A stretch of DNA of 36,262 nucleotides from Defluviitaleaceae bacterium (GTDB lineage Bacteria > Bacillota > Clostridia > Lachnospirales > WRAX01). Below are positions 1 to 36,262 of the stretch, in pieces. A program made the position numbers and the translations under genes. Position 1 is the first letter of the stretch. Each line of letters begins with the position of its first letter. The notes under the pieces are model-generated. The model was given only the letters and a program-made list of their open reading frames with translations. It did not search any database and was not told where the DNA came from. The stretch covers positions 1-36,262 of the forward strand of contig WRAC01000028.1 in the NCBI GenBank assembly GCA_009780415.1, read 5' to 3'.

Positions 1-1507
1 CGAGGAAATCGTTCATCCAGCCCATATTCCATTTAAGGTTAAAACCCAGGCCGCCCTGATCCAGCGGGCGGGAAACGCCCTTCCAGGCCGTGGATTCCTC
101 GGCGATCATCAGGACATTGGGATTGCGTTCCAGTGTGATTGAATTTAAATGCTTGATAAACTCAACGGCTTCAAGGTTTATATCGCCGCCGTAACGGTTG
201 GGCATATAATGCCCATGACGTTTGCCGAAGCTGAGGTATAAAAGCGACGCGACCGCGTCTACGCGCAAACCATCGATATGGTATTTTTCAAGCCAGAACA
301 GGGCGTTCGCTATAAGGAAATTTTTAACCTCGTTGCGCCCGTAGTTGAAGATAAGGGTGCCCCAGTCGGGATGTTCGCCAAGGCGCGTGTCCTCATGCTC
401 AAAAAGCGCGGTGCCGTCGAAACGGGCAAGGCCGTGCGCGTCGCGCGGGAAATGCGCGGGAACCCAGTCCAATATGACGCCAATGCCATTTTTGTGCATG
501 GTGTCCACGAAATACATGAAGTCGTGGGGATTGCCGAAGCGGCTGGTCGGGGCGTAATAGCCTGTTACCTGATAGCCCCAGGAGCCGTCGAAGGGATATT
601 CGGATACGGGCATAAGCTCGACATGGGTGTAGTGCATGTCCTTCATATATGCGGCTAGGTCGTCCGCAATGGAGCGGTAAGTGAGGAGACCGCCCTCGGG
701 CGTGCGCTTCCATGAGCCCAAGTGCAGCTCATAAATATTTATCGGCCCGTCAAGGGGGTTGTTTGACTTGCGGTGATCCATCCAATCATTATCACCCCAC
801 TCGTAGCCCTCAATATCGAAAACCAGGCTGTTCGTCGAAGGACGCAGCTCGCAGAACCGCGCGTAGGGATCGCTTTTCATGGAAAGGCTGCCGCTTGAAT
901 TTATCAGCTCAAACTTGTATCTGTCATATCGCTGCAAGCCGGGAATAAAAATCTCCCATACGCCGGATTTTTTCAAAAGGCGCATCATGTGCCGTCTGCC
1001 GTCCCAATTGTTAAAATCGCCCACAACGCTTACGCGGCGGGCATTCGGCGCCCAGCAAGCGAACAGCACTCCGGCAACCCCGTCCACAGTCATGGGTATC
1101 GCGCCCAGCTTTTCGTAAACCTCGTAATGCGTACCCTGAGCTAATAAATACAGATCATAGTCCGATATAACGGGCATGAAGGAATATGGGTCGTAGGCGG
1201 TCCACAGCGCCCCTTCCGTTTCAATGCGCAGCTTGTACCGGAACCATTTTGTGCGGCTTGAAATGATTGACTCGAACAGCCCGTCCGTGTGTATTTTTTT
1301 TAACTCATATGAAAAATCGGCGTCCTCCGGGTCAAGAAGCGTGATTTTAACGGCTCCCGGTATGAAAACACGCGCAACCAGCGCGGTGCGCTCGTCAAGG
1401 GCTTTCTCGTCCAGCACGGTTTCGTGCATACCCAGTATATGGTGGGGATCGCTTAACGCCGCGCTGAAGAGCGCTTGTAATTCGCCGATATTAGCGGTTG
1501 AGAACAT
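1..1507 (-). CDS. glgB: 1,4-alpha-glucan branching enzyme, C-terminus beyond window
   Basis: Makes alpha-1,6 branches in glycogen by cleaving and transferring alpha-1,4-glucan segments; cytoplasmic, GH13 family. 502 codons are present and the frame is open through the left edge, so the C-terminal part is missing. An N-terminal CBM48-like region (FACWAPNARRVSVVGDFNNW) precedes the GH13 barrel with GSWGYQVTGYYAPTSRFG, the nucleophile region DGLRVDAVAS and the acid/base region IAEEST. The ATG at 1507 lies 3 bases after the efp stop and has a GAGGG Shine-Dalgarno inside the end of efp, so the two are probably co-transcribed. No other glycogen gene is visible here; others may lie beyond the left edge. 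Confidence 0.95.
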   Translation of the reverse strand, partial: MFSTANIGELQALFSAALSDPHHILGMHETVLDEKALDERTALVARVFIPGAVKITLLDPEDADFSYELKKIHTDGLFESIISSRTKWFRYKLRIETEGALWTAYDPYSFMPVISDYDLYLLAQGTHYEVYEKLGAIPMTVDGVAGVLFACWAPNARRVSVVGDFNNWDGRRHMMRLLKKSGVWEIFIPGLQRYDRYKFELINSSGSLSMKSDPYARFCELRPSTNSLVFDIEGYEWGDNDWMDHRKSNNPLDGPINIYELHLGSWKRTPEGGLLTYRSIADDLAAYMKDMHYTHVELMPVSEYPFDGSWGYQVTGYYAPTSRFGNPHDFMYFVDTMHKNGIGVILDWVPAHFPRDAHGLARFDGTALFEHEDTRLGEHPDWGTLIFNYGRNEVKNFLIANALFWLEKYHIDGLRVDAVASLLYLSFGKRHGHYMPNRYGGDINLEAVEFIKHLNSITLERNPNVLMIAEESTAWKGVSRPLDQGGLGFNLKWNMGWMNDFL

Positions 1508-1510
1508 ATT

Positions 1511-2068
1511 TTATACCCTCGATAAATATTCACCCGTCCTGGTGTCTATTTTAAGTTTATTGCCGACTTCCACAAACAAAGGAACCTGGACGACGGCGCC
1601 GGTCTCGACGGTTGCGGGTTTGGTTACGCCGGTGGCGGTATCGCCGCGGTGGCCCGGTTCTGTCGAGGTTACCTCAAGCTCGACAAACAAGGGCGGCTCA
1701 ATACCGAAAATCTTGTTATTATATGACATCGTTTTAACCGTGTCGTTTTCGCGTATAAACTTCAAGGCGTCGCCCACATCGTCCGCGTTCATCGTGACCT
1801 GCTCATAGGTTTCCAGATCCATAAAATGGAACAGTTCGCCGTCGTTATAAGAATACTGCATATCCTTGCGCTCGATATGGGCGCGCTGCATACGCTCGGT
1901 GGGGCGGAATGTGCGCTCCAAAACGTTGCCGGTTATGATATTCTTCAGCTTCGAACGGACAAACGCCGCGCCCTTGCCGGGCTTAACATGCTGGAAATCG
2001 ATGATGGTAAAAATATCCCCGTCAAATTCAATTGTTATGCCGTTTCTGAATTCACCTGCGGAAATCAT
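1511..2068 (-). CDS. efp: Elongation factor P
   Basis: Binds between the ribosomal P and E sites and relieves stalling at polyproline stretches. The 185 residues match the usual bacterial length with three beta-barrel domains. The domain I loop [15 protein letters not shown] carries the expected tip lysine (K32), and the middle part includes [15 protein letters not shown], typical of the family. It sits between a ComFB-like gene (upstream) and glgB (3 bases downstream), so it is probably the middle gene of a short operon. No lysine-modification enzyme (EpmA/EpmB or YmfI type) is seen in the window. Confidence 0.97.
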
Positions 2069-2092
2069 TATTATTCCTCCGTTATGTTAAGA

Positions 2093-2347
2093 TTAATGCC
2101 TGGGGTTGTCCTTTATTAATTTTACGCCGACAGCAAGCTTTGACATAACGTCAACGCCGAACTGCTGGTGCAAGGTGCTTAGCTTTGAATAAACCTCGTT
2201 TGAAACGATGTACTTTGGAGGCAGGTTATTCAACGCGTACGCCGCGATATCATTCCTGCATTTCTCGCATGTGCAGCAGTCAAAGTTCTTTAATACGGTG
2301 TCGATCATGTCAAACACAATCGTTTCCATGTAATTCCTGACATGCAT
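2093..2347 (-). CDS. ComFB-family protein
   Basis: An 84-residue protein with the ComFB-family pattern: an N-terminal helix (YMETIVFDMIDTVL), a Cys cluster CCTCEKC near residues 24-30, and the segment ALNNLPPKYIVSNEVYSK. ComFB is named from the Bacillus late-competence operon; some members have been reported as cyclic-dinucleotide binding proteins, but nothing in this sequence proves that here. The start has a strong GGGGG Shine-Dalgarno 7 bases upstream. It is 24 bases from efp, and a promoter-like sequence lies upstream inside yqeG. The cysteines could bind a metal (inference). Confidence 0.85.
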   Translation of the reverse strand: MHVRNYMETIVFDMIDTVLKNFDCCTCEKCRNDIAAYALNNLPPKYIVSNEVYSKLSTLHQQFGVDVMSKLAVGVKLIKDNPRH

Positions 2348-2382
2348 GAAATAACCCCCTTAATTTATTCGCATCTAGCATC

Positions 2383-2411
2383 ATTATATAGTCATTCCGC
2401 TATTTTTTCAA
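2383..2411 (-). promoter_or_regulatory. Sigma-A-type promoter for comFB-efp-glgB
   Basis: On the minus strand TTGAAA (2411-2406) and TATAAT (2388-2383) are separated by 17 bases. The -35 box lies inside the last codons of yqeG, so comFB-efp-glgB can be transcribed independently of lgt-yqeG. Identified by consensus match only. Confidence 0.6.
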
Positions 2412-2903
2412 ACGTTTTCTGATATATTTAACAATCCAGCGCTCCGGTATGCGTTTCAGCGCAACCATCCAGGGGTCGTTTGCGGTGACGGGTTTAACCA
2501 GCGCCGTATATGTACCGGAACGCTTTCCGCAGATAACGTCCGTAAACACCTGATCACCAATCAGGGCGATGCTTGCGGCGGGAACATCCATCAGCTCCGC
2601 CGCCCGCCAAACCGCCTTTCTTGAGGGCTTGCCCGATTTATGGACCGCGGGGAAGCCCAGGGTTTGGTTAAACGTCTCAATCCTCTCCCGGTTATTGTTT
2701 GAGACAAGGCAGAGTTTAAACCCCATTGCAGCCAGAGACAACAGGAAAGCCGCGGTAGCCTCGGACGGCACGGAAGCCTCGTAGCCCTCCAAGGTGTTGT
2801 CAACGTCAAATATAAGACCTTTTATACCGCGGGCAAGCAGTCCGCGGTAGTCTATATTTTTCACGGAATCCGCATATTCGTCCGGACAAAGACGGCTAAG
2901 CAT
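2400..2903 (-). CDS. yqeG: YqeG-family HAD-IIIA phosphatase
   Basis: A 167-residue HAD-superfamily hydrolase of the YqeG type, a cytoplasmic phosphatase widespread in Firmicutes with a poorly defined substrate. Motif I is DVDNTLEGY near residue 34, motif II is LVSNNN near residue 87, a conserved Lys follows (KSGKPSRKA), and motif III/IV is LIGDQVFTDV. The HAD acid pair is present as D-V-D. Its start overlaps the lgt stop by 8 bases, indicating translational coupling. In other Firmicutes yqeG often lies in a gene cluster with yqeH and aroE, which is not the case here. Confidence 0.9.
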   Translation of the reverse strand: MLSRLCPDEYADSVKNIDYRGLLARGIKGLIFDVDNTLEGYEASVPSEATAAFLLSLAAMGFKLCLVSNNNRERIETFNQTLGFPAVHKSGKPSRKAVWRAAELMDVPAASIALIGDQVFTDVICGKRSGTYTALVKPVTANDPWMVALKRIPERWIVKYIRKRLKK

Positions 2904-3882
2904 CCGGCGTCAGTTCCTTAATCCCTGACTTGCCGGCGCGGATGCGGAGCAGGGTAATCAGTACAACGGCGCAGGCGAACACTACGCATGAAACAAACAT
3001 GGATGCCGGAATTTGCGTATTCCACAGAAAAAGCTGATCCGTGCGCAGGTTTTCGATAAAGAAGCGCCCGAATGCGTAGGCGGCGGCGTAGATGAGCAAC
3101 AACTCGCCGTAGAATTTCTTGTGTCCGCGGAAAAACCACAGGAAAATAAATATGCCGGTGTTTAACAGCATTTCGTATAAAAATGTTGGGTGAACCAGTA
3201 CGACCACATCGCCGCCCACCGTATACGCGTTTTGCAACATTTCGTAGGTTACGGGGGCGCGTACGGTTTCAGCTGGGACGGATTGTAAAAACTCGATGCT
3301 TCTGCGCCCGTATTCCGCAGAAATGTTTTGAAGCCTTAGCTGCATTGCCAGCAACCCATCCGTATAGCCGCCGAAGGCTTCCTGATTTACAAGGTTCCCA
3401 AGCCTTCCTACTATTTGCCCCACCAGCAGCCCGAACACGGCTGTATCGCCTATCCGACCCGCCATTTCCGTCGTTTTTCCCTTTTTCGTTTTCCTTGCCT
3501 TAAAATATGAGTAGATAAACAACGTGGCGAAGGCGGAAATAATGCCGCCGTAAACACCCATCCCTCCGGACCGGAAGGCGAAGATACTTCCCCAGTTGTT
3601 ACGGTATAAATCCATGTTGAAAACCACGTAATACATGCGCGTGAAAAACAGCGAAACCGGCACGGCAATAATGATAAAGTCCAAAAACAAATCGTTCGCT
3701 ATACCGTTGCGTTTTGTGTTCCGAAACGCCGCCACCGCTCCCAGAAATATTCCAAGCGTAATAAATATTCCGTACCACATAACGTTAAACCCAAAAACCG
3801 AGAAAGCAACCCTGCTAAAACTCTGTATCTCAATCCCCAAATTCGGAAAAGCCACATCCGGCGCTCGCAAGTTTAACCACAC
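2896..3882 (-). CDS. lgt: Prolipoprotein diacylglyceryl transferase
   Basis: Transfers diacylglycerol from phosphatidylglycerol to the lipobox cysteine of prolipoproteins; polytopic membrane enzyme. At about 328 residues it is slightly longer than usual. Family motifs seen: VMWYGIFITLGI in the first membrane segment, SGGMGVYGGIISA, and the signature GRLGNLVNQEAFG. About seven hydrophobic segments. The longest frame starts at GTG 3882, with no convincing Shine-Dalgarno; an internal GTG at 3855 fits the family N-terminus (VAFPNLGI) equally well, so the start is uncertain. Likely substrates in this window include the ABC binding protein at 28995-30875 and MetQ, both with lipoboxes. Confidence 0.95.
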   Translation of the reverse strand: MWLNLRAPDVAFPNLGIEIQSFSRVAFSVFGFNVMWYGIFITLGIFLGAVAAFRNTKRNGIANDLFLDFIIIAVPVSLFFTRMYYVVFNMDLYRNNWGSIFAFRSGGMGVYGGIISAFATLFIYSYFKARKTKKGKTTEMAGRIGDTAVFGLLVGQIVGRLGNLVNQEAFGGYTDGLLAMQLRLQNISAEYGRRSIEFLQSVPAETVRAPVTYEMLQNAYTVGGDVVVLVHPTFLYEMLLNTGIFIFLWFFRGHKKFYGELLLIYAAAYAFGRFFIENLRTDQLFLWNTQIPASMFVSCVVFACAVVLITLLRIRAGKSGIKELTPDA

Positions 3883-3915
3883 CTTTTTTTATAGTATAAA
3901 AGCAGTATAACAGCC

Positions 3916-3944
3916 AGTATAACGGTTTTGGGATATTTAGTCAA
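3916..3944 (-). promoter_or_regulatory. Promoter for lgt-yqeG
   Basis: Minus-strand TTGACT (3944-3939), a 17-base spacer, then TATACT (3921-3916). The heptamer TTATACT occurs here and again 12 bases downstream, with a related TATACT-containing stretch closer to the gene, so alternative start points are possible. The predicted transcript start is about 25 bases before the lgt start. Confidence 0.6.
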
Positions 3945-3957
3945 GCAATACATACTA

Positions 3958-4713
3958 TTACGGCTCCAATTCCAACCCCACCGGGCAATGGTCGCTCCCC
4001 CAAATATCCGGGTATATCGAAGCGGATTTTACATTAGGCATAAGCCTGTTCGAAACAAGGAAATAGTCAATGCGCCAGCCGATATTCCGTTCCCGCGCCT
4101 TTGCCATGTAAGACCACCATGTGTAAGCGTCCCGCGTTTCGGGGTGCAGAGAGCGGAATGCGTCCGTAAAACCGGATGCCAGTAAAACGGTCATTTTATC
4201 GCGTTCTTCATCCGTGAAGCCGGCGTTGCGCCGGTTTGAGCGGGGGTTTTTAATGTCGATTTCCTGATGGGCGACGTTCAAATCACCGCAGAGGATAACC
4301 GGCTTAACCGCGTCCAGGCCCTTCAGGTACGCCCGGAAATCATCTTCCCAGCGCATCCGGTAATCCAGCCGGGCAAGTTCCCGCTGGGAGTTTGGCGTAT
4401 ACGCGCAAACAAGGTAGAACTCTGGATATTCCAGCGTAATAAGGCGGCCTTCGTTGTCGTGGTCAGGCACTCCCATTCCCATAGCGCGCGACAGAGGCTC
4501 GGTTCTCGCGAACACCGCCGTTCCCGAGTATCCGCGTTTTACGGCGCTGTTCCATACCTCGGAGTATCCGTCAAGCCCGTGTTCCGCTTGGCCTTTCTCC
4601 ATTTTAATCTCCTGAAGGCAGATAAAATCGGGGTCAAGTACCTTCATGCTTTCGGTAAATCCTTTGCCCAGGCAGGCGCGTAAGCCATTTACGTTCCATG
4701 AGATGAATTTCAT
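3958..4713 (-). CDS. xth: Exodeoxyribonuclease III (AP endonuclease)
   Basis: Repairs abasic sites and removes 3' blocking groups in base-excision repair. 251 residues, normal length for the ExoA/Xth family. Conserved motifs in order: FISWNVNGLRA at the N-terminus, LQEIKME (metal-binding Glu), AYTPNS, the catalytic GDLNVAHQEIDIKNP, GWRIDYFLVS, and the terminal SDHCPV with the catalytic His. The start ATG lies 3 bases after the stop of the PHP gene, with GAGG 7 bases upstream, so it is the last gene of the ECF-GT-PHP-xth operon. Confidence 0.96.
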   Translation of the reverse strand: MKFISWNVNGLRACLGKGFTESMKVLDPDFICLQEIKMEKGQAEHGLDGYSEVWNSAVKRGYSGTAVFARTEPLSRAMGMGVPDHDNEGRLITLEYPEFYLVCAYTPNSQRELARLDYRMRWEDDFRAYLKGLDAVKPVILCGDLNVAHQEIDIKNPRSNRRNAGFTDEERDKMTVLLASGFTDAFRSLHPETRDAYTWWSYMAKARERNIGWRIDYFLVSNRLMPNVKSASIYPDIWGSDHCPVGLELEP

Positions 4714-4716
4714 TTG

Positions 4717-5553
4717 CTACCTCGCTTTATAAAGTTCTTCAACAACACTTTCATCTGTAAAGTTTAACCTCCCGGTTCCGGTTCCGATTGAGACCCCCGG
4801 CCTAACATATATGCCATGGAAATCTGAGCCGGCAGTTGCGACAAGCCCGATTTCAGCCGCCAGCGCGAGATAAAGGGCTGTTTGCTTTCTGGAGTGAGAG
4901 CTGTAATAGCACTCTATGCCCGCAAGCCCCGCCGCTTTTAGTTCGCGTACTATGCGTTCCAATCCGGCGGCGTCCTCATACAGCGTATACGGATGCGCCA
5001 GTACGGCCGCGCCTCCCGCGCCGCGTATGAGGTCTATACATTCGCCCGCGCTGTATTTCGGGCTGTCGATTAGTTTAAACTCGCCGTTGCTTAGATATTT
5101 GCGGAATCCGTCTGCGAAATCAGTAATGTAGCCGGCTTCGATCAGAGCCTTGGCGAAATGCGTACGCGACAGGCGGCTATGCGCGGCGTGCCGGTAAACG
5201 CTTTCCTCCGTTATGTTAACGCCTTTGCCCCAAAGGTATTTGAAAATCCGTTCGGCGCGTTCTTCGCGTTCTTCCCCGAAACCGTTGCTGGCGGCTATAA
5301 GCTTAGGGTTATCTATATCAATGAAATAACCCAGTATATGCAGTTCATTGTGATGATCAGTGCTTAACTCTATCCCCGGAATAAGCGTTATTCCGGCGCG
5401 TCCGGCAGCCTCAAGGCCTTCGCGCACCCCGGCTGTGGTATCATGGTCCGTTATGCTGAGGATACGGACACCTGTTTCGGCGGCTATATTTACGGTTTCA
5501 GCCGGGGAAAACTGCCCGTCGGATACATTTGTGTGGACGTGGAGATCAATCAC
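4717..5553 (-). CDS. PHP-domain phosphoesterase (YciV/RNase AM-like)
   Basis: A 278-residue metal-dependent phosphoesterase of the PHP superfamily. Metal-ligand motifs seen: DLHVHTNVSDG at the N-terminus, ITDHDTTAG, the Glu/His pair in PGIELST and ELHILGY, AHPYTL, and GSDFHG near the C-terminus. The closest described relatives are YciV-type enzymes acting on 3',5'-nucleoside bisphosphates or short RNA 5' ends; the substrate here is inferred from family only. The start is GTG with a GGGAGGG Shine-Dalgarno 8 bases upstream, and it overlaps the upstream glycosyltransferase stop by 8 bases. Confidence 0.88.
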   Translation of the reverse strand: MIDLHVHTNVSDGQFSPAETVNIAAETGVRILSITDHDTTAGVREGLEAAGRAGITLIPGIELSTDHHNELHILGYFIDIDNPKLIAASNGFGEEREERAERIFKYLWGKGVNITEESVYRHAAHSRLSRTHFAKALIEAGYITDFADGFRKYLSNGEFKLIDSPKYSAGECIDLIRGAGGAAVLAHPYTLYEDAAGLERIVRELKAAGLAGIECYYSSHSRKQTALYLALAAEIGLVATAGSDFHGIYVRPGVSIGTGTGRLNFTDESVVEELYKAR

Positions 5554-6838
5554 CGCGTTTCCCTCCCGTTAACGCAATAAAGGCGTAAATCATCAGCGGA
5601 TAAACCGGGAACGCGTAGCGCGCCTGACCTTCCGAAATAAATATTACAACCACAAAAAACACAAAAAACACAAAGAAAAATACAGAGGAAACATCCGCCG
5701 CGTTTATGGGAATAAATCCCTTTAAAAAAGGTTTTATTTGCATAAAAGCGAAAACAAAGGATACAGCCGAAAAAACGGCGAGGATTATGCCCAGGGCGGC
5801 CTCTACAGCGTTCTTGTCACGTTCCGAGCCATAATCCACGGCATTCATCGCCCATTGCGGCAAATCGTCCCCGCCGCCGAAAAATGTGGTGTGGACGCGC
5901 AGGAACCCCAATTTAAGGAATTCGAACGGATTCTGGCGCATCCATCTGCCGGACGCCTCGTTTAGCAAGGGTTCGAGCATATAGGCGGCTTTCACCCCAG
6001 CCTCCCCGGCATCTTCCAGATGCGCGGCGATATCGGCGGCTTCCGGCTTGCCCTCCGCGGCGGCTGTAAGATCCATCCACAGCCCGTTTGCGTTATGATC
6101 GTTATTGTTTATATAACGTACATACCCGGCATTGTAGGAAACGGGGATAAATCGCCCGAACATGCGCCAGTTGCGCACCATCCACGGCGAAACAGTCAAC
6201 AGTGCCGCAAACGCCACAACAGCGGCAAAAATCGCGGTCTGCTTCAGTTTTTTCGATTGGAACCAGAAAACCAGCGCAAGCGCCGCCGGAAACACCAGCA
6301 TAAACGGTTTCGTAAGCGCGGCAAGGCCCGTCAAAATACCGACAACCGCATACCAAGCAATACCTGTGCGGCTTAAATGCAGATAAAAAATCAGCATAAG
6401 CAAAAAAACGAACAGCACTTCCGTTCCCAATACATTTACATACGCGATATTGGCGGGTAAAAACGCCGTGATTGCAACGGCGGCGGCGGTTTTGCCCTTG
6501 CTTTTGAAAAGCTTGGAGTAAACGCGTTCGCTTAGGATTAACGTAAGGGATGAGAGGATGATGTTTAGAACCTTGGCGGCAATCTCGCTGTCCGTAAGGG
6601 TTATACGGAAGAAAAACCCCAAAACGTAGGGATAAAGCGGCCCCTGCCACGCAACTGGTATACCGTTCAACGTATGGCCCAAGCCATTGTTGATATTCCG
6701 TGCCAACTCCAGATATGTGGCGAAGTCGTAAAGCTGCTCCGTCGGCATAAAAAGCGCGAAAAGTATGCGCAGCAACGCTCCCGCCGCAATTATCCCCGCC
6801 AATACGCAATTATAAGGGGTTAATATTTTTCTATGCAT
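5546..6838 (-). CDS. GT39/ArnT-like membrane glycosyltransferase
   Basis: A 430-residue polytopic membrane protein with about ten hydrophobic helices and the layout of the GT-C fold (ArnT/PMT) family, which uses lipid-linked sugar donors on the outer face of the membrane. After the first helix comes a loop with YDFATYLELARNINNG, and a long soluble loop (about residues 235-335) precedes the last helices. The frame could begin further upstream, but ATG 6838 is preferred: it overlaps the ECF stop as TAATG and has AGGGAA upstream. Acceptor and donor cannot be told from sequence. Confidence 0.8.
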   Translation of the reverse strand: MHRKILTPYNCVLAGIIAAGALLRILFALFMPTEQLYDFATYLELARNINNGLGHTLNGIPVAWQGPLYPYVLGFFFRITLTDSEIAAKVLNIILSSLTLILSERVYSKLFKSKGKTAAAVAITAFLPANIAYVNVLGTEVLFVFLLMLIFYLHLSRTGIAWYAVVGILTGLAALTKPFMLVFPAALALVFWFQSKKLKQTAIFAAVVAFAALLTVSPWMVRNWRMFGRFIPVSYNAGYVRYINNNDHNANGLWMDLTAAAEGKPEAADIAAHLEDAGEAGVKAAYMLEPLLNEASGRWMRQNPFEFLKLGFLRVHTTFFGGGDDLPQWAMNAVDYGSERDKNAVEAALGIILAVFSAVSFVFAFMQIKPFLKGFIPINAADVSSVFFFVFFVFFVVVIFISEGQARYAFPVYPLMIYAFIALTGGKRGD

Positions 6839-7371
6839 TATGATGTAAAACGTTCCCTGTACCGGCGTAAAATGGTTAAAAGCGGCAGAGCGATAACGGA
6901 CGAGGCCACAATCTGCACCACATCGCCCGGGATGGATAGGAGCGGGCTTATCGGGTTGCCGTAAAGGATCCACTCGGCGATGTAATAACCCGCGATCTGC
7001 ACCGCGCCGCCGACCGCTATCGCGGCGATATTAATCCAAATATTCTTGCCCTGGCCTTTTTCCGCTATCGTGCCTATGACATACCCCATAACCCCTCTTA
7101 TGACGAAGGTAAACGGCGCCCAGATTACAAGGCCGAGCGGCGACAACAGGTTAAACAGGCTCATACCGAAGGCCCCGGCGATTGCGCCCTTCTTTTTGTC
7201 GAAAACGATGGCGGCTATGAACAGGCTGACATTTCCAAGGTGCATCAGCCCGCCGTCGTGTATGGAAAAGGGCAGGGGTATGCTGATAAACATGGTGGTT
7301 GAGAATACCAGCGTTATCAATACGCCCGTAATGGCGATGTCCCTGACCTTGATTTTCTGCGCTTTTAACAT
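6838..7371 (-). CDS. ECF transporter S component
   Basis: A 177-residue membrane protein with five or six hydrophobic segments. It resembles substrate-binding S components of energy-coupling factor vitamin transporters (ECF-riboflavin S/DUF1393-like): an N-terminal basic stretch then ITGVLITLVF, HLGNVSLFIAAIVF, and GAIAGAFGMSLFNLLSP. The vitamin bound cannot be assigned. The frame allows a start at 7401, but ATG 7371 has AGGGG 6 bases upstream and is preferred. First gene of a four-gene operon with TAATG coupling to the glycosyltransferase. The shared ATPase/EcfT module is not in this window. Confidence 0.82.
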   Translation of the reverse strand: MLKAQKIKVRDIAITGVLITLVFSTTMFISIPLPFSIHDGGLMHLGNVSLFIAAIVFDKKKGAIAGAFGMSLFNLLSPLGLVIWAPFTFVIRGVMGYVIGTIAEKGQGKNIWINIAAIAVGGAVQIAGYYIAEWILYGNPISPLLSIPGDVVQIVASSVIALPLLTILRRYRERFTS

Positions 7372-7406
7372 TTCCGCACCCCTTTGGCATAATTTTTCCA
7401 AAAGAT

Positions 7407-7435
7407 ATTATACCATAGTCATATCCATTTTTCCA
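7407..7435 (-). promoter_or_regulatory. Promoter for ECF-GT-PHP-xth operon
   Basis: Minus strand TGGAAA (7435-7430), 17 bases, TATAAT (7412-7407) preceded by TGG. It lies about 35 bases before the ECF start. Consensus match only. Confidence 0.55.
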
Positions 7436-7438
7436 CTA

Positions 7439-7467
7439 ATGAAATAAATATTTAAGAGTGTTATACT
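7439..7467 (+). promoter_or_regulatory. Possible ftsH promoter
   Basis: ATGAAA (7439-7444), a 17-base spacer and TATACT (7462-7467), placed about 40 bases before the ftsH start. The -35 match is weak. Confidence 0.35.
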
Positions 7468-7506
7468 CGGATTAAACGAAAATGCTGTTTAGGGGTGAAT
7501 ATAGAT

Positions 7507-9231
7507 ATGAGTAAAAGGAAAAAAGTGTACATACTAGCCATTTGCGCCGGATTTGCGCTGTTTGCTGTTTTGATGGCAACCGGATTGCTGGAGGACGGAA
7601 GCAAACCGGCATACATAAGTTACAGCGAATTTATGGGTATGGCGGAGGACGGCGCGGTCACAGGGGTTACCTTGAGGGACGGCGCGCGCTTTGAGTTTAC
7701 CGACGCGGAAGGCGCCGTTTGGGAAACCGACAATCCGCGCAACCCGCTTTTTAAGGAAGCGCTTCTGACCATGGGCATAGCGGTTGAGGAGGACAAAAGT
7801 TCGAGCGATTTGATGTCAACCGTCGTGACGCTTTTGTTTTTCGGATTTATATTCTTTTTCGCCATACGCATGATGAACAGAAACGGCGGAAACAAGGTTA
7901 TGGCGATGGATGTGAAGGACGCGGCGGAATCGGGCGGGACGGGAATCGGCTTCGACGATATCGCCGGGAACGAGGAAGCCAAGGACAGCGTTACCGACGT
8001 TGTGGATTACATAAAGGACCCCGGCAAATTCGCGCGGTACGGGGCGCGGATGCCGCGCGGCGTTATCTTTTACGGCCCGCCGGGTACGGGCAAAACCCTG
8101 ATGGCAAAGGCCGTTGCGGGTGAGGCGGGCGTTAAATTCTTCGCGGTCAGCGGTTCGGATTTTGTGCAGATGTATGTCGGCGTGGGCGCGTCGCGTGTGC
8201 GGGCGCTGTTTAAGAAGGCCCGCGAATCAGGGCGCGCGGTGATTTTTATTGACGAAATAGACGCACTGGCGAAAAAACGCGCCGCCGTACCGTCTGGCGG
8301 AACCGACGAGCGTGATCAGACGCTTAACGCGCTTCTGACCGAAATGTCCGGTTTCACGGCAAACGACGGTATTGTGGTAATAGCGGCGACAAACAGGCTG
8401 GATACTCTGGATGAAGCCCTCCTGCGCCCGGGGCGCTTTGACAGGCAGGTGGAGATTGGTTTGCCTGACCTGAACAGCCGCGAACGCATCCTCCGCTTAC
8501 ACAGCAAAAACAAGCCCCTTGCCGACACCATCGACATCCCCGGGCTGGCGAGGCAAACCGTATATTTCAGCGGCGCGATGCTTGAGAACCTGATGAACGA
8601 AGCCGCGATAACGGCGGCGCGCAAAGGGCAGGGGCAAATCTGCGGCGAGGATGTGGACGAGGCGTATTATTCAATCGTCGCGGGCAAGGCGAAGAAAGAC
8701 CGCAGCGCCATCCGCGAAAACGAACGCCGCGTTACGGCTTACCATGAGGCGGGACATGCCTTGGCGGCGAAAATCCGCTGCCCGGAAAACACGGTCGCCA
8801 AGGTTACTATCATCCCCAGCACCCGCGGCGCGGGCGGCTTTTGCCTGAACATCCCGCCGGACAAATTGTTTTTCACAAAGACGGAGCTTGAGTCCCAGGT
8901 CATCGTTAGCCTTGCGGGACGCGCGGCGGAGGAATTGGTCTGCGGCTTTGACAACATAACCACCGGAGCTTCCGGCGACTTGATCCAGGCTTCGAACCTG
9001 ACCCGTGACATAATCATAAAATACGGCATGAGCAAGTCCGCCGGCCTTGCCCCCGCAGACGAGGACGAGTGCCGGCGCGAGCAGGCCGGGTTGCTGGAAC
9101 AGCTTTACGATGAGGCGAAGAATTTACTGGGCGCAAACGAGGAAGCGTTGAAACGCGTGGCGAACGCGCTATTGTTAAAGGAGACGATAAGCGAGGGGGA
9201 ACTGGACGGGTTGGTCGCGGGGAGGTATTAG
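7507..9231 (+). CDS. ftsH: FtsH-type membrane AAA+ zinc protease, short form
   Basis: Membrane-anchored AAA+ protease that unfolds and degrades membrane and regulatory proteins. 574 residues from ATG 7507, chosen because AGGGGTG lies 9 bases upstream; a GTG at 7495 overlaps that site. Two membrane helices (about residues 4-22 and 105-123) flank an extracytoplasmic loop. Then Walker A GPPGTGKT (190-197), pore loop FVQMYVGVG, Walker B FIDEID, an SRH-type region with RPGRFDRQ, and the zinc site HEAGH (413-417). It is shorter than the common 610-650 residues because the C-terminal tail is reduced. The pore aromatic is Tyr where Phe is usual. It may be a second FtsH paralogue. Confidence 0.93.
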   Translation: MSKRKKVYILAICAGFALFAVLMATGLLEDGSKPAYISYSEFMGMAEDGAVTGVTLRDGARFEFTDAEGAVWETDNPRNPLFKEALLTMGIAVEEDKSSSDLMSTVVTLLFFGFIFFFAIRMMNRNGGNKVMAMDVKDAAESGGTGIGFDDIAGNEEAKDSVTDVVDYIKDPGKFARYGARMPRGVIFYGPPGTGKTLMAKAVAGEAGVKFFAVSGSDFVQMYVGVGASRVRALFKKARESGRAVIFIDEIDALAKKRAAVPSGGTDERDQTLNALLTEMSGFTANDGIVVIAATNRLDTLDEALLRPGRFDRQVEIGLPDLNSRERILRLHSKNKPLADTIDIPGLARQTVYFSGAMLENLMNEAAITAARKGQGQICGEDVDEAYYSIVAGKAKKDRSAIRENERRVTAYHEAGHALAAKIRCPENTVAKVTIIPSTRGAGGFCLNIPPDKLFFTKTELESQVIVSLAGRAAEELVCGFDNITTGASGDLIQASNLTRDIIIKYGMSKSAGLAPADEDECRREQAGLLEQLYDEAKNLLGANEEALKRVANALLLKETISEGELDGLVAGRY

Positions 9232-9251
9232 CAATAACCTCCCCGTTTTTT
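9218..9251 (+). terminator. Intrinsic terminator of ftsH
   Basis: Perfect inverted repeat CGGGGAGGT (9218-9226) and ACCTCCCCG (9237-9245), loop of 10, followed by six T. The left arm is made of the last ftsH codons and the stop lies in the loop. The RHH gene ends just beyond it on the other strand. Confidence 0.9.
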
Positions 9252-9255
9252 AATG

Positions 9256-9429
9256 TTATTTATACGGGTCAACTTCTACTTCGCCATTTTTATTTTCATA
9301 ATCGGTCATACATTTTTGGAGAAAATATTCAAATTGGTTATTTATAGAACGAAATTCGATTTTTGCCAATGCTTTTATCTTTTCGTATAAATTTTCATCA
9401 ATTCTTATTGTGTATTGGACTTTACTCAT
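9256..9429 (-). CDS. Arc-type ribbon-helix-helix DNA-binding protein
   Basis: A 57-residue protein with an Arc/MetJ ribbon-helix-helix layout: beta strand VQYTIRIDENLY, helix EKIKALAKIEF, then the turn RSINNQFEYFLQKCM. Such proteins bind DNA as dimers, often repressing their own operon or acting as antitoxins. Start ATG 9429 is chosen because GGAG sits about 8 bases upstream; a longer frame to 9495 exists but has no support. Much more AT-rich than the flanking genes and divergent from the XRE gene. No toxin-like partner is seen, so a toxin-antitoxin role is not supported. Confidence 0.75.
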   Translation of the reverse strand: MSKVQYTIRIDENLYEKIKALAKIEFRSINNQFEYFLQKCMTDYENKNGEVEVDPYK

Positions 9430-9511
9430 ATAATCAGCTCCTATTCTTATTATATTTAAAATAAATATAAAATAACTATACATATATAAATCCAAAAAAG
9501 ATGAAAAAGAC

Positions 9512-9540
9512 TTGAAATATGTTTTTATTTGTTGTATGCT
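9512..9540 (+). promoter_or_regulatory. Promoter for XRE regulator
   Basis: TTGAAA (9512-9517), 17 bases, TATGCT (9535-9540) with an upstream TG. It lies in the AT-rich divergent region 9430-9562 between the RHH and XRE genes; either regulator could act there. Confidence 0.55.
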
Positions 9541-9562
9541 AAAATAAAAAGAGGTTAATCAC

Positions 9563-9802
9563 ATGGACAACAAAATTGGAACAAGGGTACGCGAATTGAG
9601 AATATCCCAAAATCTTACAATGCTTGAACTCAGCAAGCTAATTGATGTTTCCTACAGCTTTATGGGGCTTATTGAACGCAACCAACGAACCCCCGGCATT
9701 AAAAACATAGCCAAGCTTTGCGGAATTCTTAATGTTTCTTATGATTATTTGATAATTGGAAAGGAGACGAATTTTATAGTTGACAACCGGGATGCGTTAT
9801 AA
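9563..9802 (+). CDS. XRE-family transcriptional regulator
   Basis: A 79-residue single-domain Cro/CI-type helix-turn-helix protein. RVRELRISQNLTMLELSKLI, then VSYSFMGLIERNQR as recognition helix, then GIKNIAKLCGILNVSYDYLI, is the classic HTH_3 arrangement. AGAGG lies 8 bases before the ATG. It has no effector domain, so it probably acts as a small repressor. Composition is AT-rich compared with the neighbours, like the divergent RHH gene, which suggests both came in together. Its last codons contain the promoter of the downstream yceD-rpmF-plsX operon. Confidence 0.88.
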   Translation: MDNKIGTRVRELRISQNLTMLELSKLIDVSYSFMGLIERNQRTPGIKNIAKLCGILNVSYDYLIIGKETNFIVDNRDAL

Positions 9803-9808
9803 TATAAT
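9780..9808 (+). promoter_or_regulatory. Consensus promoter for yceD-rpmF-plsX-acpP-rnc
   Basis: TTGACA (9780-9785), 17 bases, TATAAT (9803-9808): exact sigma-A consensus. It overlaps the 3' end of the XRE gene, and the predicted transcript starts about 20 bases before the yceD start. Confidence 0.8.
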
Positions 9809-9835
9809 CAATTATTGCTGATCGGAGTGAAGTAA

Positions 9836-10297
9836 GTGGAGCTGACGGTTGATGTCTCGCAGACTGTGCCGGGGGAAACGGTTTCCGTTAATGTAAAAGG
9901 CCCGGTCCGGCTGCCGGACGGTTTCAGCCACGGCAAAAAAGCGGCTGCGGCGGACGTAAGCTTTACGGGTTCGCTGTGCCGTGAAAGCGGTGTGTTCCAG
10001 ACAGGCAGATTTATTATTGAGGGGAGCCTTACGGCTGAGATACCGGCGGTATGCGCCCTTTGCCTGAAGGATATACGCTGGACGGTGGATTGCGGTATCC
10101 GCGAATTTTATTCGCGTGAGCCGGGCGACATTGACGAATGGCCCGCGGCGGATAATATTTTGGATTTGACGCAGGCGTTTGCCGCGAATATCCTGACCGC
10201 GCTGCCGATGAAACTGGTTTGCTCCGAAGGCTGTAAAGGTCTTTGCCCCGCTTGCGGAAAAGACAGAAACAACGATAATTGTTCATGTAATGAGTAA
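9836..10297 (+). CDS. yceD: YceD family (DUF177) protein
   Basis: A 153-residue YceD/DUF177 protein, almost always encoded directly before rpmF as here; family members are linked to 23S rRNA or ribosome maturation. Metal-binding cysteines are visible: CALCLKD in the middle and a C-terminal cluster CSEGCKGLCPACGKD plus a final CSC. Translation starts at GTG 9836 with GGAG about 8 bases upstream. It is the first gene of the ribosome-lipid operon, with 14 bases to rpmF. Molecular function beyond the family link is not known from sequence. Confidence 0.9.
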   Translation: MELTVDVSQTVPGETVSVNVKGPVRLPDGFSHGKKAAAADVSFTGSLCRESGVFQTGRFIIEGSLTAEIPAVCALCLKDIRWTVDCGIREFYSREPGDIDEWPAADNILDLTQAFAANILTALPMKLVCSEGCKGLCPACGKDRNNDNCSCNE

Positions 10298-10311
10298 CGG
10301 AGGTTTTAGGA

Positions 10312-10497
10312 ATGGGAGCTATATGCCCAAAAGGTAAACATTCGGCGTCAAGGCGCGACAAACGCCGCGCCCAGAGCTTTAGGATACCTAAAGTAACGCT
10401 TTCCAAATGCCCCAAGTGCGCGGCGCTGATGAAGCCGCACAGAGCGTGCAAGGCCTGCGGCGCTTACAATAACCGCGAAGTGCTGAACGTCGGTTAA
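10312..10497 (+). CDS. rpmF: 50S ribosomal protein L32
   Basis: A 61-residue L32 protein. It has the basic N-terminal stretch SASRRDKRRAQ, then a zinc-ribbon pair CPKC and CKACG around PHRA, the zinc-binding (C+) form. The N-terminus MGAICPKGK is a few residues longer than the common M-A-V-P-K form and adds an extra Cys. A GGAGG Shine-Dalgarno precedes the ATG. Position between yceD and plsX is the conserved bacterial order. Confidence 0.96.
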   Translation: MGAICPKGKHSASRRDKRRAQSFRIPKVTLSKCPKCAALMKPHRACKACGAYNNREVLNVG

Positions 10498-10501
10498 TAG
10501 C

Positions 10502-11551
10502 TTGCGTATGGCGGGGATCAACATAGCCGTGGACGCGATGGGCGGGGACAATGCCCCCGCCGCCGCCGTAAGCGGCTGTATCGCCGCGCTGGATGGGCGT
10601 GAGGGCTTTACCATAACCGTTGTGGGGCGAGAATACTCGATCCACAACGAGCTGCAGCGTTTAAAGCCCAGGGTAGATCATTTAAAGTCCGGCAGGCTTG
10701 TGATCCGCCATGCCGCCGAAGTCATAGCGACTGGCGACGCGCCTGTTTCAGCGATAAAAGAGAAAAAGAACTCGTCAATGGTCGTGTGCCTTCGCATGGT
10801 AAAGGAAGGCGTGGCACAGGCCGCCGTTTCCGCCGGTAATACCGGCGCGTTGTTAACGGGCGGCCTGCTTATAGTTGGGCGGGTAAAGGGTATCCTGCGC
10901 CCGGCTTTAGGCGTGCTTATGCCCGCGAACGGCGGCTTCGGCTATACCCTGCTGATTGACGCCGGGGCGAATATGGATTCAAGGCCGGCGTACCTTGCGC
11001 AATTCGCGCGTATGGGGTCGGTTTATGTGGAAAGCTTGTTTGACATCCCCTATCCGCGCGTCGGGTTGATTAACGTCGGGGTGGAAGCGGAGAAGGGAAA
11101 CGCCCTGGTAAAGGAGGCGTTCGGGCTTTTGCACGCTTCCGGCCTTAACTTTATCGGCAACATGGAATCGCGCGAGCTGTCGCACAGCGGCGCGGATGTT
11201 GCCGTTTGCGACGGGTTTGTGGGCAATTTGCTGCTCAAACACACAGAGGGTATGGCAAAGGCCATGTTTTCCATAATTAGGAAAGAATTAAAAACCAATG
11301 TCATCACCAAAGCCGGCGCGCTTCTTTCCAAAAAAGCATTTACCAATATCAAAACGGTTTATGACCCGAGCGAGGTAGGCGGCGCGCCGTTTTTGGGGCT
11401 TACGGGCTTGATAATAAAAGCCCACGGGAATGCCGGGAAGCGGGCGTTTATGAACGCGGTGCTGAGAGCCGTGACCTATAACGCAAACGGCGCGCAGGAA
11501 AAGCTTATCAATTATTTTGCCAATCATGAGGGCGAACATGATGGAACTTGA
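10502..11551 (+). CDS. plsX: Phosphate acyltransferase PlsX
   Basis: Makes acyl-phosphate from acyl-ACP and phosphate, the first step of phosphatidic acid synthesis in most Gram-positives; peripheral membrane enzyme. 349 residues, normal length. Motifs: VDAMGGDNAP at the start, SAGNTGALLTGG, and CDGFVGNLLLKHTEG. The start is either TTG 10502 or ATG 10508; neither has a clear Shine-Dalgarno, consistent with coupling to rpmF, which ends 4 bases earlier. Its 3' end overlaps acpP, the source of its acyl donor. Confidence 0.96.
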   Translation: MRMAGINIAVDAMGGDNAPAAAVSGCIAALDGREGFTITVVGREYSIHNELQRLKPRVDHLKSGRLVIRHAAEVIATGDAPVSAIKEKKNSSMVVCLRMVKEGVAQAAVSAGNTGALLTGGLLIVGRVKGILRPALGVLMPANGGFGYTLLIDAGANMDSRPAYLAQFARMGSVYVESLFDIPYPRVGLINVGVEAEKGNALVKEAFGLLHASGLNFIGNMESRELSHSGADVAVCDGFVGNLLLKHTEGMAKAMFSIIRKELKTNVITKAGALLSKKAFTNIKTVYDPSEVGGAPFLGLTGLIIKAHGNAGKRAFMNAVLRAVTYNANGAQEKLINYFANHEGEHDGT

Positions 11552-11768
11552 AAAAATAAAGGAAATCGTTTCCGGGCTTATGTCGCGGGATGTATCCGAG
11601 GTAACTGAGCATACGCGTTTTTTTAAGGATTTGGGTATGGATTCGCTGGATGTGTTTCAATTGGTGGTTGAGGTTGAGGCGTATTTTGGCATCGATATCG
11701 CCGAGGGTGCCATAGAGCGGCTGGCAACGGTCGGGGATGCGGCGGAGCTTGTAAAGTCGCTGGCATAG
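11538..11768 (+). CDS. acpP: Acyl carrier protein
   Basis: Carries fatty acyl chains on 4'-phosphopantetheine. About 76 residues, acidic, with the attachment motif GMDSLD (Ser36 from ATG 11538). Helix II follows as VFQLVVEVEAYFGIDI. A second ATG directly after the first (11541) is an equally good start; GAGGG inside the plsX end serves either. The gene overlaps plsX by 14 bases in another frame, so translation is probably coupled. It is followed by rnc after 27 bases. Confidence 0.95.
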   Translation: MMELEKIKEIVSGLMSRDVSEVTEHTRFFKDLGMDSLDVFQLVVEVEAYFGIDIAEGAIERLATVGDAAELVKSLA

Positions 11769-11795
11769 TCTGTAAGGGAAAGATGGAAACGAACA

Positions 11796-12506
11796 GTGAA
11801 TGAAAACGACAGAAACTGGGAAAAAGACGCGCTTGGGTATATGTTTAACGATGCGGAACTGCTGACTAACGCGCTTACCCATTCGTCATATATAAACGAG
11901 GGCACGGGCGGCAAGAAAGACCCCCCCGCCGGCTGCAACAATGAGCGGCTGGAGTTTCTGGGCGACGCGGTGCTGGAGCTTGTTATGTCCGAGCATATCT
12001 TCCTAACTTATCCAGAGCTTACCGAGGGTGAGATGACAAAACTGCGCGCCAGTATCGTCTGTGAGCCGACACTGTCAAAGGCGGCAAGGGCTTTAAACAT
12101 GGGGCGCGCAATGCGCATGGGGCGCGGCGAGGAGCAGACCGGCGGCAGGGAGAGGGGCTCTATCCTGGCGGATTGCTTTGAGGCCGTTGCCGGGGCTGTC
12201 TTTTTGGACGGCGGATTTAAAAATGCGCGGGTATTTATAATCCAAAGCCTGAATGAACTGATTAAAGAGCGGCGCGAGAATTTTATGACGTCTGATTACA
12301 AAACTCATTTGCAGGAGCTGGTTCAACGCGACAGCAAGGAACCGCTTGAATACACCGTAATTGCCGAGGAGGGGCCGGCGCATGACCGGACTTTTGTGGT
12401 GGAGCTGGTTCACGCGGGAAGAAAGCTCTCAACCGGGCGCGGCAAGAGCAAGAAAGAAGCCGAGCAGAATTGCGCGAAGCAGGCTATTCCGTTTTTCCAT
12501 AATTAA
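11796..12506 (+). CDS. rnc: Ribonuclease III
   Basis: Cleaves double-stranded RNA in rRNA processing and mRNA turnover. 236 residues: an N-terminal endonuclease domain with signature NERLEFLGDAVLELV, the second acidic site DCFEAVAGAVFLDGG, and a C-terminal dsRNA-binding domain (about residues 165-233) ending GKSKKEAEQNCAKQAI. Starts at GTG 11796; no other in-frame start fits. It closes the yceD-rpmF-plsX-acpP-rnc operon. Its stop overlaps the convergent PAP2 stop by 4 bases, leaving no room for a separate terminator. Confidence 0.96.
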   Translation: MNENDRNWEKDALGYMFNDAELLTNALTHSSYINEGTGGKKDPPAGCNNERLEFLGDAVLELVMSEHIFLTYPELTEGEMTKLRASIVCEPTLSKAARALNMGRAMRMGRGEEQTGGRERGSILADCFEAVAGAVFLDGGFKNARVFIIQSLNELIKERRENFMTSDYKTHLQELVQRDSKEPLEYTVIAEEGPAHDRTFVVELVHAGRKLSTGRGKSKKEAEQNCAKQAIPFFHN

Positions 12507-13021
12507 GCAAATATAAAGGGGATAAAGCTATAACCAAGTATGGCGAATGCCGCGCTAAGGGCGAAGCCCGCTATAACATCGCTGGGGTAGTGCGCCCCGG
12601 ACGTAATGCGGCTGAGTCCGGTCAGAACAGCCAGAAAAAACGCCGCTGTGCCCAAAAACGTATTTATCATCAGGAAAGAGAAAGCGATTATGGATGCCGA
12701 CGCGCTGTGGTTGGAAGGGAAAGAGTCACCGGTTTTACCGGTTTTTTTATTTTCCGGCGGCTTGACAAGGGGCAGAACCTGAAACGGGCGATTGCGTTTT
12801 ACGAGCCTTCTGATCACCCAATTTGCGGCAAGCACGCAGGCCGGTACACACACATACGAAACCAGCGCGGGGGTATCGGTGAAGATAAGGTACAACGCGC
12901 CGGAATAGTAGATTAAAAAAAAGGCGGCTGTGGAGCATTTGTATATAAAACCCATAATACCGCCGAACCGCTTATTTCTTGCCGCGTATCCATAAAATGC
13001 CATAAATATACGTTTATCCAT
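12503..13021 (-). CDS. PAP2-family membrane phosphatase
   Basis: A 172-residue membrane protein with five or six hydrophobic helices and the acid-phosphatase (PAP2) motifs KRNRPFQ (motif 1), PSNHSASA (motif 2, with catalytic His) and SRITSGAHYPSDVIAG (motif 3, with nucleophile His and Asp). Family members dephosphorylate lipid phosphates such as undecaprenyl pyrophosphate or phosphatidylglycerol phosphate; the substrate here is unknown. It starts 9 bases after the Hpt stop and is probably co-transcribed with it. It overlaps rnc tail to tail by 4 bases. Confidence 0.9.
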   Translation of the reverse strand: MDKRIFMAFYGYAARNKRFGGIMGFIYKCSTAAFFLIYYSGALYLIFTDTPALVSYVCVPACVLAANWVIRRLVKRNRPFQVLPLVKPPENKKTGKTGDSFPSNHSASASIIAFSFLMINTFLGTAAFFLAVLTGLSRITSGAHYPSDVIAGFALSAAFAILGYSFIPFIFA

Positions 13022-13030
13022 ATCAAACCC

Positions 13031-13402
13031 TTATTTCAATGTATCAATAATGCCGGCCGCCTCGTTTACCGTCTCCCGGATCATGCGGATGGCGTCCTCA
13101 GCCGCTACCCTGCCGAACACACCCGTGTCGTTTTCATCCCTGGCCTTCTTAAACATAATTTCTAGCGCCTCGGCGTATTTTTTCAATCTGGTTAACGAAA
13201 GGTTTGCCGCAACACCCTTTATCGTGTGCAGCGTCATAACGGCTGCCTCAATATCCCCGCTTTCAAAGGCTTTTAACAATTCATCATCCCTGGGGTTAGT
13301 CATGAAAGTGCCAAGCAGCCTTGCGAACAACGGTTTTCTGTTGCCAACACGGGCAAGCCCCTCATCTAACGAAATTATCGGAAATTGGTTGAAATCGTCC
13401 AT
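13031..13402 (-). CDS. Stand-alone Hpt (histidine phosphotransfer) domain protein
   Basis: A 123-residue four-helix Hpt protein. The phosphorylatable histidine is H59 in the motif LHTIKGVAANL, followed by the family's LTRLKKYAEALE helix. Such proteins relay phosphoryl groups between response regulators in multistep phosphorelays. No sensor kinase or receiver is present in the window, so the partner must be encoded elsewhere. Strong GGAGG Shine-Dalgarno 8 bases before the ATG. It forms a likely two-gene unit with the PAP2 phosphatase; the two functions have no obvious link. Confidence 0.9.
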   Translation of the reverse strand: MDDFNQFPIISLDEGLARVGNRKPLFARLLGTFMTNPRDDELLKAFESGDIEAAVMTLHTIKGVAANLSLTRLKKYAEALEIMFKKARDENDTGVFGRVAAEDAIRMIRETVNEAAGIIDTLK

Positions 13403-13488
13403 TTTCGGGCCTCCTTTGTTGATTTACATCTTTAAGTATATTATCGGCAAAAATCCAAAATCTAATTAACGCAAGTCCATTGGACTAG

Positions 13489-16400
13489 TTACCTTAACAC
13501 AACCGCCTTAGTTCCCAGCACCTTCTTCAACCCGGCAATCAAATTTTCATCCCCCGCGTTCACCCAATAATTCTCCGAAACGCGCATACGCTGTCCTGTC
13601 CTTTCATCATAAACGACCACAGGCACGCCGCCCCTGTACCTGGACAGAATCTCCATAACATCGTTATATGGAGCGGTGGTTTCCTTCCCGAATTTAATCC
13701 ATAGCTCACTTTGCCTTAGCTCGCCCTCATCTCTCTCAAGCAGCTTGATATCGTTGCACACAAGCTTCGCCGCCTCGCCTTCCCGGACGCCGGCCCTGCC
13801 AAAGGCCACAACCGCCGCGCCTGCCGTAAGCGCATGCTCATGCTGGCTGTACAGGTTAGGAAAGATTATCAGCTCCATCTCCCCGTACAAATCCTCAATT
13901 ATAACAAAAGCCATAGCTTCATTCTTTTTTGTATACTTAACAACCTTGCGCGAGATTATGCCGCCCACAGCCGCCTTTGCGCCGTCTTTAACAAGCACGT
14001 CCCCGCCGTCCGCACCGTCTTCCTCCTGTACGGTAAAATCCAGGCTTGTGGCATTTATATATTTCTTAAAGAAACCCTCATACTCAAACGCGGGATGTCC
14101 GCTTACATAAATCCCCAGTACTTCCTTCTCACCCTGTAAAACCATACGCAGCGGATATTCGGGGATGCCGGGCAGCTCATCGGCATACATATCTGCCTCA
14201 TCCTCAGGCATAACGTCGAAAAGGCTCATTTGCCCCGCCATTATGGCCTTGCGCTGGTGTCCCAGCCCGTTCATTATCATCTCGTAAACAAACAGGTACT
14301 GGCTGCGCAATCCGCCCAACGCGTCAAAGGCCCCGGCCTTGATCAAACTCTCGACGGCGCGTTTGTTAATATCCCCGGTGTCCATGCGCGAAACGAATTC
14401 CGTCAGGCTTCTAAAAGGCCCGCGCTTGGCGCGTTCGGCAACGATAGCCGTCACGGTCGGCCTGCCTACGTTCTTTATGGCGTTCAGGCCGAATAAAATC
14501 CCGTCACCGTCAGCCGTAAAATGCCCGAAACCGTTGTTTATATCCGGCGGGCGCACGGTAAGCCCCATTTTTTTACATTCCCCCACATACTCCGCTACCT
14601 TGCTTGTCCAATCCATCACGGAGGTCAGCAGCGCCGCCATATATTCAAGGGGATAGTAATACTTCAGCCACGCCGTTTGATATACCAAGAAAGCGTAAGC
14701 CGCCGCGTGGCCTTTGGGAAAGCCGTAACTGGCGAAGTCTTCCATTTCATTCCAAATGCGCTCCGCCGATTCTTTGGGTATGCCGTTTCGGATGCAGCCG
14801 GGTACATCGTCGCCAAATCCATAAATGAAATTATCTTTCTCCTTTGCCATAACGTCGGCTTTTTTCTTGCTCATTGCGCGGCGTATCAAATCGCCCCGGG
14901 CATAGGAATACCCCGCCAAGCCGCGCACGATTTGAATTACGTCCTCCTGATACACTATGCAGCCGTATGTCTCTTTTAAAATCGGTTCAAGGGCGGGGTG
15001 GGTGTAGCGGACTTCCGCCCCAGAATTCTTACTCCGGCAATATTTTGGTATAATGTCCATCGGCCCCGGACGGTACAACGCTATCCCGGCCATTATATCG
15101 TCAATACTCCCCGGCTTCAATTCCTTCATGAAACTTTTCATTCCCGTGCTTTCAAGCTGGAATACGCCCTCGGTTTTTGCCTGGGATATCGTCTCATAGA
15201 CCTTTTGGTCGGTATAATCCAAATTTTCGAGCTCAATTCTTATTCCATGGCGGCGCTCTACCTCGAGTATGGTTTTTTGGATCACGGTAAGGTTCCTAAG
15301 CCCAAGGAAATCGAATTTCAACAGCCCTAATTCCTCTAATGTGTTCATGGGGTATTGGGTTGTTATAAGCCCGTCGTTCTGATGCAGGGGGATGTATTCG
15401 TCTATGGGTTTATCGCATATCAGCACGCCGGCGGCGTGGGTTGAGGCGTGGCGCGGCAAGCCTTCAAGCTTTCGCGCCATTTCAATCAAATACCGGATGG
15501 GCTGCTCATCTCCGACCATCTTCAACAAATCCGGGTTCATTTCAAGCGCCCGGTCAATGGTCATGCCGACGGAAAACGGAACCATCTTCGCGATAACGTC
15601 CACATCGCCGTACAGCATCCCCAAAGCGCGTCCCACATCGCGGATTACGGCCCGCGCCGCCATCGTCCCGAAGGTGATTATCTGTGCCGTATGATCCGCG
15701 CCGTAAGTGCGTGTCACATAGTCGATGACCTCACCGCGCCGTTCGTAGCAGAAGTCCATGTCAATGTCCGGCATGCTTATGCGCTCGGGGTTCAGGAAAC
15801 GCTCGAACATTATGCCGAAACGGATAGGGTCAACGCCCGTTATCTTCAGCGCGTAGGTTACGATGCTGCCGCCGGAGGAACCGCGCCCCGGCCCCACATT
15901 TATGCCGTTTTCGCGGGCATGGCGTATTACGTCCCAGACAACGAGGAAATAATCAGCGTACCCCATCGTGTTGATTATACCAAGCTCGTAATCCAGCCTG
16001 TCCGTTATCTCCTGTGTGATTTCGGAATAGCGTGTTTTCAAGCCTTCCTCACACAGTTCGCGTAAATACCCATGCGGTGTCTTATCTGGCGGAAGGTTGT
16101 ACTTGGGCAGCTTGTACTCGTGGAAGCGTATCTCAACATTGCAGCGCTCCGCGATTTTTACGGTGTTTTCCAGAGCTTCCGGCACATGGGCAAATAGCTT
16201 TTCCATCTCTTCCGGGGATTTTAAATAAAACTGATCCCCAAAATACGACATGCGGTCGGGGTCGTTTACGGTTTTGCCGGTTTGGATGCATAATAAAATT
16301 TCGTGTGCCGCCGCGTCGTCCGCCCCGATGTAATGCACGTCGTTTGAGCATACAAGCGGTATGCCCGTTTCGCGCGCAATACGCAAAAGTCCGTTGTTTA

Positions 16401-16959
16401 CGCTTTTCTGTTCCTCCATGCCGTGATCCTGCAACTCCAGATAAAAATTCCCGCGCCCGAAGACCATTTCGTAAGCCTGCGCCATTTCCAGAGCTTTTTC
16501 ATACATCCCGTCCTGTATATGCTTTGCCACCGGCCCGGAAAGGCAGGCGCTGAGGGCGATAAGCCCTTCTTTATACTTTTCCAGAAGTTCCAGGTCAACG
16601 CGCGGCTTATAGTAAAAACCGTCCCTGAACCCGCAGGAAACAAGCTTTATAAGATTGTGGTACCCAACCTCATTTTCCGCAAGCAGCACAAGATGGTAGA
16701 AAAAATTAGCTTTAGACGGATCCCTGTCCTGATGATGCGTAGCCGCCACGTAGACCTCGCAGCCCAAAACCGGCTTGATCCCGGCACTGCCGGCTTCCTT
16801 ATAAAAATCTATGATACCGTACATCCCGCCGTGGTCGGTCAGCGCAAGGCAGCCCATCTCAAGCTGCGCCGCCTTTTTAACAAGCTCTTTAATCTTAGCC
16901 GAACCATCCAGCAGGCTGTATTCCGAGTGAACGTGTAGATGTACAAATTTCTTCTGCAT
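13489..16959 (-). CDS. dnaE: DNA polymerase III alpha subunit (DnaE1 type)
   Basis: Replicative polymerase of the C family. 1156 residues from ATG 16959, which has GGTG just upstream; an ATG 12 bases earlier lacks a site. Order: PHP domain (HLHVHSEYSLLDG), palm with the catalytic PDIDMDF and GPGRGSSGGS, a fingers region with YQEDVIQ, a helix-hairpin-helix/tandem region, then an OB-fold (MELIIFPNLY) near the C-terminus. This is the E. coli-like DnaE architecture, not PolC; there is no internal exonuclease. Single gene divergent from the CapA-like gene. Confidence 0.97.
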   Translation of the reverse strand: MQKKFVHLHVHSEYSLLDGSAKIKELVKKAAQLEMGCLALTDHGGMYGIIDFYKEAGSAGIKPVLGCEVYVAATHHQDRDPSKANFFYHLVLLAENEVGYHNLIKLVSCGFRDGFYYKPRVDLELLEKYKEGLIALSACLSGPVAKHIQDGMYEKALEMAQAYEMVFGRGNFYLELQDHGMEEQKSVNNGLLRIARETGIPLVCSNDVHYIGADDAAAHEILLCIQTGKTVNDPDRMSYFGDQFYLKSPEEMEKLFAHVPEALENTVKIAERCNVEIRFHEYKLPKYNLPPDKTPHGYLRELCEEGLKTRYSEITQEITDRLDYELGIINTMGYADYFLVVWDVIRHARENGINVGPGRGSSGGSIVTYALKITGVDPIRFGIMFERFLNPERISMPDIDMDFCYERRGEVIDYVTRTYGADHTAQIITFGTMAARAVIRDVGRALGMLYGDVDVIAKMVPFSVGMTIDRALEMNPDLLKMVGDEQPIRYLIEMARKLEGLPRHASTHAAGVLICDKPIDEYIPLHQNDGLITTQYPMNTLEELGLLKFDFLGLRNLTVIQKTILEVERRHGIRIELENLDYTDQKVYETISQAKTEGVFQLESTGMKSFMKELKPGSIDDIMAGIALYRPGPMDIIPKYCRSKNSGAEVRYTHPALEPILKETYGCIVYQEDVIQIVRGLAGYSYARGDLIRRAMSKKKADVMAKEKDNFIYGFGDDVPGCIRNGIPKESAERIWNEMEDFASYGFPKGHAAAYAFLVYQTAWLKYYYPLEYMAALLTSVMDWTSKVAEYVGECKKMGLTVRPPDINNGFGHFTADGDGILFGLNAIKNVGRPTVTAIVAERAKRGPFRSLTEFVSRMDTGDINKRAVESLIKAGAFDALGGLRSQYLFVYEMIMNGLGHQRKAIMAGQMSLFDVMPEDEADMYADELPGIPEYPLRMVLQGEKEVLGIYVSGHPAFEYEGFFKKYINATSLDFTVQEEDGADGGDVLVKDGAKAAVGGIISRKVVKYTKKNEAMAFVIIEDLYGEMELIIFPNLYSQHEHALTAGAAVVAFGRAGVREGEAAKLVCNDIKLLERDEGELRQSELWIKFGKETTAPYNDVMEILSRYRGGVPVVVYDERTGQRMRVSENYWVNAGDENLIAGLKKVLGTKAVVLR

Positions 16960-16993
16960 ATCAATCACCATGTTAAGTATATAATAAATTTAA

Positions 16994-17023
16994 TTGAAAT
17001 GAAAGGTTTTCATCTGGTATAAT
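16994..17023 (+). promoter_or_regulatory. Promoter for CapA-like gene
   Basis: TTGAAA (16994-16999), an 18-base spacer, TATAAT (17018-17023) preceded by TGG. It lies in the 83-base divergent gap between dnaE and the CapA-like gene, about 20 bases before the latter's start. Confidence 0.65.
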
Positions 17024-17042
17024 GTAATTCGGGGTGAAAATT

Positions 17043-18260
17043 GTGTATAAATATCTAAAATATGCCGCGATTCTTGTCTTAACGCTAAACATGCTGATAG
17101 GCTCAAGCTTCAGCGCCGCGGATTTTGCCAGGCCGACAAATGAGGAGTGGATTTACGGCGGAGGGCTGGTATCCTCACAGGTACGAAGGGTCAAGCTTTC
17201 CGCCGTGGGCGATTTGATGGTGCATTCAAGGCAGTCCGAGGATGCCCTGCGAAAAGGCGGAGGCGGAGGCGTCTACAATTATGATTATTCATTTTCATAC
17301 ATAAAAAGGCATTTCGCCCAGTCCGGTATAGTGGTTGGAAACCTTGAAACTGTGCTGAACAACGAGTTCCGGGATTTCCCGCTGTTCAGCGTAACGGACG
17401 AGTTTGCCCACGCCCTGAAAAACGCGGGGTTCACCATGCTTACAACCGCCAACAACCACAGCCTTGACCGGGGCTTGAACGGGCTTTTACGCACGTTAGA
17501 CGTGCTGGATGAACTTGAGATAACCGCTTTCGGCACATACCGCACCCAGGAAGACCGCGACAACATCCTGATTGTCGAGGAAAACGGCATAACGTTCGCG
17601 TTCCTCAGCTATTCCTACAGCACCAACGGCATAGCGATTCCCGGCGGCAGGAATTACCTTATCAATTTGCTGGACGAATCGCTCTACACCGCCGATATAA
17701 GGCGCGCGAGGGCACTGAACCCCGATTTCATCATCGTTATGCCCCATTGGGGGCATGAATACGAAAGCCATGTGCGCCGGGATATTAGAAATATTGCGGC
17801 GAATATGTTCCGGGCCGGAGCCGATATCATTCTGGGGCACCATCCCCACGTTGTCCAGCCGGCCGAGTTTGTGACGGTTGTTGACGATGACGGCACGGAA
17901 CGCACCGGATTCGTTGCGTATTCCATGGCGAACTTTATTTCCGGGCAGCGTACGACTCCAAGGGACGCGGGGGTTATCTTCAACCTGTATTTTGAGCGCG
18001 TGGGGAACGAAAAACCCACACTTGCCGCCGTTTCATACATTCCAACATGGGTAAAATGGCGGCAGGACGGCGTGTTCAACATTGCCGTAATGTCGGTTTA
18101 CGATATTTTAACCGCCCATATGTGGGGCGGCGACACCGGGCTTTCTCAGGCCGACATCAACCGCGTGCGGAATGTGCAGGTGGAGACGACGCGGACAATT
18201 ACCGGCACGGCGGTTCCTGTCGAATCCATCGCGCCGGAGTATTTTATCCGCAATGAATAA
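17043..18260 (+). CDS. CapA-family protein (metallophosphatase-like, exported)
   Basis: A 405-residue protein of the PgsA/CapA family, calcineurin-like metallophosphatases tied to poly-gamma-glutamate or envelope polymer synthesis. Motifs: AVGDLMVHSR, GNLETVL, TTANNHSLDRG, MPHWGHEYES and GADIILGHHPHVVQP supply the expected Asp/His/Asn metal ligands. An N-terminal hydrophobic stretch (residues 6-23) looks like a signal peptide or membrane anchor. GTG 17043 is preferred because GGGGTG lies 6 bases upstream; the frame opens at GTG 17034, which overlaps that site. No capB/capC partner is nearby, so polymer synthesis is not demonstrated. Confidence 0.87.
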   Translation: MYKYLKYAAILVLTLNMLIGSSFSAADFARPTNEEWIYGGGLVSSQVRRVKLSAVGDLMVHSRQSEDALRKGGGGGVYNYDYSFSYIKRHFAQSGIVVGNLETVLNNEFRDFPLFSVTDEFAHALKNAGFTMLTTANNHSLDRGLNGLLRTLDVLDELEITAFGTYRTQEDRDNILIVEENGITFAFLSYSYSTNGIAIPGGRNYLINLLDESLYTADIRRARALNPDFIIVMPHWGHEYESHVRRDIRNIAANMFRAGADIILGHHPHVVQPAEFVTVVDDDGTERTGFVAYSMANFISGQRTTPRDAGVIFNLYFERVGNEKPTLAAVSYIPTWVKWRQDGVFNIAVMSVYDILTAHMWGGDTGLSQADINRVRNVQVETTRTITGTAVPVESIAPEYFIRNE

Positions 18261-18263
18261 TTT

Positions 18264-18332
18264 GAGGTAATTTAGCTAACGCGAAATATTGATTATGATT
18301 CTTTTTGGATTGCCAAAGAGAATCAAAAAACG
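18264..18332 (+). repeat. Dispersed two-hairpin element, copy A
   Basis: About 69 bases closely matching copies at 33511-33580 and 35468-35532 (minus). Hairpin 1: TTTAGC (18271-18276) and GCGAAA (18281-18286), loop TAAC, one mismatch. Hairpin 2: GATTCTTTTTGG (18297-18308) and CCAAAGAGAATC (18313-18324), loop ATTG, one wobble. It sits between the CapA-like and nucleotidyltransferase genes in the sense direction and ends 11 bases before the latter's ATG. It contains an in-frame TTG (18305) that is not a convincing start. Confidence 0.8.
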
Positions 18333-18343
18333 TGGAGAACAAA

Positions 18344-19243
18344 ATGTATAATCTTAACCTAGTAATATTAGCGGCGGGAATGGGCAGCAGGTTTGGCGGG
18401 CTGAAGCAGATACAGCCGGTTGACGGCAACGGCTGCTTTATTATCGATTATTCCGCCTATGACGCCATCCGCGCCGGGGCGGAGCATATTATCTTTGTGA
18501 TAAAAAAAGAAACGGAACGGGATTTCCGTGAAACGATAGGGGCGCGTATTGAGAAGCATGTTAAAACAACATATGTTTATCAGGACGTAAATGATATACC
18601 GCCCGGGTTTTCCGTGCCGGAGGGGCGGACAAAGCCCTGGGGCACGGGTCATGCGGTAATGGCGGCGCGGAATGTCATAACGGGGCCTTTTGCTACGGTT
18701 AACGCCGATGATTTTTACGGGCGTGACGCTTATGCGGAAATGTTCGTTTCCCTCAAAAAGCTTGCGCCCGGCACTTGCGTTATGGCGGGTTACGAGCTTC
18801 GCAACACCCTGTCTGAAATGGGCAGCGTTTCGCGCGGTATATGCAGAACTGATAGCGAAGGCTTGCTGCTGTCTGTTGAGGAGCATCATAAGGTTCAGCG
18901 TCAAGGTGATGTTGCGTCTGCGGAAAATTCAGCCGGGGAAATGGTCGAATTGCCCTTGGACGCGCCGGCATCCCTTAATATGTGGGGCTTTGCGGCTGAT
19001 ATCTTTGCCGATTTCGCAATAGAGTTCGAGGAATTTATAAGGGAAATGAAAAACCCGGCAACCGATGAATTCTATCTGCCCTCCTTTGTCCAGCGGCAGA
19101 TCGTAAAGAACCGCCTGGAAGCCCGCGTATGGCGAACAAAAGCCGAATGGCGCGGAATTACATATATAAAAGATTTGGATGAATTAATAAATAAAATTGC
19201 GGAATATAAACGAATGGGGTATTACCCGGAATCACTTTGGTGA
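18344..19243 (+). CDS. Sugar-phosphate nucleotidyltransferase-like protein
   Basis: A 299-residue protein of the NTP-transferase (GT-A fold) superfamily, related to UTP-glucose-1-phosphate uridylyltransferases. The N-terminal signature VILAAGMGSRFGGLKQ binds the nucleotide; PWGTGHAVMAAR and the metal-binding NADDFYGRDAY follow. The exact NTP and sugar phosphate are not assignable. ATG 18344 has GGAG 7 bases upstream. Longer starts fall inside the repeat element and are disfavoured. It follows the CapA-like gene by 83 bases filled by that repeat. Confidence 0.83.
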   Translation: MYNLNLVILAAGMGSRFGGLKQIQPVDGNGCFIIDYSAYDAIRAGAEHIIFVIKKETERDFRETIGARIEKHVKTTYVYQDVNDIPPGFSVPEGRTKPWGTGHAVMAARNVITGPFATVNADDFYGRDAYAEMFVSLKKLAPGTCVMAGYELRNTLSEMGSVSRGICRTDSEGLLLSVEEHHKVQRQGDVASAENSAGEMVELPLDAPASLNMWGFAADIFADFAIEFEEFIREMKNPATDEFYLPSFVQRQIVKNRLEARVWRTKAEWRGITYIKDLDELINKIAEYKRMGYYPESLW

Positions 19244-19282
19244 ATTACTCCGGGAACGCCCGTTTCCGGCGCCGGCCCGTAT

Positions 19283-19342
19283 ATCGGCTTTGCGATAAAG
19301 TCGCTGACAAGGCTTGCCGGACTCAATTTTTGAAAAGCCGAT
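19283..19342. other. Gene-free stretch 19244-19390 with an inverted repeat
   Basis: Between the nucleotidyltransferase stop and the small minus-strand ORF there is no convincing gene. It holds a perfect 9-base inverted repeat, ATCGGCTTT (19283-19291) and AAAGCCGAT (19334-19342), separated by 42 bases, and a shorter GC-rich hairpin near 19251-19268 without a T-run. One of these could end transcription from either side, but neither is a typical intrinsic terminator. Confidence 0.35.
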
Positions 19343-19390
19343 TTGGGCTATACCTTAAATGGCGTTAGTAATGGTAATCCTCTCTTCCTT

Positions 19391-19516
19391 TTATGACGCC
19401 GGAGCCATCCGCGCGGCCCCTGTTGCAACATACGCCCTTCTTCCATATACTTGTATTCTGGCGACTAAATCCTGCATCGCGGCTATGACGCTGCGCATGA
19501 TGCGGTCATTCATCAT
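19391..19516 (-). CDS. Possible 41-residue small protein
   Basis: A short frame starting with two ATGs 3 bases after the rubredoxin stop. It encodes a basic, helix-prone peptide (NDRIMRSVIAAMQDLVARIQ, then VYGRRAYVATGAARMAP). There is no clear Shine-Dalgarno, but reinitiation after the rubredoxin stop is possible. I do not recognise it. It could be chance, but its position at the end of the rubrerythrin-flavodiiron-rubredoxin operon makes it worth listing. Confidence 0.35.
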   Translation of the reverse strand: MMNDRIMRSVIAAMQDLVARIQVYGRRAYVATGAARMAPAS

Positions 19517-19519
19517 TTG

Positions 19520-19672
19520 TCACATCTTAGTAAACCCGCTTTTATCCGCGCCGCAAAGGGGGCAGATAAAATCCTCCTTAAGATCATCCCACTTTGTACC
19601 GGGCGCGATCCCGTTGTCCGGATCCCCGGCGCCTTCATCGTAAATGTATCCGCAAAAGCATTCGTATTTCAT
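19520..19672 (-). CDS. Rubredoxin (50 residues) with unusual CxC first knuckle
   Basis: Small iron-sulfur electron carrier. The middle and end match rubredoxin closely: [24 protein letters not shown], then [14 protein letters not shown]. The first iron knuckle reads ECFCGY, i.e. C-x-C, where rubredoxins usually have C-x-x-C-G-Y; one residue appears to be missing. The start ATG 19672 has AGGAG 9 bases upstream. It follows the flavodiiron gene by about 25 bases and is probably its electron donor in the same operon. Confidence 0.9.
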
Positions 19673-19693
19673 GGCTTTCATCTCCTTTTTTAT

Positions 19694-21532
19694 TTATTCA
19701 TAACGGTACAAAGTCTTGAACGCCGTGTTTGCACAGGGGGCAAATAAAGTCCGCCGGCAAAGGGTTTTCTTCGTAAACATATCCGCAAATCTTACAAACG
19801 AAGCCTTTTTTTCGTGTTTGGTCGTTTGCGGCTTTGGCTTTATGTTGCTAAAATAGTATTGATAGGTTGCGCTTGGCTCGTTTGACACAATAAATGCCTG
19901 CGTGACGTCTGATATAAACATGGTATGCGTGCCTAAATTATAGGAATCGGAAATCTTTCCCGAAATCACGCAGTTTGTATGCTTTGGCACGTAGCGGATC
20001 CCGTTGGATGCGCGCTCATCCCAATCACACCCGGCGAATTTATCCGTGTCCCTGCCGCTGTGGAAGCCGAATTGCTTAAAGATATCAAAGGGGGCGCTTT
20101 CGGTCAGTACGGAGAGGTTAAATTCCCCTGTTTTAAGGATCATGTCGTGGGTTAAATTGGCTCTGTTCACGGTGACGGCTATCCTCAGAGGGGTGTCGGT
20201 TATCTGCGCGGCTGTGTTTATGATGCAGCCGTTGTCTTTGCCGCCGTCCTTGGCGGTAAGCACAAATAAGCCGTATGAAAATTTGAACATAGCGGAAATG
20301 TCTATGGAAACGGCTTCGGTTTCTTTACGGCTTTCCGCGCTTTTAAAATCAACGGCGATTGCGTCTGCCATTGATTCAAGCTCCGTTAATTGAGAGGTTT
20401 TCAAGCTTGATTTAATGCTTAACGTTTGTTCGATGATTCTTATGTTTTTACATTCCGACAGTTTATCCCGCATCAGCCCGCCGCTGGTTGCCGCCCATGA
20501 ACCGTTTTCAATAATGGCGACTGTGCGGTTTTGGATGTTGTGGGAAACGAGGTCGGACAGCAGTCCTTCCATCGACACAAAAATCCCGGCGTTATATGTG
20601 GTGGACGCAAAGACGAGATGGCTCCATTTAAAAGCCGCAGCGACAATGTCGGAGGCGGGCGTGACGGATACGTCGTACATAACGGTTTTAATGCCTTTGC
20701 CGCGCAGCAGGAAGGCAAGAATCTCCGCCGCGTTCTCCGTATTGCCGTACACCGAGGCGTACGCTATCATAACGCCGTTTTCTTCAGGCTGATAGCCGCT
20801 CCACAACGCGTATTTCGATAGGATGCCGGAGAAACCGCCGCGCCAGACAAAGCCGTGAAGGGGACAGATTGTTTTGATATCAAGGGCCGAAGCCTTGTTT
20901 AAGAGCATCTGAACCTGCGTGCCATATTTGCCCGCAATATTCGCGTAGTAACGCCTGGCCTCGTCTAAATAATCCCTGTCCCAGTCCACCTCGTCGGCAA
21001 ACAGCGCGCCGTTTAACGCGCCAAAGGTTCCGAATGCGTCCGCCGAAAAGAGTATCTTATCCGTCTCGTCGTAAGTGACCATAACCTCCGGCCAATGAAC
21101 CATCGGCGCCATAATGAAACGAAGGGTATGCTTACCGGTATTTAACGCGTCGTTTTCCCTAACGATTTCAACCTCTGTCTCCATATTAAAAAACTGTTTG
21201 ATAAACGCCAGCGTTTTGGCGTTGCATACAAGCCTGACCCCCGGGTATCTGAATATAATCTCACGCATAGCCGCGGAGTGGTCCGGCTCCATATGCTGTA
21301 TTACAAGATAATCCAGCGGCCTGCCGTCCAGCGCGGCGGCGACATTCTCCAAAAACCTCTGCGTAACCGCGTTGTCCACGGTGTCAAACAACACGGTTTT
21401 TTCATCCAGTAAAATATAAGAATTATATGAAACGCCGTCCGGGACGGAATAAACACCCTCGAACATCGCCAGCCGCCGGTCATTTGCGCCGACCCATACC
21501 AAGTCATCGGTTATTTTCCTGATGCAGTGCAT
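19694..21532 (-). CDS. Flavodiiron protein with flavin-reductase domain; rubredoxin tail in -1 frame
   Basis: Reduces O2 (or NO) to water (or N2O) in anaerobes; cytoplasmic. 612 residues in the zero frame from ATG 21532 (AGGAGG 6 bases upstream). Domains: metallo-beta-lactamase-like diiron core (1-245) with ligands H80, E82, D84, H85, H146, D165 and H226 all present; flavodoxin (about 254-395) with ASVYGNTENAA; flavin-reductase-like (about 412-560). After K576 the zero frame gives a 36-residue tail of no known kind. The -1 frame encodes an intact rubredoxin-like domain ending at 19698 (611-residue product). The switch point is a 7-A run, in phase as A AAA AAG. Confidence 0.93.
   Translation of the reverse strand: MHCIRKITDDLVWVGANDRRLAMFEGVYSVPDGVSYNSYILLDEKTVLFDTVDNAVTQRFLENVAAALDGRPLDYLVIQHMEPDHSAAMREIIFRYPGVRLVCNAKTLAFIKQFFNMETEVEIVRENDALNTGKHTLRFIMAPMVHWPEVMVTYDETDKILFSADAFGTFGALNGALFADEVDWDRDYLDEARRYYANIAGKYGTQVQMLLNKASALDIKTICPLHGFVWRGGFSGILSKYALWSGYQPEENGVMIAYASVYGNTENAAEILAFLLRGKGIKTVMYDVSVTPASDIVAAAFKWSHLVFASTTYNAGIFVSMEGLLSDLVSHNIQNRTVAIIENGSWAATSGGLMRDKLSECKNIRIIEQTLSIKSSLKTSQLTELESMADAIAVDFKSAESRKETEAVSIDISAMFKFSYGLFVLTAKDGGKDNGCIINTAAQITDTPLRIAVTVNRANLTHDMILKTGEFNLSVLTESAPFDIFKQFGFHSGRDTDKFAGCDWDERASNGIRYVPKHTNCVISGKISDSYNLGTHTMFISDVTQAFIVSNEPSATYQYYFSNIKPKPQTTKHEKKASFVRFADMFTKKTLCRRTLFAPCANTAFKTLYRYE
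19698..19811 (-). other. -1 frame rubredoxin-like domain and slippery heptamer
   Basis: The heptamer A AAA AAG occupies 19811-19805 on the minus strand, with codons GAA AAA AAG in the upstream frame. Slipping by -1 gives Lys-Lys-Gly and then FVCKICGYVYEENPLPADFI and CPLCK before a stop at 19698-19700. The four Cys have C-x2-C-x14-C-x2-C spacing, like the compact rubredoxin domain of rubrerythrins. A 6-base complementary pair, CTTCGT and ACGAAG, starts 1 base after the heptamer. No strong upstream Shine-Dalgarno-like stimulator is seen. Programmed frameshift or indel cannot be decided from sequence alone. Confidence 0.75.
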
Positions 21533-21542
21533 AGCATTCCTC

Positions 21543-22694
21543 CTATCCAAACATCTCTTTTACCTTCTCAACCAGCGTTCCGTCCAGATGATTTCTTTCA
21601 ACAAGCCCGTCAATGATTGACCATACCTTTTCCGCCGGCAATTGCTCCCTGTAAGGCCGTTCCTCGGTAAGGGCCTGGTATACGTCGCAGATTGCCATTA
21701 CCCGTTCTAATTCGGAAAGGCTTTCGCCGGGTAAACGATAGGGATATCCGGTTCCGTCAAGCCTTTCATGATGATTGGCGGCATAATTAACAATGTTTTC
21801 AAAACCGTCTATTTGTTCCAATATTTTTCGGGTGTAATAAGTGTGCTTGTTTATCTCAAACCGTTCCTCCGGGGTAAGCTTGCCCGGTTTATGCAGTATG
21901 TCGACGGATACGGACAGCTTGCCTATATCATGCAGCAGCCCGGCAATGTACATCTGTTCCTGCACCTCGCTGCCGTAACCTAAGCCCTTAGCCGCTTTGC
22001 GCGCCAGTTCCGCAATGCCGTGGGAGTGGTCAAAGGTAAAGGGGCTTTTACAGTCGATGATTCCGGCAAAGCAATGAGCAAATTTCTCCACATCCTCGCT
22101 GGAATACAGCGCGTTATCGTTTACAACCAATTTATTGGAAAGTATGTACTTTGTTTCATGGTTAAAGTAATCAAGCAAAAACGATTCTTTTTTGATAAGC
22201 CGGTTGAATGCGGTTTTAATGCTGTCCGAAAACAACGGCTGCACGTTATCCAGCCATTCCTGTACTTTTAAAAACAATTCCCGGTCAAACGCGCCGGCAT
22301 GCTTGCCGAATTTGTCGTCAAAAGCGCTGGAAAAGCTAATAATCTGCGCTTCAAGCGGAATATTCCCGCCCGATAAACCCAATACCCCGGAGCCGTCGTA
22401 ATATTCGTGATGGCAGTACACGTTTCTGGCTACACGCGCCGGCAGGGGCAGGCCGCTCAGCATCCTTTCGCCGTCTACGCAATGCTGTTTCATTTCGTAT
22501 GAATTGCTGAGCGCAATGTCATGCAGCAGCGCGGTGTAATACAGCCAAAGGATGCCTTCACCGTCCATTCCCAGCTCCCTGCCGATAAGAACCGCCAGAT
22601 AGGATGTGCTTTTTGAATGGGATAAATTATTTCTCCCCGCGATATCTAAGGCGTAGGACAGCCCGTATATTAGAGAGTGCCTGCTTATTTCCAT
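21543..22694 (-). CDS. Tandem HD / HD-GYP domain phosphodiesterase-like protein
   Basis: A 383-residue protein with two HD-type halves. The C-terminal half (about 220-383) is a canonical HD-GYP domain: HDIGK at 255-259 and HHERLDGTGYP at 308-318, the active-site set of c-di-GMP phosphodiesterases. The N-terminal half (about 1-150) has the same layout but degenerate motifs, HDIAL at 58-62 and HHEYYDGSGVLGL, so it may be regulatory. ATG 22694 with GGGA upstream is chosen because longer starts run into rubrerythrin. It lies between rubrerythrin and the flavodiiron gene, 10 bases before the latter. Confidence 0.9.
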   Translation of the reverse strand: MEISRHSLIYGLSYALDIAGRNNLSHSKSTSYLAVLIGRELGMDGEGILWLYYTALLHDIALSNSYEMKQHCVDGERMLSGLPLPARVARNVYCHHEYYDGSGVLGLSGGNIPLEAQIISFSSAFDDKFGKHAGAFDRELFLKVQEWLDNVQPLFSDSIKTAFNRLIKKESFLLDYFNHETKYILSNKLVVNDNALYSSEDVEKFAHCFAGIIDCKSPFTFDHSHGIAELARKAAKGLGYGSEVQEQMYIAGLLHDIGKLSVSVDILHKPGKLTPEERFEINKHTYYTRKILEQIDGFENIVNYAANHHERLDGTGYPYRLPGESLSELERVMAICDVYQALTEERPYREQLPAEKVWSIIDGLVERNHLDGTLVEKVKEMFG

Positions 22695-22714
22695 ATGTAG
22701 TCCCTTACGTCCGG

Positions 22715-23254
22715 TTAAAAATGCCGTTTTAACAAACCTTGGAAAGCCATGCCATGCCGCGCTTCGTCTTTGCACATTTCATGGACGGTATCGTGTATGG
22801 CGTCAAGGTTGAGCTGCTTCGCTTTGGCGGCGAGGTCTTTTTTGCCCTGCGTCGCGCCGTGTTCCGCCATTACGCGCATTTCGAGGTTTTTCTTGGTGGA
22901 TACGTCAAGGACTTCGCCCAGAAGCTCGGCAAATTTCGCCGCGTGCTCGGCTTCCTCAAAGGCGATGCGCTTGTAAGCTTCGGCAACCTCGGGATACCCC
23001 TCCCGGTCCGCCTGGCGGCTCATGGCGAGGTACATACCCACCTCAGTGCATTCACCCAAAAAGTTCTGGCGCAGGCCTTCTATGATTTCTGGGTCAGCGT
23101 CCTTTGCCACACCTACCCTGTGTTCGTCGGCAAAAGCTAACGCACCGGACTGTTCTTGAAACTTAGATGCCGGCGCCTTGCATTGGGGGCATTTTTCCGG
23201 CGGCTCCGCGCCCTCGTGAACATAACCGCAGATTGTACAAATAAACTTTTTCAT
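22715..23254 (-). CDS. Reverse rubrerythrin
   Basis: Diiron peroxidase/oxygen-defence protein of anaerobes. 179 residues with the rubredoxin-like domain at the N-terminus ([10 protein letters not shown] and CPQC) and the four-helix ferritin-like domain after it, the 'reverse' order. Diiron ligand regions: [30 protein letters not shown], and [14 protein letters not shown] Shine-Dalgarno precedes the ATG and a consensus promoter lies about 35 bases upstream. First gene of the rbr, HD-GYP, flavodiiron, rubredoxin operon. Confidence 0.95.
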
Positions 23255-23288
23255 GATCGTCCTCCTTGTTCATTGTTGTTACTTTCAT

Positions 23289-23317
23289 AGTATAATATAT
23301 CACATCGGCTATGTCAA
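23289..23317 (-). promoter_or_regulatory. Consensus promoter of the rubrerythrin operon
   Basis: Minus strand TTGACA (23317-23312), 17 bases, TATACT (23294-23289). The -35 box abuts the stop codon of the MATE gene. The spacer and -10 are AT-rich, so a repressor such as PerR could bind, but no clear PerR box is visible. Confidence 0.75.
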
Positions 23318-23318
23318 T

Positions 23319-24659
23319 TTACTCAGGAGTTTTTAAACTGAGCTGCCTTGCGAAATAATAATACGAAACCGTCAATAATAACGCCGCCGCTGTCCAGCCG
23401 GATATGTCCGACAGATACACGCCCCATTCTCCCCATAACGGCGTTATAAAAATAACCGAGGAAATACGCGACACAAGCTCAAGAAAGCCTGACAGCATGG
23501 GGATGACGGTGTTGCCTATTCCCTGCAGGGCGGAGCGGTACAGGAACAGGAGGGAGAGAATGGGCAACCCCAGTGCCATAACCGTTAATTGCTGCGTCCC
23601 TACATCAAGGACAGCGTTTAAACGCCCGGGGTCACCAGTTATCAAGAGTCCCAGGATAAAACGCCCGAATATAAGCGTTATCGCCATTATTACCAGCGAG
23701 GATCCGAACATCAGCCGCATTCCGCAGACAACGCCCTGTTTTACGCGGCTTATGTTTTCAGCGCCGAAGTTTTGCGCCGCAAAGGTCGCCACTGAGGTTT
23801 CAAGAGCGCCCGCAATAATGAGCAATAGGCTGTACATCCGCTTTGCGGCGGCTATGCCCGCGACAAATTCAACACCGTAACGGTTTACATACCATTGGAC
23901 AGCCAGCCCCCCCACCTCTATCACCGCGTTACGGAAGAAAAGCGGCAGGCCAAGGCGCAGCAAAGCCCGGGCGGACGGTATGTCTAAATTTTTATCGCAG
24001 CCTTTCATCAGGCCCGTTTTCCGCAGGGTAAAAACGCAGTAAGCACACGCCGCGGTTTGGGACAGCAGCGTTGCGGCGGCAACACCCGCGATTCCAAAGG
24101 GTATACATAAGGCGATGCTGAGCGCGATATTTAACACCATACCGATAACCATGGCCTTAAAAGGCGTCACGCTGTCTCCAAGTGCGCGCAGGGTCGCGCC
24201 CAGCATATTGTAGGCAAAAGTAATAACTATCCCGCCCAGCAGGATGCTCAGGTATAAAACCGCGCCCCGCATGAGCTGATCGGGAGTGCCAAGGAGCGAC
24301 AGCATGGGAGCCGCACCAAACGCGCCGCCAATGCCCAATAGGACGCCGAAAGCCGCCGTTAAATAAACAGCGGCCGTAAATGCCTTACGCAAGCCGTCCG
24401 TATCCCCGGCGCCGAAGCGCTGCGCGAAAACCGTGCCAAAACCCTGGGTCAGGCCGATTACGGCGGCTAATGCAAGCCAATTGGCGCTGGCTGTCGCGCC
24501 GACGGAAGCAAAGGCGTCAACGCCCAGCATACGCCCCACAACCGCGCTGTCGGCTATAGTGAACATCAACTGCAGCACATTGGCGAACAGCAGCGGCGTT
24601 GCGAAATTAATCATCAGGCGCATGGGACGCCCTTTTGTCATATCCGTAATGTTAACCAT
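23319..24659 (-). CDS. MATE-family efflux transporter
   Basis: A 446-residue multidrug/toxin exporter of the MATE family driven by Na+ or H+, with about 12 hydrophobic helices. The N-terminus GRPMRLMINFATPLLFANVL and ADSAVVGRMLG, and the repeated half with NAVIEVGGLAVQWYVN, are typical. No good Shine-Dalgarno precedes ATG 24659; instead the stop of the 27-codon ORF overlaps it as TAATG, so translation is probably coupled. It may be co-transcribed with the ABC transporter operon upstream. Substrate unknown. Confidence 0.93.
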   Translation of the reverse strand: MVNITDMTKGRPMRLMINFATPLLFANVLQLMFTIADSAVVGRMLGVDAFASVGATASANWLALAAVIGLTQGFGTVFAQRFGAGDTDGLRKAFTAAVYLTAAFGVLLGIGGAFGAAPMLSLLGTPDQLMRGAVLYLSILLGGIVITFAYNMLGATLRALGDSVTPFKAMVIGMVLNIALSIALCIPFGIAGVAAATLLSQTAACAYCVFTLRKTGLMKGCDKNLDIPSARALLRLGLPLFFRNAVIEVGGLAVQWYVNRYGVEFVAGIAAAKRMYSLLLIIAGALETSVATFAAQNFGAENISRVKQGVVCGMRLMFGSSLVIMAITLIFGRFILGLLITGDPGRLNAVLDVGTQQLTVMALGLPILSLLFLYRSALQGIGNTVIPMLSGFLELVSRISSVIFITPLWGEWGVYLSDISGWTAAALLLTVSYYYFARQLSLKTPE

Positions 24660-24742
24660 TATTGGAATTTATTAAGATTCTCATCAAGAAGCGTTCGCAG
24701 CTCTTCGGTAACCCCTGCCAATTTTACCGCTTTAATATCCAT
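24659..24742 (-). CDS. Possible 27-residue small protein bridging two genes
   Basis: A short frame whose ATG overlaps the stop of the upstream ABC ATPase (TAATG) and whose own stop overlaps the MATE start in the same way. The product begins [20 protein letters not shown]: charged and helix-prone. AAAGG lies about 10 bases before it. Not recognised. It may be a real peptide or may simply carry ribosomes to the MATE gene, which lacks its own binding site. Confidence 0.45.
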   Translation of the reverse strand: MDIKAVKLAGVTEELRTLLDENLNKFQ

Positions 24743-25587
24743 TAATTTACAGCCTTTCTCAGCTGCTTCCTAAATTCCCAGGGCTCGTTTATTTTTGGCA
24801 CGTCGTTTATCAAGCGTTTTGTGTAATCCGCTTTAGGGTTTAATATTACTTCGTCGGCGGTGCCGTGTTCTACGAATTTCCCGTGCTCCATGATGTATAC
24901 GGAGTCTGATATATAGTAAGCAAGGCCGATGTCGTGGGTAATGAAGATGATCATCATGCCGGTTTCATCGCGCAGTTTGAGAAGCATGTCGAGGATGGTT
25001 GAGCGGGAGCACGCGTCAATCATGGAGGTCGGCTCGTCGGCCAGAAGGATTTTTGGTTTCAATAAAAAAATCCGCGCTATCATCAGCCGCTGCATTTGGC
25101 CGCCGGACAGTTCGAAGGGATATTTGTTTGTCATTTCTTCAAACTTCAAATTTACAAAGCCGCAGGCTTCGCTCATCAATTCCCTTTTCTTCTGGCGTGA
25201 AAGACGCCGGCCCCCCCGCATATTTATGCAGTCCAGCAATACCGTGTCTATTTTATTAAAGATATTAAAAGATGAAAAGGGGTCTTGGAAAATAGCCTGT
25301 ATACCCCTCCAGTACTCCTTTTTTTTGTGGTGGGAACTTATATCCCGTTTCTTTCCCATAAAATATATATCGCCGCCCGTTACGCTTGTAAGCCCCAGCA
25401 GCATCTTAACCAGCGTCGTCTTGCCGCTGCCGGATTCGCCCACGATGGAGATAAGCTCGCCCATGTGGAATTTAAAATCCACATTGTTGACAGCGACGGT
25501 TTTTTTGTCCCCAAAGCCGAAAACCTTTGTAACGCCCGTCCCGCTTAAACAAAGCCCTGTATTCATGATTTCACTGTTCATTGGCAT
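24742..25587 (-). CDS. ABC transporter ATPase (DppF/OppF type)
   Basis: ATP-hydrolysing subunit of the family 5-type importer. 281 residues with Walker [11 protein letters not shown]-loop in [12 protein letters not shown], signature LSGGQMQR, Walker [10 protein letters not shown] and switch His in [11 protein letters not shown]. It lacks the Cys-rich oligopeptide C-terminal motif. ATG 25587 sits close to a GGGGGG run; an ATG 6 bases in (25581) has better spacing. It overlaps the other ATPase by 17 bases. Expected to pair with that ATPase as a heterodimer. Confidence 0.92.
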
Positions 25588-26578
25588 ATTCCCCCCTTAA
25601 TTCATGTTCGGGAATAATACAGCGGCACCCGCGCGCGCCTATATCGGCTAAAGTCAAACCGGGCGTTTGACAGCCGGGCCGCGCGTACTTGCAGCGTTCG
25701 CGGAAACGGCAGCCCTCGGGCGGTTTTTTCAGATTAGGCGGCGTACCCGGTATAGCCGCAAGCTTTACCTCGCGCGTGCCGCTTTCGGGAACCAGTACCG
25801 AACCCATCAGCCCCTTTGAATACGGGTGAACGGGATCAAAAATTAACTGCTCGGACGTGCCCTGCTCAACAATCTGCCCGGCATACATTACCATTATATC
25901 GTCGGTAACGTTGTAAAGAAGGGGCAGCTCGTGGGTTATGAAAATCATGGATTTTATGTATCCCAGTTCCATCAAGTCAAAAATCATCTTGATAACCATT
26001 TTTTGGCTGGTAACGTCAAGGGCGGAGGACGGCTCGTCGGCAATAAGCACCTTGGGCGACAATATCGTTGAAATGGCGATAACCGTGCGCTGTTTCATAC
26101 CGCCGCTCAGTTCCACGGCATGTTTATTCAGCGTGTCTACTGGGAGGTTCAGTACCTCGAAACGCTCTTTCGCCAGATCATGGATATCTTTTTTCGTTGC
26201 CTTTGGATTGTGCGCGCGCACGACATCCTCAATAAACTTAATAATCTTCCGCGTAGGGTTAAGGGCGTTCATCGCGGCCTGCGGGATATAGGCAATCTCC
26301 GTACCCAGCACATTTTTGCGCACATTATCCGGATCCAGGCCCGATATATTGCGCCCGTCGATAATTATATCCCCTTTAATGTAATGCAGCGGCGCGAAGT
26401 AATAACCCATCAAACTCAATGCCAGCGTCGATTTACCGCAGCCGGATTCGCCCGCGATCCCAAGGGAGCGGCCTTCCTCAACCTTGAAGGACACATCGTC
26501 CACTGCATAGACGCCCTCGCCGAACCGGGTTACGTATTTAGTTGACAGTCCGTTGACTTCCAGCATGACTTTATTCAT
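25571..26578 (-). CDS. ABC transporter ATPase (DppD/OppD type)
   Basis: Second ATPase of the importer, 335 residues. Walker [11 protein letters not shown]-loop [12 protein letters not shown], signature LSGGMKQR, Walker [13 protein letters not shown], and a C-terminal oligopeptide/dipeptide transporter domain with the Cys motif [14 protein letters not shown], which in relatives can bind an Fe-S cluster. ATG 26578 is preferred because AGGAGG lies 8 bases upstream; the frame extends 18 bases further. 20 bases separate it from the DppC-like permease. Confidence 0.93.
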
Positions 26579-26598
26579 TCGATGGCCCTCCTGCATAT

Positions 26599-27849
26599 CT
26601 AATCCCTCAACTGCGGGTTAAACACTTGATCCAGCCCGGTATTCATTAAGTTTAAGGAGAACGAGATGAGCGCGATAACCAGGATAACGGGATAGTATGC
26701 CCACCAGGAGCCGTTCAGGTGCGCGGTGTATATCATGGCCCAGTTCATCATCAGGCCGAGGGTGGGGACTTCCGTGGTTTTGGGGCCGAGGCCCAGCATG
26801 GAGAGCTGCGCTTCGGCAAGGATGGCGGTGGAGATTTGCAGAATTAATGCCATAACAACGTATGAGGCTATGTAGGGTAGGATGTCCTTTACGAGAATGC
26901 GCGGCAGGGAATGCCCGGACAGCTTGCTTAGGTTGACATGGTCGCGGTTGCGCAGGGACAGGACTTGCGAGCGTACTGAACGGGTCGTCCATACCCATGA
27001 GGTGAGGCCGATAACAACCGCGACGGTCGTTGCGCCGCGCTGGGCCTGGCTTATACTGTATGAAATAAGGATCAGCAGGACAAAGCCGGGTACTACGGTG
27101 AAAAGGTTGACGATAAACATGATAAGGTCGTCCACAATGCCGCCTATGTATCCGGAAAGAAGCCCCAGCACCAAGCCGATTGAGGTTGCGATGGTCCCCG
27201 CGATAAGGCCGATTTGCAAGCTGACGGTGATAGCCGCTGCGAGCTTCTTTAACATATCGCTGCCGAAATTGTCGGTACCCAGGGGCAGGAAAATGGTGTT
27301 GGCGACGTCGCCTACGTTCACATAATCCGTCGCCCTTACGTTACCGCCCTCAGTGTATTCGTTCAGATAGGGATCCCAGTTTGATATCTGCATGTCGTAG
27401 GAAGTCAGCAAGCCCCTTATCCTGCCGTCGAGCCGCGCGTAGAACTGCCGGTCCGCCGCCCTTGCGCCAAGCCGCAGGGATTCGTCATAATTATCCCACC
27501 AAAGCCGCAGGATGCCTTCGACATCATCGGCGTCAATAACATCTTCGGGCAGTCCGAAAAGCAGCAGGTACTCCCTCATCCTGACGCGGTCATCAGGCGA
27601 AAGCCTGTTCGCTATGCGGTTACCGGCGGCGTCCGGCAAAATGAAGGTATAAGTATCCATGGTATTAAGGCTGTCATATGTGGATACGTAAAGGCCGGGT
27701 TTTATAAACGAATTACGCCCGATCATCGCCAGCGGGTCGCCGGGGTTGAACAGGGGATAGACAAGAACGAAAATCAGAAGGAACACGATAATTGAGAAAC
27801 CGAACACAAACTTGGGAGAGCGGAAAACCTGGCGCAGATTATTCTTCAT
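26599..27849 (-). CDS. ABC transporter permease (DppC/OppC type) with large external loop
   Basis: Inner-membrane permease of the importer. 416 residues, longer than typical DppC (about 300) because a soluble segment of about 150 residues (about 35-190) lies between the first helix and the permease core. The core has about five helices, and the EAA-type loop that contacts the ATPase is seen near [17 protein letters not shown]. Such insertions are known in permeases of sugar-type family 5 importers of thermophiles (family knowledge, from memory). 11 bases separate it from the DppB-like gene. Confidence 0.9.
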
Positions 27850-27860
27850 ATACCCACCCC

Positions 27861-28865
27861 CTAATCAAATTGCGAGGCCTTGATACGCGGGTCAATCAAG
27901 CCGTAGATCACGTCCATAATAAACGTAGCGAACAGTACCATAAGCGTTATAATCAGCGTCGCGCCGGAAATGAGAGGGTAATCGCTCTGCCTTATGCCCC
28001 TCATCAATGCCGTTCCCAGGCCGGGGTAGCTGAAGATAATCTCCGCCACCAGCGCGCCGCCTACCATAGTGCCAAGCGCCAGCGCCAGGCCGGTGACCTG
28101 AGGCAGCATGGCGTTGCGGAACACGTATCCTACAATCTTTCTATCTTTAATGCCCATATAGCGGCTATATTTGACATAATCAGCGTTCAGCTCGTAAATC
28201 GACATGGAACGCATACCAATGGCTTGCCCGCCGATTGCCACCAGTACTATTGACCAGAATGGGAGCTGGTAATGCTGGATTACTGACCGTACAAAGGTCC
28301 AGCTCATATGCGGGATAAGGTTTGCGCCGTATCCGCCCGCGATAGGGGCAACTTTTAGGTTTACGGCAAAAATTGACAGAAGAACCACGGAAAGGCCGAA
28401 CGCCGGTATGCCGCCGATAAAGAGCGAAGCGGGCATAATGATTTTGTCAAATCCCTTGCGGATATACGCGGCGAGGGTGCCCAGCACGTTACCTATCATC
28501 CATCCCACAATGATCGCGGGGAATTGTAAAGCCAGCGTCCATGGCAGCGCCGCTCCCAAAATATCGGATACCTCACGCGGGAATTGCGAAAATGACCTGC
28601 CAAAATCACCTTTGAATAAATTGCCGAAATATGTAAAAAACTGTTCGGGTAAAGATTTGTTCAGACCAAATTGCTCGGCGTAAAATTCATATATACGTGC
28701 GGACGCGCCGGGATCCATAAGATTTTGCGCAACCCTTGTCGTAATCAAGGCTACCGGATCCCCCGGCATCATACGCGGCAGGATGAAATTCAATAATACC
28801 GCCGCCACAAAAGTTATGAGAAACCATATGATCTTTTTTGTGTAATATTTCCTATACCCCTTCAC
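27861..28865 (-). CDS. ABC transporter permease (DppB/OppB type)
   Basis: Partner permease, 334 residues, with an N-terminal helix, the family pattern [12 protein letters not shown], then about five helices with the ATPase-contact loop around [22 protein letters not shown]. Translation starts at GTG 28865 with GGAGG 7 bases upstream. It follows the binding-protein gene after a 129-base gap containing three hairpins, which probably tune the ratio of binding protein to membrane subunits. Confidence 0.92.
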
Positions 28866-28884
28866 GACTCAGCCTCCGTTATGC

Positions 28885-28903
28885 GGGCGATCGCAAATCG
28901 CCC
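28885..28903. repeat. REP-like palindrome
   Basis: GGGCGAT (28885-28891) and ATCGCCC (28897-28903) around a 5-base loop, flanked on the minus strand by AATGTAGG. Palindromes of the form TAGGGGCGA-N-TCGCCC recur in many bacterial genomes as short interspersed repeats (from memory). Only one copy is seen in this window. Confidence 0.45.
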
Positions 28904-28918
28904 CTACATTATGAAGCG

Positions 28919-28935
28919 CCGGACAATCCGTCCGG
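28919..28935. other. Small hairpin
   Basis: CCGGAC and GTCCGG, a 6-base stem with 5-base loop, in the binding-protein/permease spacer. No T-run follows it. Confidence 0.4.
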
Positions 28936-28954
28936 TAATGTTAATAATTAGGAA

Positions 28955-28976
28955 GGGGGAACCGCATGGCTCCCCC
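28955..28976 (-). terminator. Attenuator-like hairpin after binding-protein gene
   Basis: On the minus strand GGGGGAGCC, loop ATGC, GGTTCCCCC: a 9-base stem with one G-T pair, starting about 19 bases after the binding-protein stop. The following sequence TTCCTAATTATT is only weakly T-rich, so it is more likely a partial terminator or 3'-end stabiliser than a full stop. Confidence 0.5.
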
Positions 28977-28994
28977 CTTATAAAATTTACTTTA

Positions 28995-30875
28995 TTATTC
29001 GTTTACAAGCCTGATATTATAAAGGTCTGCTATAGCAAGCCCGTCTACAGCGTTCAGAGGCGGGACATTCCTTCCGTCGCCGGCTTCGGTGAATCCCGTC
29101 CAAATCAGTTCGTTGACTGCGTGGAAGTTGCCGGGGCGGTACATTAACCCGAAAGAAGGCACATCTGTCAGGTAGATTTCGACGGCTTCGGTATAAAGCT
29201 CGATCACTTTGTCGCGGTCGGTTTCAAGCGGGATAGCGGCTATGAGCTCGTCTATGCGGGGGTTAGTGTAGTGACCCCAGTTACCGTTCCCGTTGCCTTC
29301 AATACCGACAAACTCGGAGTTCATAAGCTGGCGCATACGGGCCCAGGGCTGTGCCGAACCGCCGCCGTCGGTCCACATCATAAAGATGTCGTAATCCGTA
29401 TGGTAGGCGGATTCCACGATAGGCTGATATACTTCCCAGGCGGGGAAGAGCGTTGTTATTTCGATGCCAATCAACGCGCCGGCAGCGGCTACAATTTCCA
29501 TTGCCGCTTCCCAATCGCTCCAACCGGACGGGGCGCAGGCGTTGAAGGAAAGCATCACGCCGTCCAATTCACGCCAGCCGTCGGCGTTTCTAAGGATCCC
29601 CGCGTCGTCAAGGAGCTGGTTGGCGCTTTCAATGTCATTTCCGGCCCATTGCAGATGCGCGACCGCGGCGTGGTTGAACATAGCCTGCTCACCGGGGGTG
29701 GGGTTCATAAAGGAACGCGGGACTTCATGGAATGTGGGGCTTTGGTTGGTCATGGCGTTGGCGATAATGGCATCGTAATCAACAGCCATGGCAATAGCCT
29801 TACGAATAGCCGGATTTTGAAGCTCGGGTATATTCAAGTTAAAGTACGCGGTGGGGATGCTCGCGCTTACGCCATATGGCGGTTGATCCATATACGTGGA
29901 AATCGGCAGGCCGTCCACAAGCCACATGTTTTGCACGTTAGCGATGAAATTCTGGCTTACGTCGACTTCAAGCGCTCTGAAAGCCGTATCTCCGGCGGCA
30001 TTATTCGCGTATATGATATGGGAGAGGTATTTCGGCACAGGGAGCTTGCCCCACATTGATTCGTGCTGCCCCCAATAATTGTCGTCGCGCACCAGAATGA
30101 CCCTGGTGTCATCGTCAAAGAAGGGCCTGTATGGACCGGATGATACGATGTCAACCGCGGTATCCAGCCTCAGAGCGGCTCTGTCGAAGTTATTGCGGGC
30201 CTCAAGCTCTTCAAGCCATGCTTTTTGCAAAATGTAAAACTGGCCCAGGAACTGGCGGGTCATTAAGGGGTTTGCGGGCTTGCCGTCAATTAATACGTTT
30301 TTGACAAGGATAGTATGGTCGTCAACAACCTCAATAGTATCGATAAATGGCCCGAAATTAGCGAATCCTCTGGAATCGTACTTCGCGCTAGTTTCCCAAG
30401 TGTAGGCTACATCGTAGGCGGTTACCGGCGTGCCGTCGCTCCAATGGGCGTTCGGGTTAAGCGGGATTGTCATCTCTGTGAGGTCGCTGTTCCATTCATA
30501 AGGGCCTCCGGCAAGAAGCGGGTTCATCGAGTTGTCCATAAAGTTGTACATGTACAGGGTCTCAAACATTGTGACGCGTGCGCCAAGGCCTCCGTCGTCA
30601 ATAGTCATAGCGTTGTTCTGAGCTGAGCTTAATACGTTCCAGCTCGCGATGGGGCCCCATTGAAGCCCGTTGAAATAAACGGTCTCGTGACGGGGCAGAT
30701 CCACTACGGGGCCCGCGGGTTCGGCGACGTCTTCCGCCGGCTCGGGAGCGGGCTCATCGGTCACTGCGGGGACATCAGGGGTCAGTGGCGGGGGTGCGTC
30801 CTCGCTCTGACAGCCGGCTAAAAGCGATAAGGACAACACCAGGGCCAGGATTGCGGCTAAAATCTTTTTGCTCAC
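28995..30875 (-). CDS. Family 5 extracellular solute-binding lipoprotein
   Basis: Surface-bound ligand receptor of the ABC importer, 626 residues. A signal peptide ends in lipobox LLAGC with the lipidated Cys22, followed by an acidic Pro-rich linker. The mature part begins ETVYFNGLQWGPIASWN, a pattern that resembles sugar-binding members of family 5 in thermophiles more than peptide-binding OppA (from memory). GTG 30875 is chosen because GGAGG lies 8 bases upstream. First gene of the operon and divergent from the beta-mannosidase, which points to manno-oligosaccharides as ligand (inference). Confidence 0.92.
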   Translation of the reverse strand: MSKKILAAILALVLSLSLLAGCQSEDAPPPLTPDVPAVTDEPAPEPAEDVAEPAGPVVDLPRHETVYFNGLQWGPIASWNVLSSAQNNAMTIDDGGLGARVTMFETLYMYNFMDNSMNPLLAGGPYEWNSDLTEMTIPLNPNAHWSDGTPVTAYDVAYTWETSAKYDSRGFANFGPFIDTIEVVDDHTILVKNVLIDGKPANPLMTRQFLGQFYILQKAWLEELEARNNFDRAALRLDTAVDIVSSGPYRPFFDDDTRVILVRDDNYWGQHESMWGKLPVPKYLSHIIYANNAAGDTAFRALEVDVSQNFIANVQNMWLVDGLPISTYMDQPPYGVSASIPTAYFNLNIPELQNPAIRKAIAMAVDYDAIIANAMTNQSPTFHEVPRSFMNPTPGEQAMFNHAAVAHLQWAGNDIESANQLLDDAGILRNADGWRELDGVMLSFNACAPSGWSDWEAAMEIVAAAGALIGIEITTLFPAWEVYQPIVESAYHTDYDIFMMWTDGGGSAQPWARMRQLMNSEFVGIEGNGNGNWGHYTNPRIDELIAAIPLETDRDKVIELYTEAVEIYLTDVPSFGLMYRPGNFHAVNELIWTGFTEAGDGRNVPPLNAVDGLAIADLYNIRLVNE

Positions 30876-30954
30876 TAAACATGCCTCCTTGATTAATTTT
30901 GTAGTTTCGGCATTTGTTAAAAAGTACCGAAACATTTTTAAATATATGTTTTAT

Positions 30955-30983
30955 ATTATACAAATTTTTTGATTAGTAGTCAA
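30955..30983 (-). promoter_or_regulatory. Promoter of the ABC transporter operon
   Basis: Minus strand TTGACT (30983-30978), 17 bases, TATAAT (30960-30955). It gives a leader of about 70 bases before the binding-protein start. Confidence 0.75.
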
Positions 30984-31022
30984 GTACGATTATTACATTT
31001 TAAGTACATCCTAATGTAGTAT

Positions 31023-31051
31023 TTGACACAGCTATATTATTGTCATATAAT
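31023..31051 (+). promoter_or_regulatory. Consensus promoter of the beta-mannosidase gene
   Basis: TTGACA (31023-31028), 17 bases, TATAAT (31046-31051): exact sigma-A consensus. Between this and the divergent ABC promoter lies an imperfect palindrome, TACATT (30994-30999) and AATGTA (31013-31018), and repeated AAGTAC words. These could be an operator shared by both units, but the evidence is slight. Confidence 0.8.
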
Positions 31052-31077
31052 TACAGTCAAAAAGACAGGGGATAAAA

Positions 31078-33495
31078 ATGCGTATACAATCGTTAAGCGG
31101 CTGTTGGGAAATGTCTGCGGCGGATGGCGGCGGAGTTGTGGAGGCCAGGATTCCCGGCTCGGTGTACTCCGCGCTGCTGGACGCGGGTAAGATGGACGAC
31201 CCGTTTTGGCGTTGCAATGAACTTCACGCGCTGAAGCTGATGGAGAAGGACTACGAGTTCACCCGCGTTTTTGACTGGGATCATGCGGACGCGGAAATGG
31301 AGAAAGTATTGCTGCGCTGCGAGGGGCTGGACACGGTTTGCGACATCGTGTTGAACGGCACAAAAATCGGTTACGCGGATAATATGCACAGGATATGGGA
31401 ATTTGACGCAACCGGCGCAGTGCGTTCCAAAGAGAACACTTTGAAAATTATTTTCCGTTCACCCACTAAATATATAGAAGCCCGTCAAAACGAAGTATTT
31501 GTTGACGGTTCGACGGACGCCATGTTCGGCTTCCCCCACCTGAGGAAGGCGCACTGCATGTTCGGCTGGGATTGGGGCGCGCGGCTGCCGGATGCCGGTA
31601 TTTGGCGCGATATTTCATTAATCGGCATAGAAAAAGGGCGTTTGGAGAGCGTTTATGTCACCCAAGGGCATAAAGACGGAGAAGTCTCGCTTGGCTTTGA
31701 GATTGAAGCGTCCTGCTCCGGCGGTTTGGCGGTTACGGTTACTTGCCCGGACGGCACTGTGCTTTATTCGGACGGAAAACCGATATTAATTGAAAAACCG
31801 GCCTTATGGTGGCCCAACGGTTACGGCGAACAGCCGCTGTACACCGTTCGCGTCTCTCTTATGGAAGGCCCGCGTGAGCTGGATAGCTGGGAAAAACGCG
31901 TAGGCCTGCGCACGCTGACGGTTTTGCGTGAAAAGGACGAGTGGGGCGAGGGCTTTGCCATTTGCGTGAACGGGGTCAAGATATTCGCCATGGGTGCGGA
32001 TTACATACCACAGGACAACATCCTCTCCCGCGTTACGGAAGAAAAGATACGCGCGCTGCTCAAGGACTGCGCGGCGGCGCATTTCAACACGGTACGCATT
32101 TGGGGCGGCGGTTATTATCCCTGCGGCACTTTTTATGATGTCTGCGACGAGCTGGGCCTTATTGTCCTGCAAGACTTTATGTTCGCCTGCGCAATCTACG
32201 AGCTTACCCCGGAGTTTGAGGAAAATATAAAAGCCGAGTTTGAGGATAACATCAAACGTTTGCGGCATCACGCCTCCTTGGGTATGTGGTGCGGCAACAA
32301 CGAGCTGGAGTGGGCGCATTTTGACGGCTGGTACAAGCATACGCCGGAGCAGCGGGAGTACTATGTGCGCATGTTCGAGGAGATCCTGCCGGAAATGACC
32401 GCAAAGCACGACCCGCAGACCTTCTACTGGCCTGCCTCACCCTCGTCAGGCGGCGGGTTTGACAACCCCAACGACTTTAACCGCGGCACCGTCCATTACT
32501 GGCAAGTGTGGCACGGTAACAAGCCCTTCAGCGACTACAGGAATTTCCACTTCCGTTTTGTGTCCGAATTCGGCTTCCAGAGCTTCCCGGACATAAAAAC
32601 CATCGAATCCTTCACCTTACCGGAGGACAGAAACATCTTCTCCCGCGTGATGGAGACCCATCAGCGTAACGCCGGGGCAAACGGCAAGATTATGAATTAC
32701 CTGTCGGCAATGTATCTGTATCCCGAGGATTTCAACACTTTACTGTACGCGTCCCAGCTTCTTCAAGCGGACGCGATACGCTACGGCGTAGAGCATTGGA
32801 GGCGCAACCGCGGGCGTTGTATGGGGGCCATTTACTGGCAGATAAACGACATATGGCCCGTGGCATCCTGGGCGTCGCTGGATTACTTCGGGCGGTGGAA
32901 AGCCCTGCATTACTCCGCCAAACGCTTCTTCGCGCCCGTTATGATATCCTGCCACGAAACAGGCGAGATGACCGAGCGGCCCAATTGCAACATCCAGCCC
33001 GCCCCCATCCGTAAGGCCGCCAGGCTGTCCGTCGCCAACGAGACAATGGCGGCGGTATCCGGCACGGTCAAGTGGGCGTTGCGTGAGCCTTCCGGGAAAG
33101 TGCGGAAAAGCGGCGAGCAAGCGGTGACTGTGGAGGCATTGACATCTTTGTGGCTTGACGAGCTTGATTTCTCTGATTGCGACGAGCTTAGCAGCTATGT
33201 CAGCTTCTCTTTTGAAACGGATACGGTTGTTTCATCCGGGACGGCGTTATTCTGTATGCCCAAGCATTTTGCGTTTATGGATCCGGCGTTAAAGGTTACG
33301 CGTAACGGGGACGGCATTACCGTACAAGCGCAAGCTTTCGCCAAAAGCGTGGAGCTGTACTCCGACACTGAAGATTTTGTCTTGTCGGACAATTTCTTTG
33401 ACATTAATGAAGGAAGCATAACCGTAAAAATACTGCGCGGCGACCCAAAGCATGTGAAAGTACGTTCCGTGTGGGATATCGGGCGCGGGAAATAA
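31078..33495 (+). CDS. GH2 beta-mannosidase
   Basis: Releases mannose from the non-reducing end of beta-1,4-manno-oligosaccharides. 805 residues, no signal peptide, so cytoplasmic. N-terminal sugar-binding jelly roll with [13 protein letters not shown], the immunoglobulin-like linker containing [12 protein letters not shown], then the TIM barrel. The acid/base Glu is E409 in WCGNNE and the nucleophile Glu is E497 in VSEFGFQS, both in family context. GGGG lies about 6 bases before the ATG. Divergent from the ABC importer, which would supply substrate. Assigned as mannosidase rather than galactosidase by these motifs. Confidence 0.93.
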
Positions 33496-33510
33496 ATATT
33501 ATATTATCTG

Positions 33511-33580
33511 GAGGTAATTTCGCTAACGCGAAATATTGATTGAAATTCTTTTTGGATTGCCAAAAAGAATCAAAAAAACG
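33511..33580 (+). repeat. Dispersed two-hairpin element, copy B
   Basis: Best-preserved copy. Hairpin 1: ATTTCGC (33517-33523) and GCGAAAT (33528-33534), loop TAAC. Hairpin 2: ATTCTTTTTGG (33545-33555) and CCAAAAAGAAT (33560-33570), loop ATTG, followed by C and seven A. It lies 15 bases after the beta-mannosidase stop in the sense direction. Confidence 0.85.
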
Positions 33581-33586
33581 GCTGGT

Positions 33587-33632
33587 AATATTCCGCATTG
33601 TATTGTACAATGTATAATGCGGAATATTTTTT
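33587..33632 (+). terminator. Intrinsic terminator between beta-mannosidase and CitG-like gene
   Basis: Inverted repeat AATATTCCGCATT (33587-33599) and AATGCGGAATATT (33616-33628), perfect 13-base stem, loop of 16, with T at 33627-33632. The right arm also contains a TATAAT word (33613-33618) without a fitting -35. It ends only 16 bases before the CitG-like ATG, so it could attenuate that gene. Confidence 0.7.
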
Positions 33633-33648
33633 ATCTAAGGGAGAATAA

Positions 33649-34542
33649 ATGAACGCTGAAAAAATAGGCACCATTGCGATAAACGCACTGACGCGGGCGC
33701 TTGCCGCAACTATAAAGCCGGGGCTTGTGGACAGGAATTCAAACGGGGCGCGGAAGGACGTTGATTTCTTTACCGAGCTTGCGGCGATAAACGCCATGTC
33801 GCCCTGGCTTATTGAGATTGCGCGTTTGAGTATTGACAGCGCGAAGATGTCGCCGACGATACTTTTTTCGGATATAAGAAAACTCGGGCTGAAAGCCGAA
33901 GCGGATATGAATGCGGCAACCGGCGGGCTTAACACGTATAAAGGGAGCTTGTTCAGCTTGGCGTTGTGCGTTGCGGCGGCAGGCAGGTCCGTCGCGTCGA
34001 AAATTACGCCCGAATCAAACAGCGTTTGCATTCTTGCGTCTGAAATGGCACAGGATCTGTGCCAGCGTGAGCTGGATTCGCTGGACGTCAAAATCAACCT
34101 GATCGGCGAAACAAGTCTCTCAGCAGGCGAACGCGTTTACATGAAGTATAAGTTTACCGGGGCGCGTGGAGAGGCACAGGGCGGCTTCCAAACCGTGCGC
34201 AAGCAGGCCATGCCCGTAATACGGAAGTATAAAGACGACAAAACCGTCAGCATGAACGATATGTACGTGCAAACCTATATGACGTTGATGGCCCACACCG
34301 ATGACACGGGCATCTGCGCCAAGGAGAGCGACCTTGCCGTTGAAGAGGTGCGCGACCGCGCCAAGGGCATTCTGGAGCGCGGAGGGATCTTTACTCCTCT
34401 GGGACGCGAGAAAATCGAAAAGCTTGACGTTCACATGCGCGGACGGGGGCTGTATCCCGGCGCGTCGGGTGCGCTGCTTACCGTGGCGATATTCCTAAGT
34501 ATGCTGGAGGAAGGGTCGAAGGGTAAAAAGAGGCGGGTGTAA
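33649..34542 (+). CDS. CitG-family (triphosphoribosyl-dephospho-CoA synthase-like) protein
   Basis: A 297-residue protein of the CitG/MdcB family, which makes the prosthetic-group precursor of citrate lyase or malonate decarboxylase. It has the family framework: KPGLVDRNSNGARKDVDFF near residue 20, GLNTYKGSLFSLALC, TGARGEAQGGFQTVR, and GLYPGASGALL near the C-terminus. Two usually conserved His positions are changed: GA-H to GA-R, and NTH-KG to NTY-KG. No citrate lyase or malonate decarboxylase gene is in the window. GGGAG precedes the ATG. It may have a related but different substrate. Confidence 0.78.
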   Translation: MNAEKIGTIAINALTRALAATIKPGLVDRNSNGARKDVDFFTELAAINAMSPWLIEIARLSIDSAKMSPTILFSDIRKLGLKAEADMNAATGGLNTYKGSLFSLALCVAAAGRSVASKITPESNSVCILASEMAQDLCQRELDSLDVKINLIGETSLSAGERVYMKYKFTGARGEAQGGFQTVRKQAMPVIRKYKDDKTVSMNDMYVQTYMTLMAHTDDTGICAKESDLAVEEVRDRAKGILERGGIFTPLGREKIEKLDVHMRGRGLYPGASGALLTVAIFLSMLEEGSKGKKRRV

Positions 34543-34585
34543 TTACGGTACCGGCACACTCGCAAATTACCTAAGAACATTCGTA

Positions 34586-34626
34586 AATGAAAGCCGGCCC
34601 CCGATTTTAGGAGGCCGGCTTTCATT
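34586..34626. terminator. Bidirectional terminator
   Basis: Perfect 14-base inverted repeat AATGAAAGCCGGCC (34586-34599) and GGCCGGCTTTCATT (34613-34626) between the convergent CitG-like and metQ genes. With A/T-rich edges on both sides it can act in both directions. Confidence 0.85.
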
Positions 34627-34647
34627 AATATCGGCTGTAAATTGCCT

Positions 34648-35448
34648 TTAAAACACCGGCACAACCGCGCCTCTGTATCTTTCGAGTATAAAATCCCGTA
34701 CTTTCTCGGTCTGAAGAACCTCCAGCAGTTTTTTAATGTTTTCGCAATCCGCGTCTTCGCCCCGGACGGCTACTATGTTGGCATAGGGTGAATCCACGCC
34801 TTCCATGGCAACCGCGTCGTCCATGGGGTTAAGGCCGACGGACAGGGCGAAGTTGGTGTTTATTACCGAAATATCCGTCTCGCCCAGCAGCCGCGGCAGC
34901 ATGGCGGCTTCTATCTCGGTGATGTTGAGGTTTTTCGGGTTATGTGTTATATCGCCCGGAATGGCGCGCAGCCCGACGCCGTCACGCAGGGTGATAAGAC
35001 CGAGGCTCTCCAGCAGAAGCAGCGCCCTGCCGCCGTTTACCGCGTCGTTGGGTATACCGACAACCGCGCCGTCGGGAAGGTCGGCCAGGTCGTCTATCCT
35101 TTGCGAATATACGCCCATCGGCTCGATATGGACTTTACCGACAACCGCAATGTCCCTGCCGGTGTTTGCGATATAGTTGTCAAGGTAGGGGACATGCTGG
35201 AAGTAGTTTGCGTCAAGCTGCCCGTCGGCAAGGGCGGGATTCACAAGGGCAAAGTCGCTGAATTCGCGGATTTCAAGCTCGATACCGGCGGCTGATAGAT
35301 CAGCTCTTACAAACTCCAGTATCTCGGCATGGGGGACGGCCGTCGCGCCGATGACTATCTTGCTGGCGTCTTCGGAGCGGCTGGCGCAGCCCGCCAGGGC
35401 TAGGGACAGCGCGAGGATTGCGCATACTGCGGTTAAAAGCTTTTTCAT
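34648..35448 (-). CDS. metQ: MetQ/NlpA-family methionine-binding lipoprotein
   Basis: Substrate-binding lipoprotein of the MetNIQ methionine importer. 266 residues; signal peptide with lipobox LALAGC (Cys21). The mature part has the NlpA pattern VIGATAVPHAEIL, NYFQHVPYLDNY, the GVYSQ stretch and GIPNDAVNGGRALLLLE. AGGA lies about 10 bases upstream of the ATG. Encoded after metI, separated by 127 bases that carry one and a half copies of the dispersed hairpin element. Exact ligand (L- or D-methionine, or dipeptide) is not certain. Confidence 0.92.
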   Translation of the reverse strand: MKKLLTAVCAILALSLALAGCASRSEDASKIVIGATAVPHAEILEFVRADLSAAGIELEIREFSDFALVNPALADGQLDANYFQHVPYLDNYIANTGRDIAVVGKVHIEPMGVYSQRIDDLADLPDGAVVGIPNDAVNGGRALLLLESLGLITLRDGVGLRAIPGDITHNPKNLNITEIEAAMLPRLLGETDISVINTNFALSVGLNPMDDAVAMEGVDSPYANIVAVRGEDADCENIKKLLEVLQTEKVRDFILERYRGAVVPVF

Positions 35449-35467
35449 GTTTCACAAATCCTTTCTG

Positions 35468-35532
35468 TTTTTTGATTCTTTTTGGCAATCCAAAAAGAAT
35501 TCTAATAAATAATTCGCGTTAGCGAAATTACC
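35468..35532 (-). repeat. Dispersed two-hairpin element, copy C
   Basis: The minus-strand reading gives the same order as copies A and B: GGTAATTTCGC, TAAC, GCGAA, then the ATTCTTTTTGG / CCAAAAAGAAT hairpin (35500-35475) and an A-rich tail. It is in the sense direction of metI-metQ and ends about 20 bases before the metQ ATG. Confidence 0.82.
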
Positions 35533-35567
35533 ATTTTTTGATTCTTTTTGGCAATCCAAAAAGATGC
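35533..35567 (-). repeat. Half copy of the dispersed element (second hairpin only)
   Basis: Directly adjoining copy C. The minus strand has TCTTTTTGG and CCAAAAAGA (9-base stem, 35564-35543, loop ATTG) with the A-rich tail, but lacks the first hairpin. It begins about 9 bases after the metI stop. Confidence 0.75.
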
Positions 35568-35575
35568 AAAAAGAT

Positions 35576-36262
35576 TTATTTTTTATCCAGTTTCCTGGAA
35601 ATAAACTGACCTAAAAGCTGTATGCCTTGAACCAATATTACCAGTATTACGATGGTGCCGATCAGCATGTCCGTCCGAAACCGCTGGTAGCCCTCGCGCA
35701 GGGCCACGTCACCCAGCCCGCCCGCGCCGATCACGCCCGCCATAGACGAAAATGTTATCAGGTTTATGATGGTAATCGTATAGCCCGAGGCCAAGCCCGA
35801 CGCGGATTCCGGCAGCAATACCCGGAAAATGATTTGAACCGGGTTCGCGCCAGCCGATATCGCGGCCTCGATAATGCCGTGGCCCAGCTCGGCAAGGGCG
35901 GCTTCCACAATCCGCGCCACAAAGGGTATAGCCGCGATTGTAAGCGGCACTATGGCGGCTGTCTTTCCTATGGAAGTGCCTACAATCAGGCCGGCAAGGG
36001 GGAACACGGCGATGATGATGATAACGAAGGGTATACTGCGACCTACATTTACCACAAAGCTCAGTAAGCGGTTGACCGCGCGGAATTCGCATATGCCGCC
36101 GGATTTTGTAATGTACAGTATTATACCCAATGCTGTGCCGATGATTATGGCGAATAAAGCGGAAAACCCGACCATGTACAGGGTGTCCAGCGTCCCGCGC
36201 CACAGCGTGTTCCATGAATTGCTCAAATACGAGTCAATATTGTCCCATCTCCCGCGCGAGAA
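35576..36262 (-). CDS. metI: Methionine ABC transporter permease, start beyond window
   Basis: Permease of the MetNIQ importer: about five membrane helices, the N-terminal TLDTLYMVGFSALFA, the EAA loop GIIEAAISAGANPVQIIF, and MAGVIGAGGLGDVALREGYQRF, all typical. A TTG at 36226 would give a 216-residue protein, the usual length, but it has no Shine-Dalgarno and the frame stays open to the window edge, so the true start may lie just outside. metN is expected upstream, beyond the edge. Confidence 0.93.
   Translation of the reverse strand, partial: FSRGRWDNIDSYLSNSWNTLWRGTLDTLYMVGFSALFAIIIGTALGIILYITKSGGICEFRAVNRLLSFVVNVGRSIPFVIIIIAVFPLAGLIVGTSIGKTAAIVPLTIAAIPFVARIVEAALAELGHGIIEAAISAGANPVQIIFRVLLPESASGLASGYTITIINLITFSSMAGVIGAGGLGDVALREGYQRFRTDMLIGTIVILVILVQGIQLLGQFISRKLDKK

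Follow-up and report, generated by a model that had tools for sequence, protein, structure and literature searches.

Small repeats of bacterial genomes are usually viewed as selfish palindromes that are indifferent to orientation, and several known families cluster at the 3' ends of genes. Elements of the ERIC, NEMIS/Correia and BOX type are short, intergenic, non-coding, structured, dispersed and co-transcribed, and some of them alter mRNA cleavage in a manner that depends on their orientation (as summarised in PMC3049150). The pneumococcal BOX, RUP and SPRITE elements are over-represented between convergent genes, and one BOX lies between two T-boxes (PMC3049150). REPs are found mostly downstream of genes, and a GTAG/CGTC tag is part of their definition (PMC3733652). 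Intercistronic hairpins with assigned functions are described as well: stem-loops of the Ruminiclostridium cip-cel operon direct processing and stability (PMC10311766), and a hairpin downstream of the RNase Y cut stabilises the cggR-gapA mRNA of B. subtilis (PMC11780869). Finally, TAACTGA direct repeats of Beggiatoaceae lie mostly in the forward orientation close upstream of start codons, and a translational role was proposed for them (PMC4679880).

Here we describe a non-coding repeat of ~65 nt, composed of two hairpins in a row and an A6(C) tail, from a 36,262-nt stretch of a Defluviitaleaceae genome (contig WRAC01000028.1, in full; hereafter the window). Like the ERIC, NEMIS/Correia and BOX-type elements it is short, intergenic, structured, dispersed and probably co-transcribed, and one copy sits inside a T-box leader; in contrast to those elements, it has no sequence or Rfam match, is sense-only, is almost always located just ahead of an SD, lacks terminal inverted repeats and a consistent target duplication, and occupies ~19 sites without enrichment between convergent genes. 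Like the REP/REPIN-RAYT system it is a short palindromic repeat that is sometimes arrayed, but it has neither the tag nor a Y1_Tnp gene and is sited upstream of starts. The repeat resembles small interspersed repeats in size and probable co-transcription but lacks defining features of REP/RAYT and MITE elements, and its placement differs from that of BOX/RUP/SPRITE and REP elements. As with the cip-cel and cggR-gapA processing sites, its hairpins are intercistronic and immediately precede the following cistron of a Firmicutes operon; those sites are unrelated sequences at single loci, whereas here one family occupies many operons and a processing role is only proposed. The Beggiatoaceae repeats form arrays of heptamers, overlap the position expected for the ribosome-binding site and mostly lack a canonical SD, in contrast to the two-hairpin unit described here, which keeps the SD. 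A second repeat, R2, from related Lachnospirales has the same size range, two hairpins, a pre-SD location, tandem arrays and a preference for ribosomal genes, but it also precedes tRNAs and RNase P RNA, has a few antisense matches and shows no detectable homology to the repeat of the window.

Copies of the repeat in the window

A sequence-only reading of the window had listed three copies of the unit plus a half copy, and all four pieces were located where it had placed them (18264-18330, 33511-33577, 35468-35532 and 35534-35564). The first (18264-18330, plus strand) consists of hairpin 1, an AU-rich spacer, hairpin 2 and an A6 tail; it starts 4 nt past the stop of the preceding gene (17034-18260), and 13 nt after its end comes a nucleotidyltransferase gene (18344-19243) that opens with ATG. 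The second (33511-33577, plus strand) has a GH2-like gene (31078-33495) upstream and a citG-like gene (33649-34542) downstream. The third (35468-35532, minus strand) is the second unit of a tandem pair, with the metQ ATG (gene at 34648-35448, minus strand) 19 nt downstream. Directly upstream of it is the 5'-truncated half copy (35533-35567, minus strand), which comprises hairpin 2 and the tail only and is 100% identical over 31 nt (35534-35564). Across 65-67 nt the units share 91-94% identity, and they fold far below shuffled sequences (z of -3.8 and -4.8, and of -5.2 for the array at 35468-35567). As had been claimed, all 3 full copies are flanked by, and read with, co-directional genes.

The same reading held that the stems are kept by compensating or wobble changes. 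With respect to wobble this was borne out in the window, where hairpin 2 of the 18264 copy contains one G-U pair. With respect to compensation it was not: no compensating change is present in the window stems, and two mismatches, an A.G in hairpin 1 at 18264 and a U.U in hairpin 1 at 35468, are uncompensated. Compensating changes were found only in copies elsewhere in the genome. Downstream of the 33511 copy and outside the repeat unit is a separate terminator-like hairpin with a T-run (33587-33628, plus strand), a long perfect hairpin between this copy and the SD of the citG-like gene; only the SD follows, and then the gene.

Genome-wide census

A search of the full genome (2.53 Mb in 85 contigs, estimated to be 100% complete, with the window as contig C28), which the sequence-only reading had proposed, was performed by BLAST, a covariance model (R1) and a tail-pattern search. 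It yielded ~19 sites, amounting to 22-23 units when tandems and remnants are counted. In addition to the three window sites, one of which is the full-plus-half tandem, copies are located at C15:4822; at C13:51192 and 51264, a tandem before groEL in the groES-groEL gap; and on C30 at 18998 (rpsM/rpsK gap), 19841 (between a KOW gene and infA), 23591 (rpsE/rpmD gap, hairpin 2 lost) and 25787 (rplE/rpsN gap). Contig C3 bears copies at 31352, 37147 (hairpin 2 only) and 61541 (a 3' arm or tail-only remnant). The remaining sites are C11:2622, before flhF; C4:17224, C22:39063, C2:23798 and C35:4172; C67:7308/7376/7444, a three-unit array that is preceded by a consensus promoter and extends off the contig end; and C37:2483, a tail remnant. 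Downstream genes thus include groEL, rpsK, rpsN, rpmD, infA, metQ and flhF, together with kduI-like, citG-like, radical SAM and M42 peptidase genes.

Copies across the genome are 69-98% identical, and both tandem expansion and 5' truncation are seen among them; clearly, they have multiplied inside this genome. The truncated copies (C3:37147, C28:35534, C3:61541 and C37:2483) all retain the 3' end, and the BLAST census contained no partial copy made of the 5' side alone.

Design and structure of the unit

The consensus is GG(T/A)(A/G)A-TTTCGC-TAAC-GCGAAAT-nTTGATTTGA-ATTCTTTTTGG-ATTG-CCAAAAAGAAT-CAAAAAAC. For 7 of 8 pieces the folding z was ~-3 to -6. A two-helix model pairs 96% of cells in an alignment of 11 copies, and the covariation score of the repeat exceeded those of all 500 shuffles (0/500). 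In helix 1, two or three pairs are changed on both sides (U-A to C-G; C-G to U-A or A-U), each in single copies at different loci. Hairpin 2 has a near-invariant stem with wobbles and a loop that is mostly ATTG, and so is uninformative regarding selection on pairing. In the C22:39063 copy (L015:1501-1566) the loop of hairpin 2 is inverted, reading GGCAGTCC instead of GGATTGCC, possibly a trace of template switching at a palindrome. Since self-templated repair can restore palindromes, and the C22 loop hints at such events, compensation is not proof of selection on the RNA.

In every copy the tail is A-rich and not U-rich. Terminal inverted repeats are absent, as the left end, GG(T/A)(A/G)ATTTCGC, is not complementary to the right end, GAATCAAAAAAC. 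With regard to a target-site duplication, SD-like sequence (GAGGT, AGGAA) is common in the left flanks and is present in the right flank too, and at C15:4822 GAGGTAA is present on both flanks; the similarity is inconsistent across copies, as judged against empty sites from outside the genus.

Position and orientation of the copies

Tabulated by orientation and by distance to the start codon, as the earlier reading had recommended, every judgeable site was in sense, and at 16 of 18 the A-tail ended 8-27 nt before the start codon (13, 19, 12, 21, 13, 14 (or 20), 27, 14, 8 (ATT), 15, 17, 19, 11, 16, 17 and 13 nt). SD-like motifs mostly lie between the tail and the start; the repeat ends just before the SD and does not replace it. 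The genome-wide census contained no antisense copies, no copies inside genes and none between convergent genes. The pattern that the sequence-only reading had set against its own interpretation, namely random orientation, genic copies and no stem conservation, was therefore absent throughout the genome, in which stems do show compensation.

As a null, we placed insertions at random positions and orientations in ~107 intergenic gaps of the same genome and scored those in sense and 8-27 nt from the start. Random insertion gave such placements at a rate of 0.09-0.15, for which the P value of 16 of 18 is about 1e-11 or less. When a co-directional gap and sense orientation were granted, the null rate was 31% and P was ~1e-6. 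Taken together, the BLAST census, folding below shuffles and the placement null led us to reject a chance origin.

The 2 exceptions among the 18 sites are the 33511 copy, where the terminator-like hairpin intervenes before the SD of the next gene, and C22:39063, which lies inside a T-box leader. At the latter, an Rfam T-box at 1374-1703 of L015 spans the repeat, and a metN-like gene is downstream; the T-box scores under the Rfam cut-off, and the repeat occupies its interdomain linker. Both exceptional sites are still in transcribed leaders, and the operon context of the copies in general suggests that the repeat is co-transcribed. On C3, another T-box leader (L019:1576-1843) is followed directly by a hairpin-2-only copy.

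Origin and spread

Relatives of the host were found through SecY (nearest named records JAISVU010000353.1, 75%, and WQWB01000077.1, 68%). Many SecY neighbours are labelled Defluviitaleaceae or Clostridiales MAGs and, to judge by isolate names, the host and its relatives are probably from termite guts. The rpsM-rpsK, rplE-rpsN and rpsE-rpmD gaps of the relatives are mostly 10-30 nt and contain an SD only, indicating that the repeat units are insertions rather than ancestral leaders. No convincing copy turned up in 15 relatives from the family or in the order at large (295 genomes), and the exact core pattern was found in neither GTDB r220 nor viral contigs, a search from which very near genomes may be hidden. 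The plasmid collection yielded no copy of the repeat, and two phage matches were weak and partial (E 0.2-0.6). These absences point to a lineage-specific expansion. The sequence-only reading had not recognised a named family, and indeed no Rfam match was obtained in the window at the gathering score; near copies, only T-box leaders and noise appeared at E<=1.

We also considered how the copies might have been mobilised. A Y1 (HUH) transposase (PF01797) had no match in the 85 contigs of the genome, while control genomes were positive; a past loss is possible. GTAG and CGTC tags are absent from the foot of every copy. A REP/RAYT or IS200/605-derived origin was rejected, as both the Y1 transposase and the GTAG tag are lacking. 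Spread by a resident reverse transcriptase was likewise set aside: the sole RVT_1 gene (C9:54274) looks like part of a diversity-generating retroelement and is no obvious driver. Nevertheless, a reverse-transcription route stays conceivable in view of the 5'-truncated copies. The RVT_1 locus itself (L214; C9:54274-54831 of the host genome, G000) encodes a 363-aa reverse transcriptase beside an FGE/C-type-lectin-like variable protein, an apparent diversity-generating retroelement.

A parallel repeat in related genomes

In some relatives the same ribosomal gaps contain other repeats, of which R2 is the best. R2 is ~69 nt long, has two hairpins, forms tandem arrays and is mostly in sense; its consensus is GTCTTTTTGCC-(loop)-GGCAAAAA-ACCGT, then a 17-bp stem with a conserved apical GYGUWGAAGC..., then ACTG, usually followed by AYTAGGAGG. 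BLAST identified 9-11 copies in each of two MAGs, and a model identified R2 in 13 of 295 genomes, with up to 17 copies each among the matches listed (L184-L203 and L234-L272; genomes G322, G323, G150, G236, G091, G178, G100, G010 and others). One of these genomes (G010) belongs to the window's own family; the window genome lacks R2. Of 35 sites inspected, about 22 are followed at 14-27 nt by a start codon with SD support; at two rplK sites the distance is 48 nt. The downstream genes, named from translated starts and not by family search, include rplJ, fusA, rpsE, rpsK, rpsD, rplE, rpsH, rpsS, rpsN, rpsA, atpD and others. Further R2 copies directly precede tRNA-Leu, tRNA-His or tRNA-Lys; in two genomes a copy is found at the RNase P RNA 5' end, and R2 also occupies the stretch that separates the L10 leader from the rplJ SD. 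At least 4 matches, partly weak, are antisense to their neighbours, indicating that the orientation of R2 is biased rather than strict.

Pairing in R2 extends to 94.4% of cells, with compensatory changes in 19 of 25 pairs (59 distinct sequences), and its covariation was 0.461 compared to 0.131 shuffled and <= 0.128 slid, in an alignment fitted to the model. With no match in Rfam 15, R2 represents a strongly covarying RNA structure missing from that database. Neither the R2 model nor that of the window repeat detects the other, tested both ways; at the level of sequence the two appear analogous, with homology that is not detectable. R2 similarity is 0.84 within a genome, 0.75 at the same site across genomes and 0.73 at different sites. 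The pattern points to turnover and fits either copies that spread again and again to equivalent places or concerted evolution. Another pre-SD repeat (TTCCTGTC-TTCG-GACAGGAA, CCGGCTC-TAAC-GAGCCG) was observed in G307 (L091:662-757 and 9455-9615), in tandem before rpmJ and once before rplP, with mostly partial matches elsewhere in that genome.

Proposed role and alternatives

The sequence-only reading took the unit for a transcribed element and not a terminator, and its sense-only sites, pre-SD place at 16 of 18, stem compensation and A-rich tail support that view. We tentatively propose, with confidence a little short of even, that the repeat, a lineage-specific and probably co-transcribed small interspersed element, serves between cistrons as a 5'-end, processing or stability spacer. 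Its fixed direction, pre-SD place and kept pairing, together with the parallel of R2, which extends to non-coding RNAs, argue that the transcript matters; R2, likewise built and likewise positioned in related bacteria, makes the repeat look like a recurring type of RNA spacer rather than random junk DNA. Under this proposal, the polycistronic mRNA would be cleaved within the AU-rich spacer or the gap by an endonuclease of the RNase Y type, leaving the downstream cistron with a fresh 5' end that a hairpin would protect against 5'-to-3' decay, and the unpaired A-rich tail would hold the ribosome-entry site accessible. The dose of groEL, rpsK, rpsN, rpmD, infA, metQ and other downstream genes would then be set apart from that of the genes upstream, and copies would have spread by some duplicative route. 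Decayed copies are tolerated, however (C30:23591 without hairpin 2; tail-only C3:61541 and C37:2483), which would be surprising for a required structure, and the greater similarity of R2 within a genome than at the same site counts against long-term conservation at each gene. Operons with and without a unit, with one to three units, or with a hairpin deleted are natural before-and-after cases in which intercistronic processing is tractable.

The closest rival, which we consider a serious though on balance doubtful contender, is that the repeat is a small, mobile and selfish one, MITE-, REP- or ERIC-like and of no benefit to the host; its sense, pre-SD placement would then stem from the way it inserts, perhaps at a strand-specific target near the purine-rich SD or by copying through RNA, and from the purging of harmful insertions. 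The pre-SD slot is indeed also the least harmful place for an insertion in a tight operon. A lineage-restricted burst of copies that are 69-98% identical fits this rival, as do gaps filled here and empty in relatives, tandem arrays, decayed remnants, truncated copies that all keep the 3' end, and the within-genome likeness of R2. What it accommodates poorly is the absence of antisense copies and of copies between convergent genes, unlike BOX/RUP/SPRITE or REPs, and the lack of terminal inverted repeats, a consistent target duplication, a Y1 transposase or any reverse transcriptase other than one resembling the diversity-generating type. The two readings could be compatible, with a selfish repeat being retained where its RNA is harmless or useful.

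That the hairpins instead bind a trans-acting protein or small RNA, co-tuning translation of the downstream genes as a regulon, is improbable. Adjacency to the SD, the constrained loop (mostly ATTG) and near-invariant stem of hairpin 2, the conserved apical loop of R2 and enrichment before ribosomal and chaperone genes are in keeping with it, but high sequence identity may reflect recent spread only, the downstream genes are otherwise unrelated (groEL, flhF, metQ, kduI-like, citG-like, radical SAM, M42 peptidase), and copies occur in a T-box linker and before a terminator, with R2 before tRNAs as well. An intrinsic terminator or attenuator is very improbable: the intergenic hairpins are stable and a terminator-like site follows one copy, but the tail is A-rich in every copy, and the copies ahead of rpsK, rpsN and rpmD place the hairpins within essential ribosomal operons, where termination would be costly.

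Beyond the proposed spacer, we entertain as a rather unlikely possibility that a self-spreading, sense-only, two-hairpin class (the window repeat, R2 and perhaps the G307 repeat) colonises slots before SDs and the 5' ends of stable RNAs in Lachnospirales, having arisen by several origins or replacements, and that it is used as, or copied through, RNA and creates new operon 5' ends. More generally, a sense-only repeat at the ribosome-binding sites of core genes, alongside an unrelated-looking family of like design in neighbouring genera, would imply that use at the RNA level or insertion linked to RNA determines where such repeats reside.

Two further kinds of hairpin were encountered. A GC-rich one (GTAGGGACGGTCTGTGACCGTCC...) occupies the rpsN-rpsH gap, after the stop and ahead of the SD (C30:25530-25590; L063 ~10285-10335); it is single-copy, with only 25-nt partial matches elsewhere, and so is of no use as an orientation control. 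Weak model matches in the unrelated genomes G028, G046 and G230 turned out, when read, to come from longer repeats of another kind or from simple A/T hairpins and were discarded; at these loci (L057-L062), a similar TTTCTTTTTGn4CCAAAAAGAAACAAAAA hairpin with an A-rich tail is embedded in longer intergenic repeats.
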